From positions 62,001 through 126,000 of the forward strand of contig JADLGE010000079.1 in the NCBI GenBank assembly GCA_020849475.1: a DNA stretch of 64,000 bases. The letters are read 5' to 3'. Shown piece after piece: positions 1 to 64,000 of the stretch. This DNA is from Gammaproteobacteria bacterium (GTDB lineage Bacteria > Pseudomonadota > Gammaproteobacteria > Ga0077536). The translations under genes and the position numbers were made by a program. Positions within the stretch are counted from its first letter, which is position 1, and every line of letters starts with the position of its first letter. A model generated the notes under the pieces. It did no database searches. It worked only from the letters and a program-made list of their open reading frames with translations, and was not told the origin of the DNA.

Positions 1-1
1 C

Positions 2-667
<666 letters not shown>

Positions 668-684
668 GCGGGAAGGGCAGTGAC

Positions 685-2091
685 ATGAGCGACTTGCTGG
701 CAGCGATAAAGAGCGTATTGACCGACGGCGACGTGTTGTCGGGCCGTGATGCCACCGAGCGCCTGGCGGGCATCTGGCGCAGCGACACCATCCAGGCCGA
801 GATCATCGTGCGGCCGACTTCCACCGCGGAAGTCGCGGCGGTGATGAAGCTCTGCCATGCGCGCAACCAGCACGTGGTGGTGCACGGCGGCCTGACCGGC
901 CTCGTGCACGCCGGCGATACGCGCAGCAGCGATGTCGTGATCTCCACCGAGCGCATGAACCGCATCGAGGAACTCGACACCCTGGGCCGCACCATGACGC
1001 TGCAATCGGGTGTGCCGCTGCAGCTGGTGCATGAAGCGGCCGAAGCCGCCGGCCTCATGTTTCCGGTCGATCTCGGCGCGCGTGGTTCGTGCCAGATAGG
1101 CGGCAACGTTTCGACCAATGCCGGCGGCCTGCGCGTCATTCGCTATGGCATGACGCGCGACAACGTGCTGGGTCTGGAAGCGGTGTTGAGTGACGGCAGC
1201 GTGGTGTCGTCGATGAATCACATGCTGAAGAACAATTCAGGCTACGACCTGAAACATCTGTTCATCGGTTCGGAAGGCACGCTCGGCATCGTCACGCGCC
1301 TGGTGCTGCGCCTGCGCAGCGCCTTGCCGGCACGGCACACGGCGCTGGTCGCGTTTCCGGAGTTCAGCGCGGTGCTGAAATTCCTGTCCTATGTCGATGG
1401 CGCGTTGTCCGGCAACCTGTCGGCCTACGAAGTGATGTGGCCTGACTTCTTTCTCTACCAGCGTGACAAGGTCGGCGGCGCGGCGACGCAAATCGGCGAC
1501 GAGCATCCGTTCTACGCCATCGTCGAAAGCCTTGGCGCCGATCAGGAACGCGAAGCGGACGTATTCGAAGCGGCGCTCATGCGCGCCCACGAAGAAGGCC
1601 TGCTGGCCGATGCGCTGGTCGCCAAGTCCGGCGCCGAGAGCGCCGCCATCTGGCGCATCCGCGATGAAGTCGAGCATCTGTTCAAGCTCGGCCAGGTGAT
1701 GTTTTTCGATGTCAGCTTGACCACCGCACCGATGGCCGACTACGTGGCCGAAGTGCGAGCGCGCGTGAATGCGCTGCCGTTCGACGGACACTTCTTCGCC
1801 TATGGCCATCTTGGTGACGGCAACCTGCATTTTTCGGTGGCGCTCGATGGCGACCTCGAAGTGCACCGTCACGCCATCGAAGAGGCGGTCTACGTACCCT
1901 TGCGCGCGCTCGGCGGCTCGGTGTCGGCCGAGCACGGTATCGGCCTTGAGAAGCAGCCGTGGCTGGGTATTTCGCGCAGCGATACCGAGCTCGCGCTGAT
2001 GCGGCGCCTCAAGCATGCCCTCGATCCCAAGGGGCTGCTCAACCGTGACAAGATTTTTACCTACGACGGCGAGCAGTTGCCGTCTCGGTAA
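685..2091 (+). CDS. FAD-linked oxidase, D-2-hydroxyacid (D-lactate/glycolate) dehydrogenase GlcD/DLD family
   Basis: This 468-residue flavoprotein should oxidise a D-2-hydroxy acid to the 2-oxo acid and pass electrons to quinone or a carrier. The N-terminal half is an FAD-binding type 4 (PCMH) domain: the segment near VVVHGGLTGLVHAGDT, then GSCQIGGNVSTNAGG and GSEGTLGIVTRL. The C-terminal half is the FAD-oxidase C domain, with GHLGDGNLHFSV and EHGIGLEK motifs. I chose the ATG at 685, which follows a GGAAGG ribosome site and begins MSDLLAAIKSV; the longer frame from 631 would overlap metY. The exact substrate cannot be read from the sequence. The next gene is a glutamine synthetase-like ligase on the same strand, separated by REP elements. 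Confidence 0.85.
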   Translation: MSDLLAAIKSVLTDGDVLSGRDATERLAGIWRSDTIQAEIIVRPTSTAEVAAVMKLCHARNQHVVVHGGLTGLVHAGDTRSSDVVISTERMNRIEELDTLGRTMTLQSGVPLQLVHEAAEAAGLMFPVDLGARGSCQIGGNVSTNAGGLRVIRYGMTRDNVLGLEAVLSDGSVVSSMNHMLKNNSGYDLKHLFIGSEGTLGIVTRLVLRLRSALPARHTALVAFPEFSAVLKFLSYVDGALSGNLSAYEVMWPDFFLYQRDKVGGAATQIGDEHPFYAIVESLGADQEREADVFEAALMRAHEEGLLADALVAKSGAESAAIWRIRDEVEHLFKLGQVMFFDVSLTTAPMADYVAEVRARVNALPFDGHFFAYGHLGDGNLHFSVALDGDLEVHRHAIEEAVYVPLRALGGSVSAEHGIGLEKQPWLGISRSDTELALMRRLKHALDPKGLLNRDKIFTYDGEQLPSR

Positions 2092-2109
2092 GCGCTCGGG
2101 AATCGCTCT

Positions 2110-2161
2110 GTCGGTGCGACTTCATTCGCACGTTTGAATGTCAGACTTCAGTCTGACATTC
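2110..2161. repeat. Two abutting REP elements: class B (2110-2135) then class A (2136-2161)
   Basis: The first 26 nt read head GTCGG, stem TGCGACT, centre TC, stem ATTCGCA with one mismatch, then CGTTT. The next 26 nt are a perfect 12-bp inverted repeat around TC: GAATG and stem TCAGACT, TC, stem AGTCTGA and CATTC. The two units touch without a gap. The class A unit contains an ATG (2138) that opens the frame of the downstream gene and gives a spurious MSDFSLTF peptide. Confidence 0.85.
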
Positions 2162-2179
2162 GGGCAGGCCAACCCGCTT

Positions 2180-2205
2180 CAATGTGCGATTGAATTCACG
2201 CCCGG
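2180..2205. repeat. Degenerate class B REP element
   Basis: The segment has the tail-plus-stem side CAATG TGCGATT GA of a class B element in reverse orientation, followed by ATTCACG instead of the expected AATCGCA. It is probably a decayed copy. It lies between the REP pair at 2110-2161 and the likely start of the ligase gene at 2216. Confidence 0.4.
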
Positions 2206-2215
2206 GGCCACGCTC

Positions 2216-3565
2216 ATGACCGTCTTTCGCGCCTCCGACCCCGCCGCGCTGCTCGGCGAAATCGCGGCGCGCGCATTGACCCACATCTCCATCGGCTGTC
2301 TCGACTGGGATGGCCGCCTGCGTGCCAAGCACTACAGCAGCGCATCGCTCAACGCGGCGCTGGCCACGGGCATGGCCATGACCACCACGATATTCGCGCA
2401 GGACATCGCCGACACGCCGATAGCGCTCGGCCCGTTTGAAGATGCCGCGGGCGGCTATCCCGACGGTCATCTGCAACTCGATGTCACCAGCTGGCGTGAC
2501 GCGCCTTTCGAAGCGGGCGGCGCCGGGCTCTTGCTGTTTGGTGAATTCAAGCCGCCTTACGACGCCTTCTGCCCGCGCGCGCAGCTACGCGCTGAGCTCG
2601 CGCGCTTGGCGGCGTTCGGCTTTGAAGTGCAGGGTGGCTACGAGCTCGAATTTCGGCTGCTCGATGAAAGCGTCATGAGCCTCACGCGCAAGTCAGCTGC
2701 GGAGCTCGCGTTTGCGCCTGCGTTTGAACGCATGTACGGCTGGGTCGATCAGGTGGCGAGCAGCGCGTTCGTGCACGCGCTGGAACAATGGGCCGCGCGC
2801 ATGGACGTGCCCATCGCCGCCGTGCATCACGAGTTCAAAGGCATGGTCGAGTTGTCGCTGGCCAAGGCCCACGGTCTCGCCATTGCCGACAATGCGCTGC
2901 TGGCGCGCAGCCTCGCCGCGATCCTCGCGGCGCGCGAGCAGCGCCTCGCCTGTTTCATGCCGCGCGTGGCGCCCGGTATGCAAAGCGCCGGCGCGCATTT
3001 GAACCTGTCGCTGTGGCGGCACGGCGAGAATGTGTTTTTCACTGAGCCTGGCGTGCGCGCCGCCTTCATTGCCGGCTTACAGGCTGCCGTGCCCGGGTTG
3101 TTCGTGCTGTGTGCGCCGACCATCAATGCCTACAAGCGCTTCGCGCCCGACAGTATTGCACCGGCGCGCAATACCTGGGGCATCAACAACAAAACGGTCG
3201 CCTATCGGGTTGTCGATGACGACGCCGCCCACGCGCGGCTCGAAATCCGGGTGCCGGGCGCCGACGTCAATCCCTACCTGGTGTTGACCGCGATGCTGGC
3301 AGCAGGGCGACGCGGCATCGAACGCAATCTCACACCGACCGCGCCCTGCGCGGCCGATGCCGCCGAGGTATCCGCGCCCGCCGCGGCGCCGTTCCCGCGC
3401 GACCTCGCCGCCGCGACCGCCGCCTGGCGCGCATCCGCGATGGCATCGAGTGTTTTCGGTGATGCATTCGTCGATGCCTATGCACGCAGTCGTGAATGGC
3501 AGTTGCAGCGTTTCGCGCAGGCCGTTACCGATTGGGAACTGCAGCACTATGCGCGCAGCCTGTGA
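2216..3565 (+). CDS. Glutamine synthetase family protein (gamma-glutamyl amine/amino-compound ligase-like)
   Basis: The protein has 449 residues from the ATG at 2216 (MTVFRASDPAALL). It has the glutamine synthetase N-terminal beta-grasp region followed by the catalytic domain. Visible motifs are YELEFRLLD, the metal/ATP segment GMQSAGAHLNLSLW, NAYKRF, and the arginine-rich RNTWGINNKT and ARLEIRVPGADVNPYL. The family ligates glutamate to ammonia or an amine using ATP. Lack of bacterial GlnA details and the gene context (hydroxyacid dehydrogenase, thioesterase, gamma-glutamyltransferase) favour a PuuA-like gamma-glutamyl ligase over housekeeping glutamine synthetase; that is inference. A longer frame begins at 2138, but its first residues are encoded by REP sequence, so I reject that start. 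Confidence 0.8.
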   Translation: MTVFRASDPAALLGEIAARALTHISIGCLDWDGRLRAKHYSSASLNAALATGMAMTTTIFAQDIADTPIALGPFEDAAGGYPDGHLQLDVTSWRDAPFEAGGAGLLLFGEFKPPYDAFCPRAQLRAELARLAAFGFEVQGGYELEFRLLDESVMSLTRKSAAELAFAPAFERMYGWVDQVASSAFVHALEQWAARMDVPIAAVHHEFKGMVELSLAKAHGLAIADNALLARSLAAILAAREQRLACFMPRVAPGMQSAGAHLNLSLWRHGENVFFTEPGVRAAFIAGLQAAVPGLFVLCAPTINAYKRFAPDSIAPARNTWGINNKTVAYRVVDDDAAHARLEIRVPGADVNPYLVLTAMLAAGRRGIERNLTPTAPCAADAAEVSAPAAAPFPRDLAAATAAWRASAMASSVFGDAFVDAYARSREWQLQRFAQAVTDWELQHYARSL

Positions 3566-3661
3566 AGGCCGCGGCGCTGAGATTGCAATCGGCGGAATCG
3601 GCTGCTTCAATGCCGGGCCCGGCCAGCCCCTGCATTGATCGATAGCGAACCCCAGCAAAAC

Positions 3662-4156
3662 ATGTCGCCAGCCCCCGTCCCCACGCCTTACATCGGTTAT
3701 TCCCTGGTCAAGCCCGCGTGGCTCGACGCCAATGGCCACATGAACGTCGCGCACTACGTGTCGGCCTACGACGACGGCAGTTGTCCGATGTTCGATGACT
3801 TTGGCTTAGGCTGGGACTACACCCACGAAGGCGTAGGCTCGATGTTCATGGTCAGCTCCAGCATCGACTTTCGCCGTGAACTCATGGCCGGAGACCCGCT
3901 GGAAATGAGCACGCTGCTGCTCGGCTATGACCGCCGTCGCGTGCACATCTACCAGGAGCTCTATCATCGCGAGCAGCGATATCTGTCGGCGCAGGCGGAA
4001 TTCGTATTCCTGCATATCAGCTTTGCCACGCGTCGCGCGTCGGTGATGCCGGAGTCATCCTTGCAGCGCCTGGCCGAGATCGCGGCCGTGCATGACCGCG
4101 TGCCGCGTCCGGCCTTTGTCGGCCGCGCCATCGGCCTCGACTGGAAGCCCGCCTGA
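3662..4156 (+). CDS. Acyl-CoA thioesterase-like protein (4HBT hot-dog fold)
   Basis: The protein has 164 residues from the ATG at 3662; a TTG at 3635 would add nine residues. The N-terminal segment WLDANGHMNVAHYVSAYDD matches the active-site region of the 4-hydroxybenzoyl-CoA thioesterase superfamily, in which the conserved aspartate and the DxNxHMN pattern lie at the start of the hot-dog helix. The family hydrolyses acyl-CoA thioesters in the cytoplasm. Similar proteins occur beside carnitine and betaine catabolic genes. No strong ribosome site is visible. It sits between the glutamine synthetase-like gene and the gamma-glutamyltransferase on the same strand, and its TGA (4154-4156) overlaps the region where the next gene must begin. 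Confidence 0.7.
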   Translation: MSPAPVPTPYIGYSLVKPAWLDANGHMNVAHYVSAYDDGSCPMFDDFGLGWDYTHEGVGSMFMVSSSIDFRRELMAGDPLEMSTLLLGYDRRRVHIYQELYHREQRYLSAQAEFVFLHISFATRRASVMPESSLQRLAEIAAVHDRVPRPAFVGRAIGLDWKPA

Positions 4157-4221
4157 AGAGTCAGGCGCCCATCGTTGCGCGGCATGGTGCGGCGGCCACC
4201 AGCCAGCGGCTTGCGTCCGAG

Positions 4222-5793
4222 GTGGCCGTCGAATTACTCAAGGCCGGCGGCAGTGCCGTCGATGCGGCGCTCGGCGCCAATGCGCTGCTGAGTCTCATCG
4301 AGCCGCACATGTGCGGCCCGGGCGGCGATTTGTTCGCGCTGGTGTGGGAACCGACCCAGCGCTGTCTGCACGGATTGAACGCCAGCGGCCGGGCGGCGGT
4401 TGACCTCGACCTCGAGTCATTGCGCGGCCGTCTGCACAGCGCCGCCACGATTCCCATGCACAGTCCGTACGCCATGACCGTACCGGGCGCGGTGCGCGGC
4501 TGGCAGGCTTTGCACGAACGCTTTGGCCGACTGCCGCTCGCCGACATCTACGCGCCGGTGATAGCGCACGCCACCCACGGCGTCGAGATCGGGCCGGCCA
4601 CGGCCGCGTGGTGGGGACATTGCGCGGCCGCCGTGCTGAGTTCGGAACTGGGTCCCTTGGCGCAAGGCTTCAAGCAGGTCTTCACCCGTGACGGTGTCGC
4701 GCCGGTTGCCGGCACGCGCTTCTGCAATCCGGCGCTGGGAGCGACCTATGCGCGCATCGCCGCGCGTGGCTTCGACGATTTCTATCAGGCTGAGCTCGCC
4801 GCACAGCTGTGCACTTATCTCGCCGCCTGCGATTCACCGTTCACCGCCGCCGACTTCGCGGCCGCGCGCGCCGAGTGGGTGACGCCCATCACCACCCGCT
4901 ATCGCGGCTACGATGTCTACGAACTGCCGCCCAACGGCCAGGGCCTCGCGGTGTTGCAGATGTTGAACATGCTCGAGACCTTGCCGCTCACGGGCGGCGC
5001 GCCCGACAGTCACGACTACTGGCACGCCTTCATCGAAACCAAGAAGCTCGCCTTTGAAGACCGGGCGCGCTTCTATGCCGACCCAGCTTACAGCGACGTG
5101 CCCATCGCGGCCTTGGCCGACAAGGCCTACGCCGCGCAGCGCATGGCAAGTGTCGGCCTGCGCGCCAACCAGGCGCCGCGTGCCGGTGCGCCCGGCATCG
5201 CACTGGGCGACACCACCTATCTCACGGTCGCCGATGAGAGCGGCATGATGGTGTCGCTGATCCAGAGCATCTTCCAGGGCTTCGGCTGCGGTCTGGCGTC
5301 GCCGGCGCTGGGCTTCGCGCTGCAATGCCGGGGCGCGGGCTTCACGCTCGAGGCCGATCTCCCCAACAGCTATGCGCCCGGCAAGCGTCCGTTCCACACC
5401 ATCATTCCGGCCATGGTGATGCGTGACGGTGCGCCCTATATGGCCTTCGGCGTGATGGGCGGTGACGTGCAGCCGCAGGGTCAGGTGCAGGTGCTGGTCA
5501 ACCATCTCGATTTCGGCATGGACATCCAGGCTGCTGGCGCCGCGCCGCGCATGCGCCACGACGGTCTGAACAACCCCAGCCAGGCGCGCGAGTCCGATGG
5601 CGGCGTGGTGCTGCATGAGGCGGGTTTCTCATCTGAATTGCTGGCGGCGCTCGAAGCGCGCGGCCACGACCTGCAGCCCGCCACCCACCCGGTGCTGCAT
5701 TTCATGGGCGGCTACCAGTGCATACGGCGCACGGCGGCGGGTTGGGAGGCGGCCAGTGAACCACGTTTCGATGGCTGTGCGCTCGGCTATTGA
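4222..5793 (+). CDS. Gamma-glutamyltransferase (GGT) family Ntn-hydrolase
   Basis: The protein has at least 523 residues. Family signs are the N-terminal GGSAVDAALGANAL and EPHMCGPGGD segments and the self-cleavage and catalytic threonine region GDTTYLTVADESG, where the mature small subunit would begin at the second or first threonine. The C-terminal part shows FGVMGGDVQPQGQVQVL, typical of the family. There is no signal peptide, so it is probably cytoplasmic. The first ordinary start is GTG 4222, but conserved residues (ARHGAAATSQRLASE) are encoded upstream, from about 4171. The frame upstream is open to a TGA at 4093 and its only possible near-start is CTG 4153, which overlaps the thioesterase stop. 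GGTs transfer or hydrolyse gamma-glutamyl groups, which suits the nearby ligase. Confidence 0.85.
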   Translation: MAVELLKAGGSAVDAALGANALLSLIEPHMCGPGGDLFALVWEPTQRCLHGLNASGRAAVDLDLESLRGRLHSAATIPMHSPYAMTVPGAVRGWQALHERFGRLPLADIYAPVIAHATHGVEIGPATAAWWGHCAAAVLSSELGPLAQGFKQVFTRDGVAPVAGTRFCNPALGATYARIAARGFDDFYQAELAAQLCTYLAACDSPFTAADFAAARAEWVTPITTRYRGYDVYELPPNGQGLAVLQMLNMLETLPLTGGAPDSHDYWHAFIETKKLAFEDRARFYADPAYSDVPIAALADKAYAAQRMASVGLRANQAPRAGAPGIALGDTTYLTVADESGMMVSLIQSIFQGFGCGLASPALGFALQCRGAGFTLEADLPNSYAPGKRPFHTIIPAMVMRDGAPYMAFGVMGGDVQPQGQVQVLVNHLDFGMDIQAAGAAPRMRHDGLNNPSQARESDGGVVLHEAGFSSELLAALEARGHDLQPATHPVLHFMGGYQCIRRTAAGWEAASEPRFDGCALGY

Positions 5794-5872
5794 GCGCCGT
5801 CTCACGGTAGGCGAATCGGCCACCGCTCTTTAAAATGCGCGCTCCACTTCCCCCCGCAGCGCGCCAGCCATC

Positions 5873-7195
5873 ATGAAAGCAGCTCCCAAAATCGGTTTCG
5901 TCAGTCTCGGCTGCCCCAAGGCGCTGGTCGATTCCGAGCGCATCCTCACGCAGTTGCGCGTGGAGGGCTATGCCATTTCGCCGACCTACGAAGATGCCGC
6001 GCTGGTGGTGGTCAACACCTGCGGCTTCATCGACAGCGCCAAGCAGGAATCCCTCGACGCCATCGGCGAAGCGCTGGCCGAGAACGGCAAGGTCATCGTC
6101 ACCGGCTGCATGGGCGTGGATGAAAACAATATCCGCGAGCTGCATCCCTCGGTATTGAGCGTCAGCGGTCCACAGCAATACGAAGCGGTGCTGTCGGCGG
6201 TGCATGCCCATGCACCGATGACGCGTGAGCACGACCCCTTGACCGATCTCGTGCCGCCGCAGGGCATCAAGCTCACACCGCGCCATTACGCGTATCTCAA
6301 GATCTCCGAAGGCTGCAATCACACTTGCAGCTTCTGCATCATTCCCAGCATGCGCGGGCCGCTGGTCAGTCGCCCGATAGGCGAGGTGATGGACGAAGCA
6401 GAGCGCCTGGTCGCCGCCGGCGTGCGCGAACTGCTGGTGATCTCGCAGGACACCAGCGCCTATGGCCTGGACCTGCGTTATCGCACCGGCTTCTGGCAAG
6501 GCAAGCCGCTCAAGACCAGTTTTCAGGCGCTCAGCGCCGCGCTCGCCGAACTCGGTGTGTGGGTGCGCATGCATTACGTCTATCCCTATCCGCATGTCGA
6601 CGAAGTGCTGCCCTTGATGAGCGAGAACGGTCTTTTGCCCTATCTCGACGTGCCGTTTCAGCACGCCAGTCCGCGCATCCTGAAAGCCATGCGGCGTCCG
6701 GCGGCGGCCGAGAAAACCCTCGAGCGCGTGCAGGCCTGGCGCCGCGCGCAACCCGACATCACTTTGCGCAGCACCTTCATCGTTGGCTTTCCGGGTGAGA
6801 CCGACGATGACTTTGAAGCCTTGCTGGACTTCCTTCACGAAGCGCAGCTCGATCGCGTCGGATGTTTTCAGTATTCGGCGGTGGCGGGCGCCGCCGCCAA
6901 TCAACTGGCGGGTGCGGTGCCGGACGACGTCAAGCTCGAACGCTGGGAGCGTTTCATGGAAACCCAGGCCGAGATCAGCGCCGCGCGTCTCGCGCAGAAA
7001 ATTGGCCGCGAGATGACGGTGCTGGTCGACAGCATCGAAGATGAACTGGTGTTGGCGCGCAGCAGCGCCGACGCGCCGGAAATCGACGGCCAGGTGCGCA
7101 TCGATGGCGCTGCCCATCTGTCGCCGGGCGACATGGTGCGGGTGCGCATCATTGATTCCGACGACTACGATCTCGACGCCGAACTGCTGGATTAG
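5873..7195 (+). CDS. rimO: Ribosomal protein S12 methylthiotransferase RimO
   Basis: The protein has 440 residues, the normal RimO length. The N-terminal UPF0004 domain carries cysteines 14, 50 and 79 for one 4Fe-4S cluster (SLGCPK, NTCGF, TGCMG). The radical SAM domain carries the CxxxCxxC motif at 148, 152 and 155 (CNHTCSFC). A C-terminal TRAM domain runs to [11 protein letters not shown]. The enzyme adds a methylthio group to an aspartate of ribosomal protein S12. The start ATG at 5873 follows an AT-rich segment, CTTTAAAATG, that may hold a -10 box, so the gene probably has its own promoter. It is followed 29 nt later by a dehydrogenase gene. Confidence 0.96.
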
Positions 7196-7224
7196 TCTCA
7201 ATCGCCCATCGACAGGACACACCC

Positions 7225-8100
7225 ATGAGCAAGGTCGCCTTCATCGGTCTCGGCAACATGGGCTATCCCATGGCCGGCCACCTGGGTAACGCCGGCCACT
7301 CGGTGACGGTCTTCAATCGCAGCGTCAGCAAGTCTGAACGCTGGTGCGCTGAATACCCCGGTCAGCGCGCGATGAGTCCGGCGCAGGCCGCGCAGGGCGC
7401 CGAACTGGTCTTCACCTGCGTCGGCAATGACGACGATCTGCGCAGCGTGGTATGCGGCGCCGATGGCGTGCTGGAATCCTTGTCCGTCGGCAGCGTGCTG
7501 GTCGATCACACCACGACCTCGGCCGAGGTTGCGCGCGAAGTGGCGGCTGCCTGTCAGGCGCGCGGCGTGGCCTTCATCGATGCACCGGTGTCGGGCGGTC
7601 AGGCTGGCGCCGTCAACGGTGTGCTGACGGTGATGTGTGGCGGCAGCGAACATGATTTCGAACGCGCGCGCCCGGTGATGAGCGCCTACGCACGCGCCTG
7701 CGCGCTGGTCGGCGCGGTCGGCGCCGGCCAGCTGACCAAGATGGTCAATCAGATCTGCATCGCCGGCGTGCTGCAGGGCCTCGCCGAAGGACTCAACTTC
7801 GGCCAGCGCGCGGGCCTCGACATGAACGTCGTCATCGAAGTAATCGCCAAGGGCGCGGCGCAGTCCTGGCAGATGGACAACCGCGCGGCGACCATGTGTC
7901 GCGGCGAATATGATTTTGGTTTTGCGGTCGACTGGATGCGCAAGGATCTCGGCATCGTGCTCGACGAAGCCGCGCGCAATGGCGCCGAGGTGCCGGTCAC
8001 CGCGCTGGTCGACGGCTATTACGCGCAAGTGCAGAAGCTCGGCGGCCGACGCTGGGATACGTCCAGCATCATCGAGGTGCTGCGTAAATCGTCGCAATGA
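7225..8100 (+). CDS. NAD(P)-dependent beta-hydroxyacid dehydrogenase, 3-hydroxyisobutyrate dehydrogenase family
   Basis: The protein has 291 residues. The N-terminal Rossmann fold carries GLGNMG at 8-13. The substrate-binding segment DAPVSGGQAGA is at 120-130 and the catalytic lysine is at 172 (GAGQLTKMVNQ). The C-terminal all-alpha dimerisation domain follows. The family oxidises 3-hydroxyisobutyrate, tartronate semialdehyde or related beta-hydroxy acids; the substrate here is open. The ATG at 7225 follows AGGACAC. It lies directly downstream of rimO on the same strand, and a REP pair starts 16 nt after its TGA, which may protect the transcript end. Confidence 0.9.
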   Translation: MSKVAFIGLGNMGYPMAGHLGNAGHSVTVFNRSVSKSERWCAEYPGQRAMSPAQAAQGAELVFTCVGNDDDLRSVVCGADGVLESLSVGSVLVDHTTTSAEVAREVAAACQARGVAFIDAPVSGGQAGAVNGVLTVMCGGSEHDFERARPVMSAYARACALVGAVGAGQLTKMVNQICIAGVLQGLAEGLNFGQRAGLDMNVVIEVIAKGAAQSWQMDNRAATMCRGEYDFGFAVDWMRKDLGIVLDEAARNGAEVPVTALVDGYYAQVQKLGGRRWDTSSIIEVLRKSSQ

Positions 8101-8116
8101 TTCTGGCGTTTGCCGT

Positions 8117-8188
8117 GAATCTCAGACTGAAGTCTGACCCACGACAGTCCCTGCCTTCTTCCGTGGGGCAGGCTTCAGTCTGACACTG
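8117..8188. repeat. Paired class A REP elements (BIME-like), 26 + 20 + 26 nt
   Basis: The left element (8117-8142) is in reverse orientation with perfect stem TCAGACT/AGTCTGA. The right element (8163-8188) has head GTGGG and a decayed left arm, GCAGGCT. The heads (CCCAC and GTGGG) face each other across exactly 20 nt. The unit sits between converging genes (7225-8100 plus and 8209-9042 minus) and could form a long hairpin or act as a bidirectional transcript end. Confidence 0.85.
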
Positions 8189-8212
8189 CTGTGCGAATAA
8201 ATTCGCACCTAC
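8187..8212. repeat. Class B REP element, reverse orientation
   Basis: The stem is TGCGAAT (8192-8198) and ATTCGCA (8201-8207) around AA, followed by CCTAC, which is GTAGG on the other strand. It overlaps the end of the class A pair by two bases and reaches the stop codon end of the XRE gene. Confidence 0.75.
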
Positions 8213-9042
8213 ACGGCCAGCTTTCTCAACATCGTTTCGGTCTCGGCGTCCTCGGGAAAGAAGGTCTCCACGCGAATCTCATCGGTGGTGATGTCGTAGG
8301 GCGTGCCGAACGTTGAAATCATGGTGACCAGGCGCAGCTCCACGCCGTCCTGCCCTAACACCAGGGGTAACAGCGGCGGCGCGCTGGCCAGCGGCGAGGT
8401 GACCGTCATCCAGTGCGCGGGGATGGTCGGGTCGTGGCGCAGTTCCTCGATGAAGGCCAAGGCCTTATCGTTGTTGGCCGCCGCCAGTTCGCGATATACC
8501 CGTTGCAGCATGAAGGGCCCGACTTCATCGAAATTGCGAATCAAGGGGCGCGCGCCGGCGGCATGAAAAACCAGGCGCAGAAGATTGGAGCGACCACCGG
8601 GACAGCACGCCGCCCATATCGAAGCCGGCTCAGCAAACAGGCCGAGCATTGCGCTGAACGCACGGTTCTCCAGCAGCAGGTCGTAATCACGATCGACCAC
8701 CACCGCCGGATAAGGATCGTGATGCTTGAGCATGCGCGTCAGCGCGTCCTGCACGGGCGCCATGTCGCGCTCCGACAGGCCGCGTTCGCGATAGAAGGGC
8801 GCGAAGCCGGCCGCCGTCAACAGGCTGTTGCGTTCGCGCAATGGCACCTCCAGCGCTTCGGCCAATTGCAGCACCATCTGCTGGCTGGGCCGCGCGCGGC
8901 CCGATTCGAGAAAGCTCAAGTGGCGTTGTGACACGTTGCTTTGCAGGGCGAGCTCGAGCTGACTCAGCCTGCGACCGGAGCGCCACTGACGCAACAGCGC
9001 GCCGAACGACATGTCGGGCAGGGTCAGGGTGATTTGCGACAT
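8209..9042 (-). CDS. XRE-family transcriptional regulator with MmyB-like ligand-binding domain
   Basis: The protein has 277 residues from the ATG at 9042 (MSQITLTLPDMSFGALL); frames open further upstream but lack a ribosome site. The N-terminal helix-turn-helix of the Cro/CI type covers about residues 12-67: LRQWRSGRRLSQLELAL, then SQRHLSFLESGRARPSQ. The C-terminal domain of about 180 residues, with ALTRMLKHHDPYPAVVVDR and FGTPYDIT, matches the MmyB-like ligand-binding domain found in XRE regulators of this size. The ligand is unknown. It is divergent from the gene at 9195, and a 9-bp palindrome (9099-9119) lies between them and is a candidate operator. Confidence 0.88.
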   Translation of the reverse strand: MSQITLTLPDMSFGALLRQWRSGRRLSQLELALQSNVSQRHLSFLESGRARPSQQMVLQLAEALEVPLRERNSLLTAAGFAPFYRERGLSERDMAPVQDALTRMLKHHDPYPAVVVDRDYDLLLENRAFSAMLGLFAEPASIWAACCPGGRSNLLRLVFHAAGARPLIRNFDEVGPFMLQRVYRELAAANNDKALAFIEELRHDPTIPAHWMTVTSPLASAPPLLPLVLGQDGVELRLVTMISTFGTPYDITTDEIRVETFFPEDAETETMLRKLAV

Positions 9043-9098
9043 GGGCAGCTCTCGGGCGCTGTGCGTGCCGTACAGCATAGCGGGCAACGGGCTCGTCA

Positions 9099-9119
9099 CA
9101 ATTACGCGCGGCGTAATTG
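9099..9119. promoter_or_regulatory. Perfect palindrome CAATTACGC-GCG-GCGTAATTG; candidate operator or third REP type
   Basis: The 9-bp arms are perfect with a 3-nt centre. It lies in the 152-nt divergent region between the XRE regulator (start 9042) and the DUF2834-like gene (start 9195), where an autoregulatory operator would be expected. On the minus strand it is preceded by GTAGG five bases away, the same head as the class B REP elements, so it could instead be a third REP variety. Confidence 0.45.
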
Positions 9120-9194
9120 CGCGCCCTACCTGCCGCGACCGATGGTATGACCACGCACAGCCAGTGCGCCCAATATCAAACCGGGAGTTTCGTC

Positions 9195-9489
9195 ATGCCT
9201 ATCAAACCCGCCATCGTGCTCATGATTCTCGTGCCCTTCAGCCTGCTGTCGGCATACGCCCTGTGGGAGGTTGGTTACCTCGGCATCTTCACTTCGAGTT
9301 TCAGCAATTGGGGCACCGTGCAGGTGCTGTGCGACCTGGTCGTGGTGTGCACGCTGGCGATGATATGGATGGTCAACGATGCACGAGCGCGTGGTCTGAA
9401 GGCTTGGCCTTACGTGCTGGTAACGGTGCTGGCCGGCTCGTTTGGTCCCTTGTGGTATCTCTTGAAGCGCGGCCGGGCGGGGGGGGTAG
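9195..9489 (+). CDS. DUF2834-like small membrane protein, stop codon displaced at a G8 tract
   Basis: The ATG at 9195 follows GGAG at 9183-9186. The product has about 97 recognisable residues with three hydrophobic segments (VLMILVPFSLLSAYALW, VQVLCDLVVVCTLAMIWM, WPYVLVTVLAGSFGPLWYLL) and the DAR.RG..WPY..L pattern I associate with DUF2834 membrane proteins. The function is unknown. After LKRGRAG the DNA has eight G residues (9479-9486) followed by TAG. In the present frame that TAG is missed and the frame stays open, antisense through the epoxide hydrolase gene, to 10631. With seven Gs the protein would end at RAGG after 97 residues. I therefore end the gene here and treat the extension as an artefact or a frameshift. 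Confidence 0.65.
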
Positions 9490-9496
9490 GTGGATT

Positions 9497-9583
9497 GAAG
9501 GTGCGAATGAATTCGCACCTACGACAACGGCCGGCACCATGCCGACGAACCGTGTTCGCAGGTGCGATTTCAATCGCACATTG
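9497..9583. repeat. Inward-facing pair of class B REP elements
   Basis: The left unit (9497-9522) is reverse: GAAGG, stem TGCGAAT, GA, ATTCGCA, CCTAC. The right unit (9558-9583) is forward: GCAGG, stem TGCGATT, TC, AATCGCA, CATTG. Both stems are perfect. The heads face each other over a 35-nt spacer. They lie between the DUF2834-like gene and the convergent epoxide hydrolase gene. Confidence 0.85.
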
Positions 9584-9593
9584 GAAACGCGAC

Positions 9594-10562
9594 TCAGCGC
9601 GGCTCGACCTCGCGCAGGAAGCGCAACATCTGCGCGGTGGTCTCGGCCGGCTTCTCGACCTGCAGCCAGTGTCCCGCGCCTTCAATGATGTCCAGGAAAC
9701 GCAGGTCGTCGAAGTCCTTGGGAAACGATTCGCGCCAGTTGGCATCGTAGAGCAGCACATCGTCTTCCGAGCCGGCCACGAATGCCGCTGGCTGTTTGAA
9801 GCGCGCTTTCTCGAGCTCGGGCGTGATGGCATTGTTGTAGAGCATATTGCGATACCAGTTGTTCGGGCCGCGAAAGCCGCTGCGCTGGTACTGCGCGAGG
9901 TAGTAGGCGAAATCTTCCTCGCTCAACCACGACGGCAGCTTGTCGGGCGTGGGCAGGGTTTCCAGCAGGCCGGCGCTGCGCGGGAATTGGAGCTGTTTCA
10001 TCCACGCGCCGTAAGGCGAATCTGCGGCGAGCCCGTAGTAGAGCTTCTTGAGGCTGGCCGGCAGATCTTTCTCGAGCTCGGCTTCCGCCACGCCCTGTTG
10101 CTGAAAGTAGCGGATGTACCAGAAGCGATCGTCGAGGCCGGGCGGATTGAGCGTGGCCGAGGTCGGTCGCCAGAACGGCACCGACAGGCCCATGACCGAG
10201 CGACAGGTATCGGCGTGCAGCAGCGCGGTATTCCACGCCACCATGCAGCCCCAGTCGTGGCCGATGAGATTGAATTCATCGTAGCCGAGTGCGCGCGCGA
10301 TGCCGGCCACGTCGGCCGCCAACTCGCGGATGTTATAGGCACGCACGTCCAGCGGTTTGCTGCTGCCGCCATAACCGCGTTGATCGGGCACCGCCACGCG
10401 ATAGCCCGCCGCAGCCAGAGGTGCGATCTGGTGACGCCACAAATACCAGCACTGCGGCCAGCCATGCAGCAGGATGACCAGCGGGCCTTCGCCCGCGACT
10501 ACCGTGCGCAACGTGATGCCGTTGCTGTCGAGATATTGAAAGTCGGGTTCTTGCATGGCCAT
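9594..10562 (-). CDS. Alpha/beta hydrolase, soluble epoxide hydrolase-like
   Basis: The protein has 322 residues. It shows the alpha/beta hydrolase core with the oxyanion segment HGWP at 33-36, the nucleophile elbow GHDWG with Asp103 rather than serine, the acid region GSEDDVLLYD and the catalytic histidine 298 in GAGHWLQVEKP. An aspartate nucleophile with HGWP is the signature of epoxide hydrolases and haloalkane dehalogenases, and the overall pattern (PDQRGYGGSSKP) favours an epoxide hydrolase. It has no signal peptide. The ATG at 10562 follows GAGG at good distance; an ATG two codons later is also possible. The gene is 32 nt downstream of the small membrane protein on the same strand. Confidence 0.87.
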   Translation of the reverse strand: MAMQEPDFQYLDSNGITLRTVVAGEGPLVILLHGWPQCWYLWRHQIAPLAAAGYRVAVPDQRGYGGSSKPLDVRAYNIRELAADVAGIARALGYDEFNLIGHDWGCMVAWNTALLHADTCRSVMGLSVPFWRPTSATLNPPGLDDRFWYIRYFQQQGVAEAELEKDLPASLKKLYYGLAADSPYGAWMKQLQFPRSAGLLETLPTPDKLPSWLSEEDFAYYLAQYQRSGFRGPNNWYRNMLYNNAITPELEKARFKQPAAFVAGSEDDVLLYDANWRESFPKDFDDLRFLDIIEGAGHWLQVEKPAETTAQMLRFLREVEPR

Positions 10563-10594
10563 GCCTCATTGAATCGGGAGCGCGCCTTTCGAAT

Positions 10595-11014
10595 TCAGAA
10601 CAGCTGCGGCAGGCGCGGGGCGAGAAAATAATAGGCAGCGAAGGTTGTCACGCCGATCAGCAGCGGCCGGTAGGCATTGGCGCCCGCCTGGTTCTTGCCC
10701 TGCATGCGCAGACTGATGGCCACGCCGCAGGCCGCGCAGGCGGTGCTGAGCACAAACAGCACGAAGGTCAGGGCGAACTCGACGACGTCGCCGCTGCCGT
10801 AGCGCGCGCCGGCCGCCTTGGGCAGATGCCAATACCAGCCAAGCCGGAACAAGACGCCGGCGCCGGCCAGGCACAGCACGGCCCATTCAAGCGAGCGTGC
10901 GATCCGCTCGAGGCGATACAAGGTCAAGCGCTGGGTCTCCGTGTCTGCAAAATAATGGGCGCGGTGAACGCGCGCAATTTGCCGGCCGCGCTCGCCGCGC
11001 CGAGCTTGTGCCAT
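10595..11014 (-). CDS. Hypothetical membrane protein
   Basis: I do not recognise this 139-residue protein. After a basic N-terminus (RRGERGRQIARVHRAH) it has three hydrophobic stretches: near LEWAVLCLAGAGVLFRLGWY, near VVEFALTFVLFVLSTACAAC, and LLIGVTTFAAYYFLAP. It is likely an inner-membrane protein. Its start at 11014 is divergent from hspQ, whose start is only 38 nt away, so the two promoters overlap. It may be cotranscribed with the epoxide hydrolase downstream. Codon use is like its neighbours. Confidence 0.6.
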   Translation of the reverse strand: MAQARRGERGRQIARVHRAHYFADTETQRLTLYRLERIARSLEWAVLCLAGAGVLFRLGWYWHLPKAAGARYGSGDVVEFALTFVLFVLSTACAACGVAISLRMQGKNQAGANAYRPLLIGVTTFAAYYFLAPRLPQLF

Positions 11015-11052
11015 GGTAACCTGTCGCCCGTCACGAACCGACCCCGACCGCC

Positions 11053-11388
11053 ATGGCCACCATCAATCGCACAGCGAAATTTCAGATCGGACAGGTGGTC
11101 CGCCATCGCCTGTTTCCGTTTCGCGGCGTGATCTTCGACGTCGACCCGACCTTCAACAACACCGAGGAATGGTGGTTGTCGATTCCCGAGGAAATGCGTC
11201 CGTCGAAAGAGCAGCCCTACTATCACCTGCTGGCCGAAAACGCCGAGACCAGCTATATCGCCTACGTCTCCGAGCAGAACCTGCTGGTCGACGACAGCGG
11301 CAAGCCGGTCTCTCATCCCGATGTGCCGCAGTACTTCGGAGAATTGCGCGACGGCTACTACGCGTTAAAAAGCCGCCGCGCCCACTAG
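11053..11388 (+). CDS. hspQ: Heat shock protein HspQ
   Basis: The protein has 111 residues. It matches the HspQ (YccV-like, hemimethylated-DNA-binding fold) family from end to end: FQIGQVVRHRLFPFRGVIFDVDPTF in the first third, EEWW near residue 37, QPYYHLLAE in the middle, and YVSEQNLL later. In Escherichia coli the protein is heat-induced and acts as an adaptor and enhancer of Lon proteolysis. The ATG at 11053 begins MATINRTAKF. It converges with the acyl-CoA ligase gene, whose stop lies five bases beyond this one. Confidence 0.95.
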   Translation: MATINRTAKFQIGQVVRHRLFPFRGVIFDVDPTFNNTEEWWLSIPEEMRPSKEQPYYHLLAENAETSYIAYVSEQNLLVDDSGKPVSHPDVPQYFGELRDGYYALKSRRAH

Positions 11389-11393
11389 AAAAA

Positions 11394-12956
11394 TTAGTTG
11401 ACGTTGCGCGAGCGCCCACGCCAATACGGCTCGCGCAATTCCCGTCGCAGTATCTTGCCTGACGGATTGCGCGGCAGGGCGCTGACGAAGTCCACGCTCT
11501 TCGGCGCCTTGAAACCCGCAATCCGCTCGCGCGCATAGGCAATCAATTCATCGGCCGTGACCGTCGCGCCGGGCTTCAGCACCACCACCGCCTTGACTGC
11601 CTCGCCCCAACGATCGTCGGGTACACCAATGACGGCCACGTCGGCGATGGCCGCATGACCGAACAGCGCGTTCTCGACTTCCGCCGGATAGACGTTCTCG
11701 CCGCCTGACACCACCATGTCTTTCACGCGGTCGTGGATGTAGAGATAGCCTTCGTCGTCGAGATAGCCGGCGTCACCGGTGTAGAACCAGCCGTCGCGAA
11801 TCGCTTCGGCGGTGGCCTCGGGCCGGTTCCAATAACCCTTCATGACGATGCCATGGCGAATCACGATTTCACCCACCGCGCCATTGGCGACCGCACGGCC
11901 TTCGCCGTCGATGACTTTCACTTCGACGCCGGGGTAGGCGGTGCCGCAGGAGCGCAGCTTGCCGGCGGCGTGACCTTCGGGCAGCAGGCAGGTGCCGCCG
12001 CCGGTGGTCTCGGTCAAGCCATACAGGCCGAAGAACTCGCAGGCGAACAGTTGCTGCGCGGTCTTCAACAAGTCCTCATTGATCGGTGAAGCGCCGTAGA
12101 ACAGTTTGCGCAGGGACGAAAAATCGGTGCTGGCCGACTGCGGCAGCTGCGTGAGCATGAGCATCAAGGCCGGCACGAACAGCGCGTAGGCGACGTGGTA
12201 GCGCGGCACGAATTCGAGAATCTTGTACGGGTCGACATCCTTCAGGATGAGATTGGTGCTGCCCTGCGCAAGCGCGAACACGCCCATGTTGCAGCCCGCG
12301 ACGTGAAATACCGGCATGCAGGTCAGGGTCACCTGTTCCGCATCGAACAAGCCCCAGCGCGCCGCTTCGGAGGCTTCCCACAGCGCCAGATAATTGGCGT
12401 TGGTCAGCCGCACACCCTTGGGATGGCCGGTGGTGCCGCTGGTGTAGAGTTGCAGCACGTCGTCGTCGGCGCGCATGGGGAGCAGGGGATCGACGGCGGC
12501 CTGGGCATCGCGCCACGCGTCGAACGCAGGCCAGCTCGGGTGCCCGCCATCGAGGGCGACGATGAGACTCAGGCTCGGGTTGCGCGCCGCCAGTTGTTCG
12601 ACCACTTCGTAGTACTCGGCGCCGACAAACACCGTCGTACAGCCGGCATCGTTCAAGATGTATTCGATCTCGGGCAGTGCCAGACGCCAGTTGATGCCGA
12701 CCAGCACGGTCTCGGCCTTGGCGGCGCCAAACAGCAGTTCGAAATAGCGGTCGGAATTCTTGCCGAGGAAGCCGATGCGTGACTGGGCCGGCAGGCCAGC
12801 GGCGATCAAGCCCTGCGCGACGCGGCTGATGCGCTCGTCGAACAGGCTGAAGGTGGTTTCACGGTCTTCGAAGATCTGGGCAATCGCCGCGCCGCGACTG
12901 CGGGCCTGCACACGTGGCACATCGGCCAGTCCACGGATTTCATCGAGCTTGAACAC
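11394..12956 (-). CDS. AMP-dependent acyl-CoA synthetase/ligase (long- or medium-chain fatty acid type)
   Basis: The protein has 520 residues and is a typical ANL-superfamily acyl-CoA ligase. The ATP-binding motif LYTSGTTGHPKG is near residue 176, the adenylate motif GLYGLTETTGG near 320, YTGDAGYLDDEGYLYIHDR near 398 (hinge), and the C-terminal catalytic lysine lies in the final PSGKILRREL. It activates a carboxylic acid to its CoA thioester. The acid cannot be named from sequence. The start at 12956 begins MFKLDEIRGL with a GGGGGAG ribosome site just upstream on the minus strand. It is divergent from the lipoprotein gene at 13060. Confidence 0.9.
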   Translation of the reverse strand: MFKLDEIRGLADVPRVQARSRGAAIAQIFEDRETTFSLFDERISRVAQGLIAAGLPAQSRIGFLGKNSDRYFELLFGAAKAETVLVGINWRLALPEIEYILNDAGCTTVFVGAEYYEVVEQLAARNPSLSLIVALDGGHPSWPAFDAWRDAQAAVDPLLPMRADDDVLQLYTSGTTGHPKGVRLTNANYLALWEASEAARWGLFDAEQVTLTCMPVFHVAGCNMGVFALAQGSTNLILKDVDPYKILEFVPRYHVAYALFVPALMLMLTQLPQSASTDFSSLRKLFYGASPINEDLLKTAQQLFACEFFGLYGLTETTGGGTCLLPEGHAAGKLRSCGTAYPGVEVKVIDGEGRAVANGAVGEIVIRHGIVMKGYWNRPEATAEAIRDGWFYTGDAGYLDDEGYLYIHDRVKDMVVSGGENVYPAEVENALFGHAAIADVAVIGVPDDRWGEAVKAVVVLKPGATVTADELIAYARERIAGFKAPKSVDFVSALPRNPSGKILRRELREPYWRGRSRNVN

Positions 12957-13059
12957 GCGCTCCCCCTCGTATTGTTATTCTCCGCCAGTGTAACCGCTCG
13001 CCCCACCTTCTGAACCGCGAGGGTGGTCGCGGGAACCCATGTTCACGGAGGGCAAGACC

Positions 13060-13533
13060 ATGCGACTGACCAAGCGACTGACAATATTCCCGCTCATGCT
13101 GGCCGCGCTGCTCGGCGGCTGCGGTCCACAGCAGGGCGCGCACACCGTCACCGCCAGCGACCCGTGGATACATCCGCCCACGGTCGAGGACAAGAAGGCC
13201 GTCAACCTGCCGCCTTTCCTGGTTTACCGCGTGCATCCGGACATGCTGAAAGAGGCGGTTGCCGAACTCGCCAAAGAGCCCTACGTCCAGATCAGTCCGG
13301 CCATCGCTGCGCGTTATACCAAGACCGACGCGCATGTGCCGATGGAAATGCGGCCGTTCCTGATCCGCGGCCTGACCGGCGGTCAGACCGACATCACGGT
13401 CGTGCAGTCCATGCAGGGCCTGTGGGTGAAGGCCACCGGCAGCGATGTCGCGCACCCCGTGCAGCAGCCGCTGGTGGTGATGGTCGACCCGACGCCCATC
13501 GATATCTTCGTGACCCTCGAGCCCAAGGGCTGA
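13060..13533 (+). CDS. Hypothetical lipoprotein
   Basis: I do not recognise the family of this 157-residue protein. The N-terminus MRLTKRLTIFPLMLAALLGGC is a lipoprotein signal peptide with lipobox LLGGC, so the mature protein should be attached to a membrane facing the periplasm. The start ATG at 13060 follows GGAGGG at 13047-13052; an ATG at 13039 is in frame but poorly placed. The mature part has no clear repeats and no further cysteines. The gene is followed by the transaminase gene, but a good -10 box between them suggests separate transcription. Confidence 0.65.
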   Translation: MRLTKRLTIFPLMLAALLGGCGPQQGAHTVTASDPWIHPPTVEDKKAVNLPPFLVYRVHPDMLKEAVAELAKEPYVQISPAIAARYTKTDAHVPMEMRPFLIRGLTGGQTDITVVQSMQGLWVKATGSDVAHPVQQPLVVMVDPTPIDIFVTLEPKG

Positions 13534-13559
13534 AGCACAGGTGTCCGGCCTGCTAGAAT
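13530..13559 (+). promoter_or_regulatory. Candidate sigma-70 promoter for the transaminase gene
   Basis: A near-consensus -10 box TAGAAT lies at 13554-13559. Eighteen bases upstream is CTGAAG (13530-13535), a weak -35 match to TTGACA. The transaminase start (13594) is 35 nt downstream. Confidence 0.35.
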
Positions 13560-13593
13560 CGCCAGACCTTTCCGTAACAGAGGAGTGAAGGCC

Positions 13594-14988
13594 GTGAGCA
13601 TACAACCCGGAAGCATGGCAGCGCGGGATCTTGATTCCATGCTGCATCCGCAGACCCATCTCGGCCAGCATTCCAAGACCGGTCCGATGATGCTGAAGCG
13701 CGCCGAGGGCGTGTACATGTACGACGACCAGGGCAAGCAGTACCTGGAAGGACTGGCCGGCCTGTGGTGCACCTCGCTCGGTTACGGCAACGAAGAGCTG
13801 GCACGCGCGGCTTACGACCAGATCAAGGAACTGTCCTACGCACAGTTGTTCTCCAGCAAGAGCCACGAAGTGGGTGTGCTGCTGGCGGAGAAGATCAAGG
13901 CGATGGTGCCGCTGCACAAATCCAAGGTGTTCTTCGGCAATTCCGGCTCCGACGCCAACGACACCCAGGTAAAGCTGGTGTGGTACTACAACAATGTCAT
14001 CGGCCGTCCGCAGAAGAAGAAAATCATCGGCCGCGTGAAGGGCTATCACGGCATCACGCTGGCGTCCGGCAGCCTCACCGGCCTGCCGATGTCGCACAAG
14101 GGTTTCGACCTGCCGTTGGCCGGCGGCCGCTTCTTGCATACCGATCTGCCGCATTACTGGCGCAACGCGCAGCCGGGTGAGAGCGAAGAGCAGTTCGCCA
14201 CGCGCCTCGCCGACAACCTCGAACAACTGATCCTGAAAGAAGGGCCGGACACCGTCGCGGCCTTCATCGCCGAGCCGGTGATGGGCGCCGGTGGCGTGAT
14301 CGTGCCGCCCAAGACCTATTTCGCAAAAATCCAGGCGGTGCTGAACAAGTACGACGTGCTGTTCATCGACGACGAAGTGATCTGTGGTTTTGGTCGCACC
14401 GGCAAGCCCTTCGGCGCCGATACCTATGATCTCAGGCCCGACAGCATCTCGCTCGCCAAGGCGCTGACCTCGGCCTACCAGCCGCTTAGCGCGGTGGTGG
14501 TGAAGGATGAAATCTTCGACGCGATTCTGAAGGCCTCCGACGAGATGGGACCTTTCGGCCACGGCTTCACCTACAGTGGTCACCCGGTGGCCTGCGCGGT
14601 GGGCTTGAAGACCCTCGAAATCTACGAGCGCGACAAGATCTTCGAGCATGCCGCCAAGCTGGCGCCGCAGTTCCAGGCGCGCCTCGCGCGCTATGCCGAT
14701 CATCCGCTGGTCGGCGAGGTGCGCGGCGTCGGCATGGTCGGTGCGGTGGAACTGGTCGCCAACCGCCACACCAAGGCCGCTTTCGATCCGATAGGCAAGG
14801 TCGGCGCCGAGTGTTTGAAGAACTGCCAGGACAACGGCCTCATCTGCCGCGCCATCGGCGATGTGATGGCGTTCTGCCCGCCGCTTATCATCACGTCGGC
14901 GCAGGTGGACGAACTGTTCGACAAGTTCGACAAGGCCATGGCGCTGACCTTGGAGTGGGCCAACGGCCAGGGCCTGCTCGCCGCCTGA
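13594..14988 (+). CDS. Class III PLP-dependent aminotransferase (omega-transaminase)
   Basis: The protein has 464 residues. Family landmarks are the N-terminal GLWCTSLGYGNEELA, the phosphate-binding FGNSGSDAND, the HG of VKGYHGITLASGSL, the PLP-pyridine aspartate in FIDDEVICGFGRTG and the Schiff-base lysine in SLAKALTSAYQPLS. The set matches omega-amino-acid or amine:pyruvate transaminases rather than ornithine or GABA enzymes with defined substrates. I chose GTG 13594 because GAGGAG lies nine bases before it; GTG 13585 would overlap that site. The alpha/beta hydrolase begins 10 nt after the stop, suggesting an operon. Confidence 0.9.
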   Translation: MSIQPGSMAARDLDSMLHPQTHLGQHSKTGPMMLKRAEGVYMYDDQGKQYLEGLAGLWCTSLGYGNEELARAAYDQIKELSYAQLFSSKSHEVGVLLAEKIKAMVPLHKSKVFFGNSGSDANDTQVKLVWYYNNVIGRPQKKKIIGRVKGYHGITLASGSLTGLPMSHKGFDLPLAGGRFLHTDLPHYWRNAQPGESEEQFATRLADNLEQLILKEGPDTVAAFIAEPVMGAGGVIVPPKTYFAKIQAVLNKYDVLFIDDEVICGFGRTGKPFGADTYDLRPDSISLAKALTSAYQPLSAVVVKDEIFDAILKASDEMGPFGHGFTYSGHPVACAVGLKTLEIYERDKIFEHAAKLAPQFQARLARYADHPLVGEVRGVGMVGAVELVANRHTKAAFDPIGKVGAECLKNCQDNGLICRAIGDVMAFCPPLIITSAQVDELFDKFDKAMALTLEWANGQGLLAA

Positions 14989-14998
14989 GGATGACACC

Positions 14999-15814
14999 AT
15001 GACGACGGCCGAGGCGGGCACCCTCGCCGCGGCCGGGCATGCCATCGAGTTCGAGCGCCTGTCCGGTAATGAAAACGGCCCGACCCTGGTGCTGTTGCAC
15101 GAGGGTCTGGGCTGCGTCGGCATGTGGCGACGCTTTCCTGCATTGTTGAATGCCGCTACCGGCCTGCCGGTATTGAGCTATTCGCGTCCCGGCTACGGCC
15201 GCTCGTCTTCCATCGCGCTGCCGCGCCCGCTCGATTTCCACACCCGCGATGCGCAGGACATCCTGCCGGCGGTGCTCGATGCGGCCGGCATCACGGACTG
15301 CATCTTCATCGGTCACAGCGATGGCGCGTCGATAGCGGTGGTGTACGCCGGCGCGACCCAGGATCCGCGCTTGCGCGCGCTGGTGCTGATGGCGCCCCAT
15401 GTGCTGACGGAAGAAAAGACCGTCATGAACATCGCGCAAGCCAGGCTCATGTTCCAGGGCAGCGATCTGCGCGACAAGCTGGCGCGCTATCACGGTGACA
15501 ACGTCGACTGCGCGTTCTGGGGATGGTGCGACGCATGGCTGGACGCCGATTTTCGCCGCTGGAACATCACCCATTGGCTGCCCGCCATCACGCTGCCAGT
15601 ATTGACCGTGCGCGGCAACGACGACGCCTACAACACCCCGGTGCACGTCGAGCGCATCGCGCACGGCGTCAGCGGAAAGGTCACGCGCGTTGATCTGGCC
15701 GATTGCGGACACGCGCCGCATTTGGAGCAGGGTGAGAAGGTGGTGGCCGCGGTGACGGAGTTTGTCGGCGCGGTGGCGTCAGCGCCGTCCCCGGTGGTTC
15801 AGACTGAAGTCTGA
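14999..15814 (+). CDS. Alpha/beta hydrolase whose last codons and stop come from a REP element
   Basis: The protein has 271 residues with an alpha/beta hydrolase fold: HEGLGCVGMW (oxyanion region), the nucleophile elbow GHSDGASIA with a serine, the acid near NDDAYNTPVHV and the histidine in ADCGHAPHLEQGEK. It may hydrolyse an ester or C-C bond; the substrate is unknown. ATG 14999 follows GAGG. The final residues VVQTEV and the TGA (15812-15814) are encoded by the class A REP element at 15794-15819, so the native C-terminus probably ended at or near VGAVASAPSP before the element inserted. It is 10 nt downstream of the transaminase. Confidence 0.82.
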   Translation: MTTAEAGTLAAAGHAIEFERLSGNENGPTLVLLHEGLGCVGMWRRFPALLNAATGLPVLSYSRPGYGRSSSIALPRPLDFHTRDAQDILPAVLDAAGITDCIFIGHSDGASIAVVYAGATQDPRLRALVLMAPHVLTEEKTVMNIAQARLMFQGSDLRDKLARYHGDNVDCAFWGWCDAWLDADFRRWNITHWLPAITLPVLTVRGNDDAYNTPVHVERIAHGVSGKVTRVDLADCGHAPHLEQGEKVVAAVTEFVGAVASAPSPVVQTEV

Positions 15815-15819
15815 ACCAC
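15794..15819. repeat. Class A REP element supplying a stop codon
   Basis: A perfect 12-bp inverted repeat with centre GA: GTGGT plus TCAGACT, GA, AGTCTGA plus ACCAC. Both ends carry the head-type sequence, so the two flanks are the same rather than head and tail. It encodes the last residues and the TGA of the preceding hydrolase gene. Confidence 0.85.
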
Positions 15820-15844
15820 AAAGCTCGGGCGATGCTGATGCGGG

Positions 15845-15870
15845 CTCGGTGCGCATATTCATTCGACCTG
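15845..15870. repeat. Possible decayed class B REP element
   Basis: CTCGG TGCGCATAT TC ATTCGA CCTG resembles a class B unit with an interrupted stem. It lies 25 nt after the class A element and overlaps the stop region of the Nudix gene. The match is weak. Confidence 0.3.
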
Positions 15871-16416
15871 CTGCTCGCCCAGAAACCTCTCCACCGCCAT
15901 CCGCGCCGACGCCAGCCCGATGCTGCTCGGCGTAATCTCCCCGAAACGCAGCCACAGCGCTTCAGACACATCGTCGCGCGCCACGAGCTCGGGCCGGGTC
16001 GCGAGGTCGACGCGAAAAAACGTATCCGATGTCGCATAGGTGACGTCGGCATAGGGATAGAGATTGGGCAAGGTGAACAGATAGCGTAAGGCTTGTGGCT
16101 CGATGCGCAGGCCAAGTTCTTCTTCGAGTTCACGCGCGACCGCCGCTTCCAGCGTCTCACCCGGATCGACGAAGCCGCCCGGCACATCCAGCGTACCGGC
16201 GGCGGGCGCATGGGCGCGGCGCGTCAAGAGTAAATGGCCGTCGTGCACGATCAAGGCGCCGCCCGCGGCGGCGACATTATGAAAATATCGAAAGCCGCAG
16301 GCCTGGCAGTGAAATTCGCGCGGGTTCTGTCCCGGATATTCCGCCCGGCACGCCGGGCAGTAACGGAATGGTGAACGAAGCTCGTCGGCGCTCATTGGCG
16401 GCGACTGCGAACTCAT
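15859..16416 (-). CDS. Nudix hydrolase with N-terminal zinc ribbon
   Basis: The protein has 185 residues. A four-cysteine zinc ribbon (C20, C23, C37, C40; CPAC and CQAC) precedes a complete Nudix box of the form GGFVDPGET..AVARELEEELG. This is the layout of zinc-ribbon Nudix proteins related to NADH pyrophosphatase, which cleave nucleoside-diphosphate-linked compounds. The substrate is not determined. Its ATG (16416) overlaps the stop of the upstream Sco/MauG gene by four bases (ATGA), so it is translationally coupled to the methanethiol oxidase operon. Confidence 0.85.
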   Translation of the reverse strand: MSSQSPPMSADELRSPFRYCPACRAEYPGQNPREFHCQACGFRYFHNVAAAGGALIVHDGHLLLTRRAHAPAAGTLDVPGGFVDPGETLEAAVARELEEELGLRIEPQALRYLFTLPNLYPYADVTYATSDTFFRVDLATRPELVARDDVSEALWLRFGEITPSSIGLASARMAVERFLGEQQVE

Positions 16417-18233
16417 CGCGCGCCGTCGACAGGGTTGCCAATCTCTGTCGCTGCCGCGCGCGCCGCCAGGTCTTTCAAGGCCGGGCTGGTCAGGCTCTCG
16501 AGAAAGGCGACGAGGTCGGCGCGCTCTTCAGCGCCGAGATGCAGCGGTTTGATCAGCGGGTCGAGCAATTCATTCTGCACGCCGCCGCCGTCATAGAACG
16601 CCACCACGTCGGCCAGCGTCGACAGAGATCCGTTGTGCATATAGGGCCGCGTCAGCGCGACATTGCGCAGGCCCGGCGTGCGGAATTTCCAGCGGTCGTC
16701 GGGGTTCTGGCTGACTTCGTAACGGCCAAGGTCGTTCGGCGGCCGCTCGCTGGAGGGCGCGACCGCCGCGAGGTCATAGGCGATGGCGGTGCCGGGCGCG
16801 ACTTCGGAACGGCGACGCCCGCCGCTCGGCGCCATCGAAGCGAGAAAGCCCAAGCCGGTGTTGTGCAGTTTTTCATCGGTGAACAGCGCGGATTTTTCGC
16901 CGACGCTGTGACAGGCCACGCAGCCGGCCTTGCCACGGAACAGCGCGAAGCCGCGCTGCGCGCTCGCCGACAGCGCATCTTTCTGCCGGCCGTAGTACCA
17001 GCGATCAAAATCACTGCCGCCCGCGATCAGCGTGCGCTGATAGGCGGCGAGGGCGCGACCGACATTCTCCATGCCGGGGCCGGCGCCGAAAGCGGCCTGA
17101 AAGCGCGCCGGGTAATCGGGCCATTGCCTGAGATTGTCGAGCACGTAGCCGATGGAGGGATTGCCCATTTCATTGCTGGCCAGCAAGGGCCCCCACACCT
17201 GTTGTTCCAGGCGATTTTCGCGCCCGTCATGAAACAGGGTGTGCAGATAGCCGACGTTGAGCAGGGTCGGCGCGTTGCGTTTGACGGTGCGTCCTTCGAT
17301 GCCGACGGCGGTGGCGAGCTCGTTGACCGCAAATGCCTGCGCCGGCACATGGCACATCGCGCAGGACAAGGTGCGGTTGAGCGACAGTCGGCGATCGAAG
17401 AACAGGCGCTCACCCAGGGCAATCTGCGCCGGCGTGTCTTGCACCTCGGTAGCGGCCGGCGTGGCCGGCAGGCCGAGACGCGCGTCGTTGGGCGCGACGG
17501 CGCCGCTATCAATGGACGCCGGGTTGCCGGGCTTGCCATCGGCGTCGATGTCGCCTTGCTCGCGCAGCACGGTCTCGACGTCGGCCGCCAGCGTGTCGGC
17601 ATGCAGAAAGGCCGGACTGTAGATATTGCGCACGCGCTTGTGCGAATCGATGAGGAACACGCGCAGGATGTGCGCGAAGGCATGGCCTTCGCTCTGCTGC
17701 ACGCCCTGTTGATAGGCGGCGAGGGTCGGCGCGAGCGTCGCCAGCGACGGGCTGGTGACGAAATCCCAGTCCACGCCCGGTGGTCGAAACGGTTTGGCGT
17801 AACGCTCGAGTTCGGCCGGCGTATCGCGCGTGGGATCGAAACTGAAACTCACCAGGCGCAGCTTGGGCGCGATGCGCGGGTCGGCGTGAAGGCGCTTGGC
17901 AATCTGCCCCATCACGAAGCTCGCCAACGGGCAGCCGTTGACGTCGTCACAATGGGTGTAGATGAAACTCAGGATGGTGACGCGGCCGTCGTACAAACCG
18001 TGCAGGGTGCCGCGCTGTCCGTGGGAATCGAGATAGGGGCCGTCGGCGGCCGGCTGTATCGGTGGCAGGTGATAGCTGCCGGGGGCGGGCGCGGTGTACT
18101 TGAGCGGACTGTAACCGGGCGCCAGCACCACCGGCGGGCCCTTGGGCTGGTCATGGGCGGCGACACTGCCCGCGAGCAGCGCCGTCAACAACAGCAGGCC
18201 GGATGCGCCAACGCGCATCCGGTCAATGGTCAT
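16413..18233 (-). CDS. Fused Sco1/SenC-like copper chaperone and MauG-like di-heme cytochrome c peroxidase
   Basis: From ATG 18233 the protein has 606 residues with a signal peptide (MRVGASGLLLLTALLAGSVAA). Residues about 60-225 form a Sco/SenC thioredoxin-fold domain with Cys95 and Cys101 in THCDDVNGCP and histidine ligands likely in HAFAHILRVFLID. Residues about 265-580 form a di-heme cytochrome c peroxidase/MauG domain with heme sites CAMCH (291-295) and CVACH (438-442). The protein should be periplasmic. It starts 25 nt after the mtoX stop. In described mtoX loci the Sco and MauG proteins are separate, and here they are one chain with no stop or frameshift between them. The cysteine spacing is CX5C rather than the usual CX3C. 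Likely jobs are copper delivery to MtoX and cofactor maturation; that is inference. Confidence 0.88.
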   Translation of the reverse strand: MTIDRMRVGASGLLLLTALLAGSVAAHDQPKGPPVVLAPGYSPLKYTAPAPGSYHLPPIQPAADGPYLDSHGQRGTLHGLYDGRVTILSFIYTHCDDVNGCPLASFVMGQIAKRLHADPRIAPKLRLVSFSFDPTRDTPAELERYAKPFRPPGVDWDFVTSPSLATLAPTLAAYQQGVQQSEGHAFAHILRVFLIDSHKRVRNIYSPAFLHADTLAADVETVLREQGDIDADGKPGNPASIDSGAVAPNDARLGLPATPAATEVQDTPAQIALGERLFFDRRLSLNRTLSCAMCHVPAQAFAVNELATAVGIEGRTVKRNAPTLLNVGYLHTLFHDGRENRLEQQVWGPLLASNEMGNPSIGYVLDNLRQWPDYPARFQAAFGAGPGMENVGRALAAYQRTLIAGGSDFDRWYYGRQKDALSASAQRGFALFRGKAGCVACHSVGEKSALFTDEKLHNTGLGFLASMAPSGGRRRSEVAPGTAIAYDLAAVAPSSERPPNDLGRYEVSQNPDDRWKFRTPGLRNVALTRPYMHNGSLSTLADVVAFYDGGGVQNELLDPLIKPLHLGAEERADLVAFLESLTSPALKDLAARAAATEIGNPVDGAR

Positions 18234-18258
18234 GCTGAAAGACCTCGACGAAGAGGGG

Positions 18259-19644
18259 TCAGGGCTGGGCTGCGACGTGCACATCCGCGCCCGGCTGCGC
18301 GGCATACAGGGCGCGCGCGCCGAAGCGCATCTGGTGCGGACGGCCGAGCTTGGCGGCGATGAAGTCGATGGCGAATTTCGCCTTCAGCTGTTCGCCGTCC
18401 CAGGTGTAGGCCTTGAAGTACTGCACGTCGCCGGCCTTGCCTTCTTTCTTGTCCCAGTTGCCAAGCAGCGACGAGGTGTAATACACGCGCTTGCCGTCCC
18501 AGCTCTGCGACAGCATGTTGACCTGGTCGCCAATCTTCTGCGTGAAGATTTCCTTGGCCTTGTGCGGATCGGACACATCGAACAAACGCGTCATGCCGTC
18601 GTTCCAGGTGTTGACCCACAGCAGCTTGTCGTCGGCCGAGATCGAGATGTCCACCGGCAGCGGGATCTTGGACGCATCGCCGATGTCGGCGATCGCCTGC
18701 GAAGTCCAATTGCCCTTGGCGTCTGCTTCCAGCAGCCAGATCTTGGACGTCAGCGCGGTGGTGGTGAAGCAATAGTCATGGGTCCCACCCCACGCGCAGC
18801 GGATCTCCAACGGCGCGCCCGGCACGTCCAGCACCTGCTTGGGTTTGCGCGTATGCAGATCCCACACCACGGCGGTGTTGCCGAAGTGCTTCATGGCCTC
18901 GGGGTCGGCCATCATCTTGCCGAGGTCCATCATGTAGTTGTTCCAGCCCGTGAAGGAGGAAGTCAGAAGCGCATTGAGGCGCGGCAGCGCGCGCACGTCA
19001 TAACCGTAGCCATCGGCAAACTTGCCGGTCTTGACCGCACCGTTGAGCGCGCCGTCCTTGGGCATCCAGTAGGTCGCGATGTAGTCGCCGTCGTTGGTGT
19101 ATTCGACCATCGCTGTTTCGCCGCCGTGGTCCTTGTGATTGCTCAAGCCGGTGACGAGCATGCGGCCCGGCAGCGCGTAAGTGGTATGCGGACCCACCAC
19201 GCCGCCGCTCTTCTCGACGAAATCGGTGATGGTCTTCTTGAGCGTCGGCTTGGCCGGGTCACTCTTGATGTCGAAGATGAAAATCTTGTTGGTGTCGAGG
19301 CCGCCGGCCCACAGCATTGAACGGTCGTCGGTCAGATCGGAATGATGGGCTTCGTTGCGCCCGCCGACCGACAGCGCACTGATCACCGTGCCATAGGTCT
19401 TGGAGGCCGGATTGACGTCGACCGTCACCAGCTTGTCCTGTTCATCGCCGAGGCCCTGCACGCCCAGCGTCCAGATGTAGACGAAGTCTTCCTGGCCGAC
19501 GATTTTCGCCATGTAGGGCGACAGGCAGGTCTCGTCCGCCACCGCGTTGCCGGCGGTCACGACACAGGCCATTCCCAGCGCAAAATTGATCGCGCGGGTC
19601 ATGGCGCGGAGCGAACTCTTGAGGGTGGTGATGCGTGAATTCAT
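18259..19644 (-). CDS. mtoX: Methanethiol oxidase, selenium-binding protein 56 (SBP56) family
   Basis: The protein has 461 residues from ATG 19644, with a GGAGG ribosome site seven bases before it. It has a signal peptide ending near GNAVA. The rest is the SBP56 beta-propeller: AHHSDLTDDRSMLWAGGLD, VVGPHTTYALPGRMLV, SNHKDHGGETAMVEYT, TSSFTGWNNYMMDLG and PVDISISADDKLLWVNTWNDG. The family oxidises methanethiol to formaldehyde, hydrogen sulfide and hydrogen peroxide in a copper-dependent way. The periplasmic export and the adjoining Sco/MauG gene support MtoX over a plain selenium-binding protein. The upstream gene on the same strand is an MMPL-type exporter, 132 nt away. The symbol is used on family and context grounds. 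Confidence 0.88.
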   Translation of the reverse strand: MNSRITTLKSSLRAMTRAINFALGMACVVTAGNAVADETCLSPYMAKIVGQEDFVYIWTLGVQGLGDEQDKLVTVDVNPASKTYGTVISALSVGGRNEAHHSDLTDDRSMLWAGGLDTNKIFIFDIKSDPAKPTLKKTITDFVEKSGGVVGPHTTYALPGRMLVTGLSNHKDHGGETAMVEYTNDGDYIATYWMPKDGALNGAVKTGKFADGYGYDVRALPRLNALLTSSFTGWNNYMMDLGKMMADPEAMKHFGNTAVVWDLHTRKPKQVLDVPGAPLEIRCAWGGTHDYCFTTTALTSKIWLLEADAKGNWTSQAIADIGDASKIPLPVDISISADDKLLWVNTWNDGMTRLFDVSDPHKAKEIFTQKIGDQVNMLSQSWDGKRVYYTSSLLGNWDKKEGKAGDVQYFKAYTWDGEQLKAKFAIDFIAAKLGRPHQMRFGARALYAAQPGADVHVAAQP

Positions 19645-19776
19645 GGCTGCCTCCAACGTCGTTGCGGCCGCAGTGCGGCGCGGGTCAGTGACCATAATCC
19701 AGCGATAGTTGATAAGCAAATGCATGCCGCGCACGTTGACGAGCCGCGCCACGGTCCGGTCTGGGTGCCGTGGACC

Positions 19777-22089
19777 TCAGTCAGTGTGGCGCCGCAGCCC
19801 GCTGACCCGTTGCGAGGCGAGCAGGGCGAGCGCCACCATCGCACCGCACAGCAGGCCGAAACGGGCGGCGGGCGCGAAGTCCGCCGTGCCGAGCGTGGCC
19901 AGCCCTGCGCCGACACTGACGATGCCCACGGTGCTGACGGTGCTGCCGTAGGGGTCGCGTATCGGCGGCGGCGCGGTGCCATCCTTGATCGATTGCGGCG
20001 CGGGCGTGTCGATGAGGCGCCGGCCGGCGGTGCGGATCTGCACGAACAGTGCGAACGCGACGCCGCTCGCGGCCACCGTCAGCATATCGAGATGGAAGTG
20101 ATGCCAACCCGCCACGCCCATCACGCCCAGTGCGGCGATGAGGGTCGGCATCAGCAGTCGTGACGCCGCGCGCGGCGTGCGCCCGCTCAGGATCACCAGC
20201 GCCAGGCGGGCGAGCGCCGCCAAGGTGCCGACCACCACCAGCGTCGGTGGCAGCAGGTCGGCCATGTGCGCATACACCACGTAGGCGCCACTCAAGCGAT
20301 AGTCGTCACGCCCGAGTTTGAAACGCGACTCGAGATCCTGCTCGAGGCGCGACAGCTGCGCGGCCCGCGTCAGACCGGGCGGCGGCGCTTGCATGCGCAC
20401 ATGCAGTCGCGCCTGGTCGTGGCGTGGCTGCACGAACGGATCGATGAGCGTGCTGCGCACCGCGCGCGGCAGACGCTTGTACATGAGGTTCATTTCGAAC
20501 GGGCTGAGCGGTGTGTCGTCATTCAACTGCTGGCCGACTTCGAGCAGCGAGGCGAGTGACAGTACGCGCCCGACGCCCGGCTGCGCCGCCAGCCAACGAT
20601 GGACCGCTTCCACCCGTTTGACGCGTTCGCTGGTGAACCACGCGTCGTCGCCGCGCGGGTCTGCGTCGGCATCGCGGTAGGCCGACGCGACGATGGCGGG
20701 CGCCGGCGTCGCCACGGCCGTCGGTGGCAGGTTCAAGACCAAGTCGAAGCTGAGCGCGCCGCCGTACAGGTGTTCGAGCGTATGCAAGGCTTGGCGCGAT
20801 GCGCTGCGTTGCGGCAGGTAGCTGGCGACATCCGCTTCATGGATGAAGCGTGGCATGCCGCCGACCGCCGCGACCGCCAGCGCGGCGGCGAGGCCGACGC
20901 TCAGCCAGCGCGCCGGCACCACCACCGGCAGCGGCGCGAGGGCTTGCGGCCGCCGTTTCGCGACCGCCAGCAGGCACGGCCCGAGGCCAAAAGCGGCCAG
21001 CCACGCGCAGCCGAGACCGCACAACAGCAGGGCGCCGAGCTGATGGGCGGGATACAAGGGGCTCAGGCACAGCGTCGCCGCCATCAGCAGCAGCACGCCG
21101 CTGGCCGGCAGGCTGGCGGTGAGGGCGTGTTCGACGGTGGCGGCCAGCGCCGTGTGCGGGTCGTCGCTGGCGGTCTGCGAGACATGCAGCTTGTAGCTGA
21201 CGCGCAAAGTGAAGCTCAACAGCACCGCGATCACGACCACTATCGGCAGCGCCGCCGCCGGCACTGCGCCCAGTACGCCGGCGCCGGTCTGCCACAGGCC
21301 CGCCGTCGTCAGCAGCGCAAAGCCGCCGCAGGCGAACTCCAGCACCGGCGGACGACGCGTGGCCGCCGCAATCAGCAACAGCATCACCACCAGCACCGCC
21401 AGCGGCAGGCGCATGACATCGGCGCGCACCGCGCCGGCCACTTCATCGGCCAGCACGGCCGCGCCGATGAGGCCGATGTCGGCCTGCGCGGCATAGGGTT
21501 TGAGCACCGCGCGCAGGGCCGCGATGTCGGCGCCGCGGGCGGTCGGCGCCGATGCGCCTGTGGTGTCTGGCGCTGGCCGCAGCGTCACCAGCAGCGCGAA
21601 GTTGCGTCCGTCGGCGCTGATCAGCACATCGCGAAACAGCGGGCTTGTGATGAGTTCCTGGCGTGCGCGTTCGAGGTCGACATCGGCACTGCGCAGCGTG
21701 CGGCGATTGCTTTCGAGCTGGGCGAGCGGACCGCGCACCTGCTTGACCAGCGGCGCGTCGAGCACCGAGGTCACGGCGGCAACGTCGGGCACGGCGGCAA
21801 GGTCTTTCTGCAGCTTGTCGAGCAGGGCGCGATTGGCGGCATTGCGCAGCCCCCCTGGCGCCGCCACCGTCACCATCACCTGCTCCGGCAGATGGAAGAC
21901 CTCGGCGGTTTCGCGCCACGCCTTGAGGGCGGGGTGGTCGATTCCCAACAGCGTGCGCGACGAGACATCGATGTCCAACTGCGGCAGCCGCGCCACCAGC
22001 ACCGCGCCGGCCAACAGCAGCAAGGCCAGCAGGGCGCGTGGCCACCGCAGCACCGCACGGGCGAGCGAGGCGGTCAGCTGCTGGCTCAT
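19777..22089 (-). CDS. MMPL/RND-family membrane exporter
   Basis: The protein has 770 residues. It has an N-terminal hydrophobic helix (ARAVLRWPRALLALLLLAGAVLV), a periplasmic loop of about 200 residues, a cluster of membrane helices, a second large loop and a last cluster of helices. This is the layout of single-chain MMPL or RND-superfamily transporters, as in hopanoid or lipid exporters. The substrate is not known. It has no adaptor or outer-membrane gene beside it, so it differs from the tripartite system at 26173-31757. It stands first in the same-strand series leading to mtoX. Its start lies 180 nt from the divergent HisN-like gene. Confidence 0.78.
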   Translation of the reverse strand: MSQQLTASLARAVLRWPRALLALLLLAGAVLVARLPQLDIDVSSRTLLGIDHPALKAWRETAEVFHLPEQVMVTVAAPGGLRNAANRALLDKLQKDLAAVPDVAAVTSVLDAPLVKQVRGPLAQLESNRRTLRSADVDLERARQELITSPLFRDVLISADGRNFALLVTLRPAPDTTGASAPTARGADIAALRAVLKPYAAQADIGLIGAAVLADEVAGAVRADVMRLPLAVLVVMLLLIAAATRRPPVLEFACGGFALLTTAGLWQTGAGVLGAVPAAALPIVVVIAVLLSFTLRVSYKLHVSQTASDDPHTALAATVEHALTASLPASGVLLLMAATLCLSPLYPAHQLGALLLCGLGCAWLAAFGLGPCLLAVAKRRPQALAPLPVVVPARWLSVGLAAALAVAAVGGMPRFIHEADVASYLPQRSASRQALHTLEHLYGGALSFDLVLNLPPTAVATPAPAIVASAYRDADADPRGDDAWFTSERVKRVEAVHRWLAAQPGVGRVLSLASLLEVGQQLNDDTPLSPFEMNLMYKRLPRAVRSTLIDPFVQPRHDQARLHVRMQAPPPGLTRAAQLSRLEQDLESRFKLGRDDYRLSGAYVVYAHMADLLPPTLVVVGTLAALARLALVILSGRTPRAASRLLMPTLIAALGVMGVAGWHHFHLDMLTVAASGVAFALFVQIRTAGRRLIDTPAPQSIKDGTAPPPIRDPYGSTVSTVGIVSVGAGLATLGTADFAPAARFGLLCGAMVALALLASQRVSGLRRHTD

Positions 22090-22269
22090 GGCACGCCGCC
22101 CGACAGGTTGTGCGCCGCGCCCGTCATCGAGCTGGTGTTAATTCCTTCATAGCGCGGCATTGTGCCGCAATGCGCGCGCTGGTGGTGCGCTCGCGGTGCG
22201 CGGTTGGCAAGTGTGGGGTGCGGTGCGATCATGCGCGGCCCTCCATTGCCTCCGCACAGTTGATGACCT

Positions 22270-23070
22270 ATGGCCGGCCTTGATCGCGACACCATCTGGG
22301 AATTTTTTCAGCACCTGGCCGATATCGCCGCGCGCGAGACCCTGCCGCGCTTCCGTGCGCCGCTGGCCATAGACAACAAGGACAGTGCGGGCGGCTTCGA
22401 CCCGGTCACCCAGGCTGACAAGGCCGCCGAGGCAGCCCTGCGCGCCGCCATCACCGCGCGCTTTCCCGCCCACGGCATCCAGGGCGAGGAGGAGGCTGAC
22501 AAGCGCGGCACCAGCGTGTGGTCGTGGATCATCGATCCGATAGACGGCACCCGCAGCTTCGTCAGCGGCATGCCGACCTGGGGCACCCTGGTCGGTCTGC
22601 TCGAAGACGGCGTGCCGCGTTACGGCATGATGAGTCAGCCCTTCGTCGGTGACTGCTTCATCGGCGGCGGTGGCCATGCCGATCTGTTCAGTCACGGCCA
22701 GCGCACCGCCTTGCGCTGTCGCGGCGACCGCGCGCTCGACGCCGCCACCTTGTTCTCGACCACCCCTGACATGTTCGCGCCCGGCGCTGAGCTCGACGCC
22801 TTCAATGCGCTGTCCAAGGCCGTGCGCCTGACGCGCTTCGGCGCCGATTGTTATGGCTACTGCCTGCTGGCGGCCGGTCATGTCGACCTGGTGGTGGAAG
22901 CCAATCTCGGCTTCTACGACGTCGCGCCGCTGATTCCGATCATCGAAGCGGCCGGCGGCGTGGTCACCGACTGGTCGGGCAAACCGATGCGCAGCGGCGG
23001 TCGCGCGCTGGCGGCCGCCAGCGGCGCGCTGCACGCGGCGGCGCTGAAGTATCTGCGCACGGTCGCCTGA
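22270..23070 (+). CDS. Inositol monophosphatase family protein, histidinol-phosphatase (HisN)-like
   Basis: The protein has 266 residues. It carries the Mg-binding motifs of the inositol monophosphatase superfamily: GEEEA with Glu73-75, DPIDGT at 89-94 and, near the end, the second aspartate motif YDVAPLIPIIEAAGG. The substitution patterns and length resemble the HisN group, which removes phosphate from histidinol phosphate. Other substrates (inositol phosphate, 3'-phosphoadenosine) are possible. ATG 22270 starts MAGLDRDTIW. The stop overlaps the start region of the next gene (TGACATGG), so they form a pair. Confidence 0.8.
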   Translation: MAGLDRDTIWEFFQHLADIAARETLPRFRAPLAIDNKDSAGGFDPVTQADKAAEAALRAAITARFPAHGIQGEEEADKRGTSVWSWIIDPIDGTRSFVSGMPTWGTLVGLLEDGVPRYGMMSQPFVGDCFIGGGGHADLFSHGQRTALRCRGDRALDAATLFSTTPDMFAPGAELDAFNALSKAVRLTRFGADCYGYCLLAAGHVDLVVEANLGFYDVAPLIPIIEAAGGVVTDWSGKPMRSGGRALAAASGALHAAALKYLRTVA

Positions 23071-23071
23071 C

Positions 23072-24058
23072 ATGGCCGATATCGCGGTGGTGTGCGCGCG
23101 CTGTCAGCCGCCGACCCGCGCGCATTTCGCCGCGCTGGCCCACGCCGCGACCCTCGCGCCGCGGGTGGTGCTGCTGATGCTGAATGCCGACGACGCCTGC
23201 TCGCCGGCCAATCCCTTCGACAACGACATGCGCCTGACGCTGCTGCGCGCCGCGCTCGATGACGCCGTGACCGTGCTGATGCTGCGCGACCGGCGCTATG
23301 AGCCGCTGCGCTGGGCGGCGGCCGCCGAAGCGACGCTGCGCGCCGTGGCGGGCGAGGGCGCGGTGGTGGTGCTAGGCGATGTCGACAACGCCAGCACCAG
23401 CCTGCCGCTGCCCGACACCTGGCAGCGCGCAGAGAGTGACGTGCAGCTCGCGGCCGCCGAGGCCGCGGCGCGCGGCGCGCTGTTTGGTGACGACCAACCC
23501 GCGTGGGCGCGCCTCACCGCCATGCTGCCGGCGCCGGTGCTGACCGCGCTGCGCACCTGCATGGCGACGCCAGCCTTGCGGCGTATCGCCGAAGAGGCGC
23601 GCTTTCTGGCCGAGTATCGCCGCGCCTGGCAGGCCGCGCCCTATGCGCCGGTGTTCGTGACGGTCGACAGCGTCGCGACCTGGCGTGACCAAGTGCTGCT
23701 GATCGAGCGGGGCCAGCTGCCGGGCCGTGGCCAATGGGCGCTGCCGGGCGGTTTCATCGACGTCGACGAAACCATCGCTGCGTCCTGTCTGCGCGAATTG
23801 CGCGAGGAGACTGGCGTGGTGCTGGGGGAAGATGCCATCGGCGAGCGACGCGTGTTCGACGACCCGCTGCGCTCGCAGCGCGGCCGCACCATCACCCACG
23901 GCTTCCGCTTCGTGCTGGACGCGCTGCCCGCGCCGCCCTTGGCGGTCGGCGCCGACGACGCGGTCGCGGCCTTTTGGCTGCCCGTCCGCGAACTCACGCC
24001 GCAACGCCTGTTCGACGACCACTACTTCATCCTGCAGACCTTCCTCGGACTCGATTGA
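23072..24058 (+). CDS. NadM-Nudix-like two-domain protein with a degenerate nucleotidyltransferase domain
   Basis: The protein has 328 residues. The N-terminal domain (1-185) aligns with NMN adenylyltransferases of the NadM type (NADDACSPANPFDNDMRLTLL, ARFLAEYRRAW), but the phosphate-binding HxGH is TRAH (15-18) and the usual SxTxxR segment appears as AEAAARGALF. The C-terminal domain has a complete Nudix box at 226-249 (GGFIDVDE...RELREETG). In intact homologs the first half makes NAD from NMN and the second hydrolyses ADP-ribose. Here the Nudix half looks active and the first half doubtful. It follows the HisN-like gene without a gap. Confidence 0.75.
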   Translation: MADIAVVCARCQPPTRAHFAALAHAATLAPRVVLLMLNADDACSPANPFDNDMRLTLLRAALDDAVTVLMLRDRRYEPLRWAAAAEATLRAVAGEGAVVVLGDVDNASTSLPLPDTWQRAESDVQLAAAEAAARGALFGDDQPAWARLTAMLPAPVLTALRTCMATPALRRIAEEARFLAEYRRAWQAAPYAPVFVTVDSVATWRDQVLLIERGQLPGRGQWALPGGFIDVDETIAASCLRELREETGVVLGEDAIGERRVFDDPLRSQRGRTITHGFRFVLDALPAPPLAVGADDAVAAFWLPVRELTPQRLFDDHYFILQTFLGLD

Positions 24059-24120
24059 CGGCGCACGGCGGCGCGCCGCGCGGTGGTCAATAAAGCGCCG
24101 CGCAGGCCGCTAAGGCGGTC

Positions 24121-25146
24121 ATGCAAAATGTTCCGACACGGGTGTTGACGCTGTGCACGCTGTTGCTGACGGCCTGGCTGCCGTCGGCGCTGGCCTTGTC
24201 CAGCGAGCAGTCGCTGGTGAGTGCGGCGGCGGAACTGAAAGCGGCGTCGGCGGCGACGCGCGCAGCCTTCGTCGAAGCCGCGGTTGCCGAACTCGCGGCA
24301 GCGCATCGCGCCGCCGGGCGGGTCAAAAGTAAACGCGTGCGCGCCCGTGGCAATAATCCGCGCGACAACAAGCAGGCCCAATGGAACAAGGGCGCGCAGG
24401 CCTACATCGGTCGCCTGCAGAGTGCCGCTGCCGCGGCGCGCGCCGGTGCACCGGTGCGCCTGGTGGTTGATCGCGGCCGCCTGCTGCGGGTGGTGGTCGG
24501 CAGCCAGCCGGCCCGACAATTCATCGTCACCGCGCCACAGGCCAAGGGCCGCCCGGCGCTGGAACGTGCGATTCTGCGGCGCCTGTGCGCGGCCGAGGGC
24601 TGCGCGCATCAAGGGCTGACCGCCGCCCGCGGCGAGCCGCCCCTCAAGACCGTGCGCATCACCGCACCCGGCAGTGCCAGCGCCGCGCCGGCCGGCCAGC
24701 CGGCGGCGCCCCTGACCGTCTATCACCCGCCGCCCAAGCCCGCCGCGCCGCCGGCGCCGCGCCTGGTGAACGCCTTGCCTGCCAGCGATGGCCTGTCCTG
24801 CAGCCAGGATGGCGTGCGTCACCCTGTTCTGTACGACAATGCCTGCAAGGCGCTGCTGAGCGATACGCGTGCGCTGTTGAAGGCGCTGCACGAGGCGGCG
24901 CGTCGTGGCGTCGTCATCGACTGGCGCATGCCGGCGCGGCCGCAGACCCACGGCGACACTTTCGAGCTGGCCGTCAACGGCCAGGGCGGCAAGGTCAGCG
25001 TCGCCATGCCGGCGCTAGGCGCGGCGCCCGAATTGCTGGTCACCATCCTGCCGTGGGCGCAGGCGCGGCTGTATGGCGGCGCCCAGACCCTGGCATTGCA
25101 ACCGCCGTCACACCTGGTCTACAGCGGCGTGGTCGCGCAGCGCTGA
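24121..25146 (+). CDS. Hypothetical secreted protein
   Basis: I do not recognise the family. The protein has 341 residues, a signal peptide (VLTLCTLLLTAWLPSALA) and an alanine-rich helical N-terminal third. A proline- and alanine-rich linker near residues 183-218 (YHPPPKPAAPPAP) separates it from a C-terminal domain of about 120 residues with two cysteines, near LSCSQDG and DNACKALL. It lies 62 nt after the NadM-Nudix-like gene. The mean composition is strongly Ala/Gly/Arg, like other genes here. The next gene, also a small exported protein, is 19 nt downstream, so they may be an operon. Confidence 0.6.
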   Translation: MQNVPTRVLTLCTLLLTAWLPSALALSSEQSLVSAAAELKAASAATRAAFVEAAVAELAAAHRAAGRVKSKRVRARGNNPRDNKQAQWNKGAQAYIGRLQSAAAAARAGAPVRLVVDRGRLLRVVVGSQPARQFIVTAPQAKGRPALERAILRRLCAAEGCAHQGLTAARGEPPLKTVRITAPGSASAAPAGQPAAPLTVYHPPPKPAAPPAPRLVNALPASDGLSCSQDGVRHPVLYDNACKALLSDTRALLKALHEAARRGVVIDWRMPARPQTHGDTFELAVNGQGGKVSVAMPALGAAPELLVTILPWAQARLYGGAQTLALQPPSHLVYSGVVAQR

Positions 25147-25165
25147 GGCGCTCACTACACGAGTC

Positions 25166-25525
25166 ATGAACACGATGTTGAAAAAAATTCTGCTGGCGGC
25201 CGTGCTGCTGTGTGGCGCCGCCAATGTGCTGGCCGGCGCCGAAGGCCGCTACCAGGCCATCCCCATCGACCCGGGTGAAGGCTATGGCGCCGAGAAAGCC
25301 TTGATCCTCGATTCGGTGTCGGGCCACCTGTGGATCTGGATAGAAAGCCCGACGGTCGATGACGATCCTGGCGGCCGCTTTCTGATTTACCAGGGGCAGT
25401 TGGTGCCGGGCCGCAAGATGGGCGACATCATCGAGAAGCAGGAATGGCCGGCCAAACCCGCCAAGGACACGCCGCCCGCGCTCAAGACCGACGCCTTGCC
25501 GGCGCCCAGACAGAAAGCCCGTTGA
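25166..25525 (+). CDS. Hypothetical small exported protein
   Basis: The protein has 119 residues from ATG 25166 (or 116 from ATG 25175). It begins with a signal peptide, MLKKILLAAVLLCGAANVLA. The mature part has a short beta-rich domain (GRYQAIPIDPG, GHLWIWIES, GRFLIYQGQLVPGRKMGD) and a proline- and lysine-rich tail. I do not recognise it. A longer frame upstream has no ribosome site. It follows the secreted protein at 24121 and precedes a pyridoxamine oxidase-like gene by 72 nt. Confidence 0.62.
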   Translation: MNTMLKKILLAAVLLCGAANVLAGAEGRYQAIPIDPGEGYGAEKALILDSVSGHLWIWIESPTVDDDPGGRFLIYQGQLVPGRKMGDIIEKQEWPAKPAKDTPPALKTDALPAPRQKAR

Positions 25526-25597
25526 GCGCCGCGCGCGCTTTGCATTGGCCGGCCCAAGTGCGCTGTAATCGACCCTTGATCGAAGGGGAGATTGACC

Positions 25598-26131
25598 ATG
25601 CCAAAACTGAACGATGCCGAGCGCGACAGCTTTCTCGCCGGCGAAAATCTCATCATGAACATCGCGACCGTCGACAAGGACGGCGCGCCGCTCGTCACAC
25701 CGATATGGTTCATTCACGAAGAAGGCCGCATCTGGTTCACGCCGCGTCAGCATTCCGAATGGCTGCGGCATATCCGTAACGATCCACGCGTCGCGCTCAG
25801 CATCGATGAGCCGGTGATTCCCTACCGCAAGGTGGTGGTGCGCGGCCGCGCCAGCATCGATTTCGAAGTCGGCAATGACGACGCGTGGCGCGACCGCTAT
25901 CGCCGCATCGCGCAGCGCTACATTCCGCTCAACGATGCCAATGCCTATGTCGACGGCACGGACGATCAGCCGCGCGCGCTGTGCTCGGTGACGCTGGCCG
26001 GCGCCGAAGTACGCAGCTGGCGCATGCCGCTCGGCGACGAATCCTATGACGGCATCTGGGCCAAGCGTTACTGGACCAAGGACGCCAAGGTCAAACAGCA
26101 GGCGCCGCAGGTATTCGACAAGAGCGTGTGA
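25598..26131 (+). CDS. Pyridoxamine 5'-phosphate oxidase-like (FMN-binding split-barrel) family protein
   Basis: The protein has 177 residues from ATG 25598, which follows GGGGAG nine bases upstream. The split barrel is seen in MNIATVDKDGAPLVTPIWF, RIWFTPRQHSEW and NDPRVALSIDEP. The family binds FMN or F420 and includes PNPOx-like reductases of unknown substrate. It is cytosolic. Next comes a separate efflux operon starting 42-57 nt later, so the two might share a transcript, though I see no functional tie. Confidence 0.8.
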   Translation: MPKLNDAERDSFLAGENLIMNIATVDKDGAPLVTPIWFIHEEGRIWFTPRQHSEWLRHIRNDPRVALSIDEPVIPYRKVVVRGRASIDFEVGNDDAWRDRYRRIAQRYIPLNDANAYVDGTDDQPRALCSVTLAGAEVRSWRMPLGDESYDGIWAKRYWTKDAKVKQQAPQVFDKSV

Positions 26132-26172
26132 CGCGCTGACCGGGCGCGCTGTCGCAGGGCAGCGCGTCGCGC

Positions 26173-27609
26173 GTGATGACGATGGACATGAGCCAAGCCG
26201 TATTGCGTTGCGCGCTGCTGACCGGCCTGCTGCTGACGGCTGGCTGTGGGTTGCAACGCTATGAAGCCGCGCCACTCGACCAGGCGCGCGTGCCGGGCGC
26301 GGCCCTGAACGCGCGTCTCGACGATGCCGAACTCGGCGCCGCGATGACGCGTCACGGCGCGGTGAATGCCTGGCCGCTGCTGGAATGGACACCTGCGCAG
26401 CTCGCGCTGGCGGCGGCGCTGCGCAGTCCCGAGGTGCGCGTCGCGCAGGCCGCGCTTGCCACCGCACAGGCGGCCCGCGCAGTGGCGGCGCAGCGCGCCA
26501 ATCCGGCGCTCGCCATGAATCTCGAACACCACGGCCACCGCGACAGCGACCAGTCCTCGCACTGGAGTGTCGGGCCGAGCATCGAATTTTCCTTGAGCCC
26601 GATGTCGCGCAAGCGCATCGCCGTGGCGTTGGCCGACACCGCGGTGGTGGCGGCGCGCATCGACGTGCTCGACAGCGCCTGGCAGGCGCGCGACACGGCC
26701 GAGCTTGCGGCCCTGGACGTCCTCGAACAGCGCGCCTTGAGCCCCTTGCTCAAGCGCGAAGTCGAAGCGCGTGCGCAATTGGTGGCGGCGGCGCGCGCGC
26801 AGGTCGCGGCCGGCGTTGATTACGCCTTCGAATGGCAGACCCTGGAACTTGAAGCCAATAACGCGCGCCTCGCCGAATTGGACGCCGCCCGTGTGCGGCG
26901 CGTCGCGCAGGCCGCGCTCGGCGCGGCATTGCACGTCGACGACGCGACGCTCACCGAGCTCGCGGTGGTGACGCCCGCCGCGCCGATGCCGCTCGAATTC
27001 GCGACCCTGCAGGCGCACAGCCTCAACGCCCACCCGGACATCCTGCGCGCGCTGGCGGACTATGCGCGCGCCGAACACCAACTCGCGCTGGCGGTCGACG
27101 CGCAATATCCAGAACTGCGATTGAGTCCCGGCTATTTTTTCGATCAAGGGGACAATGTGTGGTCGCTGGTCGGCGGCGTGGTCGTGCCCTTGTTCGCCAC
27201 CCAGGACGCCGCCATCGCCCAAGCGAGCGCGGCGCGCGACACCGCGCGCGAACATTTCTACGCGACGCAGGCCGCCACCATCGCCGCTTTGCACAGCGCG
27301 TGGTCACAGTGGCAGGCCGCGCACGACGCCGAAACCGCCACGCGCAAAGTCGCGGATGACATCGACGCCAGCGCTGCGGCCTTGCGCAAGGGCGAACGCG
27401 ACGGCATCGTCGACAAGCTCATCGTGGCGCGCGCCGGCGTGCAGCAGGCCGAAGTCGCCAGTCGCATGGCGAGCAGCTTGGCCTTGACCCGTCGCGCGTT
27501 CGCGGCGCTCGAAACGACGGCGCGCGTGGCGCTCGACGACGCGCCTTTCAATGCTTATCTCAATGAGCTCGATGGCGAGTCCACGCCGTCCAGCCCGGTG
27601 CAACCCTGA
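26173..27609 (+). CDS. TolC/CusC-type outer membrane efflux lipoprotein
   Basis: The protein has up to 478 residues. It begins with a lipoprotein signal (LRCALLTGLLLTAGC, lipobox LTAGC). The rest is alpha-helical and Ala-rich, with two homologous halves of the outer membrane efflux family; segments such as LDVLEQRALSPLLKREVEARAQL and PELRLSPGYFFDQG are in the TolC manner. The start could be GTG 26173 or any of ATG 26176, 26182 or 26188; no strong ribosome site decides. It forms the outer-membrane channel of a tripartite pump. Its TGA (27607-27609) overlaps the adaptor gene's ATG. Confidence 0.85.
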   Translation: MMTMDMSQAVLRCALLTGLLLTAGCGLQRYEAAPLDQARVPGAALNARLDDAELGAAMTRHGAVNAWPLLEWTPAQLALAAALRSPEVRVAQAALATAQAARAVAAQRANPALAMNLEHHGHRDSDQSSHWSVGPSIEFSLSPMSRKRIAVALADTAVVAARIDVLDSAWQARDTAELAALDVLEQRALSPLLKREVEARAQLVAAARAQVAAGVDYAFEWQTLELEANNARLAELDAARVRRVAQAALGAALHVDDATLTELAVVTPAAPMPLEFATLQAHSLNAHPDILRALADYARAEHQLALAVDAQYPELRLSPGYFFDQGDNVWSLVGGVVVPLFATQDAAIAQASAARDTAREHFYATQAATIAALHSAWSQWQAAHDAETATRKVADDIDASAAALRKGERDGIVDKLIVARAGVQQAEVASRMASSLALTRRAFAALETTARVALDDAPFNAYLNELDGESTPSSPVQP

Positions 27610-28637
27610 TGCGTGCATGGCTCTTGATCATCGGCATTGCGCTGGGCGTCGCCGCCAGTGCTTTGTGGCAGGCACGCCATACGGAGCATGAGCAAGGCGC
27701 TGCTGACGTCAGTGCGGCTGGCCACCAACAGGCTGCGTCCGCACGCGATGAAAACACCGACGCTGCGGACGCGGCGCGCGTGCATCTCGATGCGGATGCC
27801 CGCGCCCTGGCCGACATCGAGACCGCGCCCGCGCAGGCCACGCAACTCGAGGTCGAGCAATACACGCCCGGCCGTGTGCTCGATGGCGGCGAACTGCTGG
27901 CGGCCTTGCGCGAACGGCGTGCCGCGCGCGAAGCCATGCATGCGCAGCAGGACTTGCTGGCCACCCAGCGCGCACGTCTCGAACGTTTGCGCGGTTTTGC
28001 CGCGCGCGGTGAAATCACCGTCGCGCGCGAACTCAATGCCTTGGAATTGAGTGTGCGTCGCGAAGCCGACGTCGCGGCCACTCGCGCCGCGCAGATGGCG
28101 GCCAGCGACGCGCAGCTGCGCGCGCGCTGGGGTGCGACCTTGGCAGGCGCCGACGGTCTCGATGCGCGGCTGGCCGCGGGTGACGCGCAGCTGGTGGAAT
28201 TCGCCGCGCCGGCACAGCCGCGCCAGGTGCATGTCGCGCGCGACGACCAACGCGCCGCGGCGCTGACGGGCGAAGTGTTGGGCGCGGCGCCAGCGGCGCT
28301 CGGCGCCACGCCGACCAGCACCTGGGTGGCGCTGGTGGTCGACACCAGCCTGCGCGTCGGTATGCGTGTCGGTGTATGGGTGCCGGCGGGCGCGGCCATC
28401 GGCGGCGTGCTGGTGCCAGCGCAGGCCATCGTCTGGCATGGCGGCGCGCAGTGGTATTACGTCGAAATTGCGCCGGGCGAGTTCGAACGGCGCCGCCTCG
28501 GCGCGTCACATCGACACGCGCTCGGCATCGTCGTCAGCGACGGTCTCCGCGCCGGCAGTGCGGTGGTGGTGCGCGGTGCGCAGGCGCTGCTGGCGGAACA
28601 ACTGCGCCAGCACATTCCGTCCGAAGATGATGACTGA
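27609..28637 (+). CDS. RND efflux periplasmic adaptor (membrane fusion) protein
   Basis: The protein has 342 residues. A single N-terminal anchor (AWLLIIGIALGVAASALW) is followed by a coiled-coil hairpin (AALRERRAAREAMHAQQ... to ...LERLRGFAARGEI) and a beta-barrel and membrane-proximal region (YYVEIAPGEFERRRLGAS). It couples the outer-membrane channel to the inner-membrane pump. Its ATG overlaps the TGA of the channel gene by one base. At 342 residues it is short for a CusB or CzcB type adaptor and shows no metal-binding extension, so the substrate type is left open. Confidence 0.82.
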   Translation: MRAWLLIIGIALGVAASALWQARHTEHEQGAADVSAAGHQQAASARDENTDAADAARVHLDADARALADIETAPAQATQLEVEQYTPGRVLDGGELLAALRERRAAREAMHAQQDLLATQRARLERLRGFAARGEITVARELNALELSVRREADVAATRAAQMAASDAQLRARWGATLAGADGLDARLAAGDAQLVEFAAPAQPRQVHVARDDQRAAALTGEVLGAAPAALGATPTSTWVALVVDTSLRVGMRVGVWVPAGAAIGGVLVPAQAIVWHGGAQWYYVEIAPGEFERRRLGASHRHALGIVVSDGLRAGSAVVVRGAQALLAEQLRQHIPSEDDD

Positions 28638-28667
28638 CCTGCGCCTGCCGCGCGCTGGGCGAGCGTC

Positions 28668-31600
28668 ATGCTGAGCGCGCTGGTCCGCTTCGCCATCGAG
28701 CGCCGCGCGGTGGTGCTGGTGGCGGCGCTCGCGCTGGTCGTCTATGGCGTGTTCAAACTGTCCAATACCGGCCTCGACATCTTTCCCGAATTCGCGCCCA
28801 AGCTCGTCATCGTGCAGACCGAGGCGCCGGGTTTGAGCGCCGAACAGGTCGAGGTGCTGGTCACGCAGCCGCTGGAGGGCGCGCTCGGCGGCCTCATCAA
28901 TCTCGATCACCAGCGCTCGGAGTCGATACAGGGGCTGTCGATCCTGACCCTGGTGTTCAACGACAGCAGCGACATCTACCGCAATCGCAACCAGGTGAGC
29001 GAACGCCTCGCGAGTGTCGCGGCCTTGCTGCCGGCCGGCGTGCGCGAGCCGGTGATCGCGCCGCTGGCATCGTCGTCGGCCACGGTGCGCACCATCGCTC
29101 TGGTGGCGGCCGATGATGATGCCTTGCGCCTGCGCGATCTGACCGAGCAGGTGGTGGTGCCGCGCATGCTCGGCGTGCCGGGCGTGGCCGACGTGAATAT
29201 CTTCGGCGGCGCCGCGCGCGCGCTCCTCATCACGCCGCGCGACGCTGCCATGGCGCGCCTCGGCGTGAGCATGGCGGATTTGAGCGCGGCGGCGCGCAAC
29301 GCCAGCGCCGACCTGGCCTTGGGCGTGGTCGAGAACACCAATCAGCAGATTGCCATCACCGGCGCCGGCGCGAGCCTCACGCCCGAGACCTTGGCCGCCG
29401 CCACGCTGCGTGTCGAAGACAGCAGTGTCGTGACCCTCGCCGATGTCGCCGACGTCGGGTGGGGCGCGCTGCCGCGCATCAGCGCCGCGCAGGTCGGCGG
29501 CCGGCCGGCGGTGGTGATGATGGTGATTGGCCAACTCGGCGCCAACACCTTGACGGTCTCGAACAAGCTCGACGAGGTGCTCGCCGATCTTGAACCGGCG
29601 CTGGCCCAGCAGCATGTCACGCTGCACGGGCGCCTGTTCGTGCCGGCCGAATACATCACCACCGCCATCGGCGACATCGCCCGGCATCTGTTGTTCGGCG
29701 GCGCGCTGGTGCTGCTGGTGTTGCTCATCGGTCTGTACAACCTGCGCACCGCGCTGATCTCGGCGCTGGCGATTCCGCTGTCCCTGATGACGGCGGTCAT
29801 CGTCCTGATCGCGAGCGGCGTCAATCTCAATGTGCTCGTCATCGGCGGGCTTGCCATCGCACTCGGCGAAGTGGTGGACGACGCCATCATCGACACCGAG
29901 AACATTTTTCGCCGCCTGCGCGAAGCGCGCGCCGGTGAAGACCTGGCGAGCGTGGCGCTGGCGGCGTCGCTGGAGGTGCGCGGCTCGGTGGTCTACGCGA
30001 CCTTCATCGTGGCCCTGGTGTTCGTGCCCTTGCTGACCTTGGGCGGCGTCAGCGGGCGTTTGTTCGCGCCCTTGGGGCTGGCCTATATCCTCGCGGTGCT
30101 GGCGTCCTTGCTGGTGGCCGTCACGGTCACGCCGGCGCTGTGCGTGAGCCTGCTCGGCCAGGCGCGCTTCAGCGCGCGCGAAGCGCCGATTTTTCACTGG
30201 TTGAACCCGCGTTACATGAGTGCGGTGCGCGCATTCGCCGAGCGTCCGCTGCTGGCGGTGAGCTTGAGTGCGCTGTGCGTGCTGGCGGTCGCGGCGCTGA
30301 CGCCGGGCCTCGGCGCGCGTTTTCTGCCGGACTTGCGCGAAGGTCATTTCATCGTGCACACCACTGGCCTGCCGGGCACCAGTCTCGATGAATCGCTGCG
30401 CATGGGCAGCAATCTCACGCGCCGCTTTCTCGACATCAAAGGCGTGGATTCAGTCTCGCAATGGGCGGGCCGCGCCGAACGCGGCGCCGATACCTACGGC
30501 AGTCATTACAGCGAGTATGAGATTGGCCTCGCGCCGGCCAGCGGCACCGGGCAGCAGCGCGTGCTCGAGCAACTACGCGCGGTGCTCGGCGACTATCCCG
30601 GCATCACGTTCGAGGCCAACACCTTCCTGACCGAACGCATCGACGAAACAATTTCCGGCTACACCGCGCCGGTGGTGGTCAATCTGTATGGCTCCGATCT
30701 CGATGTGCTGGACGCCAAAGCGCTGGAACTCGCGGCCTTGATGCGCGCAGTGCCGGGCGCGGCCAATGTGCGCGTGCGCGCGGCCTACGACACGCCCAAT
30801 CTGCGCATCGCGCTCGATGCCACGCGCCTCGCGCGATATGGCCTGTCGGCGCGCAGCGCGCTGGAAGCGGTGCAGAGCGCCTACAGCGGTCTCGCCGTCA
30901 ACGAAGCGCAGGCCGGCAATCGACGCGTGCCGGTGACGGTGCTGCTGGACGCCGCCACGCGCGGCGACGCCGAGCGCTTGGGCGACGTCATCATTGCCGC
31001 CGATCAAGGCGAGCCGGTGCGTCTGCGCGAGGTGGCGGATATCACGCAGAGCGCCGGACGCTACAACATTCTGCACCGCGACGCGCAGCGTCTGCAGGTG
31101 GTGACGGCACAGGTCGAAGGTCGCGATCTCGGCGGCTTCATGCGTGCGCTGCGCCAGCAGGTGTTCACGCATATGCGCTTCCCCGAAGGCGTGCACGCCG
31201 AATTCAGCGGCGCGGCGGTGGAGCAGGCCGATGCGCGCCGTGACCTCATCGCCCATGCCGCGATTGCCGGCGTCGGCGTGCTGCTGCTGATTTACATGGC
31301 GGTCGGACGCTTGCGCTACCTGTTATTGATCCTCATGAACCTGCCGTTCTCGCTGGTCGGCGGCGTGCTGGCGGTGGTGCTGGGTGGCGGTGTGGTGTCG
31401 GTCGGTTCGGTGGTGGGCTTCGTCACGCTGTTCGGCATCACGGTGCGCAACAGCATCATGCTGGTCTCGCACTACGAACACCTGGTGCAGCGCGAAGGCT
31501 GCGCGTGGAATCTGGACACCGCGCTGCGCGGCGCGCGCGAACGCCTGCCGGCCATCCTCATGACCGCGCTGGTGACGGCGCTGGCGATGCTGCCGCTGAC

Positions 31601-31757
31601 CATCGACAGCGATAATCCCGGCCGCGAGATCATGGGGCCGATGGCGGCCATCATCATCGGCGGCCTGGTGTCGTCGACGCTCCTGAACCTGCTGGTGATG
31701 CCGGCGCTGCTGTATCGCTACGGTCGCTTTGCCGAGCGCGGCCACGCGCACATGTGA
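28668..31757 (+). CDS. RND efflux transporter permease (CzcA/CusA-like)
   Basis: The protein has 1029 residues, the usual RND pump length. It has the N-terminal transmembrane helix (RRAVVLVAALALVVYGVFKL), the pore domains (TEAPGLSAEQVEVLVTQPLEG) and the transmembrane motif ALGEVVDDAIIDTENI, whose acidic residues carry protons. The ending near SSTLLNLLVMPALLYRYG is typical. The EVVDDA...ENI pattern is near the heavy-metal-efflux (HME) subgroup and distinct from AcrB. I see no clear Met cluster for Cu or Ag, so the cargo is uncertain. It follows the adaptor by 30 nt. Together with 26173 and 27609 the gene set makes a full tripartite pump. Confidence 0.88.
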   Translation: MLSALVRFAIERRAVVLVAALALVVYGVFKLSNTGLDIFPEFAPKLVIVQTEAPGLSAEQVEVLVTQPLEGALGGLINLDHQRSESIQGLSILTLVFNDSSDIYRNRNQVSERLASVAALLPAGVREPVIAPLASSSATVRTIALVAADDDALRLRDLTEQVVVPRMLGVPGVADVNIFGGAARALLITPRDAAMARLGVSMADLSAAARNASADLALGVVENTNQQIAITGAGASLTPETLAAATLRVEDSSVVTLADVADVGWGALPRISAAQVGGRPAVVMMVIGQLGANTLTVSNKLDEVLADLEPALAQQHVTLHGRLFVPAEYITTAIGDIARHLLFGGALVLLVLLIGLYNLRTALISALAIPLSLMTAVIVLIASGVNLNVLVIGGLAIALGEVVDDAIIDTENIFRRLREARAGEDLASVALAASLEVRGSVVYATFIVALVFVPLLTLGGVSGRLFAPLGLAYILAVLASLLVAVTVTPALCVSLLGQARFSAREAPIFHWLNPRYMSAVRAFAERPLLAVSLSALCVLAVAALTPGLGARFLPDLREGHFIVHTTGLPGTSLDESLRMGSNLTRRFLDIKGVDSVSQWAGRAERGADTYGSHYSEYEIGLAPASGTGQQRVLEQLRAVLGDYPGITFEANTFLTERIDETISGYTAPVVVNLYGSDLDVLDAKALELAALMRAVPGAANVRVRAAYDTPNLRIALDATRLARYGLSARSALEAVQSAYSGLAVNEAQAGNRRVPVTVLLDAATRGDAERLGDVIIAADQGEPVRLREVADITQSAGRYNILHRDAQRLQVVTAQVEGRDLGGFMRALRQQVFTHMRFPEGVHAEFSGAAVEQADARRDLIAHAAIAGVGVLLLIYMAVGRLRYLLLILMNLPFSLVGGVLAVVLGGGVVSVGSVVGFVTLFGITVRNSIMLVSHYEHLVQREGCAWNLDTALRGARERLPAILMTALVTALAMLPLTIDSDNPGREIMGPMAAIIIGGLVSSTLLNLLVMPALLYRYGRFAERGHAHM

Positions 31758-31890
31758 ACCGCGCGCGATTTCGCGTATGGTCGCGCCTCGGCGTTGCGGA
31801 CTTTGCGCGTGGCAGTGGCACAACCACATTGCGCGCACGGCCATGGGTGCTTCACGGTCAGCGCGCAGCGAATAATTTCCGGGGGAGTGC

Positions 31891-33132
31891 ATGAGCAACA
31901 CCGCGTCTGTCGATTCCAAGTACGCGTGGGCGAGGCTGTTCGCCTGCCTGACCTTGACCACCATCGGCAGCGCCGGCATGTACGTGGTGGTGGTGGCCCT
32001 GCCAGCCTTTCAGGTGGATTTCGCCATTTCTCGCGCCGGCGCCTCGCTGCCGTTCACGATGGTCATGCTCGGCTTCGGCATCGGCGGCATCGTCACCGGC
32101 AAGCTCATCGACCGCTATGGCGTGGCGCTGCCGATAGCAGGCTGCGCGCTGGCCCTGGGGCTGTCCTTGCTGTGCGCGGCCCATGCGCCCAACTATCCCT
32201 TGTTCCTGCTCGCCCATGTCGCGCTCGGCTGGTTCGGGCCGGCGTCGACCTTTGGACCGCTGCTGGCGGATATTTCCAAATGGTTTTTCAAACGCCGCGG
32301 CCTCGCGGTCGCGATCGCCGCGAGCGGCAATTACCTCGCCGGCGCGCTGTGGCCAAAGCCTTTGTACAAAATGCTGGAAGCCAATGGCTGGCGCGACACC
32401 TACACCACCATGGCCATGATCAGCGTGACGGTGATGCTGCCGCTGATCTTCATGCTGCGTGCGCGGCCGCACAGCACGGCGGCGGCCGTCAGTCATGGCG
32501 GCTCGGCCGGCTCACCGGCTGAACTCGGACTCACGCCGACCTCCTTGACCGCGCTCCTGTGCGTGGCGGGGGTCGGCTGCTGCGTGGCGATGGCGATGCC
32601 GCAGGTGCATCTCGTGTCGCTGTGCGCCGACCGTGGTTTCGGTGCGGCGCGCGGCGCCGAGATGCTGAGCGTGATGCTGGGCTGCGGCATCGTCAGCCGC
32701 CTCATCTTCGGCCAGTTGTCAGACCGTCTCGGCGGCCTGCGCACGCTGCTCATCAGCGGCATCCTGCAGGGTGTGGCGCTGCTCATGTTCCTGCCGGCGC
32801 AGGGCATGGTCGCGCTATACGTGGCGTCGGCGATGTTCGGTCTGTTCCAGGGCGGCATCGTGCCGTCCTATGCGCTCATCGTGCGTGAGTATTTTCCCGA
32901 GGCGCAGGCCGGTGGCCGCATCGGCCTCATCATTTTTGCCACCATCGTCGGCATGGCATTTGGCGGCTGGGGCTCGGGCGCCATTTACGACTTGAGCCAT
33001 TCCTACACCCTGGCCTTCGTGCACGGCATCGGCTGGAACTTGGTCAACGTGTGGGTGACCGTGTTCCTGCTGTCACGCGCGCGTGGTCGGGGCCATTCGG
33101 CCCACAACGATGGCGCGATGGCCGCGGTTTGA
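31891..33132 (+). CDS. Major facilitator superfamily transporter
   Basis: The protein has 413 residues with twelve probable membrane helices. It shows the MFS loop motif GKLIDRYGVALPIAG in the first half and GQLSDRLGGLRTLL in the second, plus a central hydrophilic linker (RARPHSTAAAVSHGG). The layout matches monocarboxylate or oxalate/formate-like MFS carriers. The substrate is not set. ATG 31891 follows GGGGGAG. The next gene begins 17 nt after its stop and may belong with it. Confidence 0.85.
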   Translation: MSNTASVDSKYAWARLFACLTLTTIGSAGMYVVVVALPAFQVDFAISRAGASLPFTMVMLGFGIGGIVTGKLIDRYGVALPIAGCALALGLSLLCAAHAPNYPLFLLAHVALGWFGPASTFGPLLADISKWFFKRRGLAVAIAASGNYLAGALWPKPLYKMLEANGWRDTYTTMAMISVTVMLPLIFMLRARPHSTAAAVSHGGSAGSPAELGLTPTSLTALLCVAGVGCCVAMAMPQVHLVSLCADRGFGAARGAEMLSVMLGCGIVSRLIFGQLSDRLGGLRTLLISGILQGVALLMFLPAQGMVALYVASAMFGLFQGGIVPSYALIVREYFPEAQAGGRIGLIIFATIVGMAFGGWGSGAIYDLSHSYTLAFVHGIGWNLVNVWVTVFLLSRARGRGHSAHNDGAMAAV

Positions 33133-33149
33133 ATCTGCGAGGACTGAAC

Positions 33150-33563
33150 GTGAGCAAAGATCTGAACTTCGATTCGGTGGCGGCATTCTTCGACGACATC
33201 GCCCGCACCTTTGGCAGCGGCGACCTGGCGGGTTTTCGCGCGCTGTATCAATTGCCGGCAATGGTGGTGGTGCCGCAGGGCGCCTATCCGCTGGCCGACA
33301 GCGCGGAGTTCGATGCGTTCTTCGCGGTGATGCTCGACCGTCTGCGCGAGCAGCATTTCGCGCGTTCGGCCTACAGGGATCTGTCAGTCAAGACCCTCGC
33401 GCCTGGCCTGGCGCTGGCGGCCATGCATTGGACGCGTTATCGCGCCGACGGCAGTGTGCTCGAAACCCTGGGCGCGACCTACACCCTGGTGCGCAATGAC
33501 AATGGCTGGCACATCGTGGCGCTGGTCGGGCATGGCGCCGACGCCGTGCCGGTATTGAGTTAA
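33150..33563 (+). CDS. NTF2-like (SnoaL-type) protein
   Basis: The protein has 137 residues from GTG 33150, with GAGGA just upstream. The pattern AAFFDDIARTFGSGDLAGFRALYQLP is the opening helix of an NTF2-like cone fold, followed by strands ending in ATYTLVRNDNGWHIVALVGHG. The family holds isomerases, hydrolases and ligand-binding proteins, and no catalytic residue can be set here. It follows the MFS gene by 17 nt, so a shared transcript is likely. It converges with argC, whose stop lies 20 nt away. Confidence 0.72.
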   Translation: MSKDLNFDSVAAFFDDIARTFGSGDLAGFRALYQLPAMVVVPQGAYPLADSAEFDAFFAVMLDRLREQHFARSAYRDLSVKTLAPGLALAAMHWTRYRADGSVLETLGATYTLVRNDNGWHIVALVGHGADAVPVLS

Positions 33564-33582
33564 GCCAAGCGGTGCGCCGCCC

Positions 33583-34539
33583 TTACAGGCCGGCGCCTTC
33601 CGCAAGGCTGAGCATGAGATTCATGTTCTGCAGCGCCGCGCCGCTCGCGCCCTTGCCGAGGTTGTCGAGACGCGCGATCAGCATCGCCTGCTGCTCGGCA
33701 TCGTTGGCATAGACGAACACTTCCAGACGGTTGGTGTGATTGAGCGCCTCGGGCTCGATGAAGCTGCCTTCGCGCAAGGCGGACGCGTCGTTCAAAGGGC
33801 GCACCGTGACGAAGGTCTCGCCATCGAAATGCGCCGACAGCGCGTCGTGCAGACGCGCGCCGTTCACCGCGCCCGTGCACTGGCTGTAGTGCAGCGGCAC
33901 GAACACCAGCATGCCGCGTTCGAAATAGCCGACCGACGGCGAGAACACCGGCTTGTGCGTCAACAGGCCATGGCGCTGCATTTCACCGAGATGCTTGTGA
34001 TTGAGCGTCAGGCCATAGGCGCCGAAATTCTGCGGCTGCGTGGCCGGCGTCGCCTGTTGATAGGTTTCAATCATCTTGCGTCCGCCGCCGGAATAGCCCG
34101 ACACCGCGTGCACTGACAGCCGCGCATCGGTGGTCAACACGCCGGCTTCGCGCAGCGGCCGCACCAGCCCTAAGAAGCCGGTCGGATAGCAGCCCGGATT
34201 GGCGACGCGTTTCGCCGCCTTGATGGCCTCACGCTGACCATTGCACAACTCGGCGAAGCCATACACCCAACCCGGCGCGGTGCGATGGACGGTGCTGGCG
34301 TCGATGACGCCGGTGCGCGGATTGTCGATCATCGCCACCGTGGCCTTGGCCGCGTCGTCGGGCAGGCACAGGATCACGAGGTCCACGCCATTGACCACCT
34401 CACGCTTGGCCGCCTCATCCTTGGCCTGCTCACGCGGCAGACTCACCACCCGCACATCGCCCCGCGCACGCAGCCGCTCACGAATCTCGAGCCCGGTGGT
34501 GCCGTGTTCGCCGTCGATGAAGAGGGTGGGGGTGGCCAT
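33583..34539 (-). CDS. argC: N-acetyl-gamma-glutamyl-phosphate reductase, type 2
   Basis: The protein has 318 residues, the length of the shorter type 2 ArgC. The N-terminal NADP fold starts [18 protein letters not shown], the catalytic cysteine is 117 in NPGCYPTG, and the substrate region has [15 protein letters not shown]. It reduces N-acetylglutamyl phosphate to the semialdehyde in arginine synthesis. No other arg genes are near. ATG 34539 is the likely start. Its promoter region contains the REP pair at 34627-34698. Confidence 0.92.
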
Positions 34540-34626
34540 GGGCGTCTCGATTCGGGTGATGGGGGGAGGGCGGCATGATACTGGTCCCCACAGGGCGCGG
34601 GAAGAATCGCTGGAATGACGGCTTTT

Positions 34627-34698
34627 GAATGTCAGACTGAAGTCTGACCCACAAAGAGTGGCACGCGTCCCTGTGGGTCAGACTTCAGTCTGACATTC
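34627..34698. repeat. Perfect class A REP pair (BIME-like) upstream of the RAYT gene
   Basis: Two perfect elements: 34627-34652 in reverse (GAATG, TCAGACT, GA, AGTCTGA, CCCAC) and 34673-34698 forward (GTGGG, TCAGACT, TC, AGTCTGA, CATTC). The spacer is exactly 20 nt and the heads face inward. This pair is the best-preserved copy in the window. It lies between the argC start (34539) and the RAYT start (34785), which are divergent. Confidence 0.95.
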
Positions 34699-34784
34699 GA
34701 ACCCAGCGATTCGATTCACATCGCGAGTTCGGCGAGTTACAGTCGCCCCGCGACAGGAAGTCGCGTCATGAATGGAGGCCAAGG

Positions 34785-35234
34785 ATGGTCTATGCGCATC
34801 TGCGCCAGGGACGCGTACCGCTCCCCGGCCAACTCTATTTTCTTACCACCACGACTGACAGGCGACGTCCTCTGTTTGAGGATTTTGCCAGCGCTCGATT
34901 CGTCATCACCGAAATGCGACGACTGCACGATTGTGGTTTGGTGTCTTCCCTGGCGTGGGTTGTGATGCCGGACCATCTTCATTGGCTGCTGGCTCTGGGC
35001 CATAGTCATTCACTGGCGATAGTCGTTAAATTGCTGAAGGGGCGCACGGCGGTGGCGGCCAACCGCGGCGCGCGTCGGCATGGTGCGGTTTGGCAGCAGG
35101 GCTATTTTGAACACGCGGTGAGACAGGACGAAGACGTCGCCAGCATCGCGCGGTACATTGTCGCCAATCCGGTGCGCAGGCGCATCGTGTCGCGTGTTGC
35201 CGATTATCCGCATTGGGATGCGGCCTGGTTGTGA
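34785..35234 (+). CDS. REP-associated tyrosine transposase (RAYT; Y1/IS200-like HUH nuclease)
   Basis: The protein has 149 residues from ATG 34785, six bases after GGAGG. It matches the Y1 transposase (IS200-like, PF01797-type) fold: YFLTTTTDRRRPLF at 18-31, the metal-binding HUH motif as HLH (His64, His66) in VMPDHLHWLLAL, WQQGYFEHAVR at 103-113 and the likely catalytic Tyr124 in ARYIVANPVRR. RAYTs are single-copy, non-IS transposases thought to cut and spread REP hairpins. REP elements of class A flank this gene at 34627-34698 and 35241-35266. The gene looks visibly less GC-rich than its neighbours, which may point to transfer. No terminal inverted repeats or target duplication are visible, so it is not an ordinary insertion sequence. 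Confidence 0.9.
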   Translation: MVYAHLRQGRVPLPGQLYFLTTTTDRRRPLFEDFASARFVITEMRRLHDCGLVSSLAWVVMPDHLHWLLALGHSHSLAIVVKLLKGRTAVAANRGARRHGAVWQQGYFEHAVRQDEDVASIARYIVANPVRRRIVSRVADYPHWDAAWL

Positions 35235-35240
35235 TGGCCT

Positions 35241-35266
35241 GAATGTCAGACTGAAGTCCGACCCAC
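35241..35266. repeat. Class A REP element downstream of the RAYT gene
   Basis: Reverse orientation: GAATG, TCAGACT, GA, AGTCCGA with one mismatch, CCCAC. It begins six bases after the RAYT stop. It has no partner within the usual 20-nt spacing. Confidence 0.85.
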
Positions 35267-35290
35267 AGCCATTGCGTGACAACGGCAAAG

Positions 35291-35917
35291 CTACCGCCGC
35301 GTAAGCCAGAACGCCTGCTCCGTCCCCGCCTGCCCCTTCACATCCGCCGCGCGGGTGCCGAGGTCTTCGATGTCCCATGAATCTCCGTACAAGGACGATA
35401 CTTCCTCAGCACTCACCGCGAACGGCGGCGGTGACAAAACACTGGTGTCGTATTCGACCGTGACCAGCAGCATGCGCGTGGCCGGTGCGGCGAGGACGCT
35501 CATGGTGGCGGCGTAGTCGCGACGCATGGCGGGCGGCAGGGCGATGAGGGCGGCGCGATCATAGATGGCGTTAAACGCACCCAAGGTGTCGCGGCTGAGC
35601 GCAAAGAAATCACCACACAGCAGCCGGTAGCCTGGCGCGCGATATTCGTCGTGGCCGTCGAGCCGCGTGTGTTGGGCAGGCAATCCATGCTCGGCAAAAA
35701 ACGCCCTGACGGCGATGTCGGACAGTTCGATGCCGGTCACCGCCAGGCCCTGCGCGACGAGCCAGGCCATGTCATGGGACTTGCCGCACAGCGGCACGAA
35801 CACCGTGCCGGCATTGCCGAGGCGCGCGCCATGGGCGAGCAGCATGGGATGCACCGCGGCTTCATGGAAGCCGATTTGATTGGCTTCCCAGCGCGCCTTC
35901 CAGAACGAGGATTCCAT
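35291..35917 (-). CDS. tpm: Thiopurine S-methyltransferase
   Basis: The protein has 208 residues. It follows the TPMT family closely: FWKARWEANQIGFHE at the start, LLAHGARLG, FVPLCGKSHDMAWL (SAM-binding motif I), GIELSDIAVRAFFAEH and IYDRAALIALPPAMRRDY. The bacterial enzyme methylates thiopurines and metalloid compounds such as tellurite or selenite. It lies 13 nt after the CinA C-terminal protein and the pair is probably cotranscribed. Confidence 0.93.
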   Translation of the reverse strand: MESSFWKARWEANQIGFHEAAVHPMLLAHGARLGNAGTVFVPLCGKSHDMAWLVAQGLAVTGIELSDIAVRAFFAEHGLPAQHTRLDGHDEYRAPGYRLLCGDFFALSRDTLGAFNAIYDRAALIALPPAMRRDYAATMSVLAAPATRMLLVTVEYDTSVLSPPPFAVSAEEVSSLYGDSWDIEDLGTRAADVKGQAGTEQAFWLTRR

Positions 35918-35930
35918 CGTCAGTGGCCGC

Positions 35931-36419
35931 TCAGCGACACTGGTCCAAGGCTTCCTGCAAGAGTTCCAGCGCGGCGCGCGTGAAGACCTGCATATTGCCT
36001 TCGCGGTCCGGGCTGCCGGTTTCGAGACGCCGCGTGACCGTTATCGGGCCGACCACCGCCAGCACGCAGATGCCGGGCGGATGACCATAGGGCGTGCCGG
36101 CCGGGCCAGTGGCGCCGAGTTCGGCGATGCCCCAGGTTGCTTTCAGGCGTGCGCGGATGCGCTCGGCGCACAACGTCACATAGCTCTCGGTCAGAGGCTG
36201 CTGCTGATCGAGTGTCACCTTGTCGATGCCGAGCAGTTCGCGGCGCGCGCGCATGGTGTAGATCACGGTGCCGCCCATGTAATAGGCCGAGGCGCCCGGC
36301 ACGGCGAGCAGGTTGGCCGAAATGAGGCCGCCGGTGGAGGACTCCGCGACGGCGATGCTTTCCTTGCGCGCCTTCAAAATCTCGGCGACGTCGGCCGCCT
36401 GTCTGGATAACGTGATCAT
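35931..36419 (-). CDS. CinA C-terminal domain protein, nicotinamide-nucleotide amidohydrolase (PncC-like)
   Basis: The protein has 162 residues from ATG 36419. It is the stand-alone CinA C-terminal domain: ESIAVAESSTGGLISANL at the start, the catalytic serine region, YYMGGTVIYTM, and GATGPAGTPYGHPPG. The family deamidates nicotinamide mononucleotide. An ATG at 36479 is in frame but would overlap the divergent quinone oxidoreductase start at 36466. It precedes tpm on the minus strand. Confidence 0.87.
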   Translation of the reverse strand: MITLSRQAADVAEILKARKESIAVAESSTGGLISANLLAVPGASAYYMGGTVIYTMRARRELLGIDKVTLDQQQPLTESYVTLCAERIRARLKATWGIAELGATGPAGTPYGHPPGICVLAVVGPITVTRRLETGSPDREGNMQVFTRAALELLQEALDQCR

Positions 36420-36465
36420 GCTGATTCCGATTATGATGCCTGCCGTTCTAGGGGATTGCTGACGC

Positions 36466-37464
36466 ATGAGCGAGAGCACTGCGAGTCACCGCGCCTGGCG
36501 TTGTCACGCGTTTGGAGATTACCACACGCTGAGCATGGCCGAGGTCGCATCACGCGCGCCCGGCGCCGGCGAAATCAAGGTGCGCAATCGCGCATTCGCG
36601 GTGGGCTTTCCCGACATGCTGATGGTGCAGGGCCTGTATCAGTACAAGCCGCCCTTGCCATTCACGCCCTGCGCGGAATTCGCCGGCGAAGTGCTGGCGG
36701 TGGGCGAGGGCGTCGAGCGGTTCAAACCCGGCTCCCGCGTGATGGGCACCATCCGCGCCGGCGCCGCCGCCGAACAGGTGGTGACCGCCGCCAGCGATTG
36801 CATGCGCCTGCCCGACAATTTCGATTTCGCCCACGGCGCGGCTTTCATCATCGGTTACAAGACGGCCTATGTCGGGCTCGTTGTGCGTGGCAATCTCAAG
36901 GCCGGTGAAACGGTGCTGGTGCATGGTGCGGCCGGCGGCGTCGGCCTCGCGGCGGTGGAGCTCGCCACCGCCATGGGCGCACGCGTGATCGGCATGGCGG
37001 CCGGCACCGCCAAGCTCAACCTGGTGTTGGCCAAGGGCGCGGCGGCGGTCATCGATTACGCCGCGGGCAGCTTCCGCCAGGCCGTCAAAGCCTGGACCGA
37101 CGGCCGCGGCGCCGACATCGTGTTCGATCCCATCGGCGGCGACGTGTTCGATGAATCCCTGCATTGCATCGCGCCGTTTGGGCGCATGCTGGTCATCGGC
37201 TTTGCCAGCGGTCGCATTCCCACCGCCACCGTCAATCACGCGCTCTTGAAGCAGTATTCCATCGTTGGCGTGCGCGCCGGTGAATACGGCCGAGTCTATC
37301 CCGAGGGCGGTCGCCAGGTGCACGCGGCGCTTGAACGCTGGGCGGCCAGCGGCAAGCTCACGCCGCACGTGCACGAACGCCTGGCGTTCGAAGATCTCCT
37401 GAACGGTCTCGACACCATCGCCGCGCGACGCGTGATGGGGCGTGTGGTGTGCGAGCTGCCGTGA
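36466..37464 (+). CDS. NADPH:quinone oxidoreductase family (zinc-independent MDR) protein
   Basis: The protein has 332 residues of the medium-chain dehydrogenase/reductase superfamily. The NADPH-binding motif is VHGAAGGVGLAAVELA, and the substrate domain has FTPCAEFAGEVLAVGEGV. The zinc-site cysteines of alcohol dehydrogenases are lacking, as in quinone reductases. It begins 46 nt from the divergent cinA gene, where TATGAT at 36432-36437 may be a -10 box. It heads a same-strand series: isomerase, crotonase, yceH. Confidence 0.88.
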   Translation: MSESTASHRAWRCHAFGDYHTLSMAEVASRAPGAGEIKVRNRAFAVGFPDMLMVQGLYQYKPPLPFTPCAEFAGEVLAVGEGVERFKPGSRVMGTIRAGAAAEQVVTAASDCMRLPDNFDFAHGAAFIIGYKTAYVGLVVRGNLKAGETVLVHGAAGGVGLAAVELATAMGARVIGMAAGTAKLNLVLAKGAAAVIDYAAGSFRQAVKAWTDGRGADIVFDPIGGDVFDESLHCIAPFGRMLVIGFASGRIPTATVNHALLKQYSIVGVRAGEYGRVYPEGGRQVHAALERWAASGKLTPHVHERLAFEDLLNGLDTIAARRVMGRVVCELP

Positions 37465-37501
37465 GAACGGAATCAATGTTTACTCGCACGAGGTCAGCGC
37501 C

Positions 37502-38107
37502 ATGAGCCACCGCATCGAATGCTTCTTCGACTGTTCCAGCCCCTGGACCTATCTCGCCTTTGAATATCTGCAGACGCGCATGGCGGGTCTCGACGTCAGC
37601 ATCGAATGGCGACCGATACTGGTCGGCGGCATCTTCAACACCGTCAATCCCAGCGTCTATCAATCGCGTGAAACGCCGGTGCCCTTGAAGGCCGCCTACA
37701 TGCGCAAGGATCTCGCCGACTGGGCGCGCCTGGTCGGCATCGGCATCCACTTTCCGCCGCCGGTGTTTCCGGTCAACAGCGTCAAAGCCATGCGCGGCGC
37801 TTATCTCGCCATCGACCGCGGCTGCCTGGTGCCCTATGCGCGTGCGGTGTTCAAAAGTTACTGGACGGAGCTCGTCGACATCTCGCAAGACGCGGCGCTC
37901 GCCGACATTGCCACCAGCGTCGGCTTCACGCGCGAGGAATTCTTCGACGGCATCGCCAGCGCCTCGTGCAAGGAGAGACTGCGCCAGGCCACCGAGGAAG
38001 TGGTGGCGCGCGGCGGTTTCGGTTCGCCGACCCTGTTCCTGGACGGCGACGACATGTATTTCGGCAACGATCGCATTGATCTCATGCGCTCGCGCATCAC
38101 CCTTTGA
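37502..38107 (+). CDS. 2-hydroxychromene-2-carboxylate isomerase/DsbA-like (kappa GST) family protein
   Basis: The protein has 201 residues from ATG 37502. It matches the DsbA-family isomerases: IECFFDCSSPWTYLAFEYL at the start, where a serine (SSPW) replaces the DsbA cysteine pair, then WRPILVGGIF and GGFGSPTLFLDGDDMYFGNDRID. The reference enzyme isomerises 2-hydroxychromene-2-carboxylate in naphthalene breakdown with glutathione; many relatives have unknown jobs. The upstream gene ends 37 nt before; the crotonase starts 16 nt after. Confidence 0.84.
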   Translation: MSHRIECFFDCSSPWTYLAFEYLQTRMAGLDVSIEWRPILVGGIFNTVNPSVYQSRETPVPLKAAYMRKDLADWARLVGIGIHFPPPVFPVNSVKAMRGAYLAIDRGCLVPYARAVFKSYWTELVDISQDAALADIATSVGFTREEFFDGIASASCKERLRQATEEVVARGGFGSPTLFLDGDDMYFGNDRIDLMRSRITL

Positions 38108-38123
38108 AACCGAGGAGCAAGCC

Positions 38124-38945
38124 ATGACCCAACCCGTCACCGTCGATATCACCGAGGGCGTTGCCGATGTGCGTTTCAATCGCCCGGACAAACACAATTC
38201 TCTGACCCTCGAAATGTTCGAGGCCATCAACGAAGCCGGCGCAAGCCTGGCCGGCAACGCCAGACTGCGTGTGGTGGTGCTGTCGGGCAACGGGCCGAGC
38301 TTTTGCGCGGGCCTCGATTTTTCGATCATGGCCGAGATGTTGAAGGGCGCGGATTCAGCGCGCGCGGTGATGGACAGACTGCTCGCGCGCGACGGTCGGC
38401 CGGACAATCGCGCGCAGCGCACGGCGGTGGTGTGGAAGACCCTGCCGGTGCCGGTCATTGCGGCGCTGCACGGCGTTGCTTTCGGCGGCGGCTGCCAAAT
38501 AGCGCTCGGCGCCGACATCCGCTATGCCGCGCCCGACACGCGCCTGTCAGTGATGGAGATCAAATACGGCCTCGTGCCCGACATGGGCCTGACCCAGACC
38601 CTGCCGGATCTGGTGCGTCTCGACGTCGCCAAAGAGCTGACGCTGTCGGGTCGCATCGTCGATGCCGACGAAGCCTTGCAGCTCGGGCTCGTCACGCGCG
38701 TGGTCGCCGAGCCACGCAAAGAGGCCTTGGACATGGCACGCGCCATTGCCGCGCGTTCACCCCATGCGGTGCGCGCCTCCAAGCGGCTCCTGAACGAATC
38801 CTGGCGCGCCGATGCGCGCACTGGCCTCGGCCTCGAAGAAGAGCTGCAGCTGACTTTGCTGGGCTCGGCCAATCAGATCGAGGCGGTCAACGCCGCGCTG
38901 CAAAAGCGCGATGCGAAATTCAGCGATGTCGGTGGTGCGGCGTGA
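38124..38945 (+). CDS. Enoyl-CoA hydratase/isomerase (crotonase) family protein
   Basis: The protein has 273 residues from ATG 38124 (RBS GAGGAG at about 38112-38117). Crotonase signs are the oxyanion segment GNGPSFCAGLDFS and HGVAFGGGCQIALGAD. The family adds water to, or isomerises, enoyl-CoA. The glutamates of true hydratases are not clearly placed, so the reaction is open. Its stop overlaps the yceH start by four bases (GTGA). Confidence 0.87.
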   Translation: MTQPVTVDITEGVADVRFNRPDKHNSLTLEMFEAINEAGASLAGNARLRVVVLSGNGPSFCAGLDFSIMAEMLKGADSARAVMDRLLARDGRPDNRAQRTAVVWKTLPVPVIAALHGVAFGGGCQIALGADIRYAAPDTRLSVMEIKYGLVPDMGLTQTLPDLVRLDVAKELTLSGRIVDADEALQLGLVTRVVAEPRKEALDMARAIAARSPHAVRASKRLLNESWRADARTGLGLEEELQLTLLGSANQIEAVNAALQKRDAKFSDVGGAA

Positions 38946-39595
38946 GCCATGAACTGACCGCACTCGAGGCGCGCGTGGTCGGCGCGCTGATAGAGAAAGA
39001 GATCACCACGCCCGATCAGTACCCGCTGTCTTTGAACGCCCTGCAGGCGGCGTGCAATCAAAAGACCAACCGCGAGCCGATACTGGACCTGTCCGCGCAG
39101 GACGTGCAGGCAGTGCTCGATGACCTCGTCAAGGCGCACATCGTCAGCGACCGCGGTGGCTATGGTGGCCGCGTCACCAAGTACAAGCAGCGCTTCTGCA
39201 ATACCGAATTCGGACAGTTGAAGTTCAGCCCACAGGAACTTGGCATCGTGTGCGTGATGCTGCTGCGCGGCCCGCAGACGCCGGGCGAATTGCGCGCCCA
39301 TACCCAGCGTCTGTGTGAGTTCGCCGATGCGCAGGCGGTGGAGGCGGCGCTCGAATCCTTGATGACGCGCAGCGATGGCCCCTTCGTCGCGCGCCTGCCA
39401 CGCGCGCCCGGTGCGCGTGAGTCGCGCTATGCGCATCTGTTCAGTGGCCACATCGAGTCGGTGGCCGCGTCGGCGCCGGCGCCCTATGTCGCGCGCGGCG
39501 ACAGCCTTGCGGAGCGGGTGGCAGTGCTCGAAGACACCGTCGCTCGCCTCAGTGCCGAGATAGCCAGCCTGAAAGCCAGCCTCGGCGAGACCTGA
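38942..39595 (+). CDS. YceH family protein (DUF480)
   Basis: The protein has 217 residues from GTG 38942, which overlaps the crotonase TGA. The family pattern is clear: LTALEARVVGALIEKEITTPDQYPLSLNAL (the tandem winged-helix start), ACNQKTNREP, and VAVLEDTVARLSAEIASLK, a C-terminal coiled coil. The function is not known; the tandem winged helices suggest nucleic acid binding. The family is common in gammaproteobacteria. Confidence 0.92.
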   Translation: MSHELTALEARVVGALIEKEITTPDQYPLSLNALQAACNQKTNREPILDLSAQDVQAVLDDLVKAHIVSDRGGYGGRVTKYKQRFCNTEFGQLKFSPQELGIVCVMLLRGPQTPGELRAHTQRLCEFADAQAVEAALESLMTRSDGPFVARLPRAPGARESRYAHLFSGHIESVAASAPAPYVARGDSLAERVAVLEDTVARLSAEIASLKASLGET

Positions 39596-39726
39596 GGCCG
39601 CGTGCGGCGCGGCCGCTATCTGTCCGTGCGAACTGCTACCATCGCCCGCCAGCGATCTCAAAACCGCTGCGCTTGCCGGTTCGCCTGCTTTCGAGATTGC
39701 TTCTACACACCACGGAGGAGTCGAGC

Positions 39727-41379
39727 ATGTTGAATGCGTTGGAATCTCTCCTGCCTCAGCGATATTGGGCGTGGGCGGCCTGCATAGGACTGACCGCGTT
39801 GGGCGCGGTGCTGACACCGATGGTCCACGAACTCTTGCCCTTCACGCTGGTGACGGCCGGGCTGTCGGTGCTTGGGTTCGTCGATTATTCCCAGCCTCGC
39901 CAGGCCATCCGGCGCAACTACCCGGTGCTCGCGCACTTCCGTTTTTTCTTCGAGTACATCCGCCCCGAGATTCGCCAGTACTTCATCGAGGCCGACCGCG
40001 ACGAGCTGCCGTTTTCGCGCGCGCAGCGTTCCATCGTCTATCAACGCGCCAAGGGCACCATCGACAAGCGCCCTTTCGGCACCCAGCTCGATGTCTACCA
40101 GCCGCATTACGAATGGATGAACCATTCCATCGCGCCGACCGAAATCGACAGCCACGACTTTCGTATCGAGATTGGCGGCGCACAGTGCACGCGGCCCTAT
40201 TCGGCCAGCGTGTTCAATGTCTCGGCCATGAGTTTCGGCGCGCTGTCGGCCAACGCCATCATGGCCTTGAACGAGGGCGCGCGGCGCGGCGGCTTTTTTC
40301 ATGACACCGGCGAAGGCTCGATCTCGCGCTACCATCGCGAGAAGGGCGGCGACCTGGTGTGGGAGATTGGCAGCGGTTATTTCGGCTGTCGCGACGAGCA
40401 GGGCCGTTTCGACGCCGACAAGTTCGCCGTCAATGCCGCGCTCGATCAAGTGAAGATGATAGAAATCAAATTGTCCCAGGGCGCCAAGCCCGGACATGGC
40501 GGCGTATTGCCCGGGCCCAAAGTGACGGCCGAAATCGCCGCCGCGCGCGGCGTGCCGCCCGGCACGGATTGTGTGTCGCCGGCGCGGCACTCGGCATTTT
40601 CAACGCCGCTGGAACTGATGGCTTTCGTCGGCAAGCTGCGCGATCTGTCGGGTGGCAAGCCGGTGGGCGTGAAGTTTGCGGTCGGCCATCCGTGGGAATG
40701 GTTCGGCATGGCCAAGGCCATGCTCGAAAGCGGCATCACACCCGATTTCATCGTCGTCGATGGCGGCGAGGGCGGCACCGGCGCGGCGCCCCTGGAGTTT
40801 TCCGATCACGTCGGCGCGCCGCTGCGTGAAGCGCTGATGCTGGTGCACAACACGCTGGTCGGCATGGGCCTGCGTGAGCGCATACGCATCGGCGCGTCGG
40901 GCAAGGTCATCACCGCTTTCGATGTGGCGCGCACCCTCGCCATGGGCGCCGACTGGTGCAACTCGGCGCGCGGATTCATGTTCGCGGTCGGCTGCCTGCA
41001 ATCCCAGACCTGTCACTCAGGCCATTGCCCGACCGGCGTCGCGACCCAGGACCCGCAGCGCATGCGTGCGCTGGTGGTGACGGACAAGGCCGAGCGCGTG
41101 TTCCAGTATCACCAGAACACCTTGTCGGTGTTGAAGGAAATGCTGTCAGCGGCGGGCTTGAGCCATCCGCGCGAACTCGGGCCCGAGCATGTGATCCGCC
41201 GCGTCTCGTCGACCGAGGTGCGCTCGCTGGCGGCGCTCTACAACTGGCTGAAGCCGGGTGAATTGTTGAACTCGACACCGGACTCGCCGGTGTTCAAGGT
41301 GTTCTGGGAGGCGGCGCGCACCGATACCTTCAGCGCGCCACCGAACATTCTGTCGATGCGCTCGGGCAAGGCCCAGTAG
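39727..41379 (+). CDS. Membrane-anchored FMN-binding glutamate synthase family protein
   Basis: The protein has 550 residues from ATG 39727, preceded by GGAGG. Two short hydrophobic segments near residues 15-50 suggest an N-terminal membrane anchor. The rest is the glutamate synthase central and FMN domain: MSFGALSANAIMALNEGA, GEGSISRYH, KLSQGAKPGHGG, ARHSAFSTPLE, VDGGEGGTGAAPLEF and the 3Fe-4S cysteines in GCLQSQTCHSGHC. The glutamine amidotransferase part of GltB is absent. Such proteins are widespread and their reaction is not settled. No gltD partner is adjacent. Confidence 0.85.
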   Translation: MLNALESLLPQRYWAWAACIGLTALGAVLTPMVHELLPFTLVTAGLSVLGFVDYSQPRQAIRRNYPVLAHFRFFFEYIRPEIRQYFIEADRDELPFSRAQRSIVYQRAKGTIDKRPFGTQLDVYQPHYEWMNHSIAPTEIDSHDFRIEIGGAQCTRPYSASVFNVSAMSFGALSANAIMALNEGARRGGFFHDTGEGSISRYHREKGGDLVWEIGSGYFGCRDEQGRFDADKFAVNAALDQVKMIEIKLSQGAKPGHGGVLPGPKVTAEIAAARGVPPGTDCVSPARHSAFSTPLELMAFVGKLRDLSGGKPVGVKFAVGHPWEWFGMAKAMLESGITPDFIVVDGGEGGTGAAPLEFSDHVGAPLREALMLVHNTLVGMGLRERIRIGASGKVITAFDVARTLAMGADWCNSARGFMFAVGCLQSQTCHSGHCPTGVATQDPQRMRALVVTDKAERVFQYHQNTLSVLKEMLSAAGLSHPRELGPEHVIRRVSSTEVRSLAALYNWLKPGELLNSTPDSPVFKVFWEAARTDTFSAPPNILSMRSGKAQ

Positions 41380-41395
41380 CGACCGCGCCGCGCGC

Positions 41396-41875
41396 TCAGT
41401 CGCGCGGTTTTTGCGCGTCGAGAAAACCCTGGATGGTGGCGGTCGCGAGCACCTTGCCCTGCTTGTCCAGCACTTCGAAGAGCTTGCCGCCGTCCAGCGC
41501 CTGGCAGCTGAACAGCACCACCGCGCCGCTCGGGCCACCGTGTTCCATGTGCACATCGCCGCCGGCGCTGTAGGTGAAGAAGCCGGGCTTGCGCACTTTA
41601 TGGATGGTCTCGAAATCCGTGGTCTCGATGATGTGCTGCTCGCCTTCCAGCACCAGCACCGACATCGGCCCCAGGTGGCGGTGGTAATGGCAGTAGGCAT
41701 TCGGTTCCCACTTACTCAGAAAATCGATGCGCCCGGTTTCGAGATTGGCGCCGAGGATCGCGACCCAGTAGTCGATCGGATAGTCGAACTTGGCCGAGCC
41801 AATGGCGCGCGTCCACAGGATGGGGGCAGTGGTGTAACCCGACGCAACGGGATGCAAGGGGGAAACGGCGTTCAT
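41396..41875 (-). CDS. Cupin-domain protein
   Basis: The protein has 159 residues. The segment CHYHRHLGPMSVLVLEGEQ (with the HxHxxG..E metal-site pattern) is cupin motif 1, and GGDVHMEHGG matches cupin motif 2. The fold may be a dioxygenase like acetylacetone-cleaving or dihydroxyacetophenone oxygenases, which share the HYHRH spacing; the reaction is not determined. It lies tail to tail with the glutamate synthase-like gene, 16 nt between stops. Confidence 0.72.
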   Translation of the reverse strand: MNAVSPLHPVASGYTTAPILWTRAIGSAKFDYPIDYWVAILGANLETGRIDFLSKWEPNAYCHYHRHLGPMSVLVLEGEQHIIETTDFETIHKVRKPGFFTYSAGGDVHMEHGGPSGAVVLFSCQALDGGKLFEVLDKQGKVLATATIQGFLDAQKPRD

Positions 41876-41968
41876 GGCGGTGGCCTCGTGCTGGCTCGAT
41901 GATGGCCGGATTGTCCCCTGCCGGCCGGGGAGCGCGCAATGACCAGCCCGGGGACCTCAGAACCGACC

Positions 41969-42442
41969 TCAGAAATGCCAGCCGTGACTGCCGGCCGCGG
42001 CGCCCAGCACCGTCACCACGCTGACCGTCAGTAGCACGCGGTGCAGGCGCACGATGAGCGCGAAGGTGCCCTCGGCATCACGTGCCGCGCGGGCATGGAA
42101 CCAGCGGTGCAGAAACCACGGTTCGAATACGAACAGCATCAAGGTGAACAGCAGCCACACCGCCACCATCGCGTGCATCCACCAGAAATGCGGATCACCG
42201 AAGCGCGACCAGGCGTTGAGCCTGTGGATGAGCCACAGACCCGAGAGCCCGGTGACGAGGGTGGTGACGCGCGCCTGGTTGGCAAATGCGCCTTCGATGC
42301 GGTCGAACATCGCCACGCGTTCGTCCGCTGCGACGCCGCGGCGCAAGGCCGGCAACAGCACCAGGGTGACGAAGGCCACGCCGCCTATCCACAACACCAC
42401 GCCCAGCACATGCAGGGCGCGCGCGAGGTAGAAGTCACCCAC
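41969..42442 (-). CDS. CopD-like integral membrane protein
   Basis: The protein has 157 residues and four probable membrane helices: LARALHVLGVVLWIGGVAFVTL, VTTLVTGLSGLWLI, WMHAMVAVWLLFTLMLFVFEPW and RLHRVLLTVSVVTVLGAAAG. The pattern H..GVVLWIGG resembles the CopD/YncB region and related heme-binding membrane domains. The function is unknown. It sits 13 nt downstream of the VOC gene on the same strand. Confidence 0.65.
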   Translation of the reverse strand: MGDFYLARALHVLGVVLWIGGVAFVTLVLLPALRRGVAADERVAMFDRIEGAFANQARVTTLVTGLSGLWLIHRLNAWSRFGDPHFWWMHAMVAVWLLFTLMLFVFEPWFLHRWFHARAARDAEGTFALIVRLHRVLLTVSVVTVLGAAAGSHGWHF

Positions 42443-42455
42443 GCTGTGTGCCCTG

Positions 42456-42851
42456 TCAGCCGCGCTGCACGAACTCGACCACGTTGCCGTCGGGGTCGCG
42501 CACCATGGCGATGGTCACGCCCGGCATGAATTCATTCATCTCGACATCGAACTTCACACCGGCCTTTTTGCAGGCCTCGCAGACTTCGGCGATATTGGTG
42601 ACCGGGAAAGTGAGATAGCGAAAGCCGAGCGCGTGCTCGAGGCCCAGGGTGCCGGCCGGCGGTACTTTCTTCGGATCGACCAGCTTGATGAAGCTGTCGC
42701 CAAACGCCATGCGATGCATGGTGCCGAACCACAGCGGCATCTCCTGCACCTTCTTCAGGCCCAGCACGCCTTCGTAAAACGCGAGGCTGGCCTGGATGTC
42801 GCCGACCACCATGCCAACATCGACCGCGTTCTTGGCCGGATTCATGCCCAT
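42456..42851 (-). CDS. VOC family (glyoxalase/bleomycin resistance/dioxygenase) protein
   Basis: The protein has 131 residues, one VOC unit with paired beta-alpha-beta-beta-beta modules: VGMVVGDIQASLAFYEGVLGL and YLTFPVTNIAEVCEACKKAG, closing with VRDPDGNVVEFVQRG. The glutamate of that last segment is a metal ligand in the family. The substrate is unknown. Its start at 42851 or 42845 is followed upstream by the REP cluster at 42919-43036. Confidence 0.85.
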   Translation of the reverse strand: MGMNPAKNAVDVGMVVGDIQASLAFYEGVLGLKKVQEMPLWFGTMHRMAFGDSFIKLVDPKKVPPAGTLGLEHALGFRYLTFPVTNIAEVCEACKKAGVKFDVEMNEFMPGVTIAMVRDPDGNVVEFVQRG

Positions 42852-42918
42852 TTGTGTTCTCCCCGGGATAAGTTTGAGTGTGAGGCAGTGTACCGTAGGC
42901 GGGAATTCATGCGCACAC

Positions 42919-42990
42919 CAGTGTCAGACTGAAGTCTGAACCACACTAGTCCCAGCCTTGTTCTGTGGGTCAGACTTCAGTCTGACATTC
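42919..42990. repeat. Class A REP pair, 26 + 20 + 26 nt
   Basis: Left unit 42919-42944 in reverse (CAGTG, TCAGACT, GA, AGTCTGA, ACCAC); right unit 42965-42990 forward (GTGGG, TCAGACT, TC, AGTCTGA, CATTC). Stems are perfect and the spacer is exactly 20 nt. The spacer shares most of its bases with that of the pair at 8117-8188. It lies between the divergent VOC and esterase genes. Confidence 0.9.
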
Positions 42991-43010
42991 AAAGCAAACG
43001 CCCAGGGTCA

Positions 43011-43036
43011 AAATGCGCGAATGAATCCGCACCTGC
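43011..43036. repeat. Class B REP element next to the class A pair
   Basis: Reverse orientation: AAATG, CGCGAAT, GA, ATCCGCA, CCTGC; one stem mismatch. It starts 20 nt after the class A pair, so three units follow each other at 20-nt steps. Confidence 0.75.
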
Positions 43037-43080
43037 CGGTGCGCTAGCATTGAGTTCAGTCCGATATTCAGGGAGTCACC

Positions 43081-44262
43081 ATGATCACCACCGACGTCGC
43101 CGCGCTCGGCTTCGACCCCGCGCGCCTCGCCCGCGTCACGCGTCGCGTCGAAGCGGACATTGCCGCCGGGCGTTGCAATGGCGTGGCCTTGCGTGTCGCG
43201 CGTCACGGCCAGTGGCTGCTGGATCTGTGCGAGGGCTACGCCGACCGCGACGCCGACCTGCCGCTGGAACCCGACTCGGTTTTCCACCTCATGTCCTTGA
43301 CCAAGGCCCTGACCTCGACCGTGGCCTTGAAGCTCATCGAGGATGGCATCTTTCATCTCACCACGCCGATTGCCGAGTTCATTCCCGAGTTCGGCCGTGC
43401 CGGCAAGCAGCACATCAACTTCTATCACCTGCTGACCCAGACCGGTGGACTGCCCATCGACACGCCCGGCGTGCCGCCCGAGGTGATCGCGAACCTTGAG
43501 CAATACGCGGCCTGGACTTTCGACCGGCCGGCGTCGTGTCGGCCCGGCGAGGCGGTGGCCTATTCGGTATTGGTCGCCCATTCGGTGCTGGGCCTCGCCA
43601 TGCAGCGCGCCTGCGGACGCGCGTTCACCGACATCATGCAGGAGCAGTTGTTCACGCCGCTCGGCATGCGCGACACCGCTTTCGGTCCGCGCCCCGATCT
43701 CATGGCGCGACGCTGTCCCTTGCAGCCGGCCAACTATTTGTTGTCACCGCAGTACAGTCACGCCGCGAATATCGCCGCCACCCACATCGCGCGCATCAGC
43801 GGCTACGCCACCCATCCCCATTCGGTGGTGCCGGGCGGTGGCGCGTTCTCGACGCTGTCCGACATGTGGCGCTTCACCGAGATGCTGCGGCGGGGCGGTG
43901 AGCTCGACGGTCAGCGCATCCTGTCACCGGCCATGCTCGAACTCCTGTCGCGCAATCACACCGGCGAGATGCCGAACCAGGTGTTCAAGTATCTGTTTGC
44001 CGAAAAGCACTGGCAGCAATGCCCGGCCTATCTCGGTCTCGGCTTCTGGGGGCGCGGCGAGAAACCGACGCCGGGCCCTTTCGGTGATCTCAATTCGCCG
44101 CGCACCTTCGGCGGCATCGGCCGCGGCACGACCTTGTTCTGGGTCGACCCGGCGCGCGACATCTCGCTGGTGCTATTGAGCACCGGCCTCATGGACGAAG
44201 CGGACAACTTCGTGCGCTACCAGACGCTGGCGGATCTCGTGATCTCGTCGCTGGTGGTTTGA
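43081..44262 (+). CDS. Serine hydrolase of the beta-lactamase (class C)/EstB family
   Basis: The protein has 393 residues. The SxxK motif is Ser72-Leu-Thr-Lys75 (FHLMSLTKALTS), the Tyr motif lies in AYSVLVAHSVLG, and the third motif region is FGGIGRGTTLFW. The family covers esterases (EstB), D-aminopeptidases and beta-lactamases. No signal peptide is present, so an intracellular esterase is likeliest. ATG 43081 follows GGGAG. It converges with the P450 gene. Confidence 0.87.
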   Translation: MITTDVAALGFDPARLARVTRRVEADIAAGRCNGVALRVARHGQWLLDLCEGYADRDADLPLEPDSVFHLMSLTKALTSTVALKLIEDGIFHLTTPIAEFIPEFGRAGKQHINFYHLLTQTGGLPIDTPGVPPEVIANLEQYAAWTFDRPASCRPGEAVAYSVLVAHSVLGLAMQRACGRAFTDIMQEQLFTPLGMRDTAFGPRPDLMARRCPLQPANYLLSPQYSHAANIAATHIARISGYATHPHSVVPGGGAFSTLSDMWRFTEMLRRGGELDGQRILSPAMLELLSRNHTGEMPNQVFKYLFAEKHWQQCPAYLGLGFWGRGEKPTPGPFGDLNSPRTFGGIGRGTTLFWVDPARDISLVLLSTGLMDEADNFVRYQTLADLVISSLVV

Positions 44263-44281
44263 GGTTGGCATCGCGGTGCGT

Positions 44282-45508
44282 TCATACGCGCCAGCGCAGT
44301 GCCAGGGCCGGCATGCTGGCGACGATGCCGCCATGGGTATGCAAGGCGGTGGCGTCCGCCAATTCGAAATCGGGAATGCGCTTCAGCCATTCCTGCAAAG
44401 TGATGACGAGTTCGAGACGACCAAGAATCGCGCCGGGGCAGCGATGGATGCCATGGCCGAAAGTCGCGAGCCGCACCGTGCGGCGTGCGGGATCGAAACG
44501 CAGCGGCTCGGGAAAGAGCTCGGGGTCGAGGTTATAGATCATGGTCGCGGCGGTGATCATGTCGTCGCGCCGCAACTGCGTGCCGGCGAATTCCAGATCT
44601 TCACGCACACGCCGGCTCATCACCACGATGGGGAAGCGCCGCGTGAACTCGGTGGCCGCGCCCGGCAGGCGCGCAGGATCGTCGCGCAGCGCGTGGCGCT
44701 CGTCGGGATGCTGTGCGAGGTAGGCGAGCACGAACACCAGCAATGACGCGACGGTGTCGAGCCCGGCCATGCACAGATGGATGGCGGCGCCGACCGCTTG
44801 ATCCTGCGGGATCAGTGCGCCGTTCACTTCGAGATTCGCTATTGCGCTCAGCATGTCGCCGCCCTTGCCACCACGGCGCGCGGCGAGCACCGGCGCGAGG
44901 TAAGCGGCCAGCGCCTGGAAGGCCTCCTGGCGTGCCGCGACATCGGCGCCGCGCACGGTTTCGGCGGTCCATGCCGCCAGCATTTCCCGATCAGCGAGCG
45001 GTAGACCGACCAGCTCGAGAAATACGCTCAAGGGCAGCACGTCGGCGAAATCCCGCACCACCTCGCAGTGACCGCGCTGCTGGAAGCTTTCGATGAGTGT
45101 GATGGCGCGCGCGCGGATCGCCGCTTCCTGCTCGCGCACCACGCGCGGTGACAGACCGACGTTCAGAAATTGGCGCCACTGACTGTGTTCCGGCGGATCT
45201 TTTATCAACGCGCCCAGCGGCTGCTGCACGCCCGCCGCGCGCGGCACGCCGAAAGAATCCACCGAGAAGCGTGTGGCATCGGCATAGACGTCCAGCACCT
45301 GTGCGCCGCGCGTCACCACCCAGTGGCCGCCATTGCGCGGCGTCCAGATCACGGGACAGGGCATTTCGTTGCGAAAGCGCAGCCACGCTTCGAAGTAGTC
45401 TCCACCGCGCGCGTGGGGCGCATAGATGTCGAAGTCGAACACCCGTTCCCGCGGCACATGGGCCGGGCATTCGACATCAGAGCCAAGGGAACGCAGCGCT
45501 TCGTTCAT
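44282..45508 (-). CDS. Cytochrome P450
   Basis: The protein has 408 residues, the length of soluble bacterial class I P450s. The heme-thiolate cysteine is 357 in FGHGIHRCPGA, the I-helix region is AGLDTVASLL, and the ExxR region is near ATEFTRRFP. It oxidises an organic substrate using a ferredoxin partner that is not encoded here. Start 45508 (MNEALRSLG) looks sound. Bacterial relatives act on terpenes, steroids and fatty acids; I cannot choose. Confidence 0.92.
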   Translation of the reverse strand: MNEALRSLGSDVECPAHVPRERVFDFDIYAPHARGGDYFEAWLRFRNEMPCPVIWTPRNGGHWVVTRGAQVLDVYADATRFSVDSFGVPRAAGVQQPLGALIKDPPEHSQWRQFLNVGLSPRVVREQEAAIRARAITLIESFQQRGHCEVVRDFADVLPLSVFLELVGLPLADREMLAAWTAETVRGADVAARQEAFQALAAYLAPVLAARRGGKGGDMLSAIANLEVNGALIPQDQAVGAAIHLCMAGLDTVASLLVFVLAYLAQHPDERHALRDDPARLPGAATEFTRRFPIVVMSRRVREDLEFAGTQLRRDDMITAATMIYNLDPELFPEPLRFDPARRTVRLATFGHGIHRCPGAILGRLELVITLQEWLKRIPDFELADATALHTHGGIVASMPALALRWRV

Positions 45509-45588
45509 GACCGGTCTCCGCGTGATGCGGAGAGTCTAGCGTTTCAGCATTGCTGCACGCCATCCTCGGCCGCTGCGCGCTCAGACAC

Positions 45589-47280
45589 TCACGGCGCGCG
45601 TCCGTCCTCCACACTCAACAGCGCCGCGCAACTCTGCCGATGGCTCTGCCAGTCGCTGGCGTCCCAGAACGACTTGCGCCAATAGCACATCTCGAGATCA
45701 TTGAAGGCGCCGTGCACCTGCGGTTCGCCTTGCTCGAAGCCGAACATCTTGAACGTGACATGGGCCGCGATGGCCGGCGGGATGGTGCGTTCGAGCGCGG
45801 TCAGATTGGTCCATTTGCCGAGCACGCGGTCGAGCTGCGTAGGCGGAGTTTCGTAGGCTTCGTCTATCCATTGCAGCAGTGAGCCACTCGGCATGGCGCC
45901 GCGCCCGCTCAGTTCGAACACTTCGTTGTCGGGATGCAGCGCAAGGTTGTAGACCTGGGCGTGGTGGTCGTGCACTGCCTGCGATGAACGCAGGGCATAG
46001 ACGAAACCACGCATGTCGACAGCGGCGCCCATCAGCACCAGGTTGTCGAAGCGCAGCCTCGGTTCGAGTCGCAGCATCTCGGTCACCACGATGGCGCCCA
46101 TGCTGTGACCGATGAGTGTCAGTCGGTAGGGCGACGGGCCATTGTCTGGCCCATTGGTCAGCGGCATGAGCAGACTGCGGAACAAGACCTGCAAGCCTCC
46201 ATCGACCACCGCCGGCGGCGTGATGTCGCCTTGCGTCTGATCACGCTTGTCGGTCTCGCGCCATACCAGGCCGCGCGCGCGACGCTGCATGTTTTCCCAC
46301 GCCGACTGGCCGGGACCGAGCAGGATCGGCGTGGTGACGACGCGCAACGGCGTGCTGAGTGCGTAGGCGCCGGTCTTGAGGCTGCGTTTCAGCAGGCCGT
46401 CACGGCCGCGCTCGGGATCGGGGCACAGCACATTGAACGGCGTGCGGGTCGCGTCCTGCGTCTGCGCGGGTTCGTTGCTGGTGGCCAGCGCGCTGCTGGC
46501 GGTCATCTGCGCCTTCTGCTTCTCGCAACTGAACTCGCCGTCACCCTGGCTCAATTGGTGGCGCAGTTTGAAGTTCCACAGGCGCAGGCCTTCGCTGGCG
46601 CCGAAGCGCGGCTCGCGCACCACGCCGCGCGCCAGATCGGTGGCGATGGTCAGCGGCGCCACCGCGCGCGCGAAGCCGGGGCTGCGTTTGCCTTGCTCGA
46701 TGCGCGTCGACTGTTCGAAGTAGGTGGGCAGGGCGCCCGAGCGCCACACCACGAAAATCGGATAGTAATGACCCTGGCCTTGCGGGCCATCAGGATCGAC
46801 ATCCTTGCTCATGGCCTCGGTGGCGAGGATGGCTGAACGCAGACCTTCGTCTTCCGACACCAGGCCGCCGTGCACCACCAGCACGAGGTGGGTGTAGGGC
46901 GTGCCGTCAGGGCGGCCAGCGGCGATGGCGTCACGCATCGCATCAATCTGGCAATTGAGCCGTTGATCGGGGGTGGTCTGTCCGGGCTTGGCCATTTCCA
47001 GGGTCTGGCACTGGTGGCGGTAGTCCGCCTTGTCACCGAAGCAGTCGAGATTGGAGGCGGGCATTTCAAGCTGCCCAGCGGCGTTGAAGTCCAGCACGTG
47101 GTAGCGCAGTGCGTGACAGATGTCTTCGCGATTCAAGCGGCTGGTCGCGGACAGATCGATGTGCATGCCGCCCGTCGGGCGCTCGATGACGCTGACATCG
47201 CGCGGCGCGGCGCAGCCTTGCATGAGCAGTACGCCAAAGAGCGCGAAGCGCGAAAGCCTGTGAAGCAATGGGTGCGACAT
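45589..47280 (-). CDS. Lipoprotein with alpha/beta-hydrolase (lipase-like) domain
   Basis: The protein has 563 residues from ATG 47280, which follows AAGGAG. The N-terminus has a lipoprotein signal (LSRFALFGVLLMQGC, lipobox LMQGC). A GHSMG serine-hydrolase elbow lies in LTLIGHSMGAIVVTEML at about two thirds of the length. An earlier HLVLVVHGGLVSEDEG probably forms the oxyanion region, so about 200 residues separate the two, longer than usual. The family is not known to me; the best analogy is the large membrane-bound lipase-like proteins. It is likely outer-membrane anchored. Confidence 0.72.
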   Translation of the reverse strand: MSHPLLHRLSRFALFGVLLMQGCAAPRDVSVIERPTGGMHIDLSATSRLNREDICHALRYHVLDFNAAGQLEMPASNLDCFGDKADYRHQCQTLEMAKPGQTTPDQRLNCQIDAMRDAIAAGRPDGTPYTHLVLVVHGGLVSEDEGLRSAILATEAMSKDVDPDGPQGQGHYYPIFVVWRSGALPTYFEQSTRIEQGKRSPGFARAVAPLTIATDLARGVVREPRFGASEGLRLWNFKLRHQLSQGDGEFSCEKQKAQMTASSALATSNEPAQTQDATRTPFNVLCPDPERGRDGLLKRSLKTGAYALSTPLRVVTTPILLGPGQSAWENMQRRARGLVWRETDKRDQTQGDITPPAVVDGGLQVLFRSLLMPLTNGPDNGPSPYRLTLIGHSMGAIVVTEMLRLEPRLRFDNLVLMGAAVDMRGFVYALRSSQAVHDHHAQVYNLALHPDNEVFELSGRGAMPSGSLLQWIDEAYETPPTQLDRVLGKWTNLTALERTIPPAIAAHVTFKMFGFEQGEPQVHGAFNDLEMCYWRKSFWDASDWQSHRQSCAALLSVEDGRAP

Positions 47281-47445
47281 ACCATCTCCTTGTACGCGCG
47301 TCGGCCGACATGGCACGACGCGATTTCGCTGACTCAAGTGTGGAGCAGGTAAGGCGCGAACGACAGGCAACAAAAGTGTGAATAGCAGCACCCCGTCTGG
47401 GGGTGGCGCAGTGTGTCAAACCGCGGCCGGCATCGGTGTCGGCCG

Positions 47446-47760
47446 TCAGCCTTTGAAAAACGGCGCGGCGCTCAGGATCTTGTTTTCCTGATGCTGGATG
47501 AGGGGCGCGGCGGCTTCCGCGTACACCGGCCACGCCGGGTCGGCCTGCATGCGCGCGCGGCGCTCGGCGCGGTCGTTCAGGTCCTTGAAGCGCCACATGT
47601 GGACGACCTGGTTCAGCTGCCCGATGTCCATTGAACTGTACCAGCCCACGCAGTCGCCGAGATACTGCTGCTGCAATGGCCAGCCCTTGCTGCCATAGAG
47701 TTCAAGAAAGGCCTTGAGCTTGCCCGGATGCAGGGTGTAGGTGCGATGGTCAACGATCAT
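47446..47760 (-). CDS. NIPSNAP family protein
   Basis: The protein has 104 residues with one NIPSNAP ferredoxin-like domain: MIVDHRTYTLHPGKLKAFLELY, then QLNQVVHMWRFKDLNDRAERRARM, and the family W-x-x-Y ending. Its role in bacteria is not known. A class B REP element sits just upstream of its start, at 47772-47797. Confidence 0.9.
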   Translation of the reverse strand: MIVDHRTYTLHPGKLKAFLELYGSKGWPLQQQYLGDCVGWYSSMDIGQLNQVVHMWRFKDLNDRAERRARMQADPAWPVYAEAAAPLIQHQENKILSAAPFFKG

Positions 47761-47771
47761 GTGTAGTCCTC

Positions 47772-47797
47772 GGTGGGTGCGAATTCATTGGCACATT
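47772..47797. repeat. Class B REP element
   Basis: Forward orientation: GTGGG, TGCGAAT, TC, ATTGGCA with one mismatch, CATTA. The head is GTGGG as in class A, and the tail CATT is shared too. It ends next to the stop of the CBU_0592-like gene, which begins at 47796 on the minus strand. Confidence 0.8.
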
Positions 47798-48053
47798 AAA
47801 CCTGCTTCACGCGCCGTGCCCGCGCGATGCCATAGATGCTGATGGCTATCCATGCGACTTCGATGATGAACGAAGAGAGATTGAAGTCGTAGACGAGCGA
47901 CACCGTGATCATGAGCGAGCCGATGAGATTGACCAGCGAATAGCTCAGCGACTGGCCTGACCATCTCTCGGTCTGCAGCAGAAAGTAAGCAACCAGGATC
48001 AGCACCACGCCGCCGGTGCCGACCACGTCATACCAGGCGATGCTCATGGTCAT
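47796..48053 (-). CDS. CBU_0592-like small membrane protein
   Basis: The protein has 85 residues and three membrane helices: DVVGTGGVVLILVAYFLLQ, SLVNLIGSLMITVSLVYDF and FIIEVAWIAISIYGIAR. The pattern matches the CBU_0592 domain of small bacterial membrane proteins of unknown function. Its ATG overlaps the upstream YaiI gene's stop by four bases (ATGA), showing translational coupling. Confidence 0.8.
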   Translation of the reverse strand: MTMSIAWYDVVGTGGVVLILVAYFLLQTERWSGQSLSYSLVNLIGSLMITVSLVYDFNLSSFIIEVAWIAISIYGIARARRVKQV

Positions 48054-48502
48054 GGCTGCCCGGCGCGCGCCAGCAGGCGGTCGAACTGGTTGGCGAAGGC
48101 CTGCTTGTCCTGCGCACCGAGTGGCGGCGGGCCGCCGCGCACCTGGCGCGTGGAGCGCAGCTCATCGAGCATGTCGCGCACAGCGAGACGCTCGCCGATG
48201 TTTTCCTTGGAGTAGAGCGTGCCGCGCGGATTGAGCGCCAGCGCGCCCTTGGCAATCACGCCGGCGGCCAGCGGAATGTCGGCGGTGATGACCAGGTCGC
48301 CCGGCGCGACCGAATTCTCGATGTGCTTGTCCGCTTCGTCGAAGCCGCCCGGCACGCGCACGCTGCGCACATAGGGAGAGGGCGGCAGGCTCAAGGCCTG
48401 GTTGGCGACCAGGGTCGTGGCGATCGCGCGCCGCTCGGCGGCGCGCAGGATGATGTCCCTGATCATGCGCGGACAGGCGTCCGCATCCACCCAGATATGC
48501 AT
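48050..48502 (-). CDS. YaiI/YqxD family protein (DUF188)
   Basis: The protein has 150 residues from ATG 48502 (MHIWVDADACP); an upstream ATG at 48532 would add ten unsupported residues and overlap the next gene. The family signature is complete: VDADACPRMIRDIILRAAERR, then GDLVITADIPLA, GALALNPRG and RGGPPPLG. These proteins have a PIN-like nuclease fold of unknown role. It is coupled to the small membrane gene downstream. Confidence 0.92.
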   Translation of the reverse strand: MHIWVDADACPRMIRDIILRAAERRAIATTLVANQALSLPPSPYVRSVRVPGGFDEADKHIENSVAPGDLVITADIPLAAGVIAKGALALNPRGTLYSKENIGERLAVRDMLDELRSTRQVRGGPPPLGAQDKQAFANQFDRLLARAGQP

Positions 48503-48513
48503 GGTCGGTGCGT

Positions 48514-48918
48514 TCAGCGTTGCAGTTCCCACACGTCCTGGAAGAGCTCGAATTCGCGCTTCCAGTCCATGTGATGGTCACCGCGCGAATTCTGATCGAC
48601 GAAGCTCGTCAGGCGGTACATCCACTGGTTGAGGGATTGCCACTCGGCAATGTCGTGCTGGCGGTTGGGATTGTCATTGGCCGGGTCTTGCACATCGGCC
48701 TGGCAATGCCCGATCTCGAGCATCAAGCCGTTCATCTGTTTCGACACCGCTTTCAGATCGACCTTGCTGCTGTCGGCATAGGCTGGCGCGAGCGTGGCCT
48801 GCACGGTTTTGGGCGCGGAGTTGAGGGTGTGCCCGCAAGGCGGCGCCTGCTCGGCGGCGAGTGCGCCCGCAGCACACAGGCCCAGAAGGCTGGTAACAAT
48901 CACGCGCTGCAACAGCAT
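48514..48918 (-). CDS. Hypothetical periplasmic protein
   Basis: The protein has 134 residues from ATG 48918, preceded by AAGGAAAGAG. A signal peptide (LLQRVIVTSLLGLCAAGALA) is followed by a helical domain with two cysteines (PPCGHTL and IGHCQADV), which may form a disulfide. I do not recognise it. It lies 46 nt downstream of the cytochrome c-prime-like gene on the same strand, so it may work with it. Its stop is 11 nt before the YaiI start. Confidence 0.6.
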   Translation of the reverse strand: MLLQRVIVTSLLGLCAAGALAAEQAPPCGHTLNSAPKTVQATLAPAYADSSKVDLKAVSKQMNGLMLEIGHCQADVQDPANDNPNRQHDIAEWQSLNQWMYRLTSFVDQNSRGDHHMDWKREFELFQDVWELQR

Positions 48919-48964
48919 GGTTCTCTTTCCTTGTGTCGTGATGGAAGGGGCGCGCGCCGCGCGT

Positions 48965-49480
48965 TCACGGATGACGTTGGTACTCATCGTGGCAGGCCTT
49001 GCACAGTTTCACCGTATCGCCGAACAGCACGCGCATCTGTGCCTGGTCGCCCCGTTGCGCGGCCTTGGCCAGCGCCGCGCTGGTGGTCTCGAGTGCTTGC
49101 ATGCGGCGGCTGAAATCATCGAGCTGCTGCCACACCTTGGGGCTGGTCAGGGAACGTGCCGCGGCGGTGTCGGGCGTGAACCCTTCCAGCGCCATGGTCG
49201 CCAGCACCGCGGTGCGCGCCGCCAGCACCGTGAAGCGCGCGTCGTCGAAGCGATGCTGGCCGCTGACCATGTAGGCGAGCGGCGCGACGTTCCAGGCCAT
49301 GGCGTTCATGATGCCCTGCCGATAGCGCACTGCGTCTTGCGGCGGATTGGTGGCAAGCACAGGCGACGCCGCCAGCGCCGCCAACAGCAGCGCCGCGGCC
49401 CATCGCCTCGCGTCGTGCCTGCTCAGATTGCGAGCCCCGTGCCTTCGGCGAACTGGCGCATGCAGAAATAGTCGCGCCAT
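48965..49480 (-). CDS. Cytochrome c-prime-like (class II c-type) protein
   Basis: The protein has up to 171 residues. A heme motif CKACH lies ten residues from the C-terminus (LCKACHDEYQ), where class II cytochromes c keep it. Upstream is a helical bundle (YRQGIMNAMAWN, FSRRMQALETTSAALAKAAQRGDQ) and a signal segment AALLLAALAASPVLA. Only ATG 49480 is available and gives an unusually long n-region that overlaps the upstream gene's end by 58 bases; a start nearer 49410 would look better but no usual codon is there. It should be a periplasmic electron or gas-binding protein. Confidence 0.82.
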   Translation of the reverse strand: MARLFLHAPVRRRHGARNLSRHDARRWAAALLLAALAASPVLATNPPQDAVRYRQGIMNAMAWNVAPLAYMVSGQHRFDDARFTVLAARTAVLATMALEGFTPDTAAARSLTSPKVWQQLDDFSRRMQALETTSAALAKAAQRGDQAQMRVLFGDTVKLCKACHDEYQRHP

Positions 49481-49800
49481 TCGGTGATCTTGTCGCCGCT
49501 GACCTTGAACGCGCCCGCCACCGGCAGCGGAAACGCGCGGCCGCCGGGCGGCGCGAAGTGGTCGAGTCTTTCGTTGAACACGTAGTCGCCGACCGCCGCC
49601 TGCTTCAAGGTCTCGATGCGCACCGGGCCTGTGATTTGAAAAAAGCCGAGCAGGGTGTCGCGCACGCCTTGCGGGCCATGCACCGGCGGAAACGGCATGT
49701 TCTGATACACGCAGTCATCGGCGATGTAGCGCAGTGAGGCTTCCACGCCTTCATCGTTCAAGGCTGTGCAGAACGCGTTGACTACTTGTTCCGGCGTCAT
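49423..49800 (-). CDS. Limonene-1,2-epoxide hydrolase family (SnoaL-like) protein
   Basis: The protein has 125 residues from ATG 49800, which follows GGAGCACCGCCC. The LEH signature WRDYF lies in ITEWRDYFCMRQF and includes the Arg and Asp of the Asp-Arg-Asp triad; the other residues fit NERLDHFAPPGGR. The family opens epoxides or binds ligands. It overlaps the cytochrome gene's possible start. A longer frame upstream is not supported. Confidence 0.75.
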   Translation of the reverse strand: MTPEQVVNAFCTALNDEGVEASLRYIADDCVYQNMPFPPVHGPQGVRDTLLGFFQITGPVRIETLKQAAVGDYVFNERLDHFAPPGGRAFPLPVAGAFKVSGDKITEWRDYFCMRQFAEGTGLAI

Positions 49801-49955
49801 GGGCGGTGCTCCTGGTGGCGTTGCGGTGGCGGTGGCGCGGCGCGCCGAGCGCCGATTATTGAACAGAGCACAGCGCGCCGTCACGCGGCGCGGCCTTGCT
49901 TTCGCTGGCCGCGCCACTCACCATGGCGGCCTGCCATTGGAATGAATTCTTGACG

Positions 49956-50456
49956 ATGCGTATCGCTCGTGGGCCGCGTCTGGCCGCCTTGTCCGTTGCT
50001 CTGTCCGTGCTGTTGTCGGGGTGTCTCGCGCCGGCGCTGTTGCTGCCGAGCCCCGCGCAGTTGATGTGGGCATTATTGAAGCCGCTGGTCGGCCTCGATC
50101 CGAATGTCGTGCATCTCTACGACCAGCCCCTGATTCGCGATCGCATGACCGCGCTGCTCGGACCCAATTACGACACCGCCTTGCAACTGTTGAAGACCGC
50201 TGACCAACTGCAGCAGCAGGGGCCGTTGTTCTTCGTGGTCTCGAAGTTCACGCCCATTCCCGAAGTCGCCGAGAAGGCCGGCCTGGTCTGGAACTCGGAC
50301 ACCAACCAGATGGCGGTCGCGATTCTGAAGGGCGACGGCGTGCAGGTTTTCAGTGAAGCGGTGCAGCGCAAGGCGACCGACGAGGCCAACGCCGCCGCCA
50401 CCTCGGTGGTGCCGGTATGGCCGGCCGTGATGCAGGCGTGGGCCCAGCAGCCCTGA
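49956..50456 (+). CDS. Hypothetical lipoprotein
   Basis: The protein has 166 residues from ATG 49956. The signal peptide RLAALSVALSVLLSGC has lipobox LLSGC. The mature part contains an amphipathic helical region (NYDTALQLLKTADQLQQQG) and a beta-rich end (MAVAILKGDGVQVFSEAV). I do not recognise the family. It overlaps the next gene, an MFS carrier, by 40 bases, so the two are probably cotranscribed. Confidence 0.62.
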   Translation: MRIARGPRLAALSVALSVLLSGCLAPALLLPSPAQLMWALLKPLVGLDPNVVHLYDQPLIRDRMTALLGPNYDTALQLLKTADQLQQQGPLFFVVSKFTPIPEVAEKAGLVWNSDTNQMAVAILKGDGVQVFSEAVQRKATDEANAAATSVVPVWPAVMQAWAQQP

Positions 50457-51673
50457 GCGCAAAGCCCGGCGTGTTTCGCGGCTGGCAGGTGGTGGCCGCC
50501 GCCTTCAGCGTGATGTTCTTTGCCTACGGCCTGCAATTCAGTTACGGCGTATTCGCGAGCGGCATGGCCGCTGAACTTGGCTGGAGCCGCGCCGCCACCG
50601 CGCTGCCTTATTCCCTCTACGTATTTCTCTACAGCGCCCTGAGCGCCGCCACCGGACGTGCGACCGACCGCATCGGGCCGCGTCCGGTGATCACCGTCGG
50701 CGCGCTCTTGCTCGGTCTCGGCTGGGGCCTGAGTGCGCTGGTGCACGAACCCTGGCAACTCAATCTCACCCTCGGCCTGGTGGCCGCGCTCGGCATGAGC
50801 GTCGCATGGGTGCCGTGCAATGCGACGGTGTCGCGCTGGTTCACGCTCAAGCGCGGCACGGCGGTGGCGGTGGCGTCCACCGGCGGCAGCCTCGGCAATC
50901 TCCTGGTGCCGGCGCTGGCGGCGAGCCTGATTGGGATCTGGGGCTGGCGCTGGGCCTTGGGCGTGACGGCCATCGTCGCGGCGACCCTCATGCTGGTGGC
51001 GGCGCGCTTCATGGTGCGCGATCCGGAATCGGTCGGGCTGTGGCCCGATGGCGCGACCGAAGCACCGCCGATGACCGCGCTCGGGCCGGGCAAGACCTTG
51101 GCCGAAGTGCGCGCCAGCGAACCCTTCCTGCTGCTCATCGCCATTTATTTCATGACCTGGGTGCCGGTGTTCGTGCCGTTCGTACATGCAGTCGCCTATG
51201 CCGAGGATCTCGGCGTCAGCAAGGTCGCGGCGGCGTCGGTGATCAGCGCCATCGGCATCGGCGGCACGGTCGGGCGTTTGTCGTCGGGCGTGATGTCGGA
51301 CTGGATAGGACGCATGCCGGCGCTGCTCGGCGTGTTCGCGCTGCAGGCCGTGGCCTTCGTGCTGTTCGCGTCGGCCGAGGGGCTCGCCACCTTGTGGATG
51401 GCGGCCACCCTGTTCGGCTTTTCCTACGGCGGCGGCGTGACTTTGTTGCCGCCGCTGTGTGGCGATCTGTTCGGCCGCGCTCACGTTGCATCCATCGTCG
51501 GCATGATCTTCGCGGTGGCCGGTGCACCGGCCGCCATCGGCCCTTATGTCGCGGGCTGGCTGTTCGATGTGACCGGCAGCTATGGTGCGGCGTTCATGAG
51601 TTCGGCGGCCTTGAATGTCGCGGCCCTGCTGTTGGCCGCGATACTCGCGTGGCGCGGACGTCGCGCCGCCTGA
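50417..51673 (+). CDS. Major facilitator superfamily transporter
   Basis: The protein has 418 residues with twelve probable membrane helices. Loop motifs are GRATDRIGPRPVIT in the first half and GVMSDWIGRMPALLG in the second. The start at 50417 overlaps the lipoprotein gene by 40 bases; GTG 50438 is a shorter choice. The outline resembles MFS carriers for monocarboxylates, but the substrate is not known. It is followed by pgm after 88 nt. Confidence 0.84.
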   Translation: MAGRDAGVGPAALSAKPGVFRGWQVVAAAFSVMFFAYGLQFSYGVFASGMAAELGWSRAATALPYSLYVFLYSALSAATGRATDRIGPRPVITVGALLLGLGWGLSALVHEPWQLNLTLGLVAALGMSVAWVPCNATVSRWFTLKRGTAVAVASTGGSLGNLLVPALAASLIGIWGWRWALGVTAIVAATLMLVAARFMVRDPESVGLWPDGATEAPPMTALGPGKTLAEVRASEPFLLLIAIYFMTWVPVFVPFVHAVAYAEDLGVSKVAAASVISAIGIGGTVGRLSSGVMSDWIGRMPALLGVFALQAVAFVLFASAEGLATLWMAATLFGFSYGGGVTLLPPLCGDLFGRAHVASIVGMIFAVAGAPAAIGPYVAGWLFDVTGSYGAAFMSSAALNVAALLLAAILAWRGRRAA

Positions 51674-51761
51674 TTAAACGGCGGCATTGCGCGCAAGGTC
51701 ATGCCAAAGCCCGCGCGACAATGACAAGATAGCAGCGAGCCGCATTACGCCAGGAGAATTC

Positions 51762-53408
51762 ATGTCCGTGCACGCACGCGCCGGTCTCGTCGCAGAGCCC
51801 GCCGATCTCATCGATATCAGCCAGCTGTTGAGCGCCTACAGCGACATCACACCCGACGCCGTCGTGCGTGAACAGCGTGTCGCTTTCGGCACCTCGGGCC
51901 ACCGTGGTTCGGCCTTCAAAGCGAGTTTCAATCGCGCACATGTGTTGGCCGTGGTGCAGGCGGTATGTGAGTACCGCGCCGCGCAGGGCACCGACGGGCC
52001 GCTTTATCTTGGCCGCGACACCCACGCACTGTCGGAGCCGGCCTGGCAGGACAGCCTGGAAGTGCTGGCCGGCAACGGCGTAACGACCATGCTGGATGCG
52101 CGCGACGGCTACACGCCGACGCCGGCCATTTCCCACGCCATCCTCACCTGGAACACGGGGCGCGAGCGCGGCCATGCCGACGGCATCGTCATCACGCCGT
52201 CGCACAATCCGCCGCAGGACGGCGGCATCAAGTACAACCCGCCACAGGGCGGGCCGGCCGATACCGACATCACCAAGTGGGTAGAAAATCGCGCCAACGA
52301 ATTGCTGGCGGCTGGCCTCAAGGGCGTGAAGCGCATGCCTCTGGCCGCCGCACTGAGCGCCGACACCACGCACCGGCATGACTACATCGAACACTACGTG
52401 GCCGATCTCGGCAACGTGGTCGACATGGCGCGCATCCGCGCGGCGGGGCTGCGCATCGGCATCGACCCTCTCGGTGGTTCGGCGGTCGACTACTGGGCGC
52501 CCATCGCCGAGCGTTACGGGCTCGACATCACCGTGGTCAATCCCAGCGTCGACGGCCGCTTCGCCTTCATGCCGCTCGATTGGGACGGCAAGATTCGCAT
52601 GGACTGCTCATCGCCCCATGCGATGGCGCAGTTGATCGCGATGAAGGACCGTTATGCCATCGCCTGCGGCAACGATGCCGACGCCGATCGCCACGGCATC
52701 GTCACGCCCAGCGTGGGGCTCATGAATCCCAATCACTACCTGGCGGTCGCCATCGACTACCTGTTCGCTGCGCGGCCCGGCTGGCGCGCGGACGCCGGCA
52801 TCGGCAAGACCCTGGTCAGCAGCAGCCTCATCGACCGCGTCGCCGCGCGCCTCGGCCGGCCGCTGGTCGAAGTGCCGGTGGGCTTCAAGTATTTCGTGGC
52901 GGGCCTGTTGTCGGGCGAGTTGGGCTTTGGCGGTGAAGAAAGCGCCGGTGCTTCGTTCCTGCGTCAGGACGGCAGCGTGTGGAGCACCGACAAGGATGGC
53001 CTCATCATGGATTTGCTCGCCGCCGAAATCATGGCGGTGCGCGGCCGCGATCCGGGCGAGTGCTATCGCGCACTGGTGGCGGAACTCGGTGAGCCGGTCT
53101 ACGCGCGCATCGACGCCGCCGCCACGCCGGCTGAAAAAGCCATACTCGGCAAGCTCAGCCCGAGCGCGATGACCGCCACCACGCTGGCGGGCGATCCGAT
53201 CACCGCCACCCTGACCCACGCGCCCGGCAACGGCGCGGCCATCGGCGGTTTGAAAGTGGTGACCGCGCAGGGCTGGTTCGCGGCACGTCCGTCGGGCACC
53301 GAAGACGTCTACAAGCTCTATGCGGAAAGCTTTCGCGGCGCCGACCACCTGCGCCGCATCCAGGACGAAGGCCAGGCTTTGATCAAAGCCGCCTTGGCCA
53401 GCGCATGA
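51762..53408 (+). CDS. pgm: Phosphoglucomutase (alpha-D-glucose-1,6-bisphosphate dependent)
   Basis: The protein has 548 residues from ATG 51762, preceded by AGGAGA. It carries the phosphoserine loop [11 protein letters not shown], the metal loop [10 protein letters not shown], the sugar-binding segment [10 protein letters not shown] and the phosphate-binding [10 protein letters not shown]. It interconverts glucose-1- and glucose-6-phosphate. It is the single-chain bacterial type, as in E. coli Pgm. Its TGA overlaps the SDR gene's ATG (ATGA). Confidence 0.95.
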
Positions 53409-54166
53409 GCATGCGCCTGGCCGGCAAACGCGCGGTGGTGACCGGCGCCAGCAGCGGCATCGGCCGCGCCGTGGCGTTGGCCTTTGCGCGTGAAGGTGCG
53501 AGCGTGGTGGTGAACTACGCGCGCTCGGCGGAGCGCGCTGCCGAGGTGGTGGGCGAGATTGCAGCGGGCGGCGGTCGCGGCCATGCGCTGCAGGGCGATG
53601 TGGCGCACGCCGAGTCGGTTGAAGCCTTGGTGCGTGAGGCCGAGCGGGCGCTGGGCGGCATCGACATCTGGGCCAATATCGCCGGCGCCGACATCCTCAC
53701 CGGCGACGGCGCCAAGGGCAGCGATCTCGCCAAGCTCGCGAGTCTCATCGACGTTGATTTACGCGGCACGATGCTGTGCGCGTGGGCCGTCGCGCCGCGC
53801 ATGCGGGCGCAAGGGGCCGGCGTGATCCTCAACATGTCGTGGGATCTCGCGCTGCGTGGCATGGCCGAGCGTCATCCCGAAATGTTTGCCGCGACCAAGG
53901 CAGGCGTCACCGGTTTCACGCGTTCGTTCGCGCGCAGCGTCGCGCCGCACATCCGCGTGAACGAGGTCGCCCCCGGCTGGATTGCGACGGCCTTCGCCGA
54001 GACCGCGATGGCGCCGGAATATCGCGCCAATGTCATCGCGCAAACACCGATGGCGCGTTTCGGCACGCCGGAGGATGTGGCCGCCGCGGCGCTGTTCCTG
54101 TGTTCCGAGGAAGCGGCCTTCATCACTGGCCAGACCTTGAAAGTGAACGGCGGACTGAGCTCGTAG
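53405..54166 (+). CDS. Short-chain dehydrogenase/reductase with Phe at the catalytic tyrosine position
   Basis: The protein has 253 residues. The cofactor motif TGASSGIG is at 13-20 and the NAG-type motif NIAGAD at 91-96. Where the catalytic YxxxK is expected, the protein has Phe161-Ala-Ala-Thr-Lys165, so the active tyrosine is missing; Ser145 is present. The ending [15 protein letters not shown] is normal. It overlaps the pgm stop by four bases. Its own stop codon TAG (54164-54166) lies inside the GTAG head of a class B REP element. Confidence 0.88.
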
Positions 54167-54188
54167 ATGCGATTTCAATCGCACATTC
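54163..54188. repeat. Class B REP element supplying the SDR stop codon
   Basis: Forward orientation: GTAGA, TGCGATT, TC, AATCGCA, CATTC; the stem is perfect. The head's TAG is the SDR stop. It lies between the converging SDR and egtB genes. Confidence 0.88.
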
Positions 54189-54200
54189 AAAAATGCTTAC

Positions 54201-55475
54201 TCACACGTCGCGCGCGAGTCGGATCCCTGTAAACGGCCAGCGCTGATGCGCATAGAAGAAATTGCGATAGCTGGCGCGCGCATGGCCAACTGGCGTTGCG
54301 CAGCAGCTGCCTTTCAACACCATCTGGTTGCTCATGAATTTGCCGTTGTATTCGCCGACCGCGCCGGCCGGCGCCTTGAAGCCGGGGTAGGGCAGGTAGG
54401 CGGAGCGCGTCCACTGCCACACCGCGCCGAACAAATCATCGAGGCCATCAAGCCCATTGCCGCGCGCTGTCGCGCAAGGATGCAGATGCGCGGCTTCATC
54501 GCGCGCTTCACGCACCGCCGCGCCGACGGCAGCCGCTTCCCATTCGAATTCAGTCGGCAGGCGTGCGTCGGCCCATTGCGCGTAGGCGTCGGCTTCGTAG
54601 TGGCTGACATGACAGACCGGCGCGTGCAGGTCCAAGGGATGTAAACCGGTGAGTGTGAATTCGAACCACGCACCATCGACTTCGCGCCAGTACTGTGGCG
54701 CCCGCCAAGCGTCACGCTGGCGCGTTGCCCAGCCGTCGGCCAGCCACAGCCTGGCGTCGGCATAGCCGCCGTCACGCATGAAGGCGAGATATTCACCGTT
54801 GGTGACGAGGCGTGAAGCCAGTGCGTGGGGTGCGAGCAAGGCCTCGTGGCGCGGCGTTTCGTTGTCGAAATGAAAACCCGCGCCGTCATGACCGACGGCG
54901 ACGATGCCGTCCGCGCCAGCCTGCCAACGCAGCGGCGCTGCCGGTGACGAGATGGCCGCCGGGCCATCGCGGTAGGCGGGCGCCAAAGGGTTCAGTGACA
55001 AAAGGTATTTGATGTCCATCAGCAGCAATTCCTGATGCTGCTGTTCGTGATGAAGGCCGAGCTCGATGAGACTCTGCGTCGCGGTGTCGGCGGCGGCGAT
55101 GACAGCGACCATGCGCGCGTCGACAGCGGCGCGATAGGCCAGCACGTCCTGCAATGACGGCCGCGTGAGCAGGCCGCGCTGCGGCCGCGGAAACTGTTTG
55201 CCGACGCCGTTGTAATAAGAATTGAACAGCTCGCGAAACGCCGGGTGAAACGCCTTGAAGTGCGGCTCGCGCGCTTCCAGCACGAACGTCTCGAAGAACC
55301 AGGTAACGTGCGCAAGATGCCATTTGGCCGGGCTGGTGTCGGGCATGGCCTGCACGCAGGCGTCTTCCGCCGACAAGGGCGCGATGAGGCTCAGCGAACG
55401 CGCGCGTATGCGCTGGTAGCGCTGCGCGAGTGTGTCTTGCGGATGGGGCGTGGTCGCGGGCGCGGGGCTGGCCAT
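54201..55475 (-). CDS. egtB: Ergothioneine biosynthesis sulfoxide synthase EgtB
   Basis: The protein has 424 residues. The N-terminal DinB-like domain has iron ligands in KWHLAHVTWFFE and HHEQQHQE; the C-terminal FGE-sulfatase domain has VCHVSHYEADAYAQWAD, ARLPTEFEWE and YRNFFYAHQRWPFTGIRLA. EgtB uses oxygen and iron to join cysteine or gamma-glutamylcysteine to hercynine. No egtD is within the window. Start 55475 begins MASPAPATTPH, 12 nt from the NRDE stop. Confidence 0.93.
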   Translation of the reverse strand: MASPAPATTPHPQDTLAQRYQRIRARSLSLIAPLSAEDACVQAMPDTSPAKWHLAHVTWFFETFVLEAREPHFKAFHPAFRELFNSYYNGVGKQFPRPQRGLLTRPSLQDVLAYRAAVDARMVAVIAAADTATQSLIELGLHHEQQHQELLLMDIKYLLSLNPLAPAYRDGPAAISSPAAPLRWQAGADGIVAVGHDGAGFHFDNETPRHEALLAPHALASRLVTNGEYLAFMRDGGYADARLWLADGWATRQRDAWRAPQYWREVDGAWFEFTLTGLHPLDLHAPVCHVSHYEADAYAQWADARLPTEFEWEAAAVGAAVREARDEAAHLHPCATARGNGLDGLDDLFGAVWQWTRSAYLPYPGFKAPAGAVGEYNGKFMSNQMVLKGSCCATPVGHARASYRNFFYAHQRWPFTGIRLARDV

Positions 55476-55487
55476 GGTCAGGCCATG

Positions 55488-56267
55488 CTAACCGTGGCTG
55501 CCGGGCAGTTCAAACTCGAAGCGGCTGTCGCCGCTGGCCCGCGCGTCGCCGTCATAGCGGCGTTCGTGAAAGCTCACATGGCCATTGTCGCTGACCGTCA
55601 GCACGCTCGAGCAGCGCGTGCCGTAGCCCGCGCCTTCGATGAAGATGGACGACAGCCAGCTTTCCCGTTCATGGCCGATGCCGGTGTCGGGCAGATGCTC
55701 GTCGGCGGCGCGGGTATTGTCACGCAACACTTCGAGCAAGGCCGGCACCGGATTGTGCGAGTGCGCTTCCATCACACGCGTGAAGGCGCGACGCAGCCTG
55801 TCGGTCTTGGGCCAGGCGGTGTCGAGCTGCGCATTGCTCAAGGTGTGCACACCGCTCGCCAGCGTGCGCGGCGCGTCGGCCTGATTGGACAGCCATGAAA
55901 GATTGTCGCCATCCCAGCTCAAAAGATTGAAGCCGTCGTAATCGCGCGCATTCGCCATCAGCGCATGCGCGTGTGCGGACGCACTGCTGTCGCCGAGCAG
56001 GAAGTCGGTGACGATGAGGCCGCGCGAGCGGGGACCGCGTCGCACTGCGTGCCCCGAGCGGACATTGGTGACGGTCGCGAAACGCCCGTCGACATGCATG
56101 CCGAGCCAGGTGCCGCCGCCCTCCAGATCGCGACCGGCGACAATCTGCGGATGGTCCTGCCAGTGCGCGGCGGCGGCGGTCGCACGGCCGTGGAACTCAT
56201 CGCGATTGGCGGCCACGATCAGGCGGTAGCCGGGGCAGGCGCGATGCGCGATGAGAACCAGGCACAT
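55488..56267 (-). CDS. NRDE/TANGO2 family protein
   Basis: The protein has 259 residues. It opens with CLVLIAHRACPGYRLIVAANRDEF, the N-terminal cysteine and NRDE motif of the family, and continues with GRDLEGGGTWLGMHVDGRFATVTN. The family is related to Ntn-hydrolases through the terminal cysteine; the reaction is not known. It lies between the DUF924 gene, four bases upstream, and egtB, so they are likely one operon. Confidence 0.92.
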   Translation of the reverse strand: MCLVLIAHRACPGYRLIVAANRDEFHGRATAAAAHWQDHPQIVAGRDLEGGGTWLGMHVDGRFATVTNVRSGHAVRRGPRSRGLIVTDFLLGDSSASAHAHALMANARDYDGFNLLSWDGDNLSWLSNQADAPRTLASGVHTLSNAQLDTAWPKTDRLRRAFTRVMEAHSHNPVPALLEVLRDNTRAADEHLPDTGIGHERESWLSSIFIEGAGYGTRCSSVLTVSDNGHVSFHERRYDGDARASGDSRFEFELPGSHG

Positions 56268-56270
56268 CGT

Positions 56271-56891
56271 TCAGCCCTGGCCGTAGGTATTGCGATGCGC
56301 GGCAAGGAAGGCCAGTTCCTCCGGCGTCGAGTCGCGATCGAGAATGAGGTTGCGATGCGGGAAGCGACCGAAGCGCTGCACGATGTCGTGATGATCGCGC
56401 GACCAGTGCAAGGCGTCGGCGCTGAAGTCCCGCAGCGCGGCCGGTGCATCGGCATGCAGTTGCTCGAAACAGCGCAGGGACTGCGCCTGCGCTTCGCGGT
56501 CTTCGGCGTGTTCGAACGGCAGGTAGAAGAAACTACGTTCGGCGATGCTTAAGCCGCGGTCGATACCCTGCGCCACGCCGTCACGGGCCAGCGCCTGGGC
56601 GCGTTGGTCGAGGGCAAAGGCGCGCGGTGTGGCGCGGAAAATATTGCGTGGAAATTGATCGCACACGACGATCAGGGCGAGGGTGCCGGCCGGGCTCAGC
56701 TTCCACAGCTTGAGTTCGCCCTGCGCGGCGGCGTCGACCAGCGCGCCGAAACGCTGGCGTATCTCGTCATCGAAGCGCGCATCGCTGCTGTACCACACGC
56801 TGTGGCGCGCCTTCAGCGCGGCGCCGTCGTCACCGACGCCGGCAAACCAGAAATCGAGGACCGCCTGCGGGTTCAATTCGGGCACGGTCAA
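56271..56891 (-). CDS. DUF924 family protein
   Basis: The protein has 206 residues. It follows the DUF924 pattern: VLDFWFAGVG, the segment TLALIVVCDQFPRNIFR, and FYLPFEHAEDREAQ. The family has a TPR-like helical fold and no known role. It starts immediately after the apt stop and ends four bases before the NRDE gene. Confidence 0.92.
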   Translation of the reverse strand: MTVPELNPQAVLDFWFAGVGDDGAALKARHSVWYSSDARFDDEIRQRFGALVDAAAQGELKLWKLSPAGTLALIVVCDQFPRNIFRATPRAFALDQRAQALARDGVAQGIDRGLSIAERSFFYLPFEHAEDREAQAQSLRCFEQLHADAPAALRDFSADALHWSRDHHDIVQRFGRFPHRNLILDRDSTPEELAFLAAHRNTYGQG

Positions 56892-57407
56892 TCAGTAATG
56901 CACCAGCGAGTGCACGCGGCAGTCGCCGAGTGCGGCGCGGCCGCCGAGGAAATCGAGTTCGATGACGAACGCGCAGCCGGCTATCGTGGCCCCGGCGCGT
57001 CGCGCGAGTTCGAGACTGGCCGCGGCCGTGCCGCCGGTGGCCATGAGGTCATCGACCAGCAGCACCGTGTCGCCGGGGCCGATGGCATCATCGTGCATAT
57101 GCAATTCCGCGCTGCCGTATTCAAGGTCGTAGCGCACCGAGCTGGTGGCCGCCGGCAGCTTGCCGGGTTTGCGCAGCGGTACGAAGCCGACGCCGAGTTC
57201 ATGGGCCGCCAACGCACCGAAGATAAAACCGCGCGCTTCCATGCCGAGCACTGCCGTCACGCCGGCGTCGCGGAACGGTTTGACCAGCTCACGACAGGCA
57301 TAGGACAGCGCGTCGTGATTGCGCATCAAGGGTGTCAGGTCCTTGAACAGGATGCCGGGCTTGGGGAAATCCGCGACGTCGCGAATGTGCTGGATGATGG
57401 TCTGCAT
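56892..57407 (-). CDS. apt: Adenine phosphoribosyltransferase
   Basis: The protein has 171 residues. It shows the PRPP-binding motif VLLVDDLMATGGTA, the adenine-site region GMEARGFIFGA, and PGILFKDLTPLM near the start. It makes AMP from adenine and PRPP. It heads the minus-strand series apt, DUF924, NRDE, egtB, whose members are separated by 0 to 12 nt. Confidence 0.95.
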   Translation of the reverse strand: MQTIIQHIRDVADFPKPGILFKDLTPLMRNHDALSYACRELVKPFRDAGVTAVLGMEARGFIFGALAAHELGVGFVPLRKPGKLPAATSSVRYDLEYGSAELHMHDDAIGPGDTVLLVDDLMATGGTAAASLELARRAGATIAGCAFVIELDFLGGRAALGDCRVHSLVHY

Positions 57408-57504
57408 GGAACTCGGCCTGTGGGATGACGGGATGATAAACGCAAGGCGAGGAGCGGCAAAACAGTACGGGGCGCGGCCACGGGCGCGCGTGCGCGGCGG
57501 CCCT

Positions 57505-57530
57505 GGATGTCAGACTGAAGTCTGACATTC
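57505..57530. repeat. Class A REP element
   Basis: GGATG, TCAGACT, GA, AGTCTGA, CATTC; the stem is perfect and both flanks are tail-like. It lies between apt (start 57407) and the stop of the flavoprotein gene at 57566, both on the minus strand. Confidence 0.85.
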
Positions 57531-57565
57531 GCCCGACTAGCGGCCCGCGCGCAGCCGCAGACAGA

Positions 57566-59710
57566 TCACCCCTCACGCCGCCACGCGTGATAACGCGCCA
57601 GCCATCCCAGCACGCGCGGCGAGACATGGGCGCGGCGCCAGGCGCCGGCGGCGAATTTGTTGGCCTCGGCCAGCGTCGGATAGATGTGGATGGTGCTCAA
57701 AATCTTGCCGAGGCCGAGCTTGTGTTTCATCGCCAGCACGAACTCGGCAATCAGCTCACCGGCGTGCTCGCCGACGATGGTGACGCCGAGGATGCGATCG
57801 CTGCCGGGCGGCGTCAGCACTTTGACGAAGCCGCGCGCGGCGCCGTCGGCAATCGCGCGGTCGAGTTCGCTCAAGTCGTAGCGCGTGATCTCGAAGGCGA
57901 GGCCGCGCGCCCGCGCTTCTTTTTCATTGAGACCGACGCGCGCGACTTCCGGGTCGATGAAGGTGCACCACGGAATCACTCGGTAGTCGACCGCGAAGCG
58001 CTTGAGGTTGCCGAACAAGGCATTGATGGTGGCGTACCAGGCCTGGTGCGAAGCGGTGTGGGTGAATTGATAGGGGCCGGCCACGTCACCGCAGGCATAA
58101 ACGCTGGGCACATGGGTTTCGAGATAATCGTTGACGCTGAGCGTGCCGTGTTCGGTCAGTGGCACGCCGAGATCTTCGAGCCCGAGACCGCTTACCCGCG
58201 GGCGCCGGCCCAGGGCCACGATCACTTCATCGAAATCGATGCTGACAGGCGAACCGCCGTCGAGGCGTTCGCACAGCAGCGACTTGCCACCCGCGTCGTT
58301 GACGAAGCGCGTGGCGCGCGCCTTGAGTTGGAGTGCGATGCCTTCCTCGCGAAACACATCGGCAACGAAGGCGCCGATCTCGACGTCCTCGCGCGGCAGC
58401 AGTTGCTCGGCCATTTCGACCACGGTGACCTGGCTGCCGAGGCGCGCAAAAGCCTGTGCCAGCTCGCAGCCGATGGGGCCACCGCCCAGCACCAGCAGGC
58501 GGGCTGGCAGCGTGCGCAGATTCCACAGCGTGTCTGAGGTCAGGTAGGGCACGCTATCGAGACCCGGGATGGCCGGCACAGAGGGTTCGGCGCCGGTCGC
58601 GAGGATGATGGCGCGCGCCGACATTTCAGCGCCGTTGACCGTCACCCGATAGGGCGACACCAGGCGTGCGCGGCCTTTGATGCATTCGACGCCGAGGCTC
58701 TCGAAGCGCTCGACCGAATCGTGCGGCGCAATCTCGGCGACCACGCTGTGCACGCGCGCCATGATGTCGGCAAAATCGAATTCAAGCGCTACATGGCGTA
58801 TGCCGAAGCGCGCCGCGTGACGTGCCTCGTGGACCTGTCGCGCCGCTTTCAACAGCGCCTTGGACGGCACGCAGCCGGTATTCAGACAATCGCCGCCCAT
58901 GCGCTGCTGTTCGATGAGTGTGACCTTGGCGCGTACGCTCGATGCAATCAGCGCCGCCACCAGGCCGGCCGAACCGGCGCCGATCACGATCACATTGCGG
59001 TCGACCTGCGCCGGCGGCGGATGGTCGGCGATGAAACGCTGTCGCTTGAGCGCGCCGTTGAGGTGCTTCGCCAGCAGCGGAAACAGGCCCAGGATCACCA
59101 GCGATATCAGCACCGGCGTCGACAGCACATCGCTCACATTGTCGATGCGCGCCAGTTGCGTGCCGGCATTCACGAACACCATGGTCGCCGGCAGCATGCC
59201 GAGCTGGCTGTACTGCATGAAGTCGCGCAGGCGTATCGGTGTCAGCCCCATCAGCAGGTTGACCAGCACGAACGGAAACAGCGGGATGAGGCGCAGCGTC
59301 AAAAGATAGGACGGCCCGTCGCTGCGCATGTGGCGGTTGATGGTTTCGAGCCGATGACCGAAGCGTGCCTGCAGGGGGCCGCGCAGCACGTAACGGGCGA
59401 CGAGAAAGGCGCCGCTGGCGCCGAGCGTGCTGGCGAAGGACACCAGCAAGGTGCCCCAGGTGAAGCCGAACAGTGCGCCGGCCGCGAGGGTCATGACCGC
59501 CGCGCCGGGCAGCGACAGCGCCGTGACGATGACATAGATGATGAAGCCCCAGCCCATGGCCGCCACGCGGTCGGCGGCCACCAGTTCGGTGAGCCGTGCG
59601 TGCTGCGCTTTGAGGGTGGCGAGATTGAGATAGGCGCCGGGGTCCAGCGCCAGCACCACCAGCACGCTTGCGGCCAGCAGCGCCAGCAGCAGCAGGCGAC
59701 GACGGCTCAT
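57566..59710 (-). CDS. Fusion of a TVP38/TMEM64 membrane domain and a pyridine nucleotide-disulfide oxidoreductase
   Basis: The protein has 714 residues from ATG 59710. Residues about 1-235 form the TVP38/TMEM64 (SNARE-associated) membrane domain: FIIYVIVTALSLPGAAVM, AAGALFGFTWGTLLVSF and LIPLFPFVLVNLLMG. Residues about 240-714 form an FAD enzyme of the lipoamide-dehydrogenase/mercuric-reductase type, with VIVIGAGSAGLVAA, the redox-active Cys275 and Cys280 (GGDCLNTGCVPSK), LGGGPIGCELAQAF and the C-terminal dimer domain. The His-Glu pair of the usual ending is uncertain. The substrate is unknown; the membrane tie suggests a quinone or lipid-linked role. Confidence 0.88.
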   Translation of the reverse strand: MSRRRLLLLALLAASVLVVLALDPGAYLNLATLKAQHARLTELVAADRVAAMGWGFIIYVIVTALSLPGAAVMTLAAGALFGFTWGTLLVSFASTLGASGAFLVARYVLRGPLQARFGHRLETINRHMRSDGPSYLLTLRLIPLFPFVLVNLLMGLTPIRLRDFMQYSQLGMLPATMVFVNAGTQLARIDNVSDVLSTPVLISLVILGLFPLLAKHLNGALKRQRFIADHPPPAQVDRNVIVIGAGSAGLVAALIASSVRAKVTLIEQQRMGGDCLNTGCVPSKALLKAARQVHEARHAARFGIRHVALEFDFADIMARVHSVVAEIAPHDSVERFESLGVECIKGRARLVSPYRVTVNGAEMSARAIILATGAEPSVPAIPGLDSVPYLTSDTLWNLRTLPARLLVLGGGPIGCELAQAFARLGSQVTVVEMAEQLLPREDVEIGAFVADVFREEGIALQLKARATRFVNDAGGKSLLCERLDGGSPVSIDFDEVIVALGRRPRVSGLGLEDLGVPLTEHGTLSVNDYLETHVPSVYACGDVAGPYQFTHTASHQAWYATINALFGNLKRFAVDYRVIPWCTFIDPEVARVGLNEKEARARGLAFEITRYDLSELDRAIADGAARGFVKVLTPPGSDRILGVTIVGEHAGELIAEFVLAMKHKLGLGKILSTIHIYPTLAEANKFAAGAWRRAHVSPRVLGWLARYHAWRREG

Positions 59711-59863
59711 GACGTGCGTCCCGGGCGGCGCGCGGCCACGCGCTGGGGAGTCGTGTACACTGCGGCCCGCAGGCTGACGCCGCATCCTGGTCCGCTGGCC
59801 AGGCCGCGCGGGCGCGGTGCGACATTCGACGTCATGCGCTGACTGCCAGGCTGCACTTCGTTC

Positions 59864-60655
59864 ATGACACAGGTAACTCCAGTGAAGGCATCATCGAATT
59901 CCCTCGCGCTTGCCGGCCGCGTCATTGCGCTGGCCATGCTGCTGCTCGTGACGAGCACCACCCAGGCCGCCGATTCGCGCGCATTGAATGCGTTGCTCGA
60001 TGGCGTGCTGGCCGAGAACGTCAAGGATGGCTATGTCGACTATCCGGCCATCGCTCGCAATGTGCGCTTCACCAAATACCTCGAATCCCTCGCTGAATTC
60101 AATCTCGACAGCTTGAGCGACGACAAGGAAAAGCTGGCGTTCTGGCTCAACGTCTACAACGCACTCGTAATCAAGAACATCATCGACGGTAAATCGCCTA
60201 ACGGCATGATGGACCACATGACGTTTTTCCGCAGCAACATCAAGGTCGGCGGTCGCGGTTTCGACCTCAACGCCATCGAGGGCGACATACTGCGCAAGTT
60301 CAAGGATCCGCGCGTCTATTTCGGCATCGTGCCCGCCACGTCCTCGGCGCCCAAGCTGCGCTCGCAGGCGTTCAACGGCGAGGAAGTCGATCAGCAGCTC
60401 GAAGCCGCGGCCCGCGACTTCATCAACGACAAGCGTCGCAACCGTTTCTCAGCCGCGCTGCAGGCCGCCAAGCTGTCCAAGATTTTTGAGGAGCATCGTG
60501 ACGAGTTCGGCAAGACCGACAAACAGCTTCTGACCTATGTGGCCGGTTACGTGAACGACGAGGAGGTGGCGAAGATTCTCAAGCGCGGCACCTACGCCGT
60601 GAAGTTCATGGACTACGACGCCACCATCAACGGCAATTCCATCCAGTCCCACTGA
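59864..60655 (+). CDS. DUF547 domain protein, exported
   Basis: The protein has 263 residues with a signal peptide (GRVIALAMLLLVTSTTQAA). The mature part holds DUF547: EKLAFWLNVYNALVIKNII and VYFGIVPATSSAPKLRSQAF. In other members the second segment reads FGxVCASxSCPxL with cysteines; here APATSSAPKL-like residues replace them. The function of the family is not known. It lies between the flavoprotein gene (divergent) and the Aas-like gene (convergent). Confidence 0.85.
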   Translation: MTQVTPVKASSNSLALAGRVIALAMLLLVTSTTQAADSRALNALLDGVLAENVKDGYVDYPAIARNVRFTKYLESLAEFNLDSLSDDKEKLAFWLNVYNALVIKNIIDGKSPNGMMDHMTFFRSNIKVGGRGFDLNAIEGDILRKFKDPRVYFGIVPATSSAPKLRSQAFNGEEVDQQLEAAARDFINDKRRNRFSAALQAAKLSKIFEEHRDEFGKTDKQLLTYVAGYVNDEEVAKILKRGTYAVKFMDYDATINGNSIQSH

Positions 60656-60673
60656 GCGGGCCCGCCAACCCAC

Positions 60674-62896
60674 TCAGGACTGCTGGCGCTGATACAGTTC
60701 GCGCAGCGCCGGGTAGTTGATCTTGCCCGAGCCGAGCAAGGGCATGGCGGCTTGATGAATGATGTGGCGCGGCAAGGCCAGCTCGCTGTGGGTGGCGGCG
60801 CGCGCCGCCGTTACGAGCTCGGCGCGATTGACCGCCTCGGTGTCACTGAACAGCACGATCTGCTCACCCTTGCGCGCATCGGCCACCGCCAGCGCGGCAT
60901 GAATGCCCTGCGGCCATAGCTGCGCCGCCAGCTCTTCGACGATTGCCAAAGACACCATCTCGCCGCCGACCTTGGCGAAACGCTTGGCGCGCCCCTTGAT
61001 GCTCACATAGCCGTCGCCGTCGATTGCGACGATATCGCCGGTCGCATACCAGCCGGCGCCCATGCGCTGCGTCCACGGCGGGATGATGGCGCCGTCGCTG
61101 CCATGAAAGAGATATCCCTGCATGACGTTCGGGCCGCGCACCACCAGTTCGCCGCCGTCGGCGATGCCGTCCACCGGTTCGAGGTAGTGTTCGGTCATGG
61201 CGAGCAGGCGTCCGACCGTGCCGCGCCGCGCGGCGAGGGGGTGATTGACCGCCACCACCGGGCTCGCTTCGGTGGCGCCATAGCCTTCAAAAATCCGCAC
61301 ACCGAATTTATCCGCCCATAGCGCACGGGTGTCGTCGGTCAGCTTTTCGGCGCCCGCTATCACGTAGCGCATGCGGTGCATGTCGAAGTCCTGGGCGTGT
61401 TGCGCGTAGGCGCGCAGAAACGTGTTGGTGCCGAACAGGCAGGTGACATTGAGTTCATAACAGAGCTCCGGCACCAGGCGGTAATGCAAAGGGCTCGGGT
61501 ATTGATAACTCGGGCAGCCCTTCAGCAAGGGCAGCAGCACGCCGCCCAGCAGTCCGAAGGCATGGAACACCGGCAGCACGTTCAACACGCGGTCATGACT
61601 GGTGAGATCGAGCAGCGATTGCACCTGGGCGAAATTGGCCAGCAGGTTGGCATGGGACAACACCACGCCTTTCGGTATGCCTTCCGAGCCCGATGTAAAC
61701 AGCACCACTGCCGGCAGTTGCGGATCGACCGCGCCGCCCAGCAGGCGTTGGGCGAGCAACGGCGCACGCGCCGCCAGCGCGCCGCCGAGCTTGGTGAGCG
61801 GACCGATGGCAGCGCGCAGGTCTTCGAGATAGACGACTTTGGCCAGGGTTTCGAGGGCGCTGATTTCGGCGCCGAGCGAGGCGCCTTCGACGAACGCGCG
61901 CGAGGTCACCACCAGCCGCACGTTGCCGGTCTCGATGGCCGTCACCAGGCCACGCGCGCCGGCCGTGAAGTTGAGCATCGCGGTCTGGCGGCCGCGCGCC
62001 GCGCAGGCGAGCAGGGTGACGACGGTGGCGGCGGTGCTTGGCAGCAGCACGCCCAGCCGTTCGCGTGCGCCGAGCTGGCGTGTCAGCACGCCGCCCAGCA
62101 CCAGCGCGCGGGTCAGCAGATCCCGATAGCAGAGGCGTGCGCCGGTGGCGTCTTCGAGCACGTATTGGCGCATGCCGTGATTGCGCGCGGCCCGCACCAC
62201 CGCAGCGAACAGCGTCTCGTGGTGATAGCCCGCCGTGTAACTGACCTCCAGCATCGCGCGCAGCAGCGCGTCGGCGGCGTGGGCGCGGCGTTCGCTGCCG
62301 CGCACTTCCGCCGGCACTTCGAGGCGACGCGCAGGCAATACCGTCAGCGTGATGCGCGGCCACCAGCTTTGACGGACCTTGCCGCGCAGTCCCGACCAGC
62401 GTGAATACTGCGGGCCGTCGATGGCTACCGGCAGGATCTCGGCCTCGGCATGCTCGGCAATCAGCGCCGCGCCTTCGTAGACTTTCATGAGCGCGGCGCC
62501 GCTGGCCACGCGGCCTTCGGGGAAAATCATGAGAGCGCGGCCCTCGCGCAGCACATGGGTCAGCGATTTGATGGCGCCCGGATTCAGCGTGTCGAGTTCA
62601 TGCCAGTCGACGAAGCGCAGCAACAGACGCAGCCAGCGGCGGCGCGCGGTGGCGGGACTGACGGCGAACACCGGCGTCAGCGGCACAAACAGGAAGAGCA
62701 GCAGACCGTCGATGAGCGAAGGATGATTGGCGACCAGCATTACGCGTGGCCCGGCGGCCCGCAGGTGTTGCAAACCGTGCACGTCAACGCGGCACAGCAG
62801 ACGCAGGACAGCGGCGGCGACGCTGCGCAGCAGGCCGATGGCCAGGTTCGAAGTGCGGAGATGCATCATGACCTGCGCGGCGCGGGCGAGGTGCAA
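60674..62896 (-). CDS. Two-domain acyltransferase/acyl-ACP (acyl-CoA) synthetase, Aas-like
   Basis: The protein has 740 residues. Residues about 1-200 form a PlsC-type lysophospholipid acyltransferase with NHPSLID (57-63) and FPEGR (near 126). Residues about 230-740 form an AMP-binding domain: VVLFTSGSEGIPKGVVLSH, YGATEASPVVAVNHP, ATGDIVAIDGDGYVSIKGR and SGKINYPALREL at the end. E. coli Aas has this order and reacylates lysophosphatidylethanolamine. No LplT-like transporter is fused. An ATG at residue 10 or 11 is another start choice. It is on the same strand as the MltD-like gene upstream. Confidence 0.88.
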   Translation of the reverse strand: MHLARAAQVMMHLRTSNLAIGLLRSVAAAVLRLLCRVDVHGLQHLRAAGPRVMLVANHPSLIDGLLLFLFVPLTPVFAVSPATARRRWLRLLLRFVDWHELDTLNPGAIKSLTHVLREGRALMIFPEGRVASGAALMKVYEGAALIAEHAEAEILPVAIDGPQYSRWSGLRGKVRQSWWPRITLTVLPARRLEVPAEVRGSERRAHAADALLRAMLEVSYTAGYHHETLFAAVVRAARNHGMRQYVLEDATGARLCYRDLLTRALVLGGVLTRQLGARERLGVLLPSTAATVVTLLACAARGRQTAMLNFTAGARGLVTAIETGNVRLVVTSRAFVEGASLGAEISALETLAKVVYLEDLRAAIGPLTKLGGALAARAPLLAQRLLGGAVDPQLPAVVLFTSGSEGIPKGVVLSHANLLANFAQVQSLLDLTSHDRVLNVLPVFHAFGLLGGVLLPLLKGCPSYQYPSPLHYRLVPELCYELNVTCLFGTNTFLRAYAQHAQDFDMHRMRYVIAGAEKLTDDTRALWADKFGVRIFEGYGATEASPVVAVNHPLAARRGTVGRLLAMTEHYLEPVDGIADGGELVVRGPNVMQGYLFHGSDGAIIPPWTQRMGAGWYATGDIVAIDGDGYVSIKGRAKRFAKVGGEMVSLAIVEELAAQLWPQGIHAALAVADARKGEQIVLFSDTEAVNRAELVTAARAATHSELALPRHIIHQAAMPLLGSGKINYPALRELYQRQQS

Positions 62897-62930
62897 GCGG
62901 CGTGCGTGAACGCCGCGCGGGTGGTCTTTT

Positions 62931-64000
62931 TCAGGTTTCGCCGTTGACGACGAGGCGTTGTCCAGGCTGTAGCGCCGTGGTGCTGGTGGGCAGTCGATTC
63001 CACTTTTTCAGGGCGTCGACGGAGACATTGAAGCGCCGCGATATTGTCCACAGAGAATCCCCTTCCCGGACCTGATAGCGCATTTCGTCGGCGCTGTCGG
63101 CGCTCGCCAGCGAGATGCCCGGCAACCCGCTCCGCGCGCCGGCGGTGCCTGGCAGGCGCAATTTTTGTCCAAGCTTGAGCACCGTGCGCGAATTCAGACC
63201 ATTGCTTGCGGCCAAGGCTTCGGCGCTGACGTGGTACCGCTTGGCGATATCCCACAGGTTATCGCCGTTACCGACCACGTGCACGGCTGGCGTCGACTTG
63301 CTGGCGACGCGCAGCGGTTTGTCCGCGGACGCCGTGACGGTGTTGGCGCCGTTGGCCACGCGCTTGGCGCTGTCGGGCAGACGCAGCACCTGGCCGAGAC
63401 GCAGGTTGGTTGAACTCAAGTGATTCAGCTCGCGCAGCGCACGCACCGACACGCCGGCCTTGGACGCAATCAATGACAGCGAATCGCCGGCCCGCACGGT
63501 GTGTTCGCGCTTGCCGCCGCGTGCCGGCGCGACCGCCGCCACTTCGCTGCGCACATCCGGCAGGCGCCGCACTTCATCGGACAGCGACGACAAAGCCAGC
63601 ACCACGTCGTCGCCATGGCCATGGGCGACCAGCACACGGGTGGCGCCGCTGACCGTGGTCTGGCGTACGAAGGCGGGATTCATGGCCTTGAGTTCGTCGG
63701 CGGCGAAGCCGCTCGCGCCGGCGATGCGCGACAACGGCAGATTGGCGCCGACGTCGGCGACATCGAAGTAAGGCCGATTGGGGACCACGGCTGGCTTGAT
63801 GCCAAACGCGTCGGGTGCGGCGACCAGCGCGGCGACATTGATCAGTCGCTCGACGTAGCTGCGCGTGCCGCCGGGCAGGCTCAGCGACCAGAAGTCGGTG
63901 CCGCGCCCGCGATCACGGTTGCGTGCGACGGCCTGTTGCACGGTGCGCTCGCCGCAGTTGTAGGCGGCGATCGCCAGCAGCCAATCGCCGTTGAAGTCGT
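62931..64000 (-). CDS. MltD-like lytic transglycosylase with three LysM domains, 3' part
   Basis: The gene runs off the window end; the frame stays open from 63941 to base 64000. The first visible residues, DFNGDWLLAIAAYNCGE, are the end of the SLT lytic transglycosylase domain, which fits MltD. An ATG at 63941 is internal. Three LysM repeats follow: HTVRAGDSLSLIASKAGV, HVVGNGDNLWDIAKRYHV and YQVREGDSLWTISRRFNV, each ending with LxLGQ/PGQxLRLP-like text. It cleaves peptidoglycan in the periplasm. It ends with VVNGET, 34 nt before the Aas-like start. Confidence 0.9.
   Translation of the reverse strand, partial: DFNGDWLLAIAAYNCGERTVQQAVARNRDRGRGTDFWSLSLPGGTRSYVERLINVAALVAAPDAFGIKPAVVPNRPYFDVADVGANLPLSRIAGASGFAADELKAMNPAFVRQTTVSGATRVLVAHGHGDDVVLALSSLSDEVRRLPDVRSEVAAVAPARGGKREHTVRAGDSLSLIASKAGVSVRALRELNHLSSTNLRLGQVLRLPDSAKRVANGANTVTASADKPLRVASKSTPAVHVVGNGDNLWDIAKRYHVSAEALAASNGLNSRTVLKLGQKLRLPGTAGARSGLPGISLASADSADEMRYQVREGDSLWTISRRFNVSVDALKKWNRLPTSTTALQPGQRLVVNGET

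Follow-up and report, generated by a model that had tools for sequence, protein, structure and literature searches.

The window, a 64,000-nucleotide stretch of a gammaproteobacterial contig, contains a small HUH/Y1 gene standing between short palindromes, and the question it raises is whether this gene is a REP-associated tyrosine transposase (RAYT) with its REPs, and how the gene and the repeats are related across the genome and among relatives. The first-pass annotation described a protein of 149 residues with His64-His66 and Tyr124, and the open reading frame on the forward strand at 34785-35234 has exactly this length and these residues. The features of the locus are the following.

34627-34652, reverse strand: class A REP, perfect consensus, left member of the upstream pair (pattern match).
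34673-34698, forward strand: class A REP, perfect consensus, right member of the upstream pair (pattern match, DNA fold).
34785-35234, forward strand: RAYT (TnpAREP) gene, 149 residues, HUH motif H64-L-H66, catalytic Y124 (NF047646, PF01797, PDB 4er8, homologue alignment).
35241-35266, reverse strand: class A REP, one mismatch, 6 nt after the RAYT stop codon TGA (pattern match).

The protein matches the NCBIfam model for REP-associated tyrosine transposases, NF047646, with 147.8 bits over residues 8-144 (cut-off 80 bits), and the Pfam Y1_Tnp domain, PF01797, with 41.3 bits. Its closest solved relative is the E. coli TnpAREP, PDB 4er8 (E=4e-8). It is therefore a Y1 HUH protein above the curated cut-off, with the HUH histidines and a single catalytic tyrosine, and the identification as a RAYT stands. 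H64, H66 and Y124 are invariant in 87 out of 87 close homologues. The genome of the window, G000, contains one intact copy, i.e. the gene does not multiply itself. An Rfam search around the locus gave no match.

The upstream pair is perfect and faces inward, as had been read from the letters, with 20 nt between the heads and 86 nt from the pair to the ATG of the gene. As single-stranded DNA it folds into one long hairpin (-31.4 kcal/mol, z = -11.8). The further copy reported six bases after the stop codon is also present, with one mismatch. Together, the copies at 34673-34698 (+) and 35241-35266 (-) form the inverted pair that flanks the gene.

The class A REP is a 26-mer, GTGG-GTCAGACT-TC-AGTCTGAC-ATTC. 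The logo of 132 sampled copies reads (C/T)T-GTGG-GTCAGACT-TC-AGTCTGAC-ATTC-AA, and the conservation fades within about 7 bases to the left and 3 to the right of the element. The GTGG head is thus followed by an 8-bp palindrome around TC, which in the folded DNA forms 7 bp and a TTCA loop; the register proposed earlier (GTGGG head, 7-bp stem, CATTC tail) was one base off. Where two stem positions of a pair have both changed, the pairing is kept rather than broken in a ratio of 17:5 for class A and 26:9 for the second class described below. The palindrome is perfect and without a bulge, as in group 3 REPtrons. The canonical REP tetranucleotide is GT(A/G)G (PMC2817692, PMC3686654), so the head of class A is not unusual. 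The earlier suggestion that stem and head both differ from the E. coli REP consequently holds for the stem only, because the head is the textbook GTRG and the REP is of the perfect-palindrome type.

The palindrome had been described as spread through the window, and this is well borne out. The stem pattern has 19 matches in the window versus 0.07 expected by chance, and the head with the stem has 10 versus 0.00 in shuffled sequences. In the whole genome, where a count had been proposed as a check, there are 302 class A copies with at most three mismatches (149 on the forward and 153 on the reverse strand), of which at least 68 are perfect, while the reversed pattern used as a control gives 0. 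The REPs therefore lie both beside the RAYT and across the genome. Their placement was studied in 1.26 Mb of stretches from the same genome, using heuristic gene calls. Predicted coding sequence takes up about 90% of the DNA, yet 213 out of 223 sampled REPs of both classes (at most four mismatches) lie between predicted genes, and for class A alone the number is 130 out of 132, so this is a high-copy extragenic repeat.

Among 58 genomes the class A pattern is found in three, all of the same genus, with 302 copies in G000, 200 in G001 and 167 in G002, and there are 0 copies in all 55 other relatives. All three congeners have the RAYT, with 100% (G000), 81% (G001) and 54% (G002) identity to the protein of the window. 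Equally many REPs in related strains with no RAYT, one of the observations that the first-pass annotation had named as speaking against its reading, were not seen among the 58 genomes. In G001, the RAYT lies between argC and a TPMT-like methyltransferase gene, as in the window, and in G002 it is next to the same TPMT gene, while the contig stops on its other side. As the TPMT-like neighbour is the same in all three species, the RAYT has been inherited in place and is not itself mobile. Between G000 and G002 (contig C64) the RAYT is less conserved than the neighbouring TPMT protein (63% identity), in line with the fast evolution of RAYTs reported before.

In G002, the matches to the class A pattern are a variant, GTAGGTCGGACTTCAGTCCGACATTC, and the RAYT is flanked by a different class, class C (GTAGGGCCGATTTCAATCGGCC, 126 copies). 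This is the known "orthoswitch", reported for Pseudomonas and Stenotrophomonas (PMC3686654). A second Y1 gene of G002 (L288) has no adjoining REP of class A, B or C.

The arrangement is not limited to this genus. In a set of 87 close RAYT loci that come from many genera, a perfect GTRG-headed palindrome is present in the 300-bp flanks of 32, and on both sides of 21, versus 0.9 and 0.0 in the shuffled control; the scan was strict and both counts are lower bounds. REP flanking is therefore common in the subfamily. At five related RAYT loci (L035, L036, L075, L095, L108) the 4-base GTAG head of the downstream REP ends together with the stop codon of the gene and provides its TAG. Another locus, L070 (CAMCBY010000487.1), is titled Klebsiella pneumoniae, but it appears to be the same contig as C487 of the congener G001, and the label is probably wrong. 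Taking the gene, its flanks and its position together, we consider it very probable that the locus in the window is a REPtron, i.e. a vertically inherited RAYT gene with inverted REPs around it.

The second class, class B, has the form GTAG-GTGCGAAT-TC-ATTCGCAC-ATTC (GTAGGTGCGAATTCATTCGCACATTC), with 240 copies in G000, 326 in G001 and 0 in G002. In the window the two classes occur side by side, and some copies are symmetric palindromes.

2110-2135, forward strand: class B REP, four mismatches (pattern match).
2136-2161, no strand: double-tailed class A palindrome, ATTC at each end (pattern match).
8117-8142, reverse strand: class A REP, one mismatch, cluster A- A+ B- (pattern match).
8163-8188, forward strand: class A REP, four mismatches, same cluster (pattern match).
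8187-8212, reverse strand: class B REP, tail-to-tail against the REP at 8163-8188 (coordinates from the printed cluster).
9497-9522, reverse strand: class B REP, one mismatch (pattern match).
15794-15819, no strand: double-headed class A palindrome, GTGG at each end (pattern match).
42895-42920, forward strand: class B REP, degenerate, first in the cluster B+ A- A+ B- (printed cluster).
42919-42944, reverse strand: class A REP, three mismatches, same cluster (pattern match).
42965-42990, forward strand: class A REP, perfect, same cluster (pattern match).
43011-43036, reverse strand: class B REP, degenerate, last in the same cluster (coordinates from the printed cluster).
54163-54188, forward strand: class-B-like REP, GTAGATGCGATTTCAATCGCACATTC (pattern match).
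57505-57530, no strand: double-tailed class A palindrome (pattern match).

Mosaic clusters of this kind recur in the sample, with 11 of the form A- A+ B- and three of the form B+ A- A+ B-. The two classes have 5 of 8 stem pairs in common, as well as the TC centre, the ATTC tail, a T before the head and A-A after the tail. No class B RAYT was found in the draft assemblies of G000 or G001. A second Y1 match on contig C100 (G000 C100:19424-19603; L002 near 1549-1674) was considered as such and rejected, as it is a short, broken piece of a gene from another Y1 transposase group, interrupted by stop codons.

Both classes may be served by one enzyme; otherwise class B had an enzyme of its own, which has disappeared or is encoded in parts absent from the drafts. 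Because class B has the same head type, TC centre, ATTC tail and edge bases as class A, we infer that the class A RAYT acts, or formerly acted, on the class B REPs as well; in E. coli, a single RAYT goes with three REP types (PMC8266576). That the classes are instead two independent systems, with the class B RAYT lost or missing from the drafts, is a serious alternative to which we give slightly less than an even chance. RAYTs flanked by the class B stem do exist elsewhere (L072, L075, L078, L095, L128), the assemblies consist of 137 (G000) and 530 (G001) contigs at 96% and 92% completeness, and in the G000 sample class B is more degraded than class A, with 2 out of 119 copies perfect versus 21 out of 141. 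However, such a RAYT is missing from both genomes, class B is not decaying in the G001 sample (10 out of 74 copies perfect), and the identical tail, edge T and following A-A are what would be expected of one enzyme. The rule that the adjacent REP is the abundant REP is in any case not one-to-one, because class B is numerous in both genomes without a RAYT of its own and the RAYT of G002 is flanked by another class, with its 126 adjacent-type copies versus 167 of the class A variant. Both facts count against the REPtron reading.

We compared 65 orthologous intergenic gaps in the aligned parts of the draft genomes G000 and G001, covering a quarter of each genome. Among the gaps with a REP in G000, 10 out of 11 also have one in G001, versus 0 out of the 54 REP-free gaps (Fisher p = 6e-11). 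Convergent gaps alone give four shared, six empty and no discordant cases. When clusters are mapped less strictly, and two whose intervals are very long are set aside, 13 slots are shared and 7 are one-sided. Including more anchored loci added just one new site, and no slots could be mapped between the G002 loci and the samples. As no fresh insertion is seen among the 54 orthologous REP-free slots, current transposition is rare or confined to existing slots.

The slots are thus shared, but not always their class. Of 12 shared slots with a single class on each side, six have the same class and six are switched between A and B, so in this small sample the class is not inherited with the slot. 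Examples of switched slots are, for G000 versus G001, C9:206912 and L237:17530, C33:48053 and L226:4571, C1:29010 and L254:2717, and C48:24230 and L220:8308. In some of the switched slots the orientation and the spacing are not the same either (A- A+ versus B+ B-). These switches fit replacement in place and also independent insertion at favoured slots; the small sample gives a hint of the former. In-place replacement might consist of a RAYT cut at the old REP, followed by repair from, or insertion of, the active class. It is a tentative reading, to which we give well under an even chance, that fixed REP slots outlive species splits while their class is rewritten in place, with one RAYT serving two REP classes.

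Fused palindromes occur in the 1.26 Mb sample, where class A has 20 head-to-head and 15 tail-to-tail forms and class B 19 and 5. They point to a collapse of REP pairs through recombination, and such a collapse of inverted pairs would account for the symmetric copies at 2136, 15794 and 57505 in the window.

By analogy with the E. coli, Stenotrophomonas and Marinomonas enzymes, the RAYT would bind, cleave and mobilise REPs in the following way. Where a single strand is exposed, by replication or otherwise, a REP would fold into a hairpin with the GTGG tetranucleotide on its 5' side, and the RAYT would bind this structure. Tyr124 would then cut beside the hairpin, at a short site that the GTRG guide helps to select, leaving a 5'-phosphotyrosine link, and the enzyme would join the REP or REP-doublet DNA elsewhere. 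A possible but rather unlikely alternative to such mobilisation is that the likeness of the REPs is kept mainly by conversion between copies in fixed slots, the RAYT being a bystander or no more than a supplier of the nicks that set the conversion off. It would agree with the conservation of the slots between species at about 80% identity (10 out of 11 shared, no gains in 54), with the six out of 12 whose class is unlike, and with the fused class A palindromes, which point to recombination between REP pairs. However, the REP classes track the presence of the RAYT in the genus, and simple conversion does not explain switched slots with changed orientation and spacing, which insertion into favoured slots fits as well.

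Two other explanations were considered. The repeats might have nothing to do with the RAYT and serve only as transcription terminators or as hairpins at mRNA ends, and many REPs do lie in convergent gaps (72 out of 212, while convergent gaps are 82 of the 493 gaps of at least 60 bp). Still, we find this highly unlikely, since the common GTRG head, tail and stem, the 302 copies of one 26-mer and the restriction of the REPs to RAYT-bearing congeners go beyond what terminators need; a secondary use of REPs in RNA ends may exist. Even less credible, and close to negligible, is that the gene is an ordinary IS200/IS605 transposase with terminal hairpins. It has the Y1_Tnp domain, but it scores 31.3 bits with the IS200 model, below the cut-off of 55, versus the far higher score with the RAYT model, and it is a single-copy gene in the same place in all congeners, with hundreds of separate hairpins that carry no gene. 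We therefore rejected an IS200/IS605 element and retain the RAYT with its REPs.

Among the closest known systems is the REPtron of Stenotrophomonas maltophilia (group 3; PMC8266576), where GTRG also directly precedes a perfect palindrome of 8 bp whose centre is small, a single-copy Y1 HUH gene lies between inverted REPs, and the genome holds hundreds of copies. The system described here differs in its own stem, the TC centre, the conserved ATTC tail and the mostly GTGG head, and cleavage is here assumed from the known enzymes. The E. coli TnpAREP (4er8) with its Y, Z1 and Z2 REPs (group 2; PMC8266576) is similar in the related protein, the GTRG head, the presence of more than one REP type with one RAYT and the mosaic clusters. 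However, the palindromes of the E. coli REPs are imperfect and need their bulge, whereas those of the window are perfect, and the proteins are only distantly similar. With a perfect palindrome beside its head, the class A REP resembles those of S. maltophilia and not the bulged ones of E. coli (PMC8266576).

The REP orthogroups and orthoswitch of Pseudomonas and Stenotrophomonas (Nunvar et al. 2013, PMC3686654) also combine a RAYT in the same place with different REP classes, here class A in G000 and G001 and class C in G002, and include abundant classes without an adjacent RAYT. In the Nunvar model old REPs decay in place, whereas here shared slots often differ in class. Close inverted doublets, A+ A- and B+ B- with about 30 nt between, resemble REPINs (Bertels and Rainey 2011, PMC3116915), but, unlike in REPINs, head-to-head pairs (A- A+, separated by about 20 nt) and A/B mosaics are frequent as well.

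This is a REPtron of a known type, in which the head, the flanking REPs, the fixed gene and the orthoswitch follow known rules. It adds a well-documented case from a genus represented here by draft genomes. It also provides three species for comparison, in which the RAYT keeps its position, each genome has two REP classes, and slots outlast the class of the REPs in them. The slot result, which rests on a quarter of two draft genomes, is the only part that might go beyond the known rules. The literature leaves it open whether REPs spread and stay uniform by transposition or by gene conversion. If closed genomes confirm that the class is replaced in place, this would be relevant to the spread and the uniformity of REP families. 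REP turnover would then occur at standing sites rather than by hopping to new ones.
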